Positions 1 to 64,000 of a stretch of 64,000 nucleotides of DNA are shown one piece after another. Made by a program: the position numbers and the translations under genes. Origin of the DNA: Thalassobaculaceae bacterium (GTDB lineage: Bacteria; Pseudomonadota; Alphaproteobacteria; Thalassobaculales; Thalassobaculaceae); the NCBI GenBank assembly GCA_029212785.1, contig JARGOG010000002.1, positions 100,644 to 164,643 of the forward strand. The letters are read 5' to 3'. Position 1 is the stretch's first letter; every line of letters starts with the position of its first letter. The notes under the pieces are model-generated. The model had not been told where the DNA came from, did not search any database, and saw only the letters and a program-made list of their open reading frames with translations.

Positions 1-1262
1 GGGTTCTGCTCGCTGGTGGGATAGATCGTCTCCAGGGACTCGCCCGCCGCCGGCACCGCCGTGCCCAGGGTCATCAGGTCCCATTCATCCTTGGCCGATC
101 CGGCGTCCTTCACTGAGAACGGATAGGCCTCCTGGATCAACTGGTGATCCCAGGACCGGAAATACGCTTCCCGGCCCTTCAGGATGTCGAACTTGGCCCC
201 CTTCTCGAAATAGGTGATCAGGTCCTCGCTGTTCGTGGACTTGGTCTCCTCCATCGCCTGGGCCATCAGCTTGAGGGCGATGTATTCGATCCAGGCGTGG
301 TTCTCCGGCGGTTTGCCGTACCGCTTCTGGAACGCCGCGACGAAGGCCTTGGAGGCCGGGACGTCCAGGGTGTGGTACCAGACCGTCGGCCAGGTGCCGC
401 TCAGGTTGCCGGGACCGGCCGCCCAAGCGTCGGCGGTGTTCAGGTTGAACCCGACCATCGGGAAGGGCAGGCCGTATTCGGCATACTGCTTCACGAAGTT
501 GGTCACCTGGTTGCCCGCCAGATTCAGGCAGACCACGTCCGGTTGGGACTGGCGGATCTTCAGCAGGTACGGGCTGAAGTCGGTCACGTCCGTCGCCACC
601 AACTCGTCGCCGGCCAGGGTGGCGTCATTGGCGGCGAAGAATTCCTTGGCCGCGCGCAGCAGATCGTGCCCGAAGACATAGTCCGCCGTCATCGTGTGGA
701 AGGTCTTGCCCTTCACCATGCCGTCGCGCAGCAGCGACTTGCCGACCGCGTTGACCATCACCGTGTTCGGGATGTCGGTGCAGAACATGTAGCGGTTGCA
801 GTTCTTGCCGCGCAGCGTGTCGGACCGGGGACCGAGTGCCATGAACAGCTTCTGGTTTCGGGCGGCGACCTGGGAGATCGCGAGCGCCGAGGCCGAGCTG
901 ATCTCGCCCATCAGCACGTCCTTCTGGTCGCGCTCGATCATCCGCTGCGCCTTGGTGGCGGCGGTATTCGGGTTGACCGAATCCTCGGACGTCACGTCGA
1001 GCGGGCGACCCAGCACGCCGCCGGCGGCATTGATCTCCTCGGCCGCCATCTGGATCCCGAGCACCGCCCATTCGCCGAGGGTGCCCAGGAACCCTGTCAT
1101 CGGCGTGAGATGGCCGATGCGGATGGCGTCGGCCTGCGCCGTGACGATCGACGGAAAGCCGAGGCCGGCGCCGGCGATCGCGCCGCCGCCGATCTGCAGG
1201 GCCCGGCGTCGGGTGACCGGTGCCGACACCGACAGGGGATTCGTGTCACGCTGCTTCATCAT
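1..1262 (-). CDS. Branched-chain amino acid-type ABC transporter substrate-binding protein (partial, C-terminus runs off left edge)
   Basis: Reverse-strand reading from ATG at 1262: MMKQRDTNPLSVSAPVTRRRALQIGGGAIAGAGLGFPSIVTAQADAIRIGHLTPMTGFLGTLGEWAVLGIQMAAEEINAAGG...; Tat-like leader plus LivJ-type motifs. Confidence 0.88.
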   Translation of the reverse strand, partial: MMKQRDTNPLSVSAPVTRRRALQIGGGAIAGAGLGFPSIVTAQADAIRIGHLTPMTGFLGTLGEWAVLGIQMAAEEINAAGGVLGRPLDVTSEDSVNPNTAATKAQRMIERDQKDVLMGEISSASALAISQVAARNQKLFMALGPRSDTLRGKNCNRYMFCTDIPNTVMVNAVGKSLLRDGMVKGKTFHTMTADYVFGHDLLRAAKEFFAANDATLAGDELVATDVTDFSPYLLKIRQSQPDVVCLNLAGNQVTNFVKQYAEYGLPFPMVGFNLNTADAWAAGPGNLSGTWPTVWYHTLDVPASKAFVAAFQKRYGKPPENHAWIEYIALKLMAQAMEETKSTNSEDLITYFEKGAKFDILKGREAYFRSWDHQLIQEAYPFSVKDAGSAKDEWDLMTLGTAVPAAGESLETIYPTSEQN

Positions 1263-1491
1263 TCCCTCCCTGGTACTTTTTTATATTTGGTATGGTCGCA
1301 TATGAAATTCACATTGTCGGATAATGTCAACCGGATGCACGACTGCCGCCGCCTGGAATGGCGTTGCTTGGCCGAGACGATGAGGGACCGGGGTCGTAGC
1401 GGTACTCGGGGGTGAAACCAGACGTCCGACGTCAGCCGGATCGCGCCATGGCGAATCCGTCTTCAGAACGCGGCAGGATGCGGCGTGACGG

Positions 1492-2289
1492 TTACTGGGC
1501 CCGGCGACCCAGGGCGCTGCAGGCGCGGTCTGCGGCGGTCTGCAGCATCGGCAGCTTGCCCTGCAGGGTGGTCATGGACATGCGCCAGACCGGTCCGGAA
1601 ATGCCGATCGCGCCGATCACGTCGTCCTTGAAGTCGACGACCGGCACGGCGGCGCACCGCACCTCGGTGAACAGCTCCGCATCGTCATAGGCGAGGCCGG
1701 TCTCGCGGATCGTCGTGAGTTCCGCCGTCAGGCGTTCCGGGTCGGTGATGGTCGTCGGCGTGAACGCGGTGAGCTCGACCTCGGTGTAATAGCGCTCAAG
1801 CTGGTGTGGCTGCAGGTGGGCGAGCAGGATCTTGCCGACGGCCGTCGCATAGGCTGGGCGCACGGTCCCCGGATCCTCGCTGACCCGCAGCGGGCTGGTG
1901 CCCTCTTTGCGGGCCATGATGGCGGTATTGTTGCCGGCCCAGACGGCGAAATGGGATGTCTCTCCGCTGTCGCGGGCGAGATCGAGCAGGATCGGACTCA
2001 CGATGCTGGAAAGCTCGACATCGTTCAAAGCGGCCGCCGCCAGCAGGAACATCGGCCGGCCGATATGGTACTTCTTGCTCTTGTCGTCCTGGCGGACATA
2101 GCCGAGCTGCACCATGGTCTTCACCAGATGGAAGGCGGTGCTGTTGTTCAGTTCAACCGCTTTGCTGAGCTCGGAAAGCTGAACGCCGCCGGGCGTCTGG
2201 CCAATGCATTCGAGAATGGCGAAAGCGCGTGCCAGAGATTGAATACCCGGCTTCTCGATCTTGTTTGCCCCCAGCGCTTTGTCGCTCAC
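1492..2289 (-). CDS. IclR family transcriptional regulator
   Basis: N-terminal wHTH (SLARAFAILECIGQTPGGVQLSELSKAVELNNSTAFHLVKTMVQLGYVRQDD) and IclR effector domain (ASAVGKILLAHL-like segment). Confidence 0.93.
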   Translation of the reverse strand: MSDKALGANKIEKPGIQSLARAFAILECIGQTPGGVQLSELSKAVELNNSTAFHLVKTMVQLGYVRQDDKSKKYHIGRPMFLLAAAALNDVELSSIVSPILLDLARDSGETSHFAVWAGNNTAIMARKEGTSPLRVSEDPGTVRPAYATAVGKILLAHLQPHQLERYYTEVELTAFTPTTITDPERLTAELTTIRETGLAYDDAELFTEVRCAAVPVVDFKDDVIGAIGISGPVWRMSMTTLQGKLPMLQTAADRACSALGRRAQ

Positions 2290-2543
2290 GATCCGTACCC
2301 GGTTCTCGTTCTGAACATTGAAGCCTGCCCGTGGCCGCTTTCCCGCCGGGCCGACGATCGACTGTGCATGTGCACACAGGAAAATTCAATCGGCCTCCGG
2401 TTGCAGACAGGTCTCGGCCGATGGCTCGGCACAGATGCGATCTTATACAATTGATCAGAATTTGTATTTGGCAATGTTGAATTGTCGTGGCCGCCAATGC
2501 TCCAATCAGCGATGTGCGGGATCATCCGCGAAGGAGGCGCAGG

Positions 2544-4247
2544 GTGGCGATCGGTGAGGCCGACGTGAACCGGGACTATGACGTGATCGTGCTTGGCGCC
2601 GGGGCCGCCGGCATGACCGCCGCGGTCGTCGCCGCCCATGAGGGGTTGGACGTTCTGCTGCTCGACAAGACGGACAGGATCGGCGGCACCGCGGCCATCT
2701 CGGGCGGCATGGTCTGGGCGCCGGGCAGCGGGCCGGCGAAGCGCGCGGGGAAATCTGACTCCCTGGACGATGCCCGGACCTATCTTCAGGCCGTCATCGG
2801 CAACCACGGCAACGCGACCCTGCGCGAGACGTTTCTGACCCGCGCGGCGGAAGCGATCGACTATCTCGACCGCAACACCAGCGTCCGGCTCGTGCCGCTG
2901 TCGTTCTATCCGGACTACTATCCGGACCTGCCGGGCGCGTCGCGTGGCGGCCGGGTGCTGGAACCGCTGGCGTTCGACGCCCGCACGCTGGGCGCGGCCT
3001 TCCCGCTGCTGCGCGCGCCACTGCCGGAGTTCACCCTGTTCGGCGGCATGATGATCGCCCGGCCCGACATCCCCCATTTCCGTCGGGTCCTGCGGTCTCC
3101 CCGGTCGGCACTCCGGGTCGCGCGGCTGGTCGGGCGTTATCTGCGCCAGCGGCTGTCCCTGCATCGCGGGGCCGATCTCGTGCTCGGCAACGCGCTTGCC
3201 GGACGGCTGATGAAATCGCTGATCGACCTCGGCGTGTCCGTGCGGCTCGGCGCGGCCGCCGGCGGCCTGATGATCGAGGATGGGCGGGTCTGCGGGGCCG
3301 AGATCGCGGTCGGATCCGACACCCATGCGGTGCGCGCGCGGCGGGGTGTGGTGCTGGCGACCGGCGGATTCTCTCATGATGCGGCGTTGCGCGGGGCGCT
3401 GCTTCCGGCAAAGGCAGGCGGAAAATCGGCCGTGCCCTTGGGCAACAGCGGCGACGGCGTGACCCTCGGACGGACGGGCGGCGGTCATATCCCCGAAGGC
3501 AATGCGGGCGGTGCCTTCTGGGTCCCGGTTTCGACCTTCACCCGGCATACCGGCGAGCAGGCGATCTATCCGCACACGGTCACCGACCGGGGCAAGCCGG
3601 GCATGATGGCGGTGGCGCGCGATGGCCGGCGCTTCACCAACGAGTCGAATTCCTATCACGAGTTCGTCCAGGCCATGTTCCGCGCCGACGATACCCAGGG
3701 CACGATCCCGTGCCACCTGATCTGCGACGCCGACGCGCTGTGGCGCTATGGGCTCGGAGCGGTGAAGCCGATGACCCTGCGGCTGTCGCCATATCTGAAG
3801 TGCGGCTATCTCGTCTCGGCGCCGACACTGTCCGATCTCGCCGAGCGGCTCGGGATCGATACCGCGGGGCTCGTGGCGACGGTGGCCCGCTACAACGCCG
3901 ATTCGGAGACCGGGGTCGATACCGCGTTCGGGCGTGGCGGCAACGACTACCACCGATATGTGGGCGATCCGGAGAACCGGCCGAATCCCTGCATGCGGCC
4001 GCTGGTGAAACCGCCCTACTACGCCGTTGCCCTATATCCGGGCGATCTCGGCACGGCCTCGGGGCTTGAGGTCGATGGCAACGGCCGGGTGCTCGACGGC
4101 GCGGCGGTGCCGGTTCCGGGTCTCTACGCCTGCGGCAACGATATGAACTCGGTGATGGCGGGCGCCTATCCGGGCCCGGGAATCACCCTCGGCCCGGCAC
4201 TGGTCTTCGGCTATCTGGTGGGCCGTCACCTGTCCGGGCGCGGCTGA
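2544..4247 (+). CDS. FAD-dependent oxidoreductase (fumarate reductase / ketosteroid dehydrogenase flavoprotein-like)
   Basis: YDVIVLGAGAAGMTAAVVAAHEGLDVLLLDKTDRIGGTAAISGG Rossmann/FAD motif; GTG start at 2544 preceded by AAGGAGG. Confidence 0.9.
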   Translation: MAIGEADVNRDYDVIVLGAGAAGMTAAVVAAHEGLDVLLLDKTDRIGGTAAISGGMVWAPGSGPAKRAGKSDSLDDARTYLQAVIGNHGNATLRETFLTRAAEAIDYLDRNTSVRLVPLSFYPDYYPDLPGASRGGRVLEPLAFDARTLGAAFPLLRAPLPEFTLFGGMMIARPDIPHFRRVLRSPRSALRVARLVGRYLRQRLSLHRGADLVLGNALAGRLMKSLIDLGVSVRLGAAAGGLMIEDGRVCGAEIAVGSDTHAVRARRGVVLATGGFSHDAALRGALLPAKAGGKSAVPLGNSGDGVTLGRTGGGHIPEGNAGGAFWVPVSTFTRHTGEQAIYPHTVTDRGKPGMMAVARDGRRFTNESNSYHEFVQAMFRADDTQGTIPCHLICDADALWRYGLGAVKPMTLRLSPYLKCGYLVSAPTLSDLAERLGIDTAGLVATVARYNADSETGVDTAFGRGGNDYHRYVGDPENRPNPCMRPLVKPPYYAVALYPGDLGTASGLEVDGNGRVLDGAAVPVPGLYACGNDMNSVMAGAYPGPGITLGPALVFGYLVGRHLSGRG

Positions 4248-4275
4248 GGCACCGACCCGGACAGGTGGCGTCGAT

Positions 4276-5880
4276 TCAGGCCGGCACGGCGGCCCCGGCG
4301 CGGCGCGGTTCGGCGGCGCCCACCATGGCGCCGTTATCCGGATTGTAGGAGACCGCCTGCATGCCACCGACATTCATGGTTAGCGGCGTCGTCATCTCGA
4401 TCGCATGGCCGCGCTTCTTGAGTTCCGCAATGGTGGCTTCCGGAACGCGGCTCTCCAACTCGACCCGCGCGCCGTCCCACAGCCGCGCGCGCGGCGCCTC
4501 GATGGCGGACTGCAGGTCGAGACCGTAGTTCAGGTGGTGCACATAGGCCTGCGACTGTGTCTGCATGATGCCGTAGCTGCCGGGGGTGCCGAGTGCGAGG
4601 ACGCCGGTACCGTCGACCGTGCCGATGCTCGGCGCGACCACCGACGCCCAGGCCTTGCCGGGTTCGAGGAAGTTCGGCGAGTCCGGCTCCAGGTCGCCCC
4701 AGTTCAGGTAGTTGCTCATGCACACTCCGGTACCCGGGATCACCACGCCGGACCCGAAGATGCCGCCCAGCGTCTGGGTCACGCAGATCAGGTTGCCTTC
4801 CGCATCGGCGGCGGAGAAGGAGGTGGTGTGCTGCTTGGTCCAGTCGGTCTCCGTCATCGGACCGCTGCCCCACTGCTCGGTGCGGCCGATCACCGGTCGG
4901 CCGTCGCCGAGGCGGGTGCGCAGGCGGTCGAGCACATTGGCCTCGAACAACGCCTCGACCTCGGCGCGCGGACGCTTGTTGTAGTGCAGGCGCATTTCCG
5001 AGGCGATGCGGATGGCGCGGAACACGGTGTCCAGATGGTCCGGACCCAGATGGTCCATGGCACCGATGTCGGTTTCCGACAGCATCGCCAGGGTCAGCAG
5101 CATCTGGAAGGATTCCGCCGGCGGCGGAACGGTGTGGATCTTCATGCCGCGGTAGTCGACCTGCATCGGCTCCATGAACCGCGGCTGCACCCGCTCCAGA
5201 TCGGCCATCGAGATCACGCCGCCGATCGACTGCAGATGCTCGGTCATCGTCTTGCCGAGCGGGCCGCCGTACAGATAGCCGCGGCCCTCGGCGCCGATCG
5301 CGTCCAGGGTGTCGGCCAGCAGCGGCTGGCGCAGGACCTGACCGGCCGCCTTGGCGCCGAGCGGGTCGAGGTAGGTCTCGCGCCAGAGGTCCGGATAGTC
5401 GCGGTCGAGACAGAAATCCATCAGCCGCGCGTAGAAGGCCGAGGACGGCACGCCGACACGGGCCAGGCGCGAGGCCTCGGCAAACAGTTCGCCGAGCGGC
5501 TTGGTGCCGTAGGTCTCGTTGATCGTGCACCAGCCGGCGAGGTTGCCCGGCACGCCCGGGGCCTTCGGCCCGGCGGCGATCTCCGCCTTGGTGGTCGAGG
5601 CCGGATCGAAGTTCAGCGGCACCGGCGGGGTGAAGTCGAGCGAGCGGACCCGCTTCTCCTTGGCGATGTACATGGTGGCGAGGCCGTTGCCGGCGAGGCC
5701 GGACATGAAGGGCTCGCAGACATTGAGCGCGGCCGCGGTCGCGACGATGGCGTCGAAGGCGTTGCCGCCCGCCCGCAGGATCTGCGCGCCCGCCGCCGCC
5801 GCCGACGGATGCGCCGCCGCCACCATGCCGCTGACTCCGCGAACCGGAGAGCGCCCCGCTACATATGCAACCTCAGCCAT
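4276..5880 (-). CDS. Gamma-glutamyltransferase family protein
   Basis: MVAAAHPSAAAAGAQILRAGGNAFDAIVATAAALNVCEPFMSGLAGNG and TTSFSAADAEGNLICVTQTLGGIFGSGV (catalytic Thr region); no signal peptide. Confidence 0.93.
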   Translation of the reverse strand: MAEVAYVAGRSPVRGVSGMVAAAHPSAAAAGAQILRAGGNAFDAIVATAAALNVCEPFMSGLAGNGLATMYIAKEKRVRSLDFTPPVPLNFDPASTTKAEIAAGPKAPGVPGNLAGWCTINETYGTKPLGELFAEASRLARVGVPSSAFYARLMDFCLDRDYPDLWRETYLDPLGAKAAGQVLRQPLLADTLDAIGAEGRGYLYGGPLGKTMTEHLQSIGGVISMADLERVQPRFMEPMQVDYRGMKIHTVPPPAESFQMLLTLAMLSETDIGAMDHLGPDHLDTVFRAIRIASEMRLHYNKRPRAEVEALFEANVLDRLRTRLGDGRPVIGRTEQWGSGPMTETDWTKQHTTSFSAADAEGNLICVTQTLGGIFGSGVVIPGTGVCMSNYLNWGDLEPDSPNFLEPGKAWASVVAPSIGTVDGTGVLALGTPGSYGIMQTQSQAYVHHLNYGLDLQSAIEAPRARLWDGARVELESRVPEATIAELKKRGHAIEMTTPLTMNVGGMQAVSYNPDNGAMVGAAEPRRAGAAVPA

Positions 5881-5913
5881 GTCTTTCTTCCACCCTGTTC
5901 GTTGACTCGGTGT

Positions 5914-8109
5914 TTACGCCGTGAAGCGCCTCACCACGTTGTCGATGATCTTGGAGATGTTGTTGCGGTAGCCGTTGTGGGACAGGCTGCCGCAGAAGGT
6001 GATGGACCCGGTCGAGAACACCGCGCCGCCGTTCGGAGCTTCGAAATAAGTCATGTCCGCCCGAATCAGCGAGGCGTGGGTAACGCCGGTCGCCGTGTTG
6101 CGCTGGGAGAGTTGGTCTTCCAGCACGGCGATGAAGGATTCCTGGTGGCTCTCCGATGAGGCGACGACGATCGCGTGCTCAGGCGTCCCGAGGCGGACAT
6201 CCGCGCGGTCGAGCTCGAACCCGGCCGCACCGCCGCCGGACAGACCGAAATTGCCGAGGACCTCATCGTCAACGCCCTCGAAGATCCATGACGCCCGGGG
6301 ATTGTCGCTGCCGGGCTTGCGCTTGAAATAGGAGCTCTCGAACGCCCCCTGGCTGGAGAAGCCGACGCCGGCCAGCTTCTGTGGCGGGCGGTCGTTGCGC
6401 CGCCACAACCCGCCATAGGCGCCGTCCAACTGGTTGAAGTACTCGCCCGGCTCGGCTGCCCAGGCGCGGATGCCGCCCTCGGCCCGGCGGATCTCGATCA
6501 TGCCGGGGATGTCCGGATTGCGGGCGACGCGCCAGTAGAAGCCGTTGCCGCCCATGTACATGAAGTGGCCGCCGCCCTCGACGTAGTCCTGGAGACCGTC
6601 CAGCGTGCCTTTGGTGTGGTACTCCGGATGCGAACCGGTGATCACCAGCTTATAGGGCTTCAGGATATCGACGCCCTCGTCGTCCAGGTCCTCGTCGGTG
6701 ACGATGTCGAAATCGTGGCCCAACTCCTCGAGCCAATCGAGCAGATGGGTGTCGGCCGGGAAGTGGCGCAGGCCCGATCCCCGTGCATCGTTGAAGGTGA
6801 GGTAGCCCGGACGCATGGTGACCAGCGGGCGCAGTCGCGAGGACATGCACACGCCGCTGTTGTCCGGGTGGTAGTTGTAGGTCGAGTAAGCGTAGTCCGA
6901 TACGTCGTCGGCGTTGTTCGGATAGGCCCCCCAGTTCGTCATCCGCGTGCGGAACGCGTGGTCGACGTTGCCGCGGGCGTGGTTGCCGTAGACCTGGTAG
7001 GTGAAGGTCGAGGCGAGGAAACAGATATCGGCCTGCTTGGTCCCGGTCGCCGGGCGGACATAGAACGGGATGATGTCCTCGGCCTCGCCGCAGCGCAGGC
7101 GCGCACCGTACAGCCCGCTCTTGGCGTCGGCCGGGATATCGATGACGAAATCGGTCTCCCAGCCGCAATCGTACAGATCGTCCTCGTGGAAATGGATGGC
7201 GGCGTACTGCTGCGGCGCGTGCTGCCAGCTCATCTCTTCACCGGTCCAGGTCGATCCCTTCATCGCCCGGGTCGGCATGTTGATCAGGGTGCCGTGCAGG
7301 CCGTTCGGGCCGGTGTCGCGCACGCTCTGACCGGAGATCTCCTGGGCGAAATCCCAGGCCGCCACCAGCCCGTCGACCGGACCGCCGTCGAGCACGGCGG
7401 CGACCTCGTCACCCGACAGGACGCGGCCGGCGACGAAGGGCCATTCGATCTTGCCGTTGAAATGCCCGGTGACGACCCGGCCCGGCTCGGCGGCGATCAG
7501 CAGCGGCTTCTCACTGGTGAGCACCGGTGTGCCGGAAACCTGGCGCGTGGCGGTGCCGGTGTCGTCCGACATCACCTGCGGGGTCAGCGGGGTCTGCGAT
7601 ACCGACAGGGCGCCGGTGGTGCCGTCGACGCTGGCATGGATCCGGTACCAGCATCGGGCACGCGGCCGCTTGCCGAGGGACAGGGTCTCGACCTTGCCGC
7701 CACCGAGACCGATCCGCAGGCTCACGCCCTCGGGGCCAACATCGAGCGAGAACCCTTCGCCGGCGACCGCATCCAGGGTCGAAATCACGGTCTGCAAGCC
7801 CTTGGCCGGCAGGGTCGGCCACACGGTTGCGCCGATTGTCAGGGATCCGGCGATGGCGCCGGCCGGCGGATGGCTTTCGACCTTGGCATAGGAACCGAGA
7901 TACACCGGCTGCAGGCGGGACGGAAAAGACCCGGACGCCATCGGGACGTCGATCAGCTTCATGCCGGGGCCGGCCGGGTTCGGATCGCCGTGGCGGATGC
8001 GCACGACGTCCATGGCGTAGGGGTCCTCGAAGGTCGAAGACACCTTGAACTCGATGCGCCCCCCGGGTGTGGCGGACATACGGTCCGGATAGCCGGTCAG
8101 CGGAAGCAT
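5914..8109 (-). CDS. N,N-dimethylformamidase large (beta) subunit-like protein
   Basis: GYPDRMSATPGGRIEFKVSSTF...VVRIRHGDPNPAGPGMK start and HPEYHTKGTLDGLQDYVEGGGHFMYMGGNGFYWRV core typical of the DMFase large subunit; no small-subunit ORF seen next to it. Confidence 0.8.
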   Translation of the reverse strand: MLPLTGYPDRMSATPGGRIEFKVSSTFEDPYAMDVVRIRHGDPNPAGPGMKLIDVPMASGSFPSRLQPVYLGSYAKVESHPPAGAIAGSLTIGATVWPTLPAKGLQTVISTLDAVAGEGFSLDVGPEGVSLRIGLGGGKVETLSLGKRPRARCWYRIHASVDGTTGALSVSQTPLTPQVMSDDTGTATRQVSGTPVLTSEKPLLIAAEPGRVVTGHFNGKIEWPFVAGRVLSGDEVAAVLDGGPVDGLVAAWDFAQEISGQSVRDTGPNGLHGTLINMPTRAMKGSTWTGEEMSWQHAPQQYAAIHFHEDDLYDCGWETDFVIDIPADAKSGLYGARLRCGEAEDIIPFYVRPATGTKQADICFLASTFTYQVYGNHARGNVDHAFRTRMTNWGAYPNNADDVSDYAYSTYNYHPDNSGVCMSSRLRPLVTMRPGYLTFNDARGSGLRHFPADTHLLDWLEELGHDFDIVTDEDLDDEGVDILKPYKLVITGSHPEYHTKGTLDGLQDYVEGGGHFMYMGGNGFYWRVARNPDIPGMIEIRRAEGGIRAWAAEPGEYFNQLDGAYGGLWRRNDRPPQKLAGVGFSSQGAFESSYFKRKPGSDNPRASWIFEGVDDEVLGNFGLSGGGAAGFELDRADVRLGTPEHAIVVASSESHQESFIAVLEDQLSQRNTATGVTHASLIRADMTYFEAPNGGAVFSTGSITFCGSLSHNGYRNNISKIIDNVVRRFTA

Positions 8110-8231
8110 GGCAGTCCCTCATCGATATGGATCGGTCGACGCGGACGCGCCGGGAGGTCAGTTTCAGGTCTAATCGGGCGAATGCGAAGCCGGAGATTCC
8201 GCATCCGAACGGGCGGTGGGTCGGGGGCCGA

Positions 8232-9146
8232 TCAGGCGTCGGCGCCCCGGATCTTCGGATCGAGCGCGTCCCGCAGCCCGTCGCCGAGCAGGTTCAGGCC
8301 GAGCATGGCAAGGATGATCGCGATCCCGGGGAACACACTCATCCACCACATGCCGAGCAGGATGTAGTCCTTGCCCTCGAACAGGATCGTGCCCCAGGTC
8401 GGGGTCGGCGGGCGCACGCCGAGGCCGAGGAAGCTCAGGGACGTTTCGACGATGATGGCGTTGGCGACCAGCAGGGTCGCCTGCACGGTGATCGGCGCCA
8501 GGCAGTTGAGCAGCACGTGCTTGAACAGGCGGACATACATCGGCAGGCCGATGACGATGGCGGCCTGGACGTACTCCTCCTCCTTCTGGGTCAGCACCGC
8601 GCTGCGGGTGATGCGCGCGAGCTGCGGCGTCGACACCACGGCGATGACGACGATGACGTTGAAGATGCTGGGGCCGAGGACCGCCAGGATGCCGATCGCC
8701 AGGATCAGCGCGGGGAACGCCAGCAAGACGTCCATGCAGCGCATGATGATGTCGTCGACGAAGCCGCCGATATAGCCCGCCAGCGCGCCGCCGGCGACGC
8801 CGCAGATGGTCGCCACCGTGATGCTGATCACGCCGACCATCAGGGAGATCTGGGTCCCGTGAATGACCCGGCTCAGCAGGTCGCGACCGTACTGGTCGGT
8901 GCCGAGCCAGTGGGTGATGGACGGGCCCAGGAGGCGCATGCCGAGGTCCTGCGCGTTGGGATCGTATGGCGAGATGAAGTCGGCGGTCAGGGCGACCAGG
9001 ATCGCCAGAACGAAGACGATCAGCCCGGCGACGGCCAGCTTGTTGGAGGCAAAGGCGTCGACGAACAGCTGCAACTGCCCGCGTGGCGGCGGCGGCTCCT
9101 GGGTGTCGGCCGCGACGACCACGATTGCTGGATCCTGGGTAGTCAT
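8232..9146 (-). CDS. dppC: Peptide/nickel-type ABC transporter permease (DppC-like)
   Basis: LGTDQYGRDLLSRVIHGTQISLMVG; LSFLGLGVRPPTPTWGTIL. Confidence 0.93.
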   Translation of the reverse strand: MTTQDPAIVVVAADTQEPPPPRGQLQLFVDAFASNKLAVAGLIVFVLAILVALTADFISPYDPNAQDLGMRLLGPSITHWLGTDQYGRDLLSRVIHGTQISLMVGVISITVATICGVAGGALAGYIGGFVDDIIMRCMDVLLAFPALILAIGILAVLGPSIFNVIVVIAVVSTPQLARITRSAVLTQKEEEYVQAAIVIGLPMYVRLFKHVLLNCLAPITVQATLLVANAIIVETSLSFLGLGVRPPTPTWGTILFEGKDYILLGMWWMSVFPGIAIILAMLGLNLLGDGLRDALDPKIRGADA

Positions 9147-9207
9147 TGGTGTCCTCCCGCCATTCGGGTCACGGTTCCTGGTTCGGCTCCGGGGGCCCGG
9201 CCGCGGC

Positions 9208-10155
9208 TCAACTGTATTCGATCTTGGGATTGAGGAAGGCGTAGCTCAGGTCGACGAGGATGTTGATGCCGACATAGACCGTGGCGAAGAACAGGATCAG
9301 TCCCTGGATGATCGGGAAGTCGCGTTTCGCCATGGCGGTGATCAACTCCCGCCCGATCCCGGGCATGAAGAAGATGGTCTCGGTCAGCACTGCGCCGGCG
9401 AGCAGGGTGCCGGTCTGCAGGCCGATCACCGTGATGACCGGGATGAAGGCGTTCTTGATGGCGTGGCTGCGGATCACCGAAGGCTCGGCCAAGCCCTTGG
9501 CCCGGGCGGTCTCGATGTATTCCTTGCGCATCACTTCGAGCATCGAGGAGCGCACCATCCGCATGGAGATCGCGGCGAAGAAGGCGCCAAGCGACACCGC
9601 CGGCAAGATCAGGCTCAACACGCCCGGCACGAAGCCCTTGTTGAAGTGGAACCCGCCCGGCGGCAGCCAGCGCAGGTAGACGCCGAAGACGATGATGAAA
9701 ACGAGGCCGAGCCAGAAGTTCGGAATGCTGATGCCGAGCAGCGCGATCACGCGAGAGACATGGTCCATGATCGTGTTGCGCTTCAGCGCGGCGATGATGC
9801 CGACCGGCAGGGCAATGATCAGCGAGAAGACCAGGGCCGAGACCGTCAGGGTCAGGGTCACCGGCAGGCGCGAGAGGATGATCTCGGTCACCGGCTGGTT
9901 GGTGTGCAGGGAGCGGCCGAGGTCGCCCTGGAGGACATTGAAGAACCAGAGCACGAACTGCTGCCAGAGCGGATCGTTCAGATTCCACTGCTCGCGCAGC
10001 GCCTGGATGGCTTCAGGCGTCGCCGTGTCGCCGAGAACCGCCTGCGCCGGATCGCCAGGGATCAGATGGATCAGCGAGAAGATGACGATCGAGATCCCGA
10101 TATAGACCGGGATGGCGTGCAGCAGCCGCTTCGCCAGATACGCCCAGAAGTTCAT
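9208..10155 (-). CDS. dppB: Peptide-type ABC transporter permease (DppB-like)
   Basis: YLAKRLLHAIPVYIGISIVIFSLIHLIPGDPA; ETIFFMPGIGRELITAM. Confidence 0.93.
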   Translation of the reverse strand: MNFWAYLAKRLLHAIPVYIGISIVIFSLIHLIPGDPAQAVLGDTATPEAIQALREQWNLNDPLWQQFVLWFFNVLQGDLGRSLHTNQPVTEIILSRLPVTLTLTVSALVFSLIIALPVGIIAALKRNTIMDHVSRVIALLGISIPNFWLGLVFIIVFGVYLRWLPPGGFHFNKGFVPGVLSLILPAVSLGAFFAAISMRMVRSSMLEVMRKEYIETARAKGLAEPSVIRSHAIKNAFIPVITVIGLQTGTLLAGAVLTETIFFMPGIGRELITAMAKRDFPIIQGLILFFATVYVGINILVDLSYAFLNPKIEYS

Positions 10156-10178
10156 GAACTCAGCTCCGAGGGTGAGGA

Positions 10179-10206
10179 CGGATCCCGGCCCGTGGGCCGG
10201 GATCCG
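10179..10206. repeat. Perfect 13-bp-stem inverted repeat between SBP and dppB
   Basis: CGGATCCCGGCCC-GT-GGGCCGGGATCCG. Confidence 0.9.
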
Positions 10207-10230
10207 CTTATGCGTCCAGGATCTGCGGGA

Positions 10231-11785
10231 TCAGGAAAGATCCGTTTCCCAGAACATGCTGTCGTTCGGCGTACCGGTCTTGTAACCGGTCACGCTCTCG
10301 GACCACGCGTCGGTGCTGTCGACATAGACGACCTGGGTGTACGGGACCTGATCGTGCAGGATCTTCAGGAAGTCGCCATAGACGATCTGCCGCTCTTCCG
10401 CGTTCACCGTGACCAGGAACTTGTTGAGCAGGTCGAAGGCCTTCAGGCCATGTTCGTCGCCCCAGCCGAGCTGGCGGGTCGGCGGCGTGTAGAACAGCGG
10501 AGCCGTGGCGGCGCTGAAGCCGAAATAGCCGGCGTTCAGATCCTCGTAGGAGGCCTCGTAGTCCCAAACCCGCATCTTGCCGAACATCACGCTCTTCTCG
10601 AGCGGCTCGATGTTCATCTTGATGCCGATATCGGCGAGGTTGGCCTGGATCACCGTGAGCTGCTCGACGAACCAGCCCTGGGCGGTGGTCATGCAGGTGA
10701 ACTCGAAATTATCCGGCTTCGAGCTCGCCTTCAGGTACTTCTTGGCCATGTCCGGATCGTAGCCGATCTTGACCATATCCGCCGGGTAGTCGCCGGCCGG
10801 AAGCTGCCAGCCCGGCGTCGGCGCGTAGGCAACCTGGGCCATGCCGTAGAACACCTTGTCGGCGATCGCCTTGCGGTCGATGCCGTAGGCCACCGCGCGG
10901 CGCAGGTTCACGTCCTGGAACGGGCCGGCCTTGGTGTTGAAGTAGACCTGCTCGGTCTGGGTGCCCGGCACCTGGCCGACAACCACACCCGGCGCGCCCT
11001 TCAACTGCTCCAGATTGCGCGGCGGGATCTCCTTCATCATGTCGACCTGACTGGTGATCAGGTTCGTGACCTTCACGGTGTCGTCCGGAATGATCTGGAA
11101 ATAGACCTCGTCCAGCTTCGGAACGCCGGCGGTGAAGTAGGCTTCGTTCTTCTTCAGCAGGATGTGGTCGTCCTTGATCCACTCCACGAACTCGAACGGA
11201 CCGGTACCGACCGGGTTGCGCGCGAAGTCCTTGCCGAATTCCTCGGCGGCCTTCTTGCTGACGATCTTGCACATGGTCGAGGTGTCGAGGAAGTCCGGGT
11301 AGGGCTCCGCCATGGTGAACTTGACGGTGTACTTGTCGACCGCTTCCACCTTGGCCAGAGGCTTCAGCCACAGCGACAGGAAGAAGCTCTGGCCGGTTTC
11401 GACCGCGCCGCGGATGGTGTCGTAGGTGTAGACCACATCCTCGGCGGTCATCTCGCCATAGCCCTTGTGGAACTGCACGCCTTCCTTGAGCTTGAAGATG
11501 TAGGTCAGGTCGTCTGGCTGTTCCGGCTCGGCGGACGCCAGATCGGGGAACATCTTGGAATCGGCATCATAGTTCATGAGGCCGTTGTAGATCTGCTTAT
11601 CGACGTTGAGGCTGGTCACGTCGCGGGGCGGGCGACGTGCGCACGTCGAGGCTCCATGCATCCGAGCTGATGGCGACGGTCAGTCGCCCGCCGGCAGCAT
11701 GGGCGATCTTGGAGGCGAGCAGGTCACTCGCGATGAAGGCGCCGGCACCAGCGCCGGCAATCTTCAGAAAATCCCTACGCTTCAT
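10231..11785 (-). pseudogene. Peptide-type ABC transporter substrate-binding protein, reading frame interrupted near codon 50 (frameshift or sequencing/assembly error)
   Basis: N-terminal ORF 11597..11785 (MKRRDFLKIAGAGAGAFIASDLLASKIAHAAGGRLTVAISSDAWSLDV) and C-terminal ORF 10231..11661 (RDVTSLNVDKQIYNGLMNYDADSKMFPDLASAEPEQ...) lie in different frames; break at about 11625..11641. Confidence 0.8.
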
Positions 11786-11861
11786 TGAGAAGTCTCCCGT
11801 TCATCTAACGTGAATTTGAAGGTGGTACCCTCCCGTAAGCCCCGCTTTTTGCTGCGGGTTC

Positions 11862-12827
11862 TCAGTAAAGGTGACACGCGACCGAGTGGGTCTCGTTCAC
11901 CTTCTTAAGCGTCGGCACTACCTGGCGGCACTGTTCGGTCGCGAATTGGCAGCGCGGATGAAAATGGCACCCCGACGGCGGGTTGACCGGACTCGGTATC
12001 TCGCCTTTCAGCAGGATCCGGTCGCGCTTGGCGCGCGGGTTCGGAACCGGGATCGCCGAGGTCAGGGCCTGGGTGTAGGGGTGCAGCGGCTTGGCGTAGA
12101 GGCTGTCGCGGTCGGCGATCTCGACCAGCTTGCCGAGATACATGACGGCAATGCGCTCGCAGAGATGCTGCACGACGTTCAGGTCGTGGGCGATGAACAA
12201 ATAGGACAGGCCGAAATCGCTGCGCAGCTTATGCAGCAGATTCAGCACCTGGGCCTGGATCGACACGTCGAGTGCCGAGACCGGCTCGTCGGCGATGATC
12301 AGCTTCGGGTTGAGGGCGAGCGCGCGGGCGATGCCGATGCGCTGGCGCTGGCCGCCGGAGAATTCGTGCGGATAGCGGCTGGCCATGCGCGGGTTGAGGC
12401 CGACCGTCTCCATCAGATCGGCCACCCGCTTGTCCACGTCCGAGCCGGTGGCCACGCCGTGCAGGCGGATCGGCTCGGCGATGGTGCTGGCGACGGTGAG
12501 GCGGGGGTTCAGAGAGGAATAGGGATCTTGGAAGATGAACTGCATGTCCCGGCGCAGCGGTCGGAACTCGTTATCCGACATCTTCTGGGTATCTTTGCCG
12601 TCGAAGATGATGTCGCCGGCGGTTGCCTGAAGAAGTCGGACGAGCAGGCGGCCGGTGGTCGTCTTGCCAGAGCCGCTTTCGCCGACCAGGCCGAGGATCT
12701 CGCCCTTGTAGATGTCGAAGCTCACATCATCGACGGCGCGGACATATTTGACGTCGCGCGAGAACAGCGACCCTTTGCGGATCGGGAAGTATTTCTTGAG
12801 TCCGGCGACTTCCAGCAATTTCTCCAA
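11862..12827 (-). CDS. dppF: Oligopeptide ABC transporter ATP-binding protein (DppF-like)
   Basis: [17 protein letters not shown] Walker [38 protein letters not shown]. Confidence 0.94.
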
Positions 12828-12868
12828 GAACGCTCCCCTTCACTACGCGGTTTGGTGATTTGCGCCGA

Positions 12869-13873
12869 TCAGCCCGCCGCCGCCGTGACGGCGGTCTGGG
12901 TGACGCTGTCGAGCCAGCATCGGCTCATATGTCCAGGCGCGACCTCGCGGAACGGCGGTTCCTCGTCGACGCATTTCTGCATGCAGAAGCCGCAGCGCGG
13001 CGCGAAGCTGCAGCCCTGTGGCACGCGCAAAAGATCCGGTGGCTGTCCGGGGATCGGCTTGAGTTGATCGACCCGGTGTTCCGGCGTCGGCAGCGAGTCG
13101 AGCAGACCCCGCGTGTAGGGGTGCTTCGGCTCGTCGAACAGGTCGAACACGTCGGCCTGCTCGACCACTTTGCCGGCATACATGACCACCACCTTGTCGC
13201 AGATCTCGGCGACGACGCCGAGGTCGTGGGTGATCAGGATGATGGCGCTGTTGAGGTCGTCGCGGATCCGGCGCAGCAGGTCCAGGATCTGCGCCTGCAC
13301 CGTCACGTCCAGCGCGGTCGTCGGTTCGTCGGCGATCAGCAGCGACGGCTCGCAGGCCAGCGCCATGGCGATCATCACGCGTTGGCGCATGCCGCCGGAA
13401 AATTCGTGGGGGTAGTTGTCGAGCCGACCCTCCGGCTCCGGAATGTTGACGTCCTTGAACAGTTCGAGCGCGCGGGCGCGGGCCTCGGTCTCGTTCATGT
13501 CCAGATGCAGGCGCAGTACTTCGGTGATCTGGTTGCCGACGGTCATCGTCGGGTTCAGCGAGACCATCGGATCCTGGAAGATCATGGAGATCCGGTTGCC
13601 CCGGACCTTGCGCATCTGGGTCTCCGTGAGCTCCAGCAGGTCCTTGCCCTCGAACTCGATCTTGCCGTGGACGGTGCGGCCCGGCGGATTGGGCACGAGG
13701 CGGAGGATGGACCGGGCCGTGATGCTCTTGCCGCAACCGGACTCGCCGACGATCCCGAGCACCTGTCCCTGACCGACACTGAAGCTCACGCCGTCGACCG
13801 CGCGGACAACTCCTTCACGGATGAAGAAGTGGGTTTTCAAGTCAACGACGTTAAGCGACGGCGTTTCGGCCAT
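12869..13873 (-). CDS. dppD: Oligopeptide ABC transporter ATP-binding protein (DppD-like)
   Basis: [63 protein letters not shown] start chosen over the upstream ATG at 13912. Confidence 0.92.
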
Positions 13874-13898
13874 AAGTTCGAACCCCCAAAACCCTGGC

Positions 13899-13911
13899 TG
13901 CACATTGTGCA
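13899..13911. promoter_or_regulatory. Candidate operator upstream of dppD operon: TGCACA-T-TGTGCA palindrome
   Basis: Perfect 6-1-6 palindrome; contains part of TGTGCACATGC, an 11-mer also found upstream of iclR. Confidence 0.45.
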
Positions 13912-14022
13912 CATGCGAACGTTAGAGTGCGGTCCACCTCAGGTAAATACGTCCAATGAAGATTTCGCGACGATCCGTGATGTTATCCGGTCTCGCGATA
14001 ATTTATTAAAATATTTCAATGT

Positions 14023-14037
14023 GTTAAAAATTTTAAC
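14023..14037. promoter_or_regulatory. AT-rich perfect palindrome GTTAAAA-A-TTTTAAC in the AT-rich intergenic segment
   Basis: 15-bp palindrome within AT-rich DNA (about 13980-14055) between tauD-like 3' end and dppD operon start. Confidence 0.45.
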
Positions 14038-14203
14038 CAGACATAAAATAATTCATGCGCACTCGCGGACCGCAATTTTCTCCGATGCGGGCCGACAGTT
14101 TTTGCAGGGTGTGTTGTGCGGTGCGGCAGAGCGCCGCGCGCACCCTTTCCCGACGCCTCGGCGATCCTCCGACACGGTGCTCATGCGACAGGGTGGAGCC
14201 GCC

Positions 14204-15286
14204 TCACACGATCGTCGTCGGCATCCCGTGACTTGCCGCCTGGCGCTGTTCGAACGCATGGCGGGTCTCGTCGTAACAGTGGCCGCGGAACCCGCCCCGC
14301 ACCGTCCCCGGGTCGATCGAGCGGAAGTACTCGCGCCAGCTCTCGGGCAGGAGAACGGAGTCCGGCGGCGCCAGCCACAGACGGTGCAGCAGACGCTTCT
14401 GGTCCGGTTCCTCGAAATCCTCGAACTCGGTGCGGGAGTGCAGCATGACGTGGTTGTTCATGATCTGCAGGTCGCCGGGTTCGAGCCACATGGTAAACAT
14501 CAGCTCCGGGCGCCGCAGGATCGCGTCCAGCAGGTCGGCGGTCTCGCGCTGGGCGTCGGATAGCCGCGGCACGCCCTCCAGTTCCTGGGCGGTGCGGACC
14601 CGGTTGCGGTTCCATTTGCAGAACAGACGGCCGTCCTGGAAATCGTAGATCGGCTGGCCGTAATACGGCGCCTCGTCGGGCGCCTCTTCCTGGTTGCGGC
14701 TGAAGTAGAACGGTGCGCGGGCGGTTTCGGCCAGATCCGGGCGCTCGGCGGCCAGGGCCTGCCAGGCCGACACGCTGCTGGTCACCATGCTCTGACCGCC
14801 GGCTTTGGCCTTGTTGTAGCAGGACAGGGTGACCAGGTCGCAGCTGTCCACGTGGAAGTCGAGCTTGGCGTTCGAGTTGTAGCCGCGTCCGCCGGCCGAG
14901 CGGTAATCCATACCCGCCGACCGGACTTCGGAGAGATAGTGGGTCGCCTTGCCCTGGGGCCGGGCGACGCCGAGATGCAGGCCGATGGCCCAGGTCAGCA
15001 GACGGAATTCCTCGGCATCCATTCCCTCGCGCGGCAGGCCTTTGATCAGCGAGACACCGCGACCGAAATGGGCCTCGCGGGCGGCTGCCGAGATGGTCTC
15101 CAGGCCGGGGCCGAGGTCGAACTCCTCGCGGCGGTAGTCGAGCAGGTCGCGGCCCGGTTCGAAGGCCGCTTTCACGGCGGCGGCGAGTTGTACCCGGTCC
15201 CTGTCTTCCAGCGTGAAAATCCAGCCCCGATCACGGGTCAGATCCTCGACCCGCCACGCGGCCGAGGTGTCGAAGTCCTGCGGCAT
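14204..15286 (-). CDS. TauD/TfdA family (Fe(II)/2-oxoglutarate-type) dioxygenase
   Basis: FHVDSCDLVTLSC (HxD) and NNHVMLHSRTEFEDFEEPDQKRLLHRLWLA (distal His/Arg region). Confidence 0.87.
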   Translation of the reverse strand: MPQDFDTSAAWRVEDLTRDRGWIFTLEDRDRVQLAAAVKAAFEPGRDLLDYRREEFDLGPGLETISAAAREAHFGRGVSLIKGLPREGMDAEEFRLLTWAIGLHLGVARPQGKATHYLSEVRSAGMDYRSAGGRGYNSNAKLDFHVDSCDLVTLSCYNKAKAGGQSMVTSSVSAWQALAAERPDLAETARAPFYFSRNQEEAPDEAPYYGQPIYDFQDGRLFCKWNRNRVRTAQELEGVPRLSDAQRETADLLDAILRRPELMFTMWLEPGDLQIMNNHVMLHSRTEFEDFEEPDQKRLLHRLWLAPPDSVLLPESWREYFRSIDPGTVRGGFRGHCYDETRHAFEQRQAASHGMPTTIV

Positions 15287-15369
15287 TTCCTTACCCGATC
15301 GTCTGCTTGTTATCGGGCAATGCTATCGGCCGCCAAATAGCCGGTAAAGGTACGGACTTTGGCTGTCGA

Positions 15370-16809
15370 TCAGGCGGCGGCTGACAACGCCGCGATGTCC
15401 GGCAGCGGGCGGGCCAGGCTCGGGATCGTCGCCATATAGGCCTCCAGGGCGGCGGAAATGCCGAGCAGCGCGTGGTCGCCGTAGCGCTTGCCGCTCACCT
15501 GCAGGCCGAACGGCGTGCCGGTCGGATCGAGACCGCAGGGCAGGGTGATCGCCGGATGTGCCGTATTCGTGATGCCGTAGGACAGGCCCAGCCAGTGGAA
15601 ATAGCTGCGCAGTTCCTCGCCATTGATATGGGTCGGGTAGAGCTGCTCGACCGGGAACGGCGGCACCGCCGCCATCGGCGACAGCAGGATATCGTAATCC
15701 TGCATGAAGGCGAGGAAGCGGCGGTAGGTCGTCGTCTGCTGGTTTTGCGCCCAGGCGGCGTCGGCGAAGGTATAGCCGAGCGCTTCCTCATAGTTGGCAA
15801 TGGCGTTCGGGCCGAGCAGCTCGCGCTTGTTCTCGTAATGCGGCCGGAACCGGTCGATGAACTGCAGCGAGCGCAGGATGGCGAAAACCTCGTCGGATTT
15901 CTCCAGCGGCGGGTCGATCTCGGTGACGCTGCCGAAGGCACCCTTGATGTCTTTGATCGCCGCGCGGAAGGTTTCGCGGATCCGATTGTCCACCGGGGCG
16001 AAGCCGAGATCCTCCGACACCGCGACCCGCAGGCTGGACAGATTGACCGTCGGCAGGTTCAGGAAGATCGACGGATCGACGGAATAGGCCAGCGGGTCGA
16101 CCGGATCCGAGCCGGCGAGCACCGACAGCAGCATGGCGGTGTCTGCCACGTCGCGGCCCATCGGTCCCTGCACCGAGATGCAGCTCCATCCGGTGCCACG
16201 CCCCGACATCGGCACCAGGCCGGGGGTCGGGCGGTAGCCGACGACGCCGCAATAGGCCGCCGGCGTGCGCAGCGATCCGCCGGTATCGGAGCCGAGCGCC
16301 ACGGGGACCATACCGGTCGCCAGGGCCACCGCCGACCCGCCGGAGGAACCGCCGCAGATCCGGGACGGGTCGAACGGGTTGCCGGTCGACCCGAAGACCG
16401 GATTGGTGGAATTCGCACCCAGCGCGAATTCCGGCACGTTGGTCTTGCCGACCGCAACGGCGCCGGCCTGGCGGGCGACGGCGACCAGACGCTCGTCCTC
16501 CTCCGGCACATTGTCGGCGAAGATCGGCGATCCGAAAGTGGTGCGTACGCCGCCGCTCACCATCGTCTCTTTCACCCCCATGGGCAGGCCGTGCAGAACC
16601 GACAGGTCGTCGCCGCGCATCACCGCGTCCTCGGCCGCCTTCGCCTCGTCCTCCGCCCGATCCCAGCAGGTTGTCGGGATGGCGTTGAGCGTCGGGTTCA
16701 CCGCGTCGATGCGGGTGCGGCAGGAGGCCAGAAGTTCGACCGGCGAGAGCTGCTTGGCGCCGATCAGGCGGCGTGCCGCCACGGCCGAGAGGTCACACGG
16801 CTCTGTCAC
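15370..16809 (-). CDS. Amidase (amidase signature family)
   Basis: GLPMGVKETMVSGGVRTTFGS; GGSSGGSAVALATGMVPVALGSDTGGSLRTPAAYCGVVGYRPT amidase signature with Ser-cisSer-Lys. Confidence 0.94.
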   Translation of the reverse strand: MTEPCDLSAVAARRLIGAKQLSPVELLASCRTRIDAVNPTLNAIPTTCWDRAEDEAKAAEDAVMRGDDLSVLHGLPMGVKETMVSGGVRTTFGSPIFADNVPEEDERLVAVARQAGAVAVGKTNVPEFALGANSTNPVFGSTGNPFDPSRICGGSSGGSAVALATGMVPVALGSDTGGSLRTPAAYCGVVGYRPTPGLVPMSGRGTGWSCISVQGPMGRDVADTAMLLSVLAGSDPVDPLAYSVDPSIFLNLPTVNLSSLRVAVSEDLGFAPVDNRIRETFRAAIKDIKGAFGSVTEIDPPLEKSDEVFAILRSLQFIDRFRPHYENKRELLGPNAIANYEEALGYTFADAAWAQNQQTTTYRRFLAFMQDYDILLSPMAAVPPFPVEQLYPTHINGEELRSYFHWLGLSYGITNTAHPAITLPCGLDPTGTPFGLQVSGKRYGDHALLGISAALEAYMATIPSLARPLPDIAALSAAA

Positions 16810-17810
16810 AGTCGGACTCCTTGGTCATGGTCGCGATATCCGGCGGGAACGGTGTCTTTGAACAGGTGGCACTCCACCAGACCGTCGGCATCCCGCGCCG
16901 GCAACGGTGCTGTCGTGCGGCAGAGCTCGGTGGCATGGACGCAGCGCGGATGAAAGGTGCAGCCCGAGGGCGGGTCGATCGGGTTGGGGAAGGCCGAGCC
17001 GAGCTGCGCGTCCGGTACGCCGAGCCCGGCCTCCGGCGTCAGCACCGAGGCCAGCAGTGCCTGCGAGTAGGGATGGCGCTGCTGGCGAAAGAAGGCCTGG
17101 CCCTCCGCCTCCTCGACGATCCGGCCGAGATACATGACCGAGACCTTGGAGGCGATCAGTTCGACCACCGCGAGGTTGTGGCTGATCAGCACGTAGGTGA
17201 GGCCGAGCTCCTTCTGCAAATCCAGCAGCAGGTTCAGAATCTGCGCCTGGACGGAGACGTCGAGGGCCGAGGTCGGCTCGTCGCAGATCACGATCTCCGG
17301 GCGCATGACGAGCGCGCGGGCGATCGCCACGCGCTGGCGCTGGCCACCGGAGAGCTGGCTCGGATACATGTCGTAGGCCCGCTTCGGCAGGCCGCAGAGG
17401 TCCATGATGTCCTCGACCTTGCGGCGCCAATCGGCGGGGGCGCCGATCTTGTGGACATAGAGCGGCAGGGTAATGATGCTGCCGATCGACTTGCGCGGGT
17501 TCAACGACGAATAGGGGTCCTGGAAGATCGGCTGGACCCGCTTGGCCAGCTCCCTGCGGCCAATCTCTTCAAGCGGCTGACCGCCGATCGCCAGCGTGCC
17601 GGAGGTCGGTGCCTGCAGGCCAAGCAGCATGCGGGCGACCGTGCTTTTGCCGCAGCCGGATTCGCCGACCAGACCAAGCACGCCGCCCCTCTCGATGCTC
17701 AGCGAGACGCCGTTGACCGCCCGCAGCGGGCGCTTCGGCTGGAACATGCCCTGGCGGACCTGGAAGGTGCAGTGCAGGTCGCGGGCTTCGAGGATCGGAG
17801 TGGTCGTCAT
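16806..17810 (-). CDS. dppF: Oligopeptide ABC transporter ATP-binding protein (DppF-like)
   Basis: [57 protein letters not shown]; start set at [13 protein letters not shown], overlapping the upstream stop. Confidence 0.93.
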   Translation of the reverse strand: MTTTPILEARDLHCTFQVRQGMFQPKRPLRAVNGVSLSIERGGVLGLVGESGCGKSTVARMLLGLQAPTSGTLAIGGQPLEEIGRRELAKRVQPIFQDPYSSLNPRKSIGSIITLPLYVHKIGAPADWRRKVEDIMDLCGLPKRAYDMYPSQLSGGQRQRVAIARALVMRPEIVICDEPTSALDVSVQAQILNLLLDLQKELGLTYVLISHNLAVVELIASKVSVMYLGRIVEEAEGQAFFRQQRHPYSQALLASVLTPEAGLGVPDAQLGSAFPNPIDPPSGCTFHPRCVHATELCRTTAPLPARDADGLVECHLFKDTVPAGYRDHDQGVRL

Positions 17811-18805
17811 GCCAGGCTCCCCGCCGCGACGGTTCTCACCTGTTCCGCGCGCACGCAGCGCACCGCGTGGTTGGGGGCGACGGTATGGGTCTCGACATGC
17901 TGCTGGCAGATGTCCTGCGCGTAGGAGCACCGGTTGGCGAAGGCGCAGCCGGCCATCTCGCCGATCATCGAGGGCACGATGCCCGGAATGGTGCCGAGCC
18001 GCTCACCGTGCCGGGTCTTGCCGGGCACCGGAATGCAGTTCAGCAGGCCCTGGGTGTAGGGGTGGGTCGGCCGACTGAAGATCTCGGCCACATCGCCGCT
18101 TTCGATGATCTCGCCGGCATACATCACCGCCACCCGGTCGGCGACGCGGGCGACGACACCGAGGTCGTGGGTGATCAGAATCACCGCCATGTCGAACTCG
18201 CGCTGCAGGTCCTTGATGAGGTGCAGGATCTGCGCCTGGATGGTGACGTCGAGCGCCGTCGTCGGCTCGTCGCAGATCAGCAGGTCCGGGCCGCACATCA
18301 GCGCCATGGCGATCATTACGCGCTGGCGCAGGCCACCGGAGAGCTGATGCGGATACTGGGTGAGGCGGCTGGCGGCGGCGGTAATGCCGACCTTCTCCAG
18401 CAGATAGACCGCCCGTTCCCGGGCCTCCCGGGCCGACACGCCCTTGTGCAGGCGGATGCCTTCCTCAAGCTGGTTGCCGATGGTGTAGGCCGGGTTCAGC
18501 GAGGTCATCGGCTCCTGGAAGATCATCGCCATGGAATTGCCGCGCATCCTCGCCATGCCGCGCTCGCCGACGCCGAGCAGGTCGGTGCCGTCGAATTCGA
18601 TCCGGTCGGCGTCGCGCTTCGCCCGGCTCGGCAGCAGGTTCATCAGCGCCAACGAGGTCAGCGACTTGCCGCAGCCGGACTCGCCGACCAGGCACAGGGT
18701 CTCGCCCTTGGCGACCTCGAAGCTGATGCCGCGCACCGCATGCAGCACGCCGGCGGAGAGTGGGATGGAGACCCGCAGGTTCTCGACGCTCAATGTTGTC
18801 GTCAT
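17807..18805 (-). CDS. dppD: Oligopeptide ABC transporter ATP-binding protein (DppD-like)
   Basis: [58 protein letters not shown]. Confidence 0.93.
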
Positions 18806-18815
18806 CGCGCGGCTC

Positions 18816-19721
18816 CTAGGCCCGGTTCTCGGGAACGGTCACGTCGCGCACGCCGTCGCCGAGCAGATTGACCGCCAGCAGCATCATGAACAGCGCCGAT
18901 CCGGGAATGGCGATCAGCCAGGCGTCGAACAGGATGTAGTTCCGCCCTTCCGAGATCATCAGGCCCCAGGACGGCAGCGGCGGCTGGACGCCGAGGCCGA
19001 GGAAGCTGAGTGCAGCCTCGAGCAGGACGGCATGGGCGAACTCCAGCGTGGCGACCACGATGAGCTGGTTCATTACGTTGGGCAGGATCTCCCGCGCCAG
19101 GATGTACCAGGTCGAGCAGCCTGCCGCCTGGGCGGCGGCGATGTAGTCCAGCGAGCGGATCTGCTGGGTGCTGGCGCGCATGACCACGGCATAGCGATCC
19201 CACAGCAGCAGGCCGAGCACCAGGATCACCATCTCCAGAGAGCCGCCGACGATGGCGACGACGGCGAGACTGACCAGAATCACCGGCAACGACAGACGGC
19301 AGGTGATCAGGAAGGTGACGACCATGTCGACCTTGCCGCCGAAATAGCCGGCGGCCACGCCCATGGAAGTCCCGATGATGCCGGAGATCAGCGCTGCCAT
19401 GACGCCGATCATCAGCGAGATCCGGGCGCCGTAGATCAGCCGGCTGAGATAGTCGCGGCCGACCTGATCGGTCCCGAGGACATGGGTCCAGGTGCCCTTG
19501 TCCTGCCAGATCGGCGGCACCAGACGGGCGACCAGATCCTGATGATACGGATCGTAGGGCGCGATCAGCGGCGCCAGCACGGCCATCAGGACGATGATCA
19601 GGAAGATCCCGCCGCCGATGACGATGCCGCGGTGGCCGAAGATCTTGCGGCGCAGGATCTGGCCCGGCGTAGGCCCCAGGATCTGCTCGGTCGTGGGGGC
19701 GGTGGTGTTCATGACCGACAT
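18816..19721 (-). CDS. dppC: Peptide-type ABC transporter permease (DppC-like)
   Basis: LGTDQVGRDYLSRLIYGARISLMIG; LSFLGLGVQPPLPSWGLMISEGR. Confidence 0.93.
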   Translation of the reverse strand: MSVMNTTAPTTEQILGPTPGQILRRKIFGHRGIVIGGGIFLIIVLMAVLAPLIAPYDPYHQDLVARLVPPIWQDKGTWTHVLGTDQVGRDYLSRLIYGARISLMIGVMAALISGIIGTSMGVAAGYFGGKVDMVVTFLITCRLSLPVILVSLAVVAIVGGSLEMVILVLGLLLWDRYAVVMRASTQQIRSLDYIAAAQAAGCSTWYILAREILPNVMNQLIVVATLEFAHAVLLEAALSFLGLGVQPPLPSWGLMISEGRNYILFDAWLIAIPGSALFMMLLAVNLLGDGVRDVTVPENRA

Positions 19722-19722
19722 C

Positions 19723-20640
19723 TCAGGCCACCCGAATTCTGGGGTTGAGCCAGGCGTTCAGCAAATCCGCCAGGAAGGTGAGGATGATGTAGAACCACGA
19801 GAACAGCAGCAGCACCGCCTGCACGGTCGGGAAATCCGAGCGCGAGATCGATTCCCAGGCCAAGAAGCCGGCACCGTGCAGGGCGAACACGGTCTCGATG
19901 ATGATCGAACCGGTGAGCATGAAGCCGAACTGCACCGCCGCCAGGCTGACCACCGGGATGATCGCGTTGCGCAGGGCGTGCTTGAACAGCACCTTGGCCG
20001 GGCGCAGGCCCTTGGCCCGGGCGGTGCGGACATAGTCCGACGACAGCACGTCGAGCAGGCCGGTGCGGGTCAGGCGCATGAAGGCCGGCGTCGCGTAATA
20101 GCCGAGCACGATGGTCGGCAGCACGAAATGCTCCCAGGAATCCGAACCGCTGGCCGGCAGGATCGGGAACCAGTAGGCGAACACCACGATCAGCATCAGG
20201 GCGAACCAGAAGCTGGGCAGCGCCTGGCCCAGGACCGCGAGCAGCAGGGCGGCACGGTCGATCAGGCTGTTCGGATACATCGCCGCCAGCACGCCGAGCG
20301 GGATCGACAGCAGCAGGGCGAAGGCCATGGCGCACACGCCGAGTGTCATGGTGACCGGCAGGCGTTCCGTGATCAGGTCGATCACCGGCAGGCGGAAATA
20401 GACCGAGTTGCCGAATTCGCCCTGGACCGCACCGGCGAGCCACTTGAAATACTGGACATAGACCGGCTGATCGAAGCCGTAGGCCGCCTTGATCGCCAGG
20501 ATATCGGCCTCGTTCGCCCGCTCGCCGGCCAGCGCCGTCGCCGGATCGCCGCTCAGATACAACAGGCTGAACACCAGGGCCGAGACCGTGAGGCTGACCA
20601 GGATGGCTAGTAGGATGCGCTTAGCGGTGTAGATGAGCAT
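19723..20640 (-). CDS. dppB: Peptide-type ABC transporter permease (DppB-like)
   Basis: YTAKRILLAILVSLTVSALVFSLLYLSGDPA; ETVFALHGAGFLAWESI. Confidence 0.93.
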   Translation of the reverse strand: MLIYTAKRILLAILVSLTVSALVFSLLYLSGDPATALAGERANEADILAIKAAYGFDQPVYVQYFKWLAGAVQGEFGNSVYFRLPVIDLITERLPVTMTLGVCAMAFALLLSIPLGVLAAMYPNSLIDRAALLLAVLGQALPSFWFALMLIVVFAYWFPILPASGSDSWEHFVLPTIVLGYYATPAFMRLTRTGLLDVLSSDYVRTARAKGLRPAKVLFKHALRNAIIPVVSLAAVQFGFMLTGSIIIETVFALHGAGFLAWESISRSDFPTVQAVLLLFSWFYIILTFLADLLNAWLNPRIRVA

Positions 20641-20672
20641 CGCGACGCCATGACATTGGAATGTAAAATCTG

Positions 20673-20724
20673 CCGCCGCCCCCGCCGCGACCTCCCTTTT
20701 CGGGCGGCGGCGTGGGGGCGGCGG
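20673..20724. repeat. GC-rich inverted repeat (about 16-bp stem, 2-nt bulge) between SBP and dppB
   Basis: CCGCCGCCCCCGCCGC ... GCGGCG(T)GGGGGCGGCGG. Confidence 0.8.
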
Positions 20725-20740
20725 TCAATTGGCGGTCAGT

Positions 20741-22282
20741 TTACTTCCACTTGGCGAAGAAGAAGCGCGGGATCTCGTCCGCCGTCGGCGTCCAGTCCAC
20801 GTCCTGGCTCATCGCGTAGTTGGTGCTGAACGTCCACAGCGGCAGCCAGTAGGCCTCGTCCGCGATCTTGCTCAGCGCCTTCTTGTAGGCGGCGAGGCGG
20901 ACTTTCGTGTCGACGGTCGAACCGGCCTTCTTCAACTCGGCCTGGACTTCCGGGTCGCGGGCCAGGTCGTCCGGGCTGTCGCCGAAAAACACCGGGACAA
21001 TGGCGTCGGCGTCCGGCACTGAGCCGGAGCCCCAGGTCATGAACGCGAACGGCACCTTGTCGGACCGGATCGCGTCACGGGTCGCCGCGTATTTGCCGTA
21101 GCGCAGGTCGGTTTCGATGCCGATCTCCTTCAGAAAGCCCAGCATCGGCTCCAGGTAGTCGCGGTTGCGGTAGGCGTAGATCTCCGTGCGGAACCCGTCC
21201 GGATAGCCGGCTTCGGCCAACAGAGCCTTGGCCTTCTCCAGGTCGTACTCGTACGTGGTCACGTCCTGGGTGCAGCCGAACTGCTCCGGATAGCAGGCCG
21301 AGTTGATGACTTCCGACGCGCCGCGCACGATGTTGTCGACGATCGCCTTGCGGTCGATGGCGTAGGACACCGCCTTGCGGACGCGGACGTCCTGGAACGG
21401 GTTCTTGCCCGAGCGGCCGGCCGCGTCGAACTGCAGGTAGCCGACGCGCATGGTGCCGGCGGAGACCACGTTGAGGCTCGGCAGGGTCGCCAGCTTCTCC
21501 GCCTGATCGGCCGGGACTTTCCAGATCCAGTCCAGCTTGCCGGAGGTCAGCTCGACGATCTGGGTGTTCACGTCGGGGATGGTGCGCTGAAGGATCTTGC
21601 TGATCGCCGGCTTGCCCTTCGGACTGCCCGCGAAGTAGTCGGCATTCGCCTCGAACACGATCTCCTTGCCGGGGACCATCTTGGTGATCTTGTACGGACC
21701 GGTGCCGACCGGCTCCTTGCCCATGCCGCCGGGGCCGACCTTGGCGTAGTGATCGGCCGGATACATCGGGATGTCGCCGGCCAGGTACAGGGTCGCGAGC
21801 GGGGTCGGCGCCTTGGCGTAGATCCGGACGGTGTAGTCGTCCAGCGCCTCGGCACCCTTGATCCAGTCGACGGTCTGCTTCGACAGCTTGCCGGTGTCCG
21901 GAGCCAGCAGGAAGTTGATGGTCGCTACCACATCCTTGGCGGAGAACCCGTCTCCATTGTGGAACTTCACGCCCTTGCGCAGCTTGAACTCGAACGTCGT
22001 GTCATCGACGATCTCGAAGCTCTCGGCCAGCAGGCCGGAGAACTCGCCGGTGGTCGGATCGCGGTAGATCAGCGTGTCCCACACCAGGCGGTTGACGACG
22101 ATGCCCTCGCGCGAGGTGTTGTAATAGTAGTCGACGTTCGGGAGCTCGCGATCCCAGGCGATGTTCAGGGTGTCGTCCGCCTTGCCGGCCTGTGCCGGTG
22201 TCGGCAGCCATGTTGCCGCGCTCAGCGCGGCCAGCAGTGCCAGCCCTTTAAGGCCGACGCGCCGCGGCGTCTTGTTCATCAT
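20741..22282 (-). CDS. Peptide-type ABC transporter substrate-binding protein (SBP family 5)
   Basis: MMNKTPRRVGLKGLALLAALSAATWLPTPAQA signal peptide; FKLRKGVKFHNGDGFSAKDVV; GTGPYKI. Confidence 0.93.
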   Translation of the reverse strand: MMNKTPRRVGLKGLALLAALSAATWLPTPAQAGKADDTLNIAWDRELPNVDYYYNTSREGIVVNRLVWDTLIYRDPTTGEFSGLLAESFEIVDDTTFEFKLRKGVKFHNGDGFSAKDVVATINFLLAPDTGKLSKQTVDWIKGAEALDDYTVRIYAKAPTPLATLYLAGDIPMYPADHYAKVGPGGMGKEPVGTGPYKITKMVPGKEIVFEANADYFAGSPKGKPAISKILQRTIPDVNTQIVELTSGKLDWIWKVPADQAEKLATLPSLNVVSAGTMRVGYLQFDAAGRSGKNPFQDVRVRKAVSYAIDRKAIVDNIVRGASEVINSACYPEQFGCTQDVTTYEYDLEKAKALLAEAGYPDGFRTEIYAYRNRDYLEPMLGFLKEIGIETDLRYGKYAATRDAIRSDKVPFAFMTWGSGSVPDADAIVPVFFGDSPDDLARDPEVQAELKKAGSTVDTKVRLAAYKKALSKIADEAYWLPLWTFSTNYAMSQDVDWTPTADEIPRFFFAKWK

Positions 22283-22518
22283 ATCGATCCACCTCCGTGT
22301 CCAGCTTGCTTCCCCGCCTTGAGATCTGGCGGGTGCTTTGCAATGACCTTCACCGGCGGTCGCGCCGGGAAGGATCGCCCCCTGATAAAGGAGTGGAAAC
22401 CGCGGTCGGTCCGCAAAGACGGTCATGCCGGGACGGCTCGGCCGAACCGAGCCAGGGCGTTACGGATGCGGCAGTGTCACTCCTCTTCCAAGGGAAACGC
22501 TAGCAGGCGACCATAACC

Positions 22519-22563
22519 TGTAACAAATTACATTTCGCGTCTGCAGCATAACCTTGCGGTTAT
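22519..22563. promoter_or_regulatory. Two dyads between lysR 3' end and SBP: TGTAA-CAAA-TTACA and ATAACC-TTGC-GGTTAT
   Basis: Read directly at 22519-22532 and 22548-22563. Confidence 0.4.
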
Positions 22564-22572
22564 ATCGCGTGG

Positions 22573-23541
22573 CTAGTCGTCGAACAGATCCCTGGCCGCC
22601 TGTACCAGGCATTCGCGGAACAGGGTGACCGTTTCATCGGTCTCGCTCGACAGCCAGAAGCAGTTCGACTCCGACAGGTATCCGCTGGTGTTGAGCGACA
22701 GGATCGACAGCTCGCCGCGCGCGGAATGGTAGCGTGCCAGGCGCTCCGGGAACAGTGCCAGACAGGGCATGAGCCGCATCATGCTGAGGCTGAGCACGAT
22801 CGAGGCCGCCTCGATCTGGCTCGGCATTGGGCCGAGACCCTTCTCGGCAAGGAACTCGTTCATCCCATCGGCCGCCAGCGATCCCGCGGCCGCCTTCATC
22901 CACGGCCACTCGAGTGCGGTCTCCCAACCGATGTCCTTCTTACGGGCGAGGGGATGACCGGTGCCGGCGACAACCACCAGCGGTTCGCGACCGAGGGACA
23001 GCTGTTCGACACCTTCCAGGGCGAACGGCTTCCAGATCCGCATGACCAGCAGATCGAGGTCGCCGGTGTAGAGCATGGGAAGCATGTTGCCGAAATGGCC
23101 CTCGGACACCGTCACCACCGAGGAGGGGGCAGCCTGGATCATCAGTCGGATCGCTTCGGGCACGATGGTCGGCATCAGGCTCGAGGCGACCCCGATCCGC
23201 ACGGTGCCGCCGAGCCCCTTGCGCAGCGCCTCGATGTCGAACTCGGTCCGTTGGATCCGGTTCAGGACGTCCTTGGCGTGACGGACCAGCACCGCGCCGG
23301 CCGGGGTAAAGGCGATCGAGTTGCCCTGACGATGGATGATCGGGGTGCCGAGGGCGCGCTCGAGCTCGGCGATCTGCTTGGAGATCGCCGGCTGGGTGAC
23401 GTTGAAGGCGCGCGCGACCTTGGTGATCTGGCGCATCTGATCGAGGGCGGCGAGGATCCTCAGGTGACGGATCTTCAGGACATCGCGGAACAGCCGGCTG
23501 GCGATGCCGTCGCGGTAGACAGAAGGCGTGTCGCTGGTCAG
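22573..23541 (-). CDS. LysR family transcriptional regulator, probable CTG start (ORF track starts at internal ATG 23436)
   Basis: LTSDTPSVYRDGIASRLFRDVLKIRHLRILAALDQMRQITKVARAFNVTQPAISKQIAELERALGTPIIHRQG; GGAGGG 7 nt upstream of CTG 23541..23539; no ATG/GTG/TTG between the in-frame upstream stop and 23436. Confidence 0.75.
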   Translation of the reverse strand: MTSDTPSVYRDGIASRLFRDVLKIRHLRILAALDQMRQITKVARAFNVTQPAISKQIAELERALGTPIIHRQGNSIAFTPAGAVLVRHAKDVLNRIQRTEFDIEALRKGLGGTVRIGVASSLMPTIVPEAIRLMIQAAPSSVVTVSEGHFGNMLPMLYTGDLDLLVMRIWKPFALEGVEQLSLGREPLVVVAGTGHPLARKKDIGWETALEWPWMKAAAGSLAADGMNEFLAEKGLGPMPSQIEAASIVLSLSMMRLMPCLALFPERLARYHSARGELSILSLNTSGYLSESNCFWLSSETDETVTLFRECLVQAARDLFDD

Positions 23542-23648
23542 GGCCGGTCCCTCCGGTGGCGTCGATGCGAGCCGTCCGCATGCCGGAGAAGCCTAGCCAG
23601 CCGCCGACCGGAATAACAGACCGCGCGACATCGCCACGCGCCCGTGGG

Positions 23649-24593
23649 TCACGCCGCGCCCGCGCCGTCCAGCAGCAGCTCGCCCTGCCAGATCCCGTCA
23701 CGCACCATGTCCGCGGTCTCGGCCCTGAGGGTGTCGGCGAATACCCGCACCGCCCGCGAGGTCGGGCGGATCAGCGACCGGGTCAGCACCAGCGTGCGGC
23801 TGAGCGTCGGCCGGACGATCGGCGCGGCGCGCAGCGTCCCAGCCTGCAGCTCGCTGTGGATTGCGGGAAGCGGCAGGACCGTATGCGCCAGGCCGCGGGC
23901 CGCCAGCTCCTTGAGGGTTTGCAGCGCGTCGGCCTCCACCGTCACCCTGAGCGCGATGTCGGCGCGCCGGGCGGCATTTTCCAGCAGCATCCGCAGCCCG
24001 TGCCGGGGCCCCGGAAGCACCAGCGGCACCGTCGCGAGCGTCGCCAGATCCACCGGGGCGTCGAGATCGAGGTCGGACCGTGCGGATCCGACCAGCAGCA
24101 GGGTCTCCTGGATCAGCGGTTCGGTCGGGATGTGCTGGGTGGCGGCGGTCAGGTACATGACCGCGAGGTCGATCTCGCCCCGTTGCAGCATCTCCATGAG
24201 ATAGCCGCTGAAGGCGGGGACGATGCGCACCGTGACCTCGGGATAGTCGCGCAGGAAGCGTTCGACCAGGCGCCCGGCGATCACCTCGCCGGCCGTCGGC
24301 GGCACGCCCAGGCTGACCGCACCGCTGACCGCGCCGAGGGAGGCGGTCAGCTCCTCGCGGGTATCCTCGACCATGCGCAGGATCGCCGTCGCCCGCTCCA
24401 CCAGAAGCGTACCGGTATCGGTCAGCACCATGCCGCGGCCATGGCGCGAGAACAGGGCGCCGCCCAGTTCTTCCTCCAGCATCCGGATCTGACGGCCGAG
24501 GGCCGGCTGGGCGATGTGCAGCCGGTCGGCGGCACGGCTCAGGCTGCCCAGCTCGGCGACATGCAGGAAGGTCTTCAGCTGCTTCAGATCCAT
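23649..24593 (-). CDS. LysR family transcriptional regulator
   Basis: MDLKQLKTFLHVAELGSLSRAADRLHIAQPALGRQIRMLEEELGGALFSRHGRG. Confidence 0.94.
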   Translation of the reverse strand: MDLKQLKTFLHVAELGSLSRAADRLHIAQPALGRQIRMLEEELGGALFSRHGRGMVLTDTGTLLVERATAILRMVEDTREELTASLGAVSGAVSLGVPPTAGEVIAGRLVERFLRDYPEVTVRIVPAFSGYLMEMLQRGEIDLAVMYLTAATQHIPTEPLIQETLLLVGSARSDLDLDAPVDLATLATVPLVLPGPRHGLRMLLENAARRADIALRVTVEADALQTLKELAARGLAHTVLPLPAIHSELQAGTLRAAPIVRPTLSRTLVLTRSLIRPTSRAVRVFADTLRAETADMVRDGIWQGELLLDGAGAA

Positions 24594-24594
24594 A

Positions 24595-24617
24595 AGCTAT
24601 CTAATCATGGCATAGCT
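24595..24617. promoter_or_regulatory. LysR-type operator candidate AGCTAT-N11-ATAGCT (T-N11-A)
   Basis: Perfect 6-bp inverted repeat with 11-bp spacer in the lysR / TPP-enzyme divergent intergenic region. Confidence 0.65.
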
Positions 24618-24713
24618 GAATGAGAAATATGCTTCTCGTATTCTGGTGTCGCGGCCGTTACCCGATATGCGCCGTCGTTGAGCGTATTCCCCCGCGGCGA
24701 ACTGGGAGGCGAT

Positions 24714-25250
24714 ATGACCGTTATGCAGGCCGTTCAGGGCCAATCCTGGCAGGATGAGGTGCTTCCGATCCTGCGAAGCTTCGACGTCCGCCATGTGGTC
24801 TATGTGCCCGATGCCGGTCATGCCGCCGCCATCCGCGGCGCCGAGGCCGACAACGAGATCACCGCGCTGGCGTTGACCACCGAGGAGGAGGGGATCGGCT
24901 ACCTCGCCGGCGCCTGGCTCGGCGGCGAGCGCGGCGCGCTGCTGATGCAATCCAGCGGAGTTGGCAATTGCCTCAACACCCTGGCCCTGCAGTCGATGAC
25001 CAAGTTTCCGTTGCTGATGCTGGTGACCATGCGCGGCGACTGGGCGGAGTTTAATCCGTGGCAGAACCCGATGGGCCAGGCGACCGAGGCGGCGCTCCAT
25101 CTGATGGGGGTGCGGACCTGGCGCGCGGACCATCCCGAGGAGGTTACCCCCCTGATCCACGGGGCGGCGACCATGGCGTTCAACGGCGACGAATCCTGCG
25201 CGGTCCTGCTGGGCCAGCGTCTGATCGGTGAAAAGAAGTGGGTGAAGTGA
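24714..25250 (+). CDS. TPP-binding decarboxylase alpha subunit (sulfopyruvate/phosphonopyruvate decarboxylase-like)
   Basis: ILRSFDVRHVVYVPDAGHAAAIRGAE...ALTTEEEGIGYLAGAWLGGERGALLMQSSGVGNCLNTL; TPP pyrimidine-domain features with GNC. Confidence 0.82.
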   Translation: MTVMQAVQGQSWQDEVLPILRSFDVRHVVYVPDAGHAAAIRGAEADNEITALALTTEEEGIGYLAGAWLGGERGALLMQSSGVGNCLNTLALQSMTKFPLLMLVTMRGDWAEFNPWQNPMGQATEAALHLMGVRTWRADHPEEVTPLIHGAATMAFNGDESCAVLLGQRLIGEKKWVK

Positions 25251-25251
25251 G

Positions 25252-25833
25252 ATGACCGGATTGCTCGACCGCCGCGCGGTGACGGCGGAACTCCTGAAGG
25301 ATCGCGGCGATCTGCTGGTGGTCACCGGCCTCGGCTCGCCAAGCTACGATGTGATGGCGGCCGGCGATGATGACCGGAACTTCTACCTCTGGGCCGCCAT
25401 GGGCAGTGCCGCCACCGTCGGCTTCGGTCTGGCCATGACCCAGCGCACCCGTCCGGTCCTGGTGCTGACCGGCGACGGCGAGATGCTGATGGGACTCGGC
25501 GCGCTGGCCTCGATCGGCCAGGTCCTGCCGCCGAACCTGACCGTCGCGGTTCTCGACAACGGCCATTACGGTGAGACCGGAATGCAGCAGAGCCATGCGG
25601 GCCGGGGGATCGAGCTCTCGCGGATGGCGGCGGCGGCCAACTTCCCCTGGGCGACGATCGTCGACGACATGGGCGGCGTGGCCGATCTGCGGCAACGCAT
25701 CCACACGATGAGCGGCACCGGCTTCGCCGCGATCAAGATCGATGTCGGCGAGGTTACCCGCGTCCTTCCGCCACGCGACGGCGTTCATGTTAAGAACCGC
25801 TTCCGTAAGGCGCTCGGTCATCCGACAATCTGA
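25252..25833 (+). CDS. TPP-binding decarboxylase beta subunit (sulfopyruvate/phosphonopyruvate decarboxylase-like)
   Basis: FYLWAAMGSAATVGFGLAMTQRTRPVLVLTGDGEMLMGLGALASIGQVLPPNLTVAVLDNGHYGETGMQ TPP motif (GDGE...N). Confidence 0.83.
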   Translation: MTGLLDRRAVTAELLKDRGDLLVVTGLGSPSYDVMAAGDDDRNFYLWAAMGSAATVGFGLAMTQRTRPVLVLTGDGEMLMGLGALASIGQVLPPNLTVAVLDNGHYGETGMQQSHAGRGIELSRMAAAANFPWATIVDDMGGVADLRQRIHTMSGTGFAAIKIDVGEVTRVLPPRDGVHVKNRFRKALGHPTI

Positions 25834-25869
25834 CCGCGCCGTAAGAACAAGAACAGATCCTCGGAGGAT

Positions 25870-27030
25870 ATGGTGACGCCTGCTGACGACTACACTGACA
25901 TCCGTGACGCCGTGCGTGCGCTCTGCGCCGAGTTCCCGCCCGAATATCACCGGGGGGTGGATGAGAAGCGCGGCTATCCGGCCGAGTTCGTCGACGCGCT
26001 CACCAAGGCCGGCTGGCTGGCCGCCCTGATCCCGGAGGAGTACGGCGGATCGGGCCTTGGCCTGACCGAAGCCTCCGTGATCATGGAGGAGATCAACCGC
26101 TCGGGCGGCAATTCCGGCGCCTGTCACGGCCAGATGTACAACATGGGCACGCTGCTGCGGCACGGCTCCGACGCGCAGAAGCAGTACTACCTGCCGAAGA
26201 TCGCGGCGGGGGAACTGCGGCTGCAGTCCATGGGCGTGACCGAGCCGACCACCGGGACAGACACGACCAAGATCAAGACCAAGGCCGAACGCAAGGGCGA
26301 CCGTTACGTCATCAACGGGCAGAAGGTCTGGATCTCCCGCATCCAGCACTCGGACCTGATGATCCTGCTGGCGCGCACCACGCCGCTGGACGAGGTCGAG
26401 AAGAAGTCGCGCGGCATGTCGATCTTCATCGTCGACCTGAAGGAGGCGATCGGCAACGGCATGGAGGTCAAGCCGATCCCCAACATGGTCAACCACGAGA
26501 CCAACGAGTTGTTCTTCGACAATCTGGAGATCCCCGCCGAGAACCTGATCGGCGAGGAGGGAATGGGGTTCAAATACATCCTCGACGGCCTGAACGCCGA
26601 GCGTGCGCTGATCGCCGCCGAGTGCATCGGTGACGGCCACTGGTTCGTCGAGAAGGTCGCGAACTACGCCAAGGAACGGGTCGTGTTCGGCCGGCCGATC
26701 GGCCAGAATCAGGGTGTGCAGTTCCCGATCGCCGAGAGTTATATCGAGATCGAGGCCGCCAGCCTGATGCGCTTCGAGGCGTGCCGTCTGTTCGACGCCC
26801 AGCAACCCTGTGGCGCCCAGGCCAACATGGCGAAGTATCTCGGCGCCAAGGCATCCTGGGAGGCGGCCAATGCCTGCATCCAGTTCCACGGCGGCTTCGG
26901 GTTCGCCAACGAATACGACGTGGAGCGCAAGTTCCGCGAGACCCGCCTCTACCAGGTGGCGCCGATCTCCACGAACCTGATCCTCAGCTACATCGCCGAG
27001 CACGTCCTCGACCTGCCCCGCTCGTTCTGA
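25870..27030 (+). CDS. Acyl-CoA dehydrogenase family protein
   Basis: AGELRLQSMGVTEPTTGTDTTKIKTKAERKGDRYVINGQKVWIS; QFHGGFGFANEYDVERKFRETRLYQVAPIS. Confidence 0.94.
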   Translation: MVTPADDYTDIRDAVRALCAEFPPEYHRGVDEKRGYPAEFVDALTKAGWLAALIPEEYGGSGLGLTEASVIMEEINRSGGNSGACHGQMYNMGTLLRHGSDAQKQYYLPKIAAGELRLQSMGVTEPTTGTDTTKIKTKAERKGDRYVINGQKVWISRIQHSDLMILLARTTPLDEVEKKSRGMSIFIVDLKEAIGNGMEVKPIPNMVNHETNELFFDNLEIPAENLIGEEGMGFKYILDGLNAERALIAAECIGDGHWFVEKVANYAKERVVFGRPIGQNQGVQFPIAESYIEIEAASLMRFEACRLFDAQQPCGAQANMAKYLGAKASWEAANACIQFHGGFGFANEYDVERKFRETRLYQVAPISTNLILSYIAEHVLDLPRSF

Positions 27031-27056
27031 TGGGACGGCCTGACGGGAGAGCACCG

Positions 27057-28178
27057 ATGAGTGACAAGCAGCGCCTGCCGCTGGCGGGTTTGACCGTCCT
27101 CGCCCTGGAACAGGCGGTGGCGGCCCCGTTTTGCACGTCGCGGCTGGCCGATGCCGGCGCGCGAGTGATCAAGATCGAGCGACCCGAGGGCGATTTCGCC
27201 CGCGGCTACGACGATGTCGCCCAGGGGCAGAGCAGCTATTTCGTCTGGCTGAATCGGGGCAAGGAATCCCTGGTTGTCGACCTCGCCAGTGCGGAGGGCA
27301 AGGAGACCCTGCGCGATCTGATCGCCGGCGCCGACGTGCTGGTGCAGAACCTGAAACCGGGGGCGATCGGCCGTCTCGGTTTCCCGCTGGAACAGATCCG
27401 CCGGGACCATCCTCGGCTTATCATGTGCTCGATCAGCGGCTACGGCGACACCGGACCGCTCGCCGAGCGCAAGGCCTATGACCTGCTGATCCAGGCGGAA
27501 TCCGGTCTGTGTTCGATCACCGGCGGCCCGGACGGCCCGGCGCGGGTCGGTATCTCCGTGGTCGATATCGCCACCGGGTCGACCGCCCATGCGGCGATCC
27601 TGGAGGCGCTGATCGGTCGCTCGATCCATGGCGATGGCGCCGATATCCGGATCTCCATGTTCGACGTGATGGCGGACTGGGAGACGGTACCGCTGCTGAA
27701 CCACGAGGGCGGCAAGTCGCCGAAGCGGATCGGCCTCGCTCACCCGTCGATCGCGCCCTACGGTGCCTTCGCCTCGTCCGACGGTGTGCTGATCCTGATT
27801 TCGATCCAGAGCGAGCGGGAATGGGCGAGCCTGTGCCGACATGTTCTCGGCGACGCGGACCTGACGGTGCATGAGAAATTCCGGACCAACGTGATCCGCG
27901 TGCGGAACCGTGCGGTGACCGACGCGCTGGTCGGCGGCATCTTCGCCCAGCATTCCACGGATGCCCTTGAGGCGATGCTGGACAAGGCCAATGTCGCCTT
28001 CGCCCGGGTCAACGACATGGCGGCACTCTCGGCCCATCCGCATGTGCGCCGGGTGACGGTGGACACGCCGAACGGCCCGGTCTCCTACCCGGCGCCGGCG
28101 GCGATCGTGGACGGCGAGACCCGCAGCTTCGGCCCGGTGCCGGCCGTCGGTGATCACAAGGATCTTGATCTCGCATAA
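27057..28178 (+). CDS. CaiB/BaiF family CoA-transferase
   Basis: LPLAGLTVLALEQAVAAPFCTSRLADAGARVIKIERPEGDFARGYD; NLKPGAIGRLGF; ISGYGDTGPLAERKAYDLLIQAESGL. Confidence 0.93.
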   Translation: MSDKQRLPLAGLTVLALEQAVAAPFCTSRLADAGARVIKIERPEGDFARGYDDVAQGQSSYFVWLNRGKESLVVDLASAEGKETLRDLIAGADVLVQNLKPGAIGRLGFPLEQIRRDHPRLIMCSISGYGDTGPLAERKAYDLLIQAESGLCSITGGPDGPARVGISVVDIATGSTAHAAILEALIGRSIHGDGADIRISMFDVMADWETVPLLNHEGGKSPKRIGLAHPSIAPYGAFASSDGVLILISIQSEREWASLCRHVLGDADLTVHEKFRTNVIRVRNRAVTDALVGGIFAQHSTDALEAMLDKANVAFARVNDMAALSAHPHVRRVTVDTPNGPVSYPAPAAIVDGETRSFGPVPAVGDHKDLDLA

Positions 28179-28311
28179 CTCCAAGACCGACGGCTTAGTG
28201 GTCGCCCTTACTTGTGCGGGGTAATCGCGGACCTAGACTGACTCCTGTTGATGGTGGACGCCTGCCGCCCTCCAGCGACTCTGTTCGGGCTGATGATTGA
28301 GGAGTGCAGGC

Positions 28312-31300
28312 ATGGGCGCGACGAGCAACCGTTACCGCATCGGTTTCGATATCGGCGGGACCTTCACCGATTTCGTGCTGCTCGACGAGCAGGACCACCA
28401 GCTTCACCTGCACAAATGCCTGACCACGCCGCACGACCCGTCGATCGGTGCGATGCAGGGCATGGGCGATCTGCTGGCCGCCGCCGGGCTCGACCTCTCG
28501 GCGGTCGGTCACGTGGTGCATGGGACGACGCTGGCGACCAACGCGCTGATCGAGCGCAAGGGTGCCACCCTTGGGTTCCTGACCACCAAGGGCTTCCGCG
28601 ACATCCTCGAGATGGGCACGGAGCAGCGCTACGACATCCACGACCTGTTCCTGACCTATCCCGATCCGCTGGCGCCGCGCAGTCGCCGGCTGGAGATCGA
28701 CGAGCGGATCGACCGCGACGGCAAGGTGGTCACGCCGCTCGACCTGGACGCGGTCCGGGTGTCGGTCCGTCACCTGGTCGAGGCCGGGATCGGCGCGCTC
28801 GCCGTCTGTTTCCTGCACGCCTATGCCAATCCGGTCCATGAGCGCGCCGTGCGCGACATGGTCCGCGCCGAGTTCCCGGACCTGTCGGTGTCGATCTCCA
28901 GCGACGTGCACCCGCAGATCAAGGAATACGAGCGCAGCTCCACCACCGCCGCCAACGCCTATGTGCAGCCGCTGATGGCGGCCTATGTGCGCAAGCTCGA
29001 CACGGCGCTGCGCGACCAGGGCTTCACCGGCCGGTTCCACATGATCCAGTCCTCCGGCGGCCTGACCGCGCCGGAGACGGCGGGCGAGCTGCCGATCCGG
29101 TTCCTTGAATCCGGTCCGGCCGGCGGCGCCCAGGCGACCGGCATGGTCGGCCGCAAGATCGGCCAGCCCGACGTGCTCTCCTTCGATATGGGCGGCACCA
29201 CGGCCAAGGCGGCGCTGATCCAGAACGGCGAGCCGGATATCGCGCCGATGCTGGAGGCCGCCCGCGTCCACCGCTTCAAGAAGGGCAGCGGCCTGCCGGT
29301 CTTCGCCCCGGTCATCGACATGATCGAGATCGGTGCCGGTGGTGGGTCCATCGCCCGGGTCGACGATCTCGGCCTGCTCAAGGTTGGTCCGGACAGCGCC
29401 GGCGCCGATCCTGGCCCGGCCTGCTACGGCCAGGGCGGGACCCAGCCGACGGTGACCGACGCCAATCTGCTGCTGGGATATCTCGATCCGGGATACTTCC
29501 TTGGCGGGCGCATGAGCTTGGACGTGGCGGCGTCCGAGGCCGCGATGAATACGGTGGCGGGCCGGCTCGGCCTGTCGGCGATCGAGGCGGCCTGGGGCAT
29601 CTATGACCTGGTCAGCGAGAACATGGCCGGGGCCGCCCGCGTCCATATCGTCGAGAAGGGCCGCGATCCGCGTGCCTATGCCATGGTCGCCATGGGCGGG
29701 GCGGGGCCGCTGCACGCCGCCCGGGTCGCGCGCAAGCTCGGCATCCGCGAGGTGGTGGTGCCGGCGGCCTCCGGTGCCGCCTCCGCGCTTGGGTTCCTCG
29801 GCGCGCCGGTCAGCTATGAACTTGCCCGCTCCTTCCCCATGCGGGTCGCCGATCCGGATTTCGCCACCGTCGACGCCATCGTGTCGGAGTTGGAAGCCGA
29901 GGGTCGCGCCCGGCTCGCCGAAGCCGGTGTCGAGACCGGCGTGGTCGTCCAGCGCCGGGCCGATCTGCGCCTGCGCGGACAGATGCACGAGTTGTCGGTG
30001 GCGATGCCGGCCGAGGCGCTGACGGCGGAGAATTTGCCGACGATGGTCGCGGCGTTCACCGCCGAGTACCAGAAGCGCTACACCCACCTGTACGACGATG
30101 CAGAGATCGAGGTGCTGAACTGGCGCGTCGTCTGCACCGCGACCGCACCGGAACTGTCGAGCCAACTCGCTGGCGGCGATGCCGGGGCGACCGCGCTCAA
30201 GGGCCACCGCACTGCCTGGGTGCCGGAACGCGCAGCCGTTGCCGAGGTGCCGGTCTACGACCGTTACGCGCTGAAGCCGGGCGAGACGGTGGAGGGGCCG
30301 GCGATCATCGAGGAGCGCGAGGCGACGACCATCGTGCCGGATGCCTGCACCGTCTCCATCGACACGCATTTCAACCTGCGCCTGGCGCTCGCCGATGTCA
30401 CCGCCGACCGTGTTCTGGTCGGCGCCGACACCGCCCTCGACGACGCCATCGCGCGGATCGAGAGCGACCCGGTCGGGCTTGAGATCATGTGGAGTCGGCT
30501 GATCAACGTCGCCGAGGAATGCTGGCACACGGTGATCCGCACGGCGTTCTCGCTGATCATCGGCGAGGCCCAGGACTTCGCCTGCGAGATCCTGGATGCC
30601 GACGGCAAGCAGATCGTCCACTCGCCGCGCGCCATGCCGGTGTTCAACCTGACCCTGCCCATCGCCGTGAACGCCATGATCGAGCGGTTCCCGCCGGAGA
30701 CGCTGGAGCCGGGCGACGTGCTGATCACGAACGATCCCTGGCTCTGCGCCGGGCACCTGTTCGACATCGCCGTCCCGGTGTTCCGCGCCGGCCGGGTCGT
30801 CTCCTTCGTCGGCGTGGTCGGTCATGTGTCGGATATCGGCGGTACCAAGGACAGCCTGAACGCCCGTGAGATCTTCGACGAGGGCTTCCAGATCCCGCCG
30901 ATGAAGCTGTTCCGCGCCGGAAAGCCGAACGATGATCTGCTGGAGCTGCTGCGCGAGAACGTGCGCCGTCCGGACCAGGTGCTGGGCGACCTGCATGCGC
31001 TCGTCGCCTCCGGCATGACCGGGGCCGAGCGTATCGGCGAGTTTATGGAAGAATACGGCATGCACGACCTGAAGGCGCTGGCCGCCGTCGTACAGCGCCG
31101 GGCCGAGACCGCCATGCGTGACGCCATCCGATCGGTGCCCGACGGCATCTACGAGCATGTGGTTCATGGCGACGGCATCGACCAGGCAATGCGCTACCCG
31201 ATCCAGGTCTCGATCCAGGGCGATCAGGTGGAGGTCAGCTTCGACGGCGCGCCGGATCAGATGAACCGAGGCGGCAGCAACTGCACGCTTACCTACACCA

Positions 31301-32184
31301 AGGCGCACGCCACCTACCCGCTGAAATGCATCTTCTCGCCGGAGGTGCCTGGCAACGCCGGCTGCTACCGGCCGATGGCGGTGGACGCGCCCAAGGGCTC
31401 GATCCTGAACTGCGACCGGCCGCTCTCGGTGAACATGCGCACCCGCACCGGCTGGTACGTCGCCCCGAACATCTTCGGTGCCCTGGCCGATGCGGCACCG
31501 GACCGGGTGCAGGCCTTCACCGGCCTGCCGTCGAGCGCGCTGTTCTATGGCGTCGGCCCGGACGGCATCGTCTACAGCGACCACCTGTTCCAGGGCGGCG
31601 GCCAGGGGGCGTCGACCCATGGTGACGGCAAGTCGGCCCTGCTCTATCCGACCAGTGCGGCCAACACCTCGGTCGAGCTGTTCGAGACCCGCGTGCCGGC
31701 CCTGGTGCTGGAGAAGGCGCTGATGGTCGACAGCGGCGGTGCCGGGCGCAAGCGCGGTGGTCTCGGCCAGGTGATCTCCTCGCGCAAGCTCGACGATGAC
31801 GGCCGGGCCTGCCAGGTCGGCATCTACCCGAACGGCGTGCTGGCCCAGGTCGACGGGCTGTTCGGCGGCAAGGCGGGCGCGCCGTCCGCCGGCCTCGTCG
31901 GCACGTTCGGCGAGACGCCGCGGAATGTCGGCGTCGGTGCGCTGTCCAGCCTGATGACCACCGGGGAATATGCCGAACTTCGGATCTCCGGCGGTTCCGG
32001 CTTCGGCGACCCGCTCACCCGCAGCTTCGAGGAGGTCCAGGCCGATCTCGACGAGGGCTACATCACGCCCGCCGGCGCCGAGCGTGACTATGGTTGTGTG
32101 GTCGGGTCGGACGGCCGCATCGACCGGGCGGCGAGCGAGCGCCTGCGCAAGGGCGAGGCGCGCCTGACCGAGCCGGCCGTGTAG
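28312..32184 (+). CDS. Hydantoinase A / hydantoinase B (5-oxoprolinase-like) fused protein
   Basis: RIGFDIGGTFTDFVLLDE; STTAANAYVQPLM; SFDMGGTTAKAALI (HyuA); MWSRLINVAEECWHTVIRTAFS and NDPWLCAGHLFDIAV, MVDSGGAGRKRGGLGQ (HyuB). Confidence 0.93.
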   Translation: MGATSNRYRIGFDIGGTFTDFVLLDEQDHQLHLHKCLTTPHDPSIGAMQGMGDLLAAAGLDLSAVGHVVHGTTLATNALIERKGATLGFLTTKGFRDILEMGTEQRYDIHDLFLTYPDPLAPRSRRLEIDERIDRDGKVVTPLDLDAVRVSVRHLVEAGIGALAVCFLHAYANPVHERAVRDMVRAEFPDLSVSISSDVHPQIKEYERSSTTAANAYVQPLMAAYVRKLDTALRDQGFTGRFHMIQSSGGLTAPETAGELPIRFLESGPAGGAQATGMVGRKIGQPDVLSFDMGGTTAKAALIQNGEPDIAPMLEAARVHRFKKGSGLPVFAPVIDMIEIGAGGGSIARVDDLGLLKVGPDSAGADPGPACYGQGGTQPTVTDANLLLGYLDPGYFLGGRMSLDVAASEAAMNTVAGRLGLSAIEAAWGIYDLVSENMAGAARVHIVEKGRDPRAYAMVAMGGAGPLHAARVARKLGIREVVVPAASGAASALGFLGAPVSYELARSFPMRVADPDFATVDAIVSELEAEGRARLAEAGVETGVVVQRRADLRLRGQMHELSVAMPAEALTAENLPTMVAAFTAEYQKRYTHLYDDAEIEVLNWRVVCTATAPELSSQLAGGDAGATALKGHRTAWVPERAAVAEVPVYDRYALKPGETVEGPAIIEEREATTIVPDACTVSIDTHFNLRLALADVTADRVLVGADTALDDAIARIESDPVGLEIMWSRLINVAEECWHTVIRTAFSLIIGEAQDFACEILDADGKQIVHSPRAMPVFNLTLPIAVNAMIERFPPETLEPGDVLITNDPWLCAGHLFDIAVPVFRAGRVVSFVGVVGHVSDIGGTKDSLNAREIFDEGFQIPPMKLFRAGKPNDDLLELLRENVRRPDQVLGDLHALVASGMTGAERIGEFMEEYGMHDLKALAAVVQRRAETAMRDAIRSVPDGIYEHVVHGDGIDQAMRYPIQVSIQGDQVEVSFDGAPDQMNRGGSNCTLTYTKAHATYPLKCIFSPEVPGNAGCYRPMAVDAPKGSILNCDRPLSVNMRTRTGWYVAPNIFGALADAAPDRVQAFTGLPSSALFYGVGPDGIVYSDHLFQGGGQGASTHGDGKSALLYPTSAANTSVELFETRVPALVLEKALMVDSGGAGRKRGGLGQVISSRKLDDDGRACQVGIYPNGVLAQVDGLFGGKAGAPSAGLVGTFGETPRNVGVGALSSLMTTGEYAELRISGGSGFGDPLTRSFEEVQADLDEGYITPAGAERDYGCVVGSDGRIDRAASERLRKGEARLTEPAV

Positions 32185-32267
32185 ACGTTCCCGGCTCCGC
32201 CCTGAGCATTCCCCGCAAGGGGTGTTGAAGGACCCTGTTTCCCCACCCGGACGCGGACCTTCGACAC

Positions 32268-32289
32268 GCCCCGGACCTCGGTCCGGGGC
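32268..32289. terminator. Perfect 10-bp-stem palindrome between convergent genes (candidate bidirectional terminator / dispersed palindrome)
   Basis: GCCCCGGACC-TC-GGTCCGGGGC between the convergent stops at 32184 and 32293. Confidence 0.65.
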
Positions 32290-32292
32290 TGC

Positions 32293-33603
32293 TCAGGCCG
32301 GGGCCGGGGGGTCGCCCGCCAGCCCGGCGATCGCCGCCGCCATCGTGCGCGTGCCCGCCATGAAATCGCCGATCTCCATGGCTTCGTACGGGTTGTGGCT
32401 ACCATTCTCGTTGCGCACCAGGATCATGGCGGCCGGAATGCCGATGCCGGCGAAGACGGCGGTGTCGTGACCCACGGTGGCGAATTCCAGCGGCGCCATC
32501 CCCAGAACCTTGGCGGCCCCGGTCAGCGCACCGCGCACGTCGGGATCGAGCGGCGTGGGGCGGGAGCCGACGCGGCCGCCGATCTCGAAACGCACGTCGC
32601 GGCGCGCGGCGATCTCGGCCGCCAGATCGGCGGTCAGCGTGGCCGACCCCTCCAGGAACGCGTCGGTGGTGCCGCCGAAATTCAGGGTGAAGTCCATGCG
32701 TCCGGGCACCTTGGTCATGGCATGCTCGGCACTGTCGGTGAACAGCTTGCCGACGGTGAACACGGTGTCGGGCACGCCGGCGGCCTCCTGTTCGATCCAC
32801 CAGGCTTCCAGGCGGGAGATCAGCTCGGCGGTGGCGAGTGCGGTGTCCTGACGGAAATCCCGCGGGCAGGCGGCGGAGTGGTCGTATCGACCAAAGCACC
32901 GGGCATCGGGGAAGCGGGTGTTGCCGCGGATCGCGGTCGGGATCGCGACCGGCTGTCCGGCGCCGACCAGGATCGGCCCCTGCTCGATATGCAGCTCCAG
33001 GAAGGCCCTGGTGTTGCTGGCGTCGATCCACGGCTTGGCGGCGCGCAGGGCGTCTACGTCGACGCCGCAGCCGGCGATGCACTCCGCCAGGGTCTGACCG
33101 GTATCGAAGCGCCGCAGCCGGTCGAGATCGCCGTCGGGCAGGGTGCCGCAGGCCAGCTTGCTGCCGAGATAGGCGGTGGCGAACCACACGCTTTCCTCGC
33201 CATGCATGGCGATCGCGGTGACGTCGCAGGGCGGTGTCCAGCCGAGGTCGCGATAGGCGGCGAGCGTGGTCAGCGCGGCGACCACGCCGGCATGGCCGTC
33301 GAAATTGCCGCCGAGCGGCACGCTGTCCACATGGGAGCCGGTGAGGATCTGCGGTGCGCGGCGGTCTGCCCCCGGCAACGTGGCCAGCAGGTTGCCGGCG
33401 GGATCCCAGCGGGTCTCGAGTCCGAGGTCCAGGGCCGCCGATTCAACCTGGCGCGCGACCGCCATGTCGAGATCGCTCCAGGCCGGGCGGGTGACGCCTT
33501 CCACATCGCGCGAGGCCTCCCGTGCGGCGTCGAACAGGTCGGATGCGAAGCCGGTACGGGCATCGACGGCGCGGCCGATAGCCTGTGGGTCGGGAGAGGG
33601 CAT
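32293..33603 (-). CDS. M20-type Zn-dependent amidohydrolase (N-carbamoyl-L-amino acid hydrolase / allantoate amidohydrolase-like)
   Basis: TLPGADRRAPQILTGSHVDSVPLGGNFDGHAGVVAAL; FLELHIEQGPIL; SAEHAMTKVPGRMDFTLNF. Confidence 0.91.
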   Translation of the reverse strand: MPSPDPQAIGRAVDARTGFASDLFDAAREASRDVEGVTRPAWSDLDMAVARQVESAALDLGLETRWDPAGNLLATLPGADRRAPQILTGSHVDSVPLGGNFDGHAGVVAALTTLAAYRDLGWTPPCDVTAIAMHGEESVWFATAYLGSKLACGTLPDGDLDRLRRFDTGQTLAECIAGCGVDVDALRAAKPWIDASNTRAFLELHIEQGPILVGAGQPVAIPTAIRGNTRFPDARCFGRYDHSAACPRDFRQDTALATAELISRLEAWWIEQEAAGVPDTVFTVGKLFTDSAEHAMTKVPGRMDFTLNFGGTTDAFLEGSATLTADLAAEIAARRDVRFEIGGRVGSRPTPLDPDVRGALTGAAKVLGMAPLEFATVGHDTAVFAGIGIPAAMILVRNENGSHNPYEAMEIGDFMAGTRTMAAAIAGLAGDPPAPA

Positions 33604-33756
33604 GGGGCGACTCCGATGCTGCGGTGCGGTATGGAGCCAGTAGACCGCCGGGTAGCGCCCGGCCGCAAGACAAGGAAAATACCACCGCGCCGTCGTTCAG
33701 GACCTCTGCCCCATAGCCGGGCCGACCAGGCACGAGGTGCAGACTATTTCAGCGCG

Positions 33757-34431
33757 TCAGTCCGCCAGCTCCAACGCGGTGCGCACTGCACTCGACACCG
33801 CAAGGATCGCCGGCGCGCCGAGGACGTCGCGAATGACCGCCTTGGTCTCGCGGGTGTAGCTGATGCAGTCGAGGACCAGCAGCTCCGGCGCGTGGTCCTT
33901 CAGCGTCTCGGCAGCGGCGCGGATCTCGTCCGGTGTCGCGTTCGGCGACAGGGCGACGACCTGGGCGTCGTAGCCGGCCTCGCTCCAGCGCTTGCGGCTC
34001 TTCGCGCATTGCGCCTGCAGCGGGGTGAACACGCCGAGCCGACCCTCCGGCAGGCAGCCGCGCACCATGGCGTTCAGCGTGCGCGACGGGAACAGCACCT
34101 TGTACTTGCCGATCCAGTCCGGGAACTCGCCGGTGCACATCACCATGGTGACGTCGTAGCCGGCCGCGGCCAGCTCCTGAAGCTGCTTGGTGCCGTGGGC
34201 GACCACCGCCTTTTTGCTCAGCGTCACCCCGTCGCCGTTCGGCAGGCGGGTGAACAGCGTGTCGGCATCGTCGATCGGGGTGAGGGTGTCGATCTCGGCC
34301 CGGCTCAGCCCGTCGAGGCAGCCGCGCAGGTCCAGATCCACCGGTCCGCCGGCCAGCGCGCGCAGCTCGCGCTCCACCTCGGGGCGGGGGCTCTGTCCGA
34401 CGACCAGGGCGCCGATGCGGGGATTGGCCAT
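33757..34431 (-). CDS. AroM family protein (Asp/Glu racemase-superfamily-like)
   Basis: IGALVVGQSPRPEVERELRALAG...LDGLSRAEIDTLTP...MVMCTGEFP...LLVLDCISYTRETK. Confidence 0.85.
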   Translation of the reverse strand: MANPRIGALVVGQSPRPEVERELRALAGGPVDLDLRGCLDGLSRAEIDTLTPIDDADTLFTRLPNGDGVTLSKKAVVAHGTKQLQELAAAGYDVTMVMCTGEFPDWIGKYKVLFPSRTLNAMVRGCLPEGRLGVFTPLQAQCAKSRKRWSEAGYDAQVVALSPNATPDEIRAAAETLKDHAPELLVLDCISYTRETKAVIRDVLGAPAILAVSSAVRTALELAD

Positions 34432-34445
34432 ATCCGTTCCTTTCC

Positions 34446-35984
34446 TCAGGCTGCGGCGATGTCGCCGACCACTTTCACTCGGGCGCGCACGGCGTTGCCC
34501 GGCAGGTAGGCGAGCGGGAGGTCTTCCATGTCGACGACCTTGACCGAGGCCGGATCGGCGCCGGCCGCCAGTGCCTTTGCGCGGGCCATGGCCTCCGCCT
34601 GCTTCAGCAGGGCGTCGCGGTCCATGTCGCGGAACACGTGGTCGACCTCGCCGCTGACCTGGGCGATGGCGGCGCCGACCGCGTTGGCGACGGCGTAATG
34701 CTCGACCCGGACCACCTCGGAGATGCCGTCCATGCGGTCCGGCGACAGGAACGCGCCGCCGCCGACGGCCAGCAGCGGCACCGCCGCGGCGTCCGTCTTC
34801 ATCCGGTCGACGGTCTCGGCGAGGCGGCGATGGACGACCGCCATCACCTCCGTCACCAGATCCCCGGAGAGATTGGCCACCCGCGAGCGGTCGCCGATCT
34901 CGACCAGCCCGGCCGCCGCGGCGACGTCGCTCAGGGTCAGCGTGTCGCCGCCGAACACCCGCGCCTCCCGGGTCAGCCGGTAGCCGACGCTGAGCGGTCC
35001 GACGGAGAGCGGATCGGGATCGACGATGGTGCCGCCGCCGATGCCGATGGAGACCACGTCGGGCATGCGGAACAGGGTGCGCACGCCGCCGACCTCGACC
35101 ACGTTGTTGGCCTCGCGGGGGAAGCCGGCGCGCAGGCAGCCGATATCGCTGGTGGTCCCGCCGATATCGAGCACCATGGCGTCCTCGATGCCGGACAGGA
35201 AGGCGGCCCCGCGCATGCTGTTGGTCGGACCGGAGGCGAAGCCGTAGACCGGCTGCTCGCGGGCCACGTCGGCGCTGGCGACAGTGCCGTCGTTCTGGGT
35301 GATGAACAGCGGGGCGGCGATGCCGCTCTCCGAAATCGCCTGCTCGAAGGCCTGCACCGTCTCCTCCGCCAGGTCCTGCAGGCTGGCGTTCAGAATGGTG
35401 ACATTCTCGCGCTCCAGCAGGCCGATGCGCCCGAGCGTGCTGGACGTGGTGACCCGCAGCTCCGGATATTCGGACCGCAGGATCTCCGAGGCCCGGTCCT
35501 CGAACTCGCCGGTGAGCGGCGAGAATACCGAGGTCACCGCGGCGGAGCGCACGCCGTCGGCGCGCATCTTTCGCGCCGCCGCGGCGATCGCCGTCTCGTC
35601 CATCGGCACGATCGGACGGCCGTCATATTCGTGGCCGCCGGCGACCATATAGCGGCCGCCATCGACCAGCTCGGCGAGGTCCTGTGGCCAGTCGACCATC
35701 GGCGGCAGGCTGGCGCAGCTCGGCAGGCAGATGCGCAGCGCCGCCGCCCGGTTCAGCCGCCGGCGCTGGACCACGGCGTTGACGAAATGGGTGGTGCCGA
35801 TCATCACCGCGCCGGCCCCGGTGATCGCTTCCCCCACCGCCGCCGCCAGATCCTTCAGCGCGGTGCGCACGCCCGAGGTCACGTCGTCGGTGGTGGCGGT
35901 CTTCACCGCGCCCAGGATGGTGCTGCCGTCGACCAGGACGGCGTCGGTGTTGGTGCCGCCGACATCGATGCCGATGCGTCTCAT
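34446..35984 (-). CDS. Hydantoinase/oxoprolinase family protein (stand-alone HyuA-like)
   Basis: MRRIGIDVGGTNTDAVLVDGSTILGAVKTATT; AMVLDIGGTTSDIGCLRAGFPREANNVVEVGGVRTLFRMPDVVSIGIGGGTIV. Confidence 0.9.
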   Translation of the reverse strand: MRRIGIDVGGTNTDAVLVDGSTILGAVKTATTDDVTSGVRTALKDLAAAVGEAITGAGAVMIGTTHFVNAVVQRRRLNRAAALRICLPSCASLPPMVDWPQDLAELVDGGRYMVAGGHEYDGRPIVPMDETAIAAAARKMRADGVRSAAVTSVFSPLTGEFEDRASEILRSEYPELRVTTSSTLGRIGLLERENVTILNASLQDLAEETVQAFEQAISESGIAAPLFITQNDGTVASADVAREQPVYGFASGPTNSMRGAAFLSGIEDAMVLDIGGTTSDIGCLRAGFPREANNVVEVGGVRTLFRMPDVVSIGIGGGTIVDPDPLSVGPLSVGYRLTREARVFGGDTLTLSDVAAAAGLVEIGDRSRVANLSGDLVTEVMAVVHRRLAETVDRMKTDAAAVPLLAVGGGAFLSPDRMDGISEVVRVEHYAVANAVGAAIAQVSGEVDHVFRDMDRDALLKQAEAMARAKALAAGADPASVKVVDMEDLPLAYLPGNAVRARVKVVGDIAAA

Positions 35985-37114
35985 GCGCCGTCTCCGTCGA
36001 ATACCGAGTGGAAATCGAGATCGAAGCCGAAGGCCCGAGGGCCGACCGCCTCCAGGCCGGCGGGCGTCTTGAAGATATCGGGGCCCGGCAGGGCGAGGAC
36101 GGAGACCCGTTGGCCGTAGCGCAGCACGTCGGTGCCGATGCCGTCGCCGCTGACACTGTCGACCACGCAGATCAGGTCCGGGGTCATCACCACCGGGTCC
36201 CCGTTGCGGTAGCCGACCGAGAATTCGTTCTGGAAATGCACGGTGAAGCGGCTGCCCGCGTCACCGTCGAGCCCGTCGATCTCGGCGCGGCCGCGCAGGA
36301 AACCCTCGGTGGCGCGGCGTTCGACATCGACCACCTTGCCGGTGAAGATCCGCTTGCCGGCGCAGGCCTCGACGATGGCGGTGACCGGATCGGCGTGGCG
36401 GGCGCGGGCGTCGAACACCGCGCGGCCGAGGTCGATCGCCTTGGTCGTGGTGTACAGGATGCCGTGATCCTTGACCTCGCGGCCGGTGCGCGGCGCCTTG
36501 CAGGTGGCGGCGATCGAGCCGACCTCGGTGCAGGCCTTGCGGCTGATCCGCTCCATCCACTTCCAGCTCTCCGCCCGCGGGATGATCACCTCGTTGTCGC
36601 GGATGTCGGCGAGCGTGAACGGGTAGCACTGCAGCCCGGCGACGGCGACGCTGGTCATCTGCGCCTCGGGATAGGCTCGACCCATGGTGTCGGCATCGAC
36701 CACAGGATAGCCGGTCAGGGCGCCGACCATCATCGGGTGCACCCCGTTGCCGCCGCCGATCTCCAGCGACATGACGGCGTCGAACGGACGGCCTAGATAG
36801 CGCTCCATGGTGCGCACCGGCTTGACCGCGAAATCGGCATCGGCCAGCCGCTCCTGGCCGACCAGCGGGGCGCCCATGTTCGACAGCACCGCGACCTGGG
36901 CGTCGTCGGCCAGCGACAGCGGGTCAATCAGGGTGACGCTGTGGCCCTTGCGGTACAGCTCGCGCATGTTGAGCAGCTTGTGATACGGGTCGCCGCCACC
37001 GCCGGTGCCGAGGATCCAGGCGCCGAGCGCCAGCGCCTCGATATCGTCGAGGGTGAGCGTGCGCGGCGGGCGGGGCGACGCCGGGTCGCGGGCGGGATGG
37101 ACGGAGGCGGACAC
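35981..37114 (-). CDS. DUF917 domain protein
   Basis: LTLDDIEALALGAWILGTGGGGDPYHKLLNMRELYRKGHSVTLIDPLSLADDAQVAVLSNMGAPLVGQERL; GTG start at 37114; 4-bp overlap with the HyuA-like gene. Confidence 0.87.
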   Translation of the reverse strand: MSASVHPARDPASPRPPRTLTLDDIEALALGAWILGTGGGGDPYHKLLNMRELYRKGHSVTLIDPLSLADDAQVAVLSNMGAPLVGQERLADADFAVKPVRTMERYLGRPFDAVMSLEIGGGNGVHPMMVGALTGYPVVDADTMGRAYPEAQMTSVAVAGLQCYPFTLADIRDNEVIIPRAESWKWMERISRKACTEVGSIAATCKAPRTGREVKDHGILYTTTKAIDLGRAVFDARARHADPVTAIVEACAGKRIFTGKVVDVERRATEGFLRGRAEIDGLDGDAGSRFTVHFQNEFSVGYRNGDPVVMTPDLICVVDSVSGDGIGTDVLRYGQRVSVLALPGPDIFKTPAGLEAVGPRAFGFDLDFHSVFDGDGA

Positions 37115-37195
37115 GGATTTCTCCCCACGGTTCCGCCGACAGGGAAACGCGGCCAGCGGGTGGCGCAGTCTAGGTGCCGTCATTCCGCCGGCCCA

Positions 37196-37231
37196 ATACG
37201 AGATCGCCCGTATCGTCTTCGCAGTTGCGAA
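37196..37231. promoter_or_regulatory. Two candidate operator dyads in the DUF917 / aroM-luxR divergent region: ATACG-N8-CGTAT (37196-37213) and TTCGCA-GT-TGCGAA (37218-37231)
   Basis: Read directly; both inverted repeats perfect, 195-bp intergenic space. Confidence 0.6.
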
Positions 37232-37309
37232 ATTGGCTGTCTTGATCGCCGGGCGGGTGCGGCCTACCATTTTTCCAATGCCATGGAATCCGTGAGCCGG
37301 AGAGGTGCC

Positions 37310-38269
37310 ATGGGCCAGGACCTCAGGATCAGACCGACCCTCGCGAGGACGCGGACCCCGTCCGCGCTCGCCCGTGTCGCCATTGTCACTCTCGGACAGA
37401 CCCCGCGCAGCGATGTCGTCCCCGAGCTTTGCGCGCTGGCCGAACGACCGATGACGGCGCTCGAGTTCGGTGTGCTGGACGGAGTGGATCCGGAGACCCT
37501 GTCGCGGATCGCCCCCGGCCCCGGTGAACCGGCCCTACTGAGTCGGATGCGAGACGGTAGTGACATCGTCATGTCGATCGACTGGACCAGCGACCGCATG
37601 CAGGAGATCTATTCGGAGATCGCCGCGCTCGACGTCGACCTCGTCGTGCTGATGTCGTCGCTGCTCGGCTCGGTTCCCGCTCCGGCGCGCACGACGATCT
37701 TCAGCGACCGGGTGGTGGCGCGCACGATCGAGACCTTCGCCGATGCGGGCTTGCGGGTCGGCATCTTGCTCTCGCTCGACAGTCAGGGCGACATGGTGGT
37801 GCGCGACCGTACCCGCCGCCCGGAGATGGTCCGTGCCGCGATCGCCCGGCCCGGCGACCGGTCGGCCCTGGCGGCGGCGATCGACGAGCTGGCCGACTGC
37901 GACGTGCTGGTGCTGCATTCGGTGACCTACAGCGAGGACGAGCGCCGCGACGCTTCCCGCCGCTCGGGCAAGCCGGTGGTGATGGCGCGTCAACTCGTGG
38001 CCAGCGCCGTGCGCGAGGCGTTGGATCGGCTGGGTTCGTGCGCCAAAGATCGCGACGGCGCCCTCAGCGACCGACTGCGGACGCTCAGTGTGCGCGAGCG
38101 CGAAATCATGTTCCTGGTGGCCGAGGGGCTGGCGAACAAGGAGATCGCCTTCCGCTTGGGCATCAGCTTCCGCACGGTCGAGATTCACCGGGCGCGGATG
38201 ATGAGCAAGATGGATTTCCGCACCATGACCGACCTGGTGCGCACCGTGGACAGCCTGTCCGAATTCTGA
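37310..38269 (+). CDS. AroM-like domain fused to C-terminal LuxR/FixJ-type HTH; putative one-component regulator
   Basis: VAIVTLGQTPRSDVVPELCALAERP...VLVLHSVTYSEDERRDASRRSGKPVVMARQLVASAVREAL (AroM-like), then LSVREREIMFLVAEGLANKEIAFRLGISFRTVEIHRARMMSKMDFRTMTDLVRTVDSL (LuxR HTH). Confidence 0.88.
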   Translation: MGQDLRIRPTLARTRTPSALARVAIVTLGQTPRSDVVPELCALAERPMTALEFGVLDGVDPETLSRIAPGPGEPALLSRMRDGSDIVMSIDWTSDRMQEIYSEIAALDVDLVVLMSSLLGSVPAPARTTIFSDRVVARTIETFADAGLRVGILLSLDSQGDMVVRDRTRRPEMVRAAIARPGDRSALAAAIDELADCDVLVLHSVTYSEDERRDASRRSGKPVVMARQLVASAVREALDRLGSCAKDRDGALSDRLRTLSVREREIMFLVAEGLANKEIAFRLGISFRTVEIHRARMMSKMDFRTMTDLVRTVDSLSEF

Positions 38270-38492
38270 CGGCCGACCATGCCGGGATCCGGCCGTTTCA
38301 GAGTACGGGCGCGCCCGCTACGTGGCGGCGCGTATAGGACTCGGTGCGTGGTTTGGGCTTACACTTTTGCGGTGCAATGCGACGCAGAGCGCAGCGCCGA
38401 AGGCCGTCGGACAAGATTGGGAGCTTGCCGGCGGCGGGGCCGTAGGGACCACCGCGTCCGCACGGCGTTGACGGAGAACCAGGGGGTTTCAC

Positions 38493-40070
38493 ATGAACCA
38501 ATTCATCAAGATGGGCCTTGCCGCCGGCCTGATGGCGGCGTCTTTCGCGACCGCCGTGACTTCGGCGAGCGCCTTCGAACGCCGTGACGGCGAGAAGATC
38601 CTGGTCTCGGCACAACGCCAGGCCGCACCGACCTTCGACCCGAGCATCAAGTACGATGCCTCGACCCGCACGATGCAGCAGGCGATGTACGACGGGCTGC
38701 TGAAATACGTCGACACCCCGCCGAAGGTGGTGCCATGGCTGGCGGAGAGTTTTGACGTCAGCGATGACGGGCTGACCTACACCTTCCACCTGGTCGACGG
38801 TGCCAAGTTCCATAACGGCGACCCGGTCGATGCCGAGGCGGTGCGCTGGTCCTTCGAGCGCACGCTGACCCTGGGCAAGGGTCCGGCCTGGATGCTCGAC
38901 TCCTTCCTGAAGGCCGAGAACGTCAAGGCCGTCGACCCGAAGACCGTGACCTTCACCCTCGACCGGCCGTTCGCGCCGTTCACGTCCTTCCTGCCCTGGT
39001 GGTTCATCCTGAACCCCAAGCAGGTGATGGAGCACGAGGTCGACGGTGACCTTGGTCAGGCCTGGCTGGTGGAGAACGAGGCCGGCTCCGGCCCGTACAA
39101 GCTGAAGCGGGTGGAGCAGGGAACGCTGTACGAGCTCGAGCGGTTCGACGAGTACTGGAAGGGCTTCCAGGGCGATCTCGGCGGCATCATCTACAAGCTG
39201 ATCCGCGAATCCTCGGCCCAGCGCGCGGCCCTGCAGCGCGGCGAGGCGGATATCGTCACCGGCCTGAGCCCGGACGAGTTCGACCAGATCTCCAAGATCA
39301 AGGGCGTCGTCACCTCGACCCAACCGGCACTGACCGCCTTCGGCATCAAGTTCAACACTCAGGGCGAGAAGACCGGAGATGTGAACCTGCGCAAGGCCGT
39401 GGCCTACGCCTTCGACTACGAGGGCCTGATCAAGATCTACAACGGTCGCGCGGTGCTGCAGACCAGCCCGTTCACCGATGCCATCCAGGGCAAGATCGAG
39501 GTCCCTGACATGCCGCGCCAGGACATCGCCAAGGCGAAGGAATACCTGGCGAAGTCCAAGTTCCCGGACGGCGGCATCGAGCTCGAATATGTCTACGTGC
39601 AGGGGCTCGAGGAAGAGCGCCTGATGGGCCTGATCCTGATCGACAGCCTGCAGGAGCTGAACATCACGGTGAAGATGGTGCCGCTGACCTGGGCCAATAT
39701 GGTGGCCCGCGGCTCCAAGGTCGAAACCTCGCCGGACATGATCGCGATCTTCGCCACGCCGGTCTCGACCGATCCGGACGCGGTGGCGATCCAGTATCAC
39801 CCGTCCAGCCAGGGCGCCTATTATGGCGTTCACTACCTCAACGACGAGAAGCTGAACGCGATGATCGAGGAGGCCCGCTTCACCACCGAGTGGGAGAAGC
39901 GCGCGCCGATCTATGTCGAAATCCAGAAGCGGATCGTCGATCTGCAACCGGAGATCTTCGGCATGATGCGCGAGCGCCGGATCGCCTATCGCGACTGGCT
40001 GAAGGGCTACGAATACAGCCCGGTGCGGATGACCGAGGAAGTCGACTTCTACCCGCTCTATATCGAGTAG
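38493..40070 (+). CDS. Peptide-type ABC transporter substrate-binding protein (SBP family 5)
   Basis: MNQFIKMGLAAGLMAASFATAVTSASAFE signal peptide; YTFHLVDGAKFHNGDPVDAEAVRWSFER; GSGPYKLKRVEQG. Confidence 0.93.
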   Translation: MNQFIKMGLAAGLMAASFATAVTSASAFERRDGEKILVSAQRQAAPTFDPSIKYDASTRTMQQAMYDGLLKYVDTPPKVVPWLAESFDVSDDGLTYTFHLVDGAKFHNGDPVDAEAVRWSFERTLTLGKGPAWMLDSFLKAENVKAVDPKTVTFTLDRPFAPFTSFLPWWFILNPKQVMEHEVDGDLGQAWLVENEAGSGPYKLKRVEQGTLYELERFDEYWKGFQGDLGGIIYKLIRESSAQRAALQRGEADIVTGLSPDEFDQISKIKGVVTSTQPALTAFGIKFNTQGEKTGDVNLRKAVAYAFDYEGLIKIYNGRAVLQTSPFTDAIQGKIEVPDMPRQDIAKAKEYLAKSKFPDGGIELEYVYVQGLEEERLMGLILIDSLQELNITVKMVPLTWANMVARGSKVETSPDMIAIFATPVSTDPDAVAIQYHPSSQGAYYGVHYLNDEKLNAMIEEARFTTEWEKRAPIYVEIQKRIVDLQPEIFGMMRERRIAYRDWLKGYEYSPVRMTEEVDFYPLYIE

Positions 40071-40110
40071 GTGGGTCCGGAGGGCGGAGCATGTTCCCCG
40101 CTTCGCCCTC

Positions 40111-40149
40111 CATCCCGATGCGCCGGCACTGAGACGGCGCGGCGGGATG
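40111..40149. repeat. Extended inverted repeat between SBP and dppB
   Basis: CATCCCG-AT-GCGCCG-GCACTGAGA-CGGCGC-GG-CGGGATG. Confidence 0.8.
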
Positions 40150-40228
40150 GATAGTCCGGGTCCCCGGTTCCTCGACGCCAGTCGCAGGGACCGCCGACCG
40201 ACGCACAGATCGAAGGAGCCGACCGCAA

Positions 40229-41239
40229 ATGCTTCGTTTCACCCTCAAGCGCGCCGTCTTGATGGTGTTCATGCTGCTCGGCCTGCTGGCGATCACCTTC
40301 ACCATCTCGCATATCGCGCCAAGCGACCCCGCCGCCCTTGCCGCCGGCCCCGACGCCAATGTGGAGATGATCGAGCGCTATCGGGTCGAGTACGGGCTCG
40401 ACCGCCCAGTCTACGAACAGTTCGTGGTCTATCTCGGACGGCTGCTGACCGGCAACTGGGGCAAGTCGATCCACACCACCCGCATGGTTTGGGACGACCT
40501 ACTGGCCTATTTCCCCAACACGGTCGAACTGGTGCTGTTCTCGATCCTGATCGCGATCGCGATCGGCGTGCCGCTGGGGGTGATCGCGGCGGTGTACCAG
40601 AATCGCCCGGTCGACCACATGATCCGCATCCTGACGGTGACCGGCGTAGCGATGCCGATGTTCTGGCTCGGACTCATGGCCCAGCTGTATTTCGCCCTGT
40701 ATCTGGAATGGTTCCCGCTCGGCGGCCGGATCGAGATGATGACCGACCCGCCGCGGGACATCACCCATCTGCTGATGGTCGACGCGCTGTTGCAGGGGCA
40801 GTTCTCCACATTCGTCGAGGCGCTGCACCACATCGTGCTGCCGGCGGTGGCGCTGTGTTTCCCGGCGTTGGCCTCGATCATCCGGGTGAACCGGGCGGAG
40901 ATGCTGGAGACCCTGAACCAGGACTATATCGTCAACGCCCGTGCCCAGGGCCTTTCGACCTTCCGCATCGTCGCCGTCTACGCGCTGAAGAACGCGATGC
41001 TGCCGACCATGGCGATCATCGGCCTGCGGTTCGGCTGGATGCTGGGCGGGACGGTGCTGGTCGAGACGGTGTTCGACTGGCCCGGCATCGGCCTCTACGC
41101 GGTGCAGGCGGCGATCAGTTCCGATTTCGAGCCGATCATGGGGGCGACCATCGTGCTCGGCTTCTTCTTCATGATGACCAACTTCCTGATCGATATCATT
41201 TACGGCGTCCTCGATCCGAGGGTGCGGGACCAAGTGTAG
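40229..41239 (+). CDS. dppB: Peptide-type ABC transporter permease (DppB-like)
   Basis: MLRFTLKRAVLMVFMLLGLLAITFTISHIAPSDPA; ETVFDWPGIGLYAVQA. Confidence 0.93.
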   Translation: MLRFTLKRAVLMVFMLLGLLAITFTISHIAPSDPAALAAGPDANVEMIERYRVEYGLDRPVYEQFVVYLGRLLTGNWGKSIHTTRMVWDDLLAYFPNTVELVLFSILIAIAIGVPLGVIAAVYQNRPVDHMIRILTVTGVAMPMFWLGLMAQLYFALYLEWFPLGGRIEMMTDPPRDITHLLMVDALLQGQFSTFVEALHHIVLPAVALCFPALASIIRVNRAEMLETLNQDYIVNARAQGLSTFRIVAVYALKNAMLPTMAIIGLRFGWMLGGTVLVETVFDWPGIGLYAVQAAISSDFEPIMGATIVLGFFFMMTNFLIDIIYGVLDPRVRDQV

Positions 41240-41242
41240 GCG

Positions 41243-42157
41243 ATGGCTGAGAGCATCCGATCCGATACCGCAGCCCTGCCCGGGTTCGCCGAGCGCCATG
41301 CCGGCACCATCCGCATGGCCCGACTCTACGTGCGGACCTTCGCGCGCAACGGTTCGGCCATGCTGGGGTTGGCGGTGGTGGTGCTGTTCCTGGTGACCGC
41401 CGCCATTGGCCCCTGGATCGTGCCGTTCCCCGAGGATGCCACCGGCGCCATCCATCTCGACCAGAAGCTGCAGCCGCCGGACGCGACCCACTGGTTCGGC
41501 ACCGATGAGGTGGGTAACGACGTCTTCACCCGCGTGGTGCTCGGCACCCGGGTTACCCTGCAGATTGCCTGCATCGTGACCGGCGTGGCCATGCTGATCG
41601 GCGTGCCGCTCGGCATGATCGCCGGCTTTGTCGGCGGTCGGGTGCAGGAGGTGATCATGCGGATCACCGACGTCTTCCTGTCGGTACCCGGACTGATCCT
41701 GGCGATCGCCATCGTCGGCGCGCTCGGCCCCGGCATCGTCAATGCCATGCTGGCGCTGTCCCTGGTCTGGTGGCCGGGGTATGTGCGCCTGGTCCAGGCC
41801 AAGACCCTGTCCCTGAAGAACGAGATCTACGTGCAGGCGGCGCGCTCCATGGGGGCGAGCAAGCTGCGGATCGTGTTCGTGCATATCCTGCCGAACTGCA
41901 CTTCGCCGATCATCGTCAAGGCGTCGATGGACATGGGCATGGCGATCCTCGGGGCCGCGTCGCTCGGTTTCCTCGGTCTCGGCGCGCAGCCGCCGTTTCC
42001 GGAATGGGGGGCGATGATCTCGATCGCGCGCACCTACCTGCCGGACTGGTGGTGGTACTCGTTCTTCCCCGGCGTGGCGATCTCGATCACCGTGCTCGGC
42101 TTCAACCTGCTGGGGGACGGGCTGCGCGACATTCTCGACCCGAAGCACCGCGAATGA
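41243..42157 (+). CDS. dppC: Peptide-type ABC transporter permease (DppC-like)
   Basis: HWFGTDEVGNDVFTRVVLGTRVTLQ; ASLGFLGLGAQPPFPEWGAMIS. Confidence 0.93.
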   Translation: MAESIRSDTAALPGFAERHAGTIRMARLYVRTFARNGSAMLGLAVVVLFLVTAAIGPWIVPFPEDATGAIHLDQKLQPPDATHWFGTDEVGNDVFTRVVLGTRVTLQIACIVTGVAMLIGVPLGMIAGFVGGRVQEVIMRITDVFLSVPGLILAIAIVGALGPGIVNAMLALSLVWWPGYVRLVQAKTLSLKNEIYVQAARSMGASKLRIVFVHILPNCTSPIIVKASMDMGMAILGAASLGFLGLGAQPPFPEWGAMISIARTYLPDWWWYSFFPGVAISITVLGFNLLGDGLRDILDPKHRE

Positions 42158-43182
42158 ACGGCCCTCCAATGAATTCAGTTGATCCGCTGCTGTCCGTGCG
42201 CGATTTCCGTCTGGAGTTCGACACTTTCGACGGCGTCTACCAGGCGATCGACGGTGTCAGCTTCGACGTGGCGCCGGGTGAGTCGATCGGCATCGTCGGC
42301 GAGACCGGCTGCGGCAAGTCGGTGACGGCGCGCTCGATCATGGGCCTGCTGCCAAGCCCGCCGGCGCGGGTGCGCGGCGGCCAGATCCTGTTCGACGGCG
42401 AGGACATGCTGACGGTCGGTGAGGAGCGGCTGCGCCAGATCCGCGGCAACGACATCGCCATGATCTTCCAGGACCCGATGACCTATCTGAACCCGGTCTT
42501 CACGATCGGGACCCAACTGGTCGACGTCATCCTGGCGCAGCAGCGTGCCAAACCCCGGGCCGAGCGGATGACCCGCCGCGATGCCCGCGACCATGCGGTC
42601 GAGATGCTGCGCAAGGTCAACCTGCCGAACCCGGAGCGCCAGCTCGAGAACTATCCCTATCAGCTCTCCGGCGGCATGCGGCAGCGGGTGCTGATCGCCA
42701 TGGCCCTGTCCGGTCGCCCGAAGCTGCTGATCGCCGATGAGCCAACCACCGCGCTGGACGTGACGATCCAGGCGCAGATACTCGACCTGATCGACGAACT
42801 GCGCGCCGATTTCGGCCTGTCGGTGGTGATGATCACCCACGATCTCGGGGTCGTCGCCTCGGTCTGTGACCGGGTGGTGGTGATGTATGCGGGTCAGATC
42901 GTCGAGGATGCCTCCGTCGCCCGGCTGTTCGATCACCCGGCCCATCCCTATACCCGCGGGCTGCTGGCCTCTGTACCGCATCCGGGACGCCCAGCGACCA
43001 GCCTGTCGGGCATTCCGGGCTCGCTCCCCAATCTGCTCGATCCGCCGAGCGGGTGCCGGTTCCATGGCCGCTGTGCGCTGGCCGGCGACGACTGCCTGCA
43101 GCCGCCGCCGAACACCGTGCTGGCCGAACGTCACAAGGTCGCCTGCTGGCGGGCCATGGAGGGTGCCGGTGCTGTCGATTGA
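42154..43182 (+). CDS. dppD: Oligopeptide ABC transporter ATP-binding protein (DppD-like)
   Basis: [61 protein letters not shown] at 42154 overlaps the upstream stop. Confidence 0.93.
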
Positions 43183-44140
43183 GGATCTGAAGGTCCATTT
43201 CGAGATCGGAAAGCGTGGCCGGGACCGTAAGGTTCTGAAGGCGGTCGATGGCGTGACGCTGACCCTGAAGAAGGGCGAGGCGTACGGTCTTGTCGGCGAG
43301 TCAGGCTCCGGCAAGTCGACCATCGGCAAGGCCGCCCTGCATCTGGTGCCGATCACCGGTGGTCGACTGGTGATCGACCACGAGGACCTGACACGGATCG
43401 ACCAGCGCAGCGAGAAGAAGCTGCGGCGCAAGGCGCAGATGGTGTTCCAGGATCCGCATTCCGCGCTCAACCCGCGCATGACGATCCTGCGCAGCGTGTC
43501 CGAACCGCTGGTGCTGCACACGCCCCTGCGCGGCGCCGCCTTGCAGGCGCGGGTGGCCGAACTCCTGGAAACCGTCGGTCTGTCCAGCCAGTTCCTCTAC
43601 CGGTATCCCCATGAGCTCTCCGGCGGACAGAAGCAGCGGGTGTGCATCGCCCGCGCCATCGCCCTGAACCCGGACCTGCTGGTCCTGGACGAGCCGACCT
43701 CGGCCCTGGACGTGTCGGTGCAGTCGCAGATTCTGGAGTTCCTGAAGGCGCTCCAGGCCGAGCTCGGGCTGACCTATCTGTTCATCTCCCACAACCTCGC
43801 GGTGGTCCGGTATCTCTGTCGCCGGGTGGCAGTGATGTATCTCGGCGTGATCGTGGAGGAGGGGGAGACCGAGGCGGTCTTCAACAACCCGCGCCACCCC
43901 TATACCCAGGCACTGCTCAAGGCCGTGCCCTATCCCCAGGCGGTGCAGCCGGACAAGGGGCCGCCGCTTGGCGGCGACATCCCGAGCCCGGTCGACCTGC
44001 CGCCGGGCTGCCGGTTCCAGACCCGCTGCCCGGCGCGGGTCGAGGGGCTTTGCGACAAGGTCGCTCCGCCGGAGATCCAGGATGCCGGCGGGTTGGTGCG
44101 TTGCCACCTGTTCGCGGAGGCTGGGCGGGCAAGCGGATAG
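43169..44140 (+). CDS. dppF: Oligopeptide ABC transporter ATP-binding protein (DppF-like), GTG start
   Basis: [58 protein letters not shown]. Confidence 0.92.
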   Translation: MLSIEDLKVHFEIGKRGRDRKVLKAVDGVTLTLKKGEAYGLVGESGSGKSTIGKAALHLVPITGGRLVIDHEDLTRIDQRSEKKLRRKAQMVFQDPHSALNPRMTILRSVSEPLVLHTPLRGAALQARVAELLETVGLSSQFLYRYPHELSGGQKQRVCIARAIALNPDLLVLDEPTSALDVSVQSQILEFLKALQAELGLTYLFISHNLAVVRYLCRRVAVMYLGVIVEEGETEAVFNNPRHPYTQALLKAVPYPQAVQPDKGPPLGGDIPSPVDLPPGCRFQTRCPARVEGLCDKVAPPEIQDAGGLVRCHLFAEAGRASG

Positions 44141-44143
44141 GGT

Positions 44144-45154
44144 TCAGAACTTGGCCTTGATCTGAGGGTTCTGGCTCAGCAGGGCGATGTCTGTGGCCCA
44201 CAGGGTCGCCTCGGTGGTCTGGTCGTAGGTGACGACCAACGCCTCCAGCTCGGAGTTCAGCGGATCCAGATTGGTTGGACGTCCGGTTGCCTCGATCGGC
44301 CGCTCCAACGGCGCGCGCCAGGACAGCAGCACGTATTTGTGGCCGTTGTTCCAGCTCGACCCTTGGAGCTCGCCGCGTTCCCGCTTGGTCGGGCGGCCGA
44401 AGCGCTGCTCCAACTGGGCGACGATCTGCTCGCGCTGATCCTGGTCGACCGCCTGATGCAGAATGGTCTGGTAGATCCGCGGCCGGTCGGTATCCACGGT
44501 CTGCGCCACCAGACAGCGCTGCCCGGCGGACAGGCGGTCGCGACCCTGCAGCCGCGCGGCGCAGTCCCCATCGCCGGCAACGAGCATCTGGGCCTTGCGG
44601 TCGTATAGCGGCTTGCCGGTGAAGTCGCCCGCCGCCGCACTGCTGGCCTCGGCGACGGTCATTCCGGTGCGCACCCCGCCGATCGCGTCGGAGCCGAGCG
44701 ATACCGGTGTGGCAACGGATCCGGGCGAAGAACCGGGGGGCGTGGCGCCGGTCGAGGTGGAACTGGCGGGCGCTCCTGTCAGGGCGTGGCTGGACTGCAC
44801 CAGCCAGCCGGTCGGGTCGCCGGCCGTGCCCTCGAACACGACCTCGCCGCTGCGGCTGTCCTCGCCGGTGATGTTGAAGGCCGGAGTCCGGGCGCATTCG
44901 AAGCCGAGGATCGCGCGGGTGCCGTCGACCACGCGCTGCATCCGCGGGCTGCCCTGGCGGAACAGGTCCGGGTCGGAGGAGCGCAGGGTGATCGGCGTGA
45001 TCTCGCCGCAGGAGACCTCGCGATCGACGACGACAAGCAGGTCGGCATCCTGCACCACCAGCCGTTCGGCGGCCGCGGCGGCATTCAGCGCGACCGGGGC
45101 GAGCAGAACGGAGAGTCCGGCAGCCCGCAGAAGTGTCCCAGTATTTCGGCTCAT
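44144..45154 (-). CDS. Hypothetical secreted protein
   Basis: MSRNTGTLLRAAGLSVLLAPVALNAAAAAERLVVQDADLLVVVDREVSCGEITPITLRSSDPDLF; signal peptide; ATGA overlap with the upstream gene. Confidence 0.7.
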   Translation of the reverse strand: MSRNTGTLLRAAGLSVLLAPVALNAAAAAERLVVQDADLLVVVDREVSCGEITPITLRSSDPDLFRQGSPRMQRVVDGTRAILGFECARTPAFNITGEDSRSGEVVFEGTAGDPTGWLVQSSHALTGAPASSTSTGATPPGSSPGSVATPVSLGSDAIGGVRTGMTVAEASSAAAGDFTGKPLYDRKAQMLVAGDGDCAARLQGRDRLSAGQRCLVAQTVDTDRPRIYQTILHQAVDQDQREQIVAQLEQRFGRPTKRERGELQGSSWNNGHKYVLLSWRAPLERPIEATGRPTNLDPLNSELEALVVTYDQTTEATLWATDIALLSQNPQIKAKF

Positions 45155-45963
45155 CACACGAGCTCCCATGTTCCGTCGGCGCGCTGACAGGCCTGGGCCT
45201 TGCGGGTGTCGGTTCGGCCGTCCGGTGTCTCGACCCGCTGGGTGATGATCGAGCATTCGCGGGCGCTCACCTGGGTGGCGCCGGACTGCGGCCGGTCGGC
45301 GGCATAGGTGCCGGTATCGACCCGGCGCAACAGGTCGCCGTAGACGAAGCCTTTGCCGATGCCGTTGCGCGAGATCATGTACCAGTTCTCGTTGGCGACC
45401 TTGCCGACGACGCGGACGGTCTCGCCCGCTTCGAGCTGATCCATCACCGCGTAGTCGGTGCTGGGGCCGCCGCGCACATTGGTCTTGGTGGTCGCGGCAT
45501 AATCGGCACCAACCAGTTGCATGGTCGGGACCCGCCAGGCGAGCCGGCTGCTGTCATCGGCCCCGCCGCCGGTGGGCGCCGGGCGGTAGGCGACCTCCTC
45601 GACCTCGGCGATGGTGGTCACGCCGGTATCGGGATTGGTCCAGGTCTGGGTCTGGCCGGTGTCGAGGGCCTGCTGGGAGGTCTGGGCGATCCCCTGCTGA
45701 TCCTTCTTGGTCAGGTAGTCTGCGACCTCGCCGCCGAGGAACAGTCCGCCGATCGTGCCGGCGGCGATGGCCACCAGCTTGCCCTTGCCCCCGCCGATCT
45801 GCGAGCCGATCAGGGCGCCGCCGACGCCGCCGAGGATCCGGCCGATATTCTTGTTGGAAATGCCGAGCGTGCTGTTGCTGTCCTGGGCGAGCGCCGGTGC
45901 GGCCAGAACGGGCTGCAGGGCAAGGGCGCCGGCGAGGACGAGCGCCGCGGATCTCGAGCGCAT
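45154..45963 (-). CDS. Glycine-zipper plus SH3-like (SH3b) secreted/outer-membrane protein
   Basis: Signal peptide; ILGGVGGALIGSQIGGGKGKLVAIAAGTIGGLFLGGEVADYL glycine zipper; TNVRGGPSTDYAVMDQLEAGETVRVVGKVANENWYMIS SH3b. Confidence 0.83.
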   Translation of the reverse strand: MRSRSAALVLAGALALQPVLAAPALAQDSNSTLGISNKNIGRILGGVGGALIGSQIGGGKGKLVAIAAGTIGGLFLGGEVADYLTKKDQQGIAQTSQQALDTGQTQTWTNPDTGVTTIAEVEEVAYRPAPTGGGADDSSRLAWRVPTMQLVGADYAATTKTNVRGGPSTDYAVMDQLEAGETVRVVGKVANENWYMISRNGIGKGFVYGDLLRRVDTGTYAADRPQSGATQVSARECSIITQRVETPDGRTDTRKAQACQRADGTWELV

Positions 45964-46055
45964 GACGGGGATCTCCTTCTTCCTGTCCGTAAGGAACGAA
46001 CGGAAGACGGCCCGGTTCCGGTCGATATTCCCTCAGCGGCCTTCGGCGGTGGGAG

Positions 46056-46721
46056 TCAGTCCTCGAAAACCACCGCATCCGGATCGGCGCCGAGCAGTTT
46101 CAGCGCGTCGGAGACGCCTTCGACCATTTTCGGCGGACCGCAGACATAGAACTCCTGATTGAAATCACCGACATGTCTGGCGAGGAAGTCGCGGTCGACC
46201 CGCCCGTGGGCGAGCGGACTGTCCGCCTGATCGGTCACCGTGAACAGGCAGTCCAACCCGTCCATCGCCTCGAACGTGTCGCGCAGGATGATGTCCTTTT
46301 CGGTCTTGTTGGAGAAGATCAGGCGCTGGCCCTTCAGTTCGCCCCTGCGCTCCAGGTCGCGCAGGATGGCGATGAACGGGGTCACCCCGGCGCCACCGGC
46401 GATGAACACGCCGGGTCCCTTGTACCGGATCGCGCCCCAGGGCTCGTCGATCAGCAGGCGGTCGCCTGGTTTCAGGGCGCCGATCTGCCCGGTCACGCCG
46501 TCATGGTCGTCATAGACCTTGATGGTGAATTCCAGGTCATCGGCGTCGGGGAGAGCGGTAAAGGTGAACGGCCGCTGCGCGTCACGCCACCCGTCACGGT
46601 CGAGCGCGACATCGGTCGCCTGACCGGGGGTGAAGCTGTAACCCTCCGGCCTTTGGAAGGTAATCCTGACGACATCGTGGGTGACGCTGCGGGTTTCCAG
46701 GACGGAGACACTCTGTGCCAT
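46056..46721 (-). CDS. FAD-binding oxidoreductase (ferredoxin/flavodoxin NADP reductase-like)
   Basis: TFQRPEGYSFTPGQATDVALDRDGWRDAQRPFTFTALPDADDLEFTIKVYDDHDGVT; GVFIAGGAGVTPFIAILRDL; YVCGPPKMVEGV. Confidence 0.9.
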   Translation of the reverse strand: MAQSVSVLETRSVTHDVVRITFQRPEGYSFTPGQATDVALDRDGWRDAQRPFTFTALPDADDLEFTIKVYDDHDGVTGQIGALKPGDRLLIDEPWGAIRYKGPGVFIAGGAGVTPFIAILRDLERRGELKGQRLIFSNKTEKDIILRDTFEAMDGLDCLFTVTDQADSPLAHGRVDRDFLARHVGDFNQEFYVCGPPKMVEGVSDALKLLGADPDAVVFED

Positions 46722-46892
46722 GGCGAATCATTCCTCCTTCCGGTGAACGTCTTCAGGTGTAGGGCGCCAGCTGATTGGCAAGGTGCAACCGGCGCGAGAT
46801 TTCCCGGTGTTTAATGATTTCGGTCAGGTCAATAAAATCTGGGGAACCGGCAGGAGGAGCGCTTCGTTTTGCCTAAATGGCCGCGCGGCATG

Positions 46893-46913
46893 GTCGACGA
46901 AAAAATTGTCGAC
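46893..46913. promoter_or_regulatory. Pair of GTCGAC palindromes 15 bp apart in the AT-richer upstream region of the potD-like gene
   Basis: GGTCGACGAAAAAATTGTCGACAG; GntR-type-looking half sites (inference). Confidence 0.35.
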
Positions 46914-47092
46914 AGTTTGCAGATTCGACGTCTTGCCAATCGACCCCAACCCTCTGCACTCTAGGTGCAAATCCGGCACCTGAACGATAAATGACAGCGG
47001 CGCAATGCCGGTGCGACAATGCCGGGAGGGAATGACATCGCCGCAGGGTGCCGAAGCGACAAGGAACAAGCTTTTAGGGGGCTTCGAAAGCG

Positions 47093-48259
47093 ATGAATCA
47101 GTTCGACTTCACTCGCCGTCAGATGATGGCACTCATGGGCACCGCCGCCACCGCCGCGTTGCTGCCGGCTGCTGCCGGGGCCGCCGATGACGGTCTCAAA
47201 TTCTGGGCGCCGGGCATCGCTCGGGTCGGCGAGAAAGATTGGAGCTCGATGGAGGCGGAAGCCGGCATCAAGCTGGCGAACATCGCCAAGAGCGCGCGCG
47301 CCGACGAGTCGATCCAGAAGATGGTGGTTGGCGACGGCAACGCCCTCTACGACGCCATGACCGACAATGGCGGTGGCATGGAGGATGCGCTGGCGAGTCA
47401 GAACGCCATCGCCGAGCTCGACGTCTCGAAGATCCCGAACTGGTCGATCATCGAGAAGCGCTATCTCGACGGCGGCGACGCGGCCGACACGATCCGCTAC
47501 GACGGCAAGGTCTTCGCCATTCCCTACATCTCCAACGCCGACGCGCTGGCCTTCAACTACGACGTCATCGGCCAGGAGCTGACCTCCTGGGAGGTGCTGT
47601 TCGACGAGCAGTTCAAGGGCCGCGCCGCCCTGCAGAACGATTTCGGGCCGACCCTGACCAACACCGCGATCTACCTCAAGCAGTCGGGCAAGCAGGACAT
47701 CGAGAACCCGTCCGACATGACCGAGGACGAGGTGAAGGGTGTCTGCCAGTTCCTGATCGACAAGAAGAAGGCCGGCCAGTTCCGCACCTTCTGGGACGGG
47801 TTCCAGAACGGCGTCGACCTGCTGGCGTCGGAAGAGGTGCTGGTCGCCTCCTGCTGGGAGCCGGTGCAGATCGTCGCCGGCAAGAAGAGCGGCAAGGACA
47901 TCCGCTACGGCACGATGAAGGAAGGTCACCAGACCTGGAACAACATCGTCATGCTGACCCGCGGCGGCCATGAGCGCGGCATGGACGAGACCTTCTACAA
48001 GCTGGCCAACCTGTACCTGTCGCCCTGGTTCGGTGCGCGGACCCTGGCGGGCCTCGGCTTCACGCCGCAGATGACCGGCGTGCTGGACTATGTGGACGCC
48101 AATCCGGACACCTTCGACGCGGAGACCAAGGCGCTGATCAACGACCGCCTGGCCCGCAAGAAGGAGCGGATCGCGGTTCCGGGCAACTCCTGGCAGAACG
48201 TGTTCCCGAAGAACATGCGCGCCTATCAGGACTGGTGGTCCCGGGTTCAGGCTGCCTGA
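47093..48259 (+). CDS. Pot-type (spermidine/putrescine-like) ABC transporter substrate-binding protein
   Basis: TRRQMMALMGTAATAALLPAAAGA Tat-like leader; FAIPYISNADALAFNYDVIGQELTSWEVLFDEQFKGRAAL. Confidence 0.87.
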   Translation: MNQFDFTRRQMMALMGTAATAALLPAAAGAADDGLKFWAPGIARVGEKDWSSMEAEAGIKLANIAKSARADESIQKMVVGDGNALYDAMTDNGGGMEDALASQNAIAELDVSKIPNWSIIEKRYLDGGDAADTIRYDGKVFAIPYISNADALAFNYDVIGQELTSWEVLFDEQFKGRAALQNDFGPTLTNTAIYLKQSGKQDIENPSDMTEDEVKGVCQFLIDKKKAGQFRTFWDGFQNGVDLLASEEVLVASCWEPVQIVAGKKSGKDIRYGTMKEGHQTWNNIVMLTRGGHERGMDETFYKLANLYLSPWFGARTLAGLGFTPQMTGVLDYVDANPDTFDAETKALINDRLARKKERIAVPGNSWQNVFPKNMRAYQDWWSRVQAA

Positions 48260-48265
48260 TCCCCG

Positions 48266-49180
48266 ATGACCAACGCGACCGATACCGGGCTCGGCGGGCT
48301 TCCCCCCGTCGAGCCTTTCCGGCCGAGTCTGCGCGAGCGGATGTCGGGCTGGGCGTTCTATATCCCGATCGTCTTCATGGTGCTGTTCTTCGCGCTGCCG
48401 ATGGCGCTGACCGTCGTGTTCAGCGTCTTCGAGCGCACCATGTTCTGGATGGAGCCGGGGTTCACCCTGCAGGCCTATGAGAACTTCTTCTTCTCCGCCC
48501 GGCTGGAGAATTTCCTCGCCTCCATGGGCTATTCGCTGATCTCGGTGGCGGTGTCGTTCTGCATCGGCTTTCCGATCGCCGTCTTCGTGCGGAAATCGGT
48601 GCCGCAGGCCGCCCAGCACCGGGTCGTGCTGCTATTCATCCTGCCGTTCATGGTGTCGGAGATCATCCGCATCTTCGCGCTACGCCCGGTGCTCCAGCGC
48701 AACGGTCTGGTGAACGAGACGCTGACCAGTCTCGGCCTGATCGACGAGCCGATCACCGCCCTGATCTACACCCATACCGGTGTGATCATCGGCGAGGTGC
48801 TGTCGTTCATGCCGTTCATCGTCTTTGCCGGCTTCCTCGCCATGGAGGCGGTGCCGAAATTCATCTTCGAGGTCTGCGACGATCTAGGGGCCGGACCGGT
48901 GCGCCGGTTCACCGACGTGATCCTGCCGTTGGCCGCACCCGGCATCTTCGCCGGTGCGGTGTTCATCTTCGTCAACGGCATCGGTGTCGCCCTGATCCCG
49001 AATATCCTGGGTGGACCAGGCGCGGTGAATGCCGGGCTGATCGCCACCCAGGCGATCAGCGCTCTCGACTTCCCGCTGGCGATGGCGGTCAGCGCGATCA
49101 TGATGGCGACGCTGATGGGGCTGCTCTATGTCGGCCACCGGCTGTTCGACCTGACGAAGATCCTGGCACCGATGAACTGA
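48266..49180 (+). CDS. Pot-type ABC transporter permease (PotB-like)
   Basis: Multi-pass TM; PKFIFEVCDDLGAGPVRRFTDVILPLAAPGIFAGAVFIFVNGIG EAA loop. Confidence 0.9.
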   Translation: MTNATDTGLGGLPPVEPFRPSLRERMSGWAFYIPIVFMVLFFALPMALTVVFSVFERTMFWMEPGFTLQAYENFFFSARLENFLASMGYSLISVAVSFCIGFPIAVFVRKSVPQAAQHRVVLLFILPFMVSEIIRIFALRPVLQRNGLVNETLTSLGLIDEPITALIYTHTGVIIGEVLSFMPFIVFAGFLAMEAVPKFIFEVCDDLGAGPVRRFTDVILPLAAPGIFAGAVFIFVNGIGVALIPNILGGPGAVNAGLIATQAISALDFPLAMAVSAIMMATLMGLLYVGHRLFDLTKILAPMN

Positions 49181-49191
49181 GGGGCGGGATC

Positions 49192-50082
49192 ATGGACGAT
49201 TACGCGAATATTTGGCTGCACCGGACCAAATGGGCCTATCTGCTGCTCGTCGTGGCGACACTGATGAGCCCGGTGTTCTACGTCATGTACATCTCGTTCA
49301 ACGAGAACGGGTTCGGCGCGGCGCAGTATGTCTTCACCACCCGGTGGTACGGGTTGATCTTCGCCGACGCGCAGCTCATGAACGCGCTGCGCTGGACGCT
49401 GATGCTCGCGGCGATGACGACCGTGCTCACCATCCCGATGGCCCTGATGGCGGCCAAGTTCTACAAGGCGACCCGGGCCAAGGTGCCGGTGGTGTTCCTG
49501 ATGCTGGCGCCGCTCTTCGTCGCCCCCGACATCCTCAGCGCCGCCCTGCTGGTGTTCTTCAAGAACGTCAACTTCACGTTCCAGTGGCTGGGTGCGCTGG
49601 CCGGAGTGTCGTTCATGGACGGCTGGTTCCGGCTCAGCTTCAGCACCGCGCTGATCGGGCTGGTCATCTACACCATCCCCTACGCCTTCGTGGTGATCCT
49701 GATCACCATGGGCCGCTACAACAAGGAGCAGACCGAGGCGGCCCGCGCCTGTGGCGCCAGCGGCTGGCGGGCATTCTGGGACATCGAATTCCCGCAGATC
49801 CGCGCCGGCGTGTTCAGCGCCTCGGCCTTCACCGTGATCCTCTGCTTCAACGAATACACCCGGACCAGCCTGCTGAAGGGTGGCTTCGACACCTTCACCA
49901 CCGTGCTGGTCAGCCAGATGCTGAACTCCGGCATGTCGGAGCAGTCCTACGCGATGTCCAGCTTCGTCAGCTTCGTGGCCATCGCGCTGATCGGCGGGAT
50001 CATCGTCGTCACCCTGATGCGGTCCGAGGTCGCCGCCCGCAAGGCGCAGCCGGTCGCCGAACCGAACACAGCCCCCGCCTGA
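49192..50082 (+). CDS. Pot-type ABC transporter permease (PotC-like)
   Basis: Multi-pass TM; EQTEAARACGASGWRAFWDIEFPQIRAGVFSASAFTVILCFNEYTRT EAA loop. Confidence 0.9.
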   Translation: MDDYANIWLHRTKWAYLLLVVATLMSPVFYVMYISFNENGFGAAQYVFTTRWYGLIFADAQLMNALRWTLMLAAMTTVLTIPMALMAAKFYKATRAKVPVVFLMLAPLFVAPDILSAALLVFFKNVNFTFQWLGALAGVSFMDGWFRLSFSTALIGLVIYTIPYAFVVILITMGRYNKEQTEAARACGASGWRAFWDIEFPQIRAGVFSASAFTVILCFNEYTRTSLLKGGFDTFTTVLVSQMLNSGMSEQSYAMSSFVSFVAIALIGGIIVVTLMRSEVAARKAQPVAEPNTAPA

Positions 50083-50103
50083 TGAGAGCCCGCCTGATGA
50101 GAG
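50074..50103. repeat. Perfect 15-bp tandem duplication (CCCGCCTGATGAGAG x2) spanning the potC-like stop codon
   Basis: 50074-50088 and 50089-50103 identical. Confidence 0.9.
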
Positions 50104-50110
50104 TACGCCG

Positions 50111-51205
50111 ATGAACGCCAACACCCCCGCCGTCCAGGTCCGGCAGCTCTGCAAGAACTACGGCAGCGTCCAGGCCCTGAAGGGCGTCGATCTGTCGATC
50201 GCGGCCGGCGAGTATTTCGTCCTGCTCGGCCCGTCGGGCGGCGGTAAGACCACCCTGCTGCGCACCATCGGCGGGTTCCACAAGCCGTCCAGCGGCCAGG
50301 TCTGGCTGAACGGGCAGGAGGTATCGCACCTGCCCCCCGACAAGCGGCCGACCTCCATGGTGTTCCAGGCCTATGCCCTGTTCCCGCACATGACGGTGCT
50401 GGGCAATGTCGGCTATGGCCTCAGCCTCGCCAAGCTGCCGAAGGCCGAGGTGCGCGACAAGAGCGTGGCCATGCTGGAGATGGTCGGCCTATCGGGATAC
50501 GAGAACCGGCGGCCGCACGAGTTGTCCGGCGGCCAGCAGCAGCGCGTGCAGCTCGCCCGCGCCCTGGTGCTGGGCCGAAACATTCTGCTGCTGGACGAGC
50601 CGCTCGCCGCGCTCGACGCGCAGCTCCGCAAGGACATGTGCCTGGAGCTGAAGCACCTGCAGGAGAAGGTCGGCATCACCTTCATCCACGTCACCCACAA
50701 CCAGGAAGAAGCGATGACGGTGGCCGACCGCATCGCCCTGATCGCCGATGGCGAACTGGTCGAGCAGGGGGCGGCGCGCGACATCTACCGCACGCCGGAA
50801 CGCCGCTTCACCGCCAGCTTCGTCGGTGAGAACAACCTGCTGTCCGGCACCGTCGCGGCGGTGGAGGGCGATACGGTCACGGTCCAGGTCTGCGGCCAGG
50901 CGCTGGCGGTGGATCGCCGCGACCTGCCGGTCCGCTCCGGCGAGACGGTCGCCCTGTCGATCCGCTCCGAGCTGGTGGAGATGGTGCCGGCCGAGGGTGC
51001 CGCCCCGGCGGACGGCCGGTCGCTCGCCGGGACCTATACCGAAAGCGTCTATCTCGGACTTACGCTGTCGCATCGGGTGGCGCTGGCCGACGGGACCGAG
51101 ATGGTGGCCCGGATCGTCGGCGAGTCCGACACGCCCGAGCCGCCCGCCGGCGCCGCCGTCCGGGTCCAGTGGAAGCCTGGGGCCCTGCGCCTGCACGTCA
51201 ACTGA
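50111..51205 (+). CDS. Pot-type ABC transporter ATP-binding protein (PotA-like)
   Basis: LLGPSGGGKTTLLRTIGGFHKPSSGQV; LSGGQQQRVQLARALVLGRNILLLDEPLAALDAQLRKDM; C-terminal TOBE domain. Confidence 0.94.
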   Translation: MNANTPAVQVRQLCKNYGSVQALKGVDLSIAAGEYFVLLGPSGGGKTTLLRTIGGFHKPSSGQVWLNGQEVSHLPPDKRPTSMVFQAYALFPHMTVLGNVGYGLSLAKLPKAEVRDKSVAMLEMVGLSGYENRRPHELSGGQQQRVQLARALVLGRNILLLDEPLAALDAQLRKDMCLELKHLQEKVGITFIHVTHNQEEAMTVADRIALIADGELVEQGAARDIYRTPERRFTASFVGENNLLSGTVAAVEGDTVTVQVCGQALAVDRRDLPVRSGETVALSIRSELVEMVPAEGAAPADGRSLAGTYTESVYLGLTLSHRVALADGTEMVARIVGESDTPEPPAGAAVRVQWKPGALRLHVN

Positions 51206-51228
51206 TCGTCGACAGGAGGATCGTCGCC

Positions 51229-52143
51229 ATGTGGCCCAATCCGCGCATTCCGTTCGAACTGGCCGATAAGCGTCGGAAGCTGGCGCCGTTGGGCGGCAAG
51301 CCGCTGATCGTCCATGTGGCCATGAACATCGAGTACTGGCCGATCAACCGGCCGATGCCGCGCGGGATCATCCCGCCGCCGCACGGCGCCCAGATCGCCC
51401 CGCCGGACGTGCCGAACTTCTCCTGGGTCGAATACGGTCTGCGGGTCGGCATGCCGCGGATCATGCGGATGCTGGCCGAGCGCGGCCTGCCCGCCTCCGC
51501 CCTGATCAACGCCCAGGTTGCCGACGCCTATCCGGCCCTGATGGACGCGGTGGTGGAGGCCGAGTGGGAACTGGTCGGCCATGGCTGGTTCCAGCAGTCG
51601 CTCAAACAGGCCGATGACGAGCGCGCGGTGATCCGCAAAAGCCTCGACCGGCTGAAGGCGGCGGACGGCAAAAAGGTGCGCGCCTGGCTTGGCCCGGGGA
51701 TCGGCGAGAGCTTCGACACGGTCGACATCCTGAAGGAGGAGGGGATCGAGTTCCTGCACGACTGGGTGGTCGACGACCTGCCGGTCTGGATGCGCACGAT
51801 CCATGGGCCGATGGTCGGTCTGCCCTACACGATGGAGCTGAACGACGTGCCGATCTACGCGGTTCAGAACGGCTCCACCGACGAGTTCTACAAGCGGGTG
51901 GAGGCCACGATCGCCACACTGGAGCCGGAGCTGGAACAGAACCCGCGGGTCATGACGCTCGCCCTGCATCCGCATCTGATCGGCGTGCCCCATGTGGCGC
52001 ATTTCTTCGAGCGGGCGCTCGATCTGCTGGTGAAGCGCGACGACACAGTCTTCGTCACCTCCTCGGTGATGGGCGACTGGTTCGTGGAGGCCGACGGCAC
52101 CGGCGGCGCCGACCTGCCGAATGAGGCTCCACCCCTGCCGTAA
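51229..52143 (+). CDS. Polysaccharide deacetylase-family protein (PuuE allantoinase-like)
   Basis: PNFSWVEYGLRVGMPRIMRMLAERGLPASALINAQVADAYPALMDAVVEAEWELVGHGWFQQSL; ALHPHLIGVPH. Confidence 0.83.
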   Translation: MWPNPRIPFELADKRRKLAPLGGKPLIVHVAMNIEYWPINRPMPRGIIPPPHGAQIAPPDVPNFSWVEYGLRVGMPRIMRMLAERGLPASALINAQVADAYPALMDAVVEAEWELVGHGWFQQSLKQADDERAVIRKSLDRLKAADGKKVRAWLGPGIGESFDTVDILKEEGIEFLHDWVVDDLPVWMRTIHGPMVGLPYTMELNDVPIYAVQNGSTDEFYKRVEATIATLEPELEQNPRVMTLALHPHLIGVPHVAHFFERALDLLVKRDDTVFVTSSVMGDWFVEADGTGGADLPNEAPPLP

Positions 52144-52225
52144 GGTTCCTTAGGATGCGCTGACCGCCGCCCGAGGCACCGGCCGCAACGAGCCGGAACG
52201 GGTGCGGCGCGTTCGGAGGGAACTT

Positions 52226-53221
52226 ATGGCCAACGACCTGCTGTTCGGGATCCAGACCAACGGGATCCGGCATGTGGATGCCGACCCCATGCCGGATGTG
52301 CGCACGCGCTTCCGCATGGTGAAGGAGGCCGGCGTCTTCGACTATGTCGACAAGACTCCGGACCCCGATCAGATCGACGACTTCAAGGCCGGCTCGGCGG
52401 AGACCGGCCTGCCGGTCCGCGCCGGCGGCTGGTTCTACGAGCTGGGCGACGACGAGGGGCTGCTGGAGCGCAATGTGAGGCTCGGCGCCGAGCTCGGTTC
52501 CCTGGTCCACAACACCCAGATCAAGCTGCGCCATGCCGACGGACACGTTGTCACCGACGACGAGGTGATGGCCGCCTATCTCGACGCCGCCGAGCTTGGC
52601 GAGAAATATGGCTGCGTGCCCTGCTTCGAGGTGCATGTGAACATGTGGTCGGAGGACTTCCCCCGTGTCGCCACGGTGGCGCGGATGGTCGAGGCGCGCG
52701 GGGTCGAGTTCAACATGACCCTCGACCACAGCCATGTGATCTTCAAGATCGACAATCCGGACGAACAGAAGATCTTCGGCACCGACGCCAAGATCGCCTC
52801 GGGCGCGCTGGTGCTCGACCCGTTCAAGCCGGGCAACGTGATCGAGGAATGGGTGACCTCCGGCTGGGTGAAGCACTGCCACGCCCGCGCGGCGATCCCG
52901 AACAATCCGAAGAACACGCTGGCCCATCACCCGGACGGCTCGGTCGGGCGCGGCATCCAGTACCCGTTCAAGCGGCCCGAGCCCGGCGAGTACCACGCCG
53001 ACTGGGACGAGAGCCTGCTGGAGCCGTGGAAGGAAGGCCTGCGCATTCTGATGCGCCACCATGCCCGCGACCCCAAGGCCAAGCTCGGCCAGATCTCCAC
53101 CGAGTTCATTCCCAATCCGGATTACGGCGGAGGCTGCCGCTACTCGCTGTTCGAGCAGGCCGTCGACTGCGTCGCGTGGATGCGGCAGACCTGGGCGCAG
53201 ATCCGGGCTGAGGCGATCTGA
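52226..53221 (+). CDS. TIM-barrel protein, sugar phosphate isomerase/epimerase-like, function uncertain
   Basis: FKAGSAETGLPVRAGGWFYELGDDEGLLERNVRLGAELGSLVHNTQI; CFEVHVNMWSEDF; MTLDHSHVIF metal-ligand-like motifs. Confidence 0.65.
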   Translation: MANDLLFGIQTNGIRHVDADPMPDVRTRFRMVKEAGVFDYVDKTPDPDQIDDFKAGSAETGLPVRAGGWFYELGDDEGLLERNVRLGAELGSLVHNTQIKLRHADGHVVTDDEVMAAYLDAAELGEKYGCVPCFEVHVNMWSEDFPRVATVARMVEARGVEFNMTLDHSHVIFKIDNPDEQKIFGTDAKIASGALVLDPFKPGNVIEEWVTSGWVKHCHARAAIPNNPKNTLAHHPDGSVGRGIQYPFKRPEPGEYHADWDESLLEPWKEGLRILMRHHARDPKAKLGQISTEFIPNPDYGGGCRYSLFEQAVDCVAWMRQTWAQIRAEAI

Positions 53222-53239
53222 CCTGATTCGGCCCTTTAT

Positions 53240-53283
53240 TGCGAATCATTCGCATTGACCGTTTGCCGCAGTCCCGTTTAACT
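53240..53283 (+). promoter_or_regulatory. Fur-box-like 7-1-7 palindrome TGCGAAT-C-ATTCGCA (53240-53254) abutting a TTGACC-N17-TTAACT promoter (53255-53283)
   Basis: Perfect palindrome and sigma70-like hexamers read directly, about 100 bp upstream of the ALDH ATG. Confidence 0.65.
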
Positions 53284-53376
53284 GCCGCCGCCTGCACCCC
53301 ACATGTCGGTCGATGGCGCCCGGTGCCCCATGCTCGGCGTCCAACCAGACCGCGACGTCCTGTCGGAGGAAAAACA

Positions 53377-54822
53377 ATGCTGCGCAAGACCGATTTCTAC
53401 ATCAACGGCGCCTGGGTCCCCCCCATCACGCCCAAGGATTTCGATGTCATCAACCCGGCGGATGAGACCGCCTTCGGTGTGATCTCGCTCGGCGCGAAGG
53501 CCGACGTGGACAAGGCGGTCGGTGCCGCGCGGGCCGCGTTCGACGGCTGGAGCAAGACGCCCCTGGCGGAACGGATCGCCAAGGTCGAGAAACTGGCCGA
53601 GGTGTACGAGCGCCGGATCGGTGAAATGGCGGAGGCGATCTCCACCGAGATGGGTGCGCCGAAGAAGCTGGCGACGACGGCTCAGGCCGCCGCCGGTCTT
53701 GGCCACATCAAGGCGTTCATCCGCGCGCTGAAGGAGTTCAAGTTCGAGCACCAGCTGCGCGACGACACGCCGGACGAGTTCATCATCCACGAAGCGATCG
53801 GCGTCTGCGGTCTGATCACCCCGTGGAACTGGCCGATGAACCAGGTGACCCTCAAGGTCGTCCCGGCCGTCGGTGTCGGCTGTACCGTGGTGCTGAAGCC
53901 GTCGGAGATCGCGCCGATGTCGTCCCTGCTCTTCGCCGAGTTCATGGACGAGGCCGGGTTCCCCAAGGGTGTTTTCAACCTGGTGAACGGCGATGGTCCG
54001 ACCGTCGGCGAGGCGATGAGCCGCCATCCCGATATCGACATGATGAGCTTCACCGGCTCGACCCGTGCCGGCGTTGCCGTCACCCAGGCCTCGGCCGAGA
54101 CGGTGAAGCGCGTGGCGCTGGAACTCGGCGGCAAGGGCGCGAACATCGTCTTCGCCGATGCCGACGTGCAGAAGGCGGTGAAGCGGGGTGCCATCCACTG
54201 CTTCAACAACACCGGCCAATCCTGCAACGCACCCACCCGGATGCTGGTCGAGCGCTCGGTCTATGACGACGCCGTCGAGGTTGCCCGCGCGACGGCGGAA
54301 AGCACCGCGGTCGGCCTGCCGAGCGAGGATGGCAACCACATCGGCCCGCTCGTCTCCGAGCTGCAGTTCAACAAGGTGCAGGACCTGATCCAGGCCGGCA
54401 TCGACGAGGGTGCGCGGCTGGTGGCCGGCGGACCGGGGCGTCCGGACGGGTTCAACCGGGGCTATTTCGTGCGCCCCACCGTGTTCGCCGATGTGAACAA
54501 CGACATGCGGATCGCCCGCGAGGAGGTCTTCGGCCCGGTGCTGTCGATGATCCCGTTCGACAGCGAGGACGACGCGGTCCGGATCTCCAACGACACCAGC
54601 TACGGCCTGACCGACTACGTGCAGAGCGGCGACAGTGCCCGCACCCAGCGCGTCGCCCGTCAGCTCCGCGCCGGCATGGTGGTGGCGAACGGCGCTCCCC
54701 GCGCGCCGGGCAGCCCGTTCGGCGGCTACAAGCAGTCCGGCAACGGCCGCGAGGGCGGCCAGTACGGCCTCACCGAGTTCCTGGAAGTGAAAGCCGTCTC
54801 CGGCTGGACCACGACGAGCTGA
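53377..54822 (+). CDS. Aldehyde dehydrogenase family protein
   Basis: GLITPWNWPMNQVTLKVVPAVGVGCTVVLKPSE; VALELGGKGANIVFADADV; NNTGQSCNAPTRMLVE catalytic Cys. Confidence 0.94.
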   Translation: MLRKTDFYINGAWVPPITPKDFDVINPADETAFGVISLGAKADVDKAVGAARAAFDGWSKTPLAERIAKVEKLAEVYERRIGEMAEAISTEMGAPKKLATTAQAAAGLGHIKAFIRALKEFKFEHQLRDDTPDEFIIHEAIGVCGLITPWNWPMNQVTLKVVPAVGVGCTVVLKPSEIAPMSSLLFAEFMDEAGFPKGVFNLVNGDGPTVGEAMSRHPDIDMMSFTGSTRAGVAVTQASAETVKRVALELGGKGANIVFADADVQKAVKRGAIHCFNNTGQSCNAPTRMLVERSVYDDAVEVARATAESTAVGLPSEDGNHIGPLVSELQFNKVQDLIQAGIDEGARLVAGGPGRPDGFNRGYFVRPTVFADVNNDMRIAREEVFGPVLSMIPFDSEDDAVRISNDTSYGLTDYVQSGDSARTQRVARQLRAGMVVANGAPRAPGSPFGGYKQSGNGREGGQYGLTEFLEVKAVSGWTTTS

Positions 54823-54887
54823 GGTCTCGGCCAACGACCACACCCTCTCCCCGGCCCCGCGCCGGAGGGGGGCAGGGTAAGGCTTGT

Positions 54888-55028
54888 TGGAGCGTTTCCG
54901 GCCTTTGCGGAGACGCTCCAGCGACCCTGATCCCGGATCCCGGCGCAAGGCCGGGAAGACGATTGGGGAGAGAGATCGCTCCGGCCCCTCTTACCTCACT
55001 CACTCCCCCGATTTATTCCGGGGAGTGA
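54888..55028. terminator. Cluster of three stem-loops between convergent ALDH and cueR-like genes
   Basis: TGGAGCGTTTCCG/CGGAGACGCTCCA (54888-54920); TCCCGGC-GCAAG-GCCGGGA (54938-54956); TCACTCCCC/GGGGAGTGA (55000-55028). Confidence 0.65.
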
Positions 55029-55054
55029 CAGAGGGCGACGTCTTCAAACCAACC

Positions 55055-55453
55055 TCACCCCCGCCCCGCCAGATCTTCCAGGATCGGGCACCCGGGTCGG
55101 TCGTCGCCATGACACCGATGCACCAGGTCCGACAGGGTCGCGTGCATCGCCTGCAGCTCGGTGATCTTGCGCTCGATGCTGCCGAGATGCTCCTGCGCGA
55201 CCTGCTTCACGTCCGCACTGGCGCGCGCCCTGTCCTCGTACAGCGCCAGCAGGGCGCGGCAGTCCTCGATGGTGAATCCCAGCGAGCGCGCGCGGGCCAG
55301 GAAGACCAGCTTGTGCACGTCCGTTTCCCCGAACGCGCGGTATCCGTTCTCCCCCCGCGCGGGGCGGACCAGACCGATGTCCTCGTAATAGCGGATCGTC
55401 TTGGCCGGCAGGCCGCTCTGCTCCGCAACCTCTCCGATGTTCATGATGTTCAT
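55055..55453 (-). CDS. cueR: MerR family regulator, CueR-like (copper responsive)
   Basis: MNIGEVAEQSGLPAKTIRYYEDIGLVRPARGENGYRAFGETDVHKLVFLARARSLGFTIEDCRALLALY; C-terminal CHGDDRPGCPIL metal-binding loop. Confidence 0.88.
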   Translation of the reverse strand: MNIMNIGEVAEQSGLPAKTIRYYEDIGLVRPARGENGYRAFGETDVHKLVFLARARSLGFTIEDCRALLALYEDRARASADVKQVAQEHLGSIERKITELQAMHATLSDLVHRCHGDDRPGCPILEDLAGRG

Positions 55454-55477
55454 CCTTCAGCAAGGTGCCGGAACAGA

Positions 55478-55508
55478 TAGGTAGGCCTTCCCATTACTGG
55501 AAGGTCAA
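55478..55508 (-). promoter_or_regulatory. MerR/CueR-type promoter: TTGACC-19 bp-TACCTA with dyad CCTTCC...GGAAGG
   Basis: Reverse strand TTGACC TTCCAGTAATGGGAAGGCC TACCTA; spacer exactly 19 bp. Confidence 0.8.
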
Positions 55509-55587
55509 GCGGCGCCACCGATCTCGGAACCCGACCCGTCGCCTGCCCGTTGACCAGGGGAGGCCCCCTTAACCGACGGAGAGTCCC

Positions 55588-56331
55588 ATGGCCGCGCAAA
55601 CCGCCCGCCTGTACCGGATGGTGATGCCCGATCACCTCTGCCCGTTCGGCCGGAAGTCGAAGTTTCTGCTGGAACGCAAGGGTTACGAGGTGGAAGACCA
55701 CCACCTCACCACCCGCGATGCGGTCGACGCCTTCACGGCCAAGCATGGGGTCGAGACCACGCCGCAAACCTTCATCGGCGAGGAGCGGATCGGCGGCTAT
55801 GACGATCTGCGCGTCCATTTCGGTCTCGACGACCCGGACCGGGACATGACCTACCGGCCGATCGTCGCCCTGTTCGCCGTGGCCGCGCTGATGGCGGGGG
55901 CGCTGACCTGGCTGGTGAGAGGCGAGGTCCTGATTCCGGGCACCGTGGAATGGTTCGTGGCGATCTCCATGGTCCTGCTCGGCCTGCAGAAGCTGAAGGA
56001 TGCGGAGGGCTTCTCCACCATGTTCCTGAATTACGACCTGCTGGCCCAGAAATGGGTACCCTACGGCTATCTCTACCCCTATGCCGAGACCGGCGCCGGC
56101 GTGCTCATGCTGGCGGGTGTGCTGACCTGGATCTCGGCCCCGGTGGCGCTGTTCATCGGTCTGGTCGGCGCGGTCAGCGTGTTCAAGGCGGTCTACATCG
56201 ACAAGCGGGAGCTGAAATGCGCCTGTGTGGGCGGCGACAGCTCGGTGCCGCTGGGTTTCGTGTCGCTGACCGAGAACCTGATGATGATCGCCATGGGCCT
56301 GTGGATGGGGGCGAAGGCGATCTTCTTTTGA
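55588..56331 (+). CDS. Glutaredoxin-like domain fused to MauE-type membrane domain
   Basis: RLYRMVMPDHLCPFGRKSKFLLERKGYEVEDHHLTTRDAVDAFTAKHGVETTPQTFIGEERIGGYDDL (Grx) followed by 4 TM segments with KCACVGGDSSVPLGFVSLTENLMM. Confidence 0.83.
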   Translation: MAAQTARLYRMVMPDHLCPFGRKSKFLLERKGYEVEDHHLTTRDAVDAFTAKHGVETTPQTFIGEERIGGYDDLRVHFGLDDPDRDMTYRPIVALFAVAALMAGALTWLVRGEVLIPGTVEWFVAISMVLLGLQKLKDAEGFSTMFLNYDLLAQKWVPYGYLYPYAETGAGVLMLAGVLTWISAPVALFIGLVGAVSVFKAVYIDKRELKCACVGGDSSVPLGFVSLTENLMMIAMGLWMGAKAIFF

Positions 56332-56339
56332 GGTTGCCC

Positions 56340-56370
56340 TTGACCTTCCAGTGACAGGAAGCCCCATCTC
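56340..56370 (+). promoter_or_regulatory. MerR/CueR-type promoter upstream of copA: TTGACC + 19-bp spacer containing TTCC...GGAA
   Basis: TTGACC TTCCAGTGACAGGAAGCCC CATCTC; -35 and start of the dyad identical to the cueR promoter. Confidence 0.72.
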
Positions 56371-56396
56371 TCAACCTCCAGAATTGCGAGGCTGAG

Positions 56397-58853
<2,457 letters not shown>

Positions 58854-58926
58854 GTCCGGCCCCGAGCGGGGTGAGCGTGGCGGATGGCGGGCGATCCGGG
58901 AGCTGCGAAATCTAATAAATCGATAT

Positions 58927-58979
58927 TTCTCAAAATGAGAATTTAATATTCCAATATTGCTAATTTCAGCAAATATTGG
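58927..58979. promoter_or_regulatory. AT-rich upstream region with dyads TTCTCA-AAA-TGAGAA and CCAATATTGCT-N6-AGCAAATATTGG
   Basis: Read directly at 58927-58941 and 58951-58979, just upstream of the CaiB operon. Confidence 0.55.
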
Positions 58980-59037
58980 CTTGTCCTATAGTTCCTCCAC
59001 CGATGATCCCCGGCGGAGCTGAGAGAGCGTATCGACC

Positions 59038-60291
59038 ATGGAGCCCCCTATTGAAGCGCCATCCGGCGACGACCAGGGTGGGCCGCTGAGCGGCCTGCGC
59101 GTTCTGGAACTCGGCCATTTCATCGCTGCCCCGTTCTCGACCCGGGTGCTGGCGGATCTCGGCGCCGATGTCATCAAGGTCGAACCGCCGGGGCGCGGCG
59201 ATCCGGTCCGTACCTGGGGCATCATTCCGGAGGGCGAGCGGGACTCGATCTGGTGGTCGGTCCATGGCCGTAACAAGCGCTCGATCACCGCCGATCTGAA
59301 GAAACCGGAAGGCATCGCGCTGGTGAAGCGGTTGATCGCCGGGGTCGATGCGGTGGTGGAGAACTTCAAGCCGGGCCAGCTCGCCTCCTGGGGGCTCGGG
59401 CCGGAGGACATGAAGGCGGTCAACCCGGAGGTGATCGTCGTGCAGATCTCCGGCTACGGCCAGACCGGGCCGGGGCACAACCGGGCCGCGTTCGGCGTGA
59501 TCGGCGAGGCGGTCGGCGGTCTGCGCCACCTGACCGGCCATCCGCCGGACGTAAGCGACCTGCCGCCGGTGCGAACCGGCATCTCCATCGGCGACAGCGT
59601 GGCCGGGCTCTACGGCGCCATCGGCCTGCTTGCAGCCCTATTCGAGAAGAGCCGGGGGCAAGGCCGGCCCGGACGCGGAGTCGACGTGGCGCTGACCGAA
59701 AGCATCCTCAGCCTGCTCGAGGGGTGTCTGCCGGAATACGGTGTCACCGGTGCGATCCGCCAGCCGACCGGTTCGACCCTGCCGACTAACGCGCCGTCCA
59801 ACGCCTACCCGACCTCGGACGGACGCTGGTTCCTGATCGCCGCCAACTCGAACGCCCTGTTCCGCCGCCTGTGCATGGCCATGGGGCGCCAGGACCTGGC
59901 CGACGATCCGCGTTACGCCGACAATCCGAGCCGGGTGCGGCATGCGGCCGAGCTCGACGCCGCGATCGCGCACTGGACGACCGGGATGACGCTGGATGCG
60001 GTAGCGGCCAAGGTCGAGGCGGCGGACGTGCCGTGCTCGCGGATCTACGACATCGCCGACATCGCCGCCGATCCGCAATTCGTCGACCGCGGCATGGTCC
60101 GCAGGGTCGCCGATCCGCGGCTCGGTGAGGTGCTGCATCCGGGCGTGGTGCCGGGAATGACCGGTGGTCCCGCCGGCGGTGTGCGCTGGGCGGGTCCGGC
60201 CGTCGGCGCCCACACGGAAGAAGTTCTCACCGAGCTGCTCGGCATGAGCGGCGCGGAGATCCAGGCATTGAAGAAGGAAGGTGTCCTATGA
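59038..60291 (+). CDS. CaiB/BaiF family CoA-transferase
   Basis: GLRVLELGHFIAAPFSTRVLADLGADVIKVEPPGRGDPVRTWG; NFKPGQLASWGLGPEDMKAVNPEVIVVQISGYGQTGP. Confidence 0.94.
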   Translation: MEPPIEAPSGDDQGGPLSGLRVLELGHFIAAPFSTRVLADLGADVIKVEPPGRGDPVRTWGIIPEGERDSIWWSVHGRNKRSITADLKKPEGIALVKRLIAGVDAVVENFKPGQLASWGLGPEDMKAVNPEVIVVQISGYGQTGPGHNRAAFGVIGEAVGGLRHLTGHPPDVSDLPPVRTGISIGDSVAGLYGAIGLLAALFEKSRGQGRPGRGVDVALTESILSLLEGCLPEYGVTGAIRQPTGSTLPTNAPSNAYPTSDGRWFLIAANSNALFRRLCMAMGRQDLADDPRYADNPSRVRHAAELDAAIAHWTTGMTLDAVAAKVEAADVPCSRIYDIADIAADPQFVDRGMVRRVADPRLGEVLHPGVVPGMTGGPAGGVRWAGPAVGAHTEEVLTELLGMSGAEIQALKKEGVL

Positions 60292-61208
60292 CCGATCCCG
60301 TCGACATCTGCGACGTCGCCCCGCGCGACGGATTCCAGGTCATCCGCGAGCAGATCCCGACCGACACCAAAGTCCGGGTCGTCGAGCTTCTGGCAGCGGC
60401 CGGGGTCAAGCGGATCGAGACCGGCGCCTTTGTGAGCCCGGTCCACGTGCCGCAGATGGCGGACACCGCCGAGGTGCATCGGCGCGCCAAGGTCGGGGAC
60501 GATGTCCGGCTGTCGACCCTGGTCCCCAACCTGCGCGGAGCCCAGGATGCGTTCGCCGCCGGGATTGCCGACATCGTCTATGTGTTCTCGATCTCCGAGA
60601 GCCACAACGCCGCCAATGTCCGCCGCCCGGTCGAGACCTCGATCGGACAGCTTGCCGAGGTGATCGCCCACGGCCGCGATGTGCCGGGTTTCCGGCTGCG
60701 TGCCAATCTGGCGACGGTGTTCGACTGTCCGTTCGAGGGCACGACCGATCCGGACGCGGTCTATGCCGCGATCGAGACCGTGCTCGGCTTCGGCGCGCCG
60801 GTGGAGTTCGGACTCTGCGATACCACGGGTCGGGCCATTCCGGATCAGGTGGCGGCGGTCTGCGGCGCGGCGGTCCAGCGGTTCTCGGGGGCCGATATCG
60901 GCTGGGCCTATCATGGCCACGACACCTTCGGCCTTGGCGTGGCGAACGCGCTCTACGCCTATCAGGCCGGCATCCGGGTGTTTGATTCCGCCGCTGCCGG
61001 TCTTGGTGGTTGCCCCTTCGCCCCCGGAGCGACCGGCAATACGGCGACCGAGGACCTGGTGTTCACCTTCGAGAATATGGGGATCGCCACCGGCGTCGAT
61101 CTGGATCGGTTGCTGGATGCGGCGGGGGTCGTGGCCGAGGTGCCGGGCGCGGAGACCGGCGGGCATCTCCGTGCCGTTCCTCGCCGACGGGCCCTGCGTG
61201 CGGCGTGA
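60288..61208 (+). CDS. Hydroxymethylglutaryl-CoA lyase-like protein
   Basis: VDICDVAPRDGFQVIREQIPTDTKVRVVELLAAAGVKRIETGAFVSPVHVPQMAD; GLGGCPFAPGATGNTATEDLVFTFENMG. Confidence 0.92.
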   Translation: MTDPVDICDVAPRDGFQVIREQIPTDTKVRVVELLAAAGVKRIETGAFVSPVHVPQMADTAEVHRRAKVGDDVRLSTLVPNLRGAQDAFAAGIADIVYVFSISESHNAANVRRPVETSIGQLAEVIAHGRDVPGFRLRANLATVFDCPFEGTTDPDAVYAAIETVLGFGAPVEFGLCDTTGRAIPDQVAAVCGAAVQRFSGADIGWAYHGHDTFGLGVANALYAYQAGIRVFDSAAAGLGGCPFAPGATGNTATEDLVFTFENMGIATGVDLDRLLDAAGVVAEVPGAETGGHLRAVPRRRALRAA

Positions 61209-62128
61209 GAAGCAGCGGGCGCGCCAGGGCCGATCTCGGACTGACGTCGCTGCGCCTGTTCGAGGCGGCGGTCCGGCTCGGCTCGCTGTCGGCGGCGTCG
61301 GCCGAGGCGCATATCGCGATCTCCGCGATCAGCCGCCGCATCACCGATCTTGAACATCTTTTCGGCACCCGCCTGCTGTATCGCGATGTCCGCGGGGTGG
61401 AGCCGACCTCCGCCGGCCGGGTGCTGGCGGTCCATGCCCAGAATCTGTTGCGCCTGGCCGAGCGGGTGTCCGAGGACATGGCGCAGTTCTCCGACGGCGC
61501 TCGGGGGCTGGTGCGGGTCGCCGCCAACCCGTCGGCGGTGAACCAGTTCCTGCCCGACCTGTTCTCCCGCTTCCGTGCAGCCACGCCCGAGATCCGCTTC
61601 GACGTGAAGGAAGGGGTGTCGGACGAGATTGTGCGCGACGTGCTGGAGGGCCATGTCGATATCGGCATTTTCGCTGCCAGCGTGCCGCATGACGATCTCG
61701 AGACCTTCGCCTTCCGCACCGACTCCCTCTGCGTGGTGCTGGCGTCCGGCCATCGGCTGGCGGGAGCGGAATCCCTGGCGTTGCGCGACCTTCTCGACGA
61801 GCCGCATGTCGGGTTGGAGGACGGCAGTTCCCTGTTCGCCCAGGTCTGTGCCAGGGCGGAAGAAGCGGGCGGGCGTCTTACCGTGGCGTTCCGGGTTCGC
61901 AGTTTCGAGGCGGTGCGGCGGATGGCGGCCGCCGGGCTCGGCGTCGGCATCCTGCCCCACGCGGTTGCCGCTCCGTATGCCGAGGTCGACGGTATCGCGG
62001 TGATCCCGCTGTTGGAGGCGTGGTCGCGTCGACCGTTCCTGCTCGGTGTTCGCGAACGCTCGGCCCTGGCACGGCCGGCGGAAGCGTTCCTCGCCTATCT
62101 GCTCGGCGACGTCAGTTCCGGATCGTAA
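61205..62128 (+). CDS. LysR family transcriptional regulator (GTG start overlapping the upstream stop)
   Basis: LTSLRLFEAAVRLGSLSAASAEAHIAISAISRRITDLEHLFGTRLLYRDVRGVEPTSAG. Confidence 0.92.
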   Translation: MRSSGRARADLGLTSLRLFEAAVRLGSLSAASAEAHIAISAISRRITDLEHLFGTRLLYRDVRGVEPTSAGRVLAVHAQNLLRLAERVSEDMAQFSDGARGLVRVAANPSAVNQFLPDLFSRFRAATPEIRFDVKEGVSDEIVRDVLEGHVDIGIFAASVPHDDLETFAFRTDSLCVVLASGHRLAGAESLALRDLLDEPHVGLEDGSSLFAQVCARAEEAGGRLTVAFRVRSFEAVRRMAAAGLGVGILPHAVAAPYAEVDGIAVIPLLEAWSRRPFLLGVRERSALARPAEAFLAYLLGDVSSGS

Positions 62129-62606
62129 GCGACGCTTCCAGCGGTGCGCCGTCGATGACGATCGGGCGGTGGTCGTTGGTGTTCAGGGTGACCGTCACCG
62201 TGACCTTGCCCGGCGGCAGGGCGCCGAGATGGCTCCAGGTTCCGTAGATCCGACCGAGCTTCTCCCCATTGGCATAGACATGGGCATGCCCCTCGCCCGG
62301 AACGGGGGAGCCGCCCGCATGTTCGGGGGCGAAGGTGAAGCCGGTGGTCCGGATATGCAGGTTCCAGCCGCCGGCCTGATCGGACACCAGGTCGATCGCC
62401 AGCGTCGGTGCCGTCCCATCGTCGGGGAGCACCAGCGGGTCGGCATGATGACGGTCGACGCCACCATGCTCGCTCCCGGACATGTGCTGCGCGGGGTCGC
62501 CGTGTTCGTGGCCGTCCAGCGTGATTCCATAGGACGCGGCCAGCAGGAAACCGGCGCCGCCGCCGAAGAACAATCCGATCAGGAATAGGGCGACGGATCG
62601 GGTCAT
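62112..62606 (-). CDS. Hypothetical membrane-anchored His-rich protein linked to CbtAB
   Basis: MTRSVALFLIGLFFGGGAGFLLAASYGITLDGHEHGDPAQHMSGSEHGGVDRHHADP...GEGHAHVYANGEKLGRIYGTWSHLG. Confidence 0.75.
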   Translation of the reverse strand: MTRSVALFLIGLFFGGGAGFLLAASYGITLDGHEHGDPAQHMSGSEHGGVDRHHADPLVLPDDGTAPTLAIDLVSDQAGGWNLHIRTTGFTFAPEHAGGSPVPGEGHAHVYANGEKLGRIYGTWSHLGALPPGKVTVTVTLNTNDHRPIVIDGAPLEASLTIRN

Positions 62607-63280
62607 GCCGCCTCGCGCGACCAGAAATACCCGGCCAGAACGCCCAGCAGAACCCAGCCGGCCATGGCCACGCCATAGCTGCGGGCGGCGAACAGGGCGG
62701 CCAGCTCGGGCGGCGCCGTACCGGCGAAGTGGTCGGGCTCCGGCGCGCCGACGACATGCGGGGCCAGCAGCAGGAGGACGGCCGCTCCCCAGGCGCGCCA
62801 GGAGCCGCCGAATGCGATCAGCCAGGCCGCCCCGCCGGCGGCGAAGACCGTGACGAACCACCAGATCTGTCGTGGCCCGACAGCCGCCGCCGCCACACCG
62901 GGGACCTCCGGCGCCAGCGAGAATCCGGGCGCCAGATGCAGAACCGCGAACCCGGCGAGGCCCCAGACCAGGCCGCTGCGGGCCGTGATCGCCACCCCGC
63001 GCTGTTCTGCCAGGGACATCAGCGCCACCAGCAGCAGGGCATAGCCGGCATAGATCAGCAGGGTGAAGAAGAGCGTCAGCCCGTCGCGCAGCGGATCGAG
63101 TCCGCCGAGATCCAGGTGCGCGGGCACGGCGGATGCGGCGCCGAAATGCACCAATCGGCCCTGTTCGTAGAGTTCGGCGTGGAGCAGGACCGGCTGCAAG
63201 AACCAGAGCTGAAGGAATGCTGCGATCAACCCGGCGCCGGCGCCGGCGAGCAGGGCGCTGGTCAGGATGCGGGAGAACAT
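62603..63280 (-). CDS. cbtA: CbtA family predicted cobalt transporter subunit
   Basis: MFSRILTSALLAGAGAGLIAAFLQLWFLQPVLLHAELYEQGRL; multi-pass TM, WWFVTVFAAGGAAW. Confidence 0.85.
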   Translation of the reverse strand: MFSRILTSALLAGAGAGLIAAFLQLWFLQPVLLHAELYEQGRLVHFGAASAVPAHLDLGGLDPLRDGLTLFFTLLIYAGYALLLVALMSLAEQRGVAITARSGLVWGLAGFAVLHLAPGFSLAPEVPGVAAAAVGPRQIWWFVTVFAAGGAAWLIAFGGSWRAWGAAVLLLLAPHVVGAPEPDHFAGTAPPELAALFAARSYGVAMAGWVLLGVLAGYFWSREAA

Positions 63281-63293
63281 CGCGGGAAAAGCG

Positions 63294-63464
63294 TCAGTGG
63301 CAGGGGAAGCCATTGGCGTGGCGGGTGTCGTGCGCCGCGCCGTGCAGGGTCGCCGTCTGTACATGGCCGGCGACGAACAGAACCGTCAGGCCGAGACAGG
63401 CGGCGAACAGCGCCGGTGCCAGCCGGGAGCCCGTCACGCGGATCGTTGCGGTCGTCATGCTCAT
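63294..63464 (-). CDS. cbtB: CbtB family predicted cobalt transporter subunit (56 aa; absent from the supplied ORF track)
   Basis: Manual translation: MSMTTATIRVTGSRLAPALFAACLGLTVLFVAGHVQTATLHGAAHDTRHANGFPCH; single TM plus C-terminal H...HDxRHxxxFPCH motif, directly upstream of cbtA. Confidence 0.88.
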   Translation of the reverse strand: MSMTTATIRVTGSRLAPALFAACLGLTVLFVAGHVQTATLHGAAHDTRHANGFPCH

Positions 63465-63647
63465 TGTCGCCTCTTCCTGCCATCATGTCCGGCGTCTCCC
63501 GGGTCGGGACGGCGGACGGCGAAAGAGTAAGCAATTCGTCCTCGGTTGCAAACCGCTCTCGGCCTTGCGGCGGCAACGCCGTGGCGGCGGGGGCACGGCG
63601 CAGGATATAGACTGCACGGCAGAGAAGCCGGGAGACGACAGGCGCGC

Positions 63648-64000
63648 ATGAACCTCCGACAGATCGAGACATTCGCCGCGGTGATGCGCTGCGGCACCGC
63701 CTCGCGGGCGGCTGAGTCCCTCGGCGTGACCCAGCCCGCGGTCAGCCGGACCATCGCGGAACTTGAGCGGTCCGTCGGCTTCCCCTTGTTCGCCCGCATC
63801 CGAAACCGGTTGGTGCCGACGCCCGAGGCGCGGCTGCTCTATGCCGATGTCGAGGCGGCGTTCCAGGGGATCGACACGATCCGTGCCTCGGCCGCGCGTA
63901 TCCGCGACAGGGGGTCGGGGGAGTTGCGGGTCGCCTCGCTGTCGGCGCTCGGTGGATCTCTGGTGCCGCGCGCGATCGGCCGGTTCCGCGCCCATCACCC
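63648..64000 (+). CDS. LysR family transcriptional regulator (partial, runs off right edge)
   Basis: MNLRQIETFAAVMRCGTASRAAESLGVTQPAVSRTIAELERSVGFPLFARIRNRLVPTPEA. Confidence 0.93.
   Translation, partial: MNLRQIETFAAVMRCGTASRAAESLGVTQPAVSRTIAELERSVGFPLFARIRNRLVPTPEARLLYADVEAAFQGIDTIRASAARIRDRGSGELRVASLSALGGSLVPRAIGRFRAHH

Follow-up and report, generated by a model that had tools for sequence, protein, structure and literature searches.

In its passages on cyclodipeptide-oxidase clusters, PMC11055893 reports AroM together with DUF917, hydantoin racemases and oligopeptide transporters, and calls AroM uncharacterised and racemase-like; those passages make no mention of an HTH fusion of AroM. 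The protein considered here is such a fusion. It shares with stand-alone AroM (PF07302) the predicted fold, the signature (GQxPR, LDG, Asp, Gln, Tyr) and the DUF917/HyuA neighbourhood, but it lacks both cysteines and carries in addition a C-terminal HTH. Its predicted fold is also that of hydantoin racemase, allantoin racemase (AllR), arylmalonate decarboxylase and maleate isomerase; from the hydantoin/allantoin racemase group it differs in the absence of the presumed catalytic cysteines and in the added DNA-binding domain.

Domains and predicted fold of the fusion protein

The fusion gene and a stand-alone AroM gene lie in the same window, i.e. the whole 64-kb stretch of DNA that was analysed:

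37310..38269 (+): AroM-LuxR fusion, putative regulator, 319 aa (Pfam domains, orthologues, 37-member clade)
37376..38017 (+): AroM (Asp/Glu/hydantoin racemase-fold) domain, putative pseudo-enzyme, aa 23-236 (PF07302 3.4e-37; AlphaFold/Foldseek racemase fold)
38081..38245 (+): LuxR/GerE-type (FixJ-like) HTH, aa 258-312 (PF00196 4.5e-17; PDB sequence matches FixJ, EL222, NarL)
33757..34431 (-): stand-alone AroM with both Cys (PF07302 6.3e-59; racemase fold)

The preliminary description had reported a 319-aa ORF that ends in a LuxR HTH and is co-linear with the stand-alone AroM. Both observations hold: the ORF is intact, Pfam found PF07302 as well as GerE in it, and alignment of the two AroM sequences agrees. 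The match to PF07302 (128.5 bits, cut-off 23.8) covers positions 1-217 of the 219 in the profile and is therefore full-length, while the HTH scored 61.9 bits against GerE (cut-off 23.5) and is closest to those of FixJ, EL222 and NarL in NCBIfam and PDB sequence searches.

The AlphaFold model of the fusion is of moderate confidence (pLDDT 82.4; 91.3 for stand-alone AroM). Its top Foldseek matches in the PDB are hydantoin racemase, arylmalonate decarboxylase and allantoin racemase; both models match 2eq5, 2vlb and 5lfd with E about 1e-6, and glutamate racemase and maleate isomerase are also among the fold matches. TM-scores of the fusion model against racemases are about 0.4-0.65, and FixJ, LiaR and RcsB are matched through its HTH. 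The N-terminal domain is thus predicted to have a racemase-like, two-lobed alpha/beta fold. The structural check proposed earlier gave the Asp/Glu-racemase fold that had been anticipated: the N-terminal region is AroM, with no receiver domain detected by Pfam or AlphaFold/Foldseek and no PAS or autoinducer-binding domain by Pfam or Foldseek, so that an N-terminus of any of these three kinds is ruled out. PADLOC gave two weak matches to CARF3 (E about 2e-5; aa 234-300 and 257-303), which might suggest a defence-related CARF regulator; they were disregarded because they are limited to the HTH and its immediate flank.

Occurrence of the fusion and replacement of the cysteines

Four further members of the family have orthologues of the fusion with 67-82% identity, and another family has one with 40% identity; a scan of genome contigs added the fusions of Magnetovibrio and two of Microvirga. 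Searches with PF07302, which covered 395 genomes of the class, 399 genomes of the phylum, several families and plasmids, yielded 110 distinct AroM domains, 37 with a C-terminal HTH-bearing extension and 73 stand-alone. All 37 fusions found are alphaproteobacterial; the phylum sample of 399 genomes contained none outside Alphaproteobacteria, and the relative in Gemmatimonadetes is a stand-alone AroM. In a maximum-likelihood tree, a branch supported at 100/93 and present in 200/200 bootstrap trees separates the 37 fusions from the remaining AroM domains. The suggested search for the AroM plus HTH_LUXR architecture with neighbourhood analysis therefore returned 37 distinct fusions and a conserved neighbourhood. 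Such conservation across the class, seen in the orthologues and in the 37 fusion domains, rules out a chance juxtaposition or an annotation artefact. In plasmid records, the fusion is annotated as 'AroM family protein' or 'hypothetical protein'.

Two codons of the fusion correspond to the cysteines of stand-alone AroM, as read from the alignment columns:

37655..37657 (+): Ser116, aligned with Cys99 of stand-alone AroM
37919..37921 (+): Ser204, aligned with Cys189 of stand-alone AroM

Cys99 lies in VMCTG and Cys189 in LDCISY; in the AroM model, the former comes right after strand E94-98 and the latter after strand E184-187, so that both would sit at strand ends, as expected for racemase cysteines. 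The preliminary description had proposed that the fusion lacks the pair. Both cysteines are indeed absent, although its 'Met/Ser' at the first position was off by one, the residue being Ser. An alignment census found no Cys at position 1 (0/37; Ser 27, Met 8, Thr 2) or at position 2 (0/37; Ser 35, Ala 2) of the fusions, and the catalytic pair is missing, rather than retained, in 37/37. Stand-alone AroM proteins have both cysteines in 66/73 cases and the second in 73/73, and the seven without the first are enterobacterial-type.

As a separate observation, those enterobacterial-type proteins (L051-L054 and L056-L058, 7/9 AroM of family group f202) have Ser at the first Cys position and also differ in the GQxPR region; they, too, may not be two-Cys racemases.

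The remaining signature residues of the fusion (GQxPR, LDG, Asp, Gln, Tyr) are kept as in stand-alone AroM. Gly29, Pro32, Arg33, Gly54, Leu56 and Asp57 are invariant in 37/37 fusions, Asp110 and Gln159 occur in 35/37, and position 207 is Tyr or Phe in all. On the basis of this residue census of fusions and stand-alones, the signature has been kept while the presumed acid/base cysteines were removed, which is the pattern expected of a sensor, with the domain presumably binding a ligand. By sequence, the fusion may be regarded as a pseudo-enzyme branch of the AroM family, and it is very likely that its AroM domain has no residual racemase activity. The loss of the cysteines tracks the HTH fusion in every member sampled, and this would make it a clean case of an enzyme family giving rise to a sensor.

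The same residues bear on the idea of a bifunctional trigger enzyme, whose AroM domain would still catalyse, e.g. via Ser or another base, in addition to regulating. The retention of GQxPR, LDG, Asp110, Gln159 and Tyr207 would be compatible with it, as would the Ser found at position 1 in E. coli-type AroM too. Nevertheless, both cysteines are lost in 37/37 fusions, the Met (8) at position 1 and the Ala (2) at position 2 cannot do acid/base chemistry, and in many genomes the cluster also contains an AroM whose cysteines are intact, so that we regard a trigger enzyme as distinctly improbable.

Gene neighbourhood and candidate operators

In addition to the stand-alone AroM gene, the fusion gene is surrounded by the following genes:

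32293..33603 (-): M20 hydantoinase/carbamoylase-family amidase (PF01546 2.5e-16; TIGR01879 212.7 bits, cut-off 204)
34446..35984 (-): HyuA-type hydantoinase/oxoprolinase subunit (PF05378/PF01968)
35981..37114 (-): DUF917/S-Me-THD-like protein, start GTG 37114 (PF06032/PF20906; conservation; RBS)
38493..40070 (+): oligopeptide-type ABC substrate-binding protein (SBP_bac_5), first gene of a putative operon under operator 2 (PF00496 4.2e-77)
40229..44140 (+): remainder of the ABC transporter (permeases 40229-41239 and 41243-42157; ATPases about 42154-43182 and 43160-44140)

It should be noted that the longest DUF917 ORF starts at 37270. Because the promoter described below is predicted inside this ORF, downstream of the 37270 start, the start was moved to GTG 37114, which is most likely the true one; conservation, which begins at residue 72 of the longest ORF, agrees with this choice, and the RBS GGGGAGAA precedes the GTG. 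Elsewhere in the window, a 1141-aa ORF (28195-31620, -) runs antisense to the 1295-aa HyuA-HyuB (oxoprolinase-type) gene (28297-32184, +).

In almost every cluster region examined, among them those of Microvirga, Neorhizobium, Shinella and Ketogulonicigenium, the fusion gene and DUF917-HyuA are arranged divergently. An oligopeptide-type ABC transporter, an OPT transporter or an M20 hydrolase is found nearby, often with a stand-alone AroM. The presence of a stand-alone AroM in many fusion clusters might suggest control by protein contact, in which no small molecule is involved and a partner, e.g. stand-alone AroM or DUF917/HyuA, controls the domain. Yet no stand-alone AroM was found in the stretches examined of five fusion clusters (L080, L081, L135, L136 and L138), and the fusion therefore seems independent of it; moreover, conservation of the signature residues follows the pattern of a small-molecule site. 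Control by contact appears very improbable, and a sensor of a small molecule is preferred.

Some genomes have an AroM-LuxR paralogue at either end of one cluster (L137, 6899-7789 and 14343-15275; L139, 5087-5977 and 12530-13420); one paralogue lies next to DUF917-HyuA and the other next to DUF1177/AroM, and both are preceded by a box. These pairs are possibly two sensors for two pathway compounds.

Two inverted repeats with adjoining promoter elements flank the fusion gene:

37197..37212 (no strand): candidate operator 1, TACGAGATCGCCCGTA, a 16-bp 7-2-7 inverted repeat in the divergent DUF917 operon promoter
37191-37196 (-): weak -35 element TTGGGC of the DUF917 promoter, adjoining operator 1
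37167..37172 (-): -10 element TAGACT of the DUF917 promoter, 24 nt beyond operator 1 (TA spacing across non-redundant boxes)
38319..38334 (no strand): candidate operator 2, TACGTGGCGGCGCGTA, upstream of the ABC-transporter operon
38360..38365 (+): -10 element TACACT of the ABC-operon promoter, 25 nt beyond operator 2 (promoter spacing)

Alignment of the DUF917/fusion intergenic regions of five close genomes brought out a block CCCAATACG-N8-CGTA, so that operator 1 is kept in the window and in the four orthologue genomes; on the DUF917 strand, the block is followed by TTGGG, an 18-nt spacing and TANNNT. The fragment 37115-37309, which had been named for EMSA in the preliminary description, contains this repeat. 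Distant clades have other arms (TACGTG..CACGTA, TAAGGG/TAGGGG..CCCCTA, TACGTA..TACCTA) in the same TA-N12-TA layout. The clades thus differ in box sequence yet keep the promoter spacing: in 17/17 non-redundant boxes, picked by symmetry alone, the TA of the -10 element is 23 or 24 nt past the box. When distant regions were scored against the exact arms of the window's clade, ATACG..CGTAT, there was no significance in several clades; the clades have the box layout in common rather than the sequence of the arms.

In 24/25 fusion/DUF917 intergenic regions, an inverted repeat of TA-N12-TA layout is followed by TA at 23/24 nt on the DUF917 side, where shuffles expect 0.29. This count overstates the number of independent observations because the regions are related by descent, and the layout had been defined on part of the regions that were then counted. 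Only 2/25 of these regions have such a site toward the fusion gene. The independent control is provided by fusion-less clusters, whose DUF917 promoters have the site in 0/16 cases (13 clusters). The comparison points to a conserved cognate DNA site in the linked promoters that is present only with the regulator. By the same layout, box 1 is absent in G271 and Magnetovibrio, both of which have box 2.

Where the boxes of a clade are TAAGGG/TAGGGG, the recognition helix of the fusion tends to read IS-P-[RK]-TVEIHR, and where they are TACG, it is mostly IS-[FH]-RTVEIHR; exceptions exist, and this is a possible specificity determinant.

Operator 2 is the only other perfect TACG-N8-CGTA in the window and is kept in 4/4 close orthologue genomes. 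An equivalent box 2, with the -10 at 23-24 nt, occurs in Magnetovibrio, Microvirga, Neorhizobium, Shinella, Ketogulonicigenium, G051 and G271, and distant copies precede ABC, AroM, OPT or M20 genes. That TACG-N8-CGTA is merely frequent can be ruled out: it is found at 11 places in the 4.9-Mb genome, two of which flank the fusion gene, and only these two have TANNNT at 24-25 nt and are promoter-linked. If a single mismatch is tolerated, the window holds 7 copies of the pattern where chance predicts 8.8, i.e. no excess, and for this reason only perfect, promoter-linked sites are claimed. In the genome of the window, the backward-read control of the same pattern is 7-8 times as frequent (84 per strand, against 11), so that this genome is poor in the dyad.

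The position of the boxes would also suit a ligand-relieved repressor, in which the ligand-free protein on both boxes blocks RNA polymerase until the pathway ligand releases it: each box abuts the -35 region of its promoter, and bound protein could occlude polymerase. We consider such a repressor rather unlikely. The box-to--10 spacing is fixed at 23-25 nt across clades, as expected for activator contact with polymerase, whereas the site of a repressor would be free to drift; the promoters have poor -35 hexamers, and FixJ/NarL/LuxR HTH proteins are often activators. Relative to the predicted start, the operator centre lies at about -43 to -45, i.e. in class II activator geometry, from which the ligand-bound protein most likely activates the import and breakdown genes. 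Altogether, the fusion is probably an activator rather than a repressor.

Proposed mechanism and known regulators

An AroM-type member of the racemase superfamily would have turned into a ligand-binding sensor after losing the two presumed acid/base cysteines but not the remaining signature, the ligand sitting in the former racemase pocket. The candidate site emerges from comparative genomics; the C-terminal FixJ/LuxR-type HTH would bind as a dimer to this 16-bp inverted repeat, which is TACG-N8-CGTA in the clade of the window. In the promoter of the divergent DUF917-hydantoinase-AroM operon, operator 1 would act from just upstream of a poor -35 element, with 23-24 nt between it and the -10; operator 2 would act from the corresponding position in front of the operon for the oligopeptide-type ABC transporter. 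The ligand-bound regulator thus most likely switches on the uptake and degradation of a compound that is a cyclic amide, hydantoin-like or derived from peptides, presumably handled by the neighbouring AroM, hydantoinase and M20 enzymes.

We infer activation, a ligand of this kind and the loss of catalysis with differing confidence. That the fusion is a dedicated local regulator using the candidate operator site can be held with high confidence, and there is good reason to think that it is a one-component, ligand-responsive activator of the DUF917-hydantoinase-AroM operon and of the oligopeptide-type ABC transporter. It seems fairly likely that it senses a substrate or intermediate of the linked cyclic-amide pathway. 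Operator variants (TACG..CGTA, TAAGGG..CCCTTA, TACGTA..TACCTA) occur at constant promoter spacing, and it is reasonably probable that these proteins form a new family of one-component regulators with a Cys-less AroM sensor, which arose once, co-diversified with its operator and controls the uptake and hydrolysis of cyclic amides or cyclic dipeptides.

The two candidate operators and the putative regulon offer a handle on the substrate of the uncharacterised AroM/DUF917/hydantoinase pathway. A reporter on the operator promoters would allow direct ligand screening, and could reveal what AroM and DUF917 act on.

The preliminary description had considered AroM plus HTH an enzyme-fold one-component regulator. 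This idea is supported, none of the three contrary findings named with it (a receiver, PAS or autoinducer N-terminus; both catalytic cysteines; an already characterised family) having been made. In particular, no characterised regulator of the AroM-HTH kind was found in the PDB sequence search, in NCBIfam or in the literature searched. LuxR-type one-component regulators and enzyme-derived sensors are already known; neither the literature searched nor family libraries contained an AroM pseudo-racemase sensor that has an operator family of its own.

With LuxR/FixJ/NarL-type regulators the fusion has the HTH in common, but its sensor appears to be a pseudo-racemase instead of a receiver, PAS or autoinducer domain. 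The TAC...GTA dyad of 7-2-7 style and its activator-type placement resemble NarL- and LuxR-type sites. PrpR, the regulator of propionate catabolism, is a sigma-54-dependent, NtrC-type regulator, and its sensor structure (2pju) matches the fusion model weakly in Foldseek (TMq 0.24-0.28). Both proteins would have a metabolite-sensing alpha/beta domain on a transcription regulator, but the sensor of PrpR belongs to another family.
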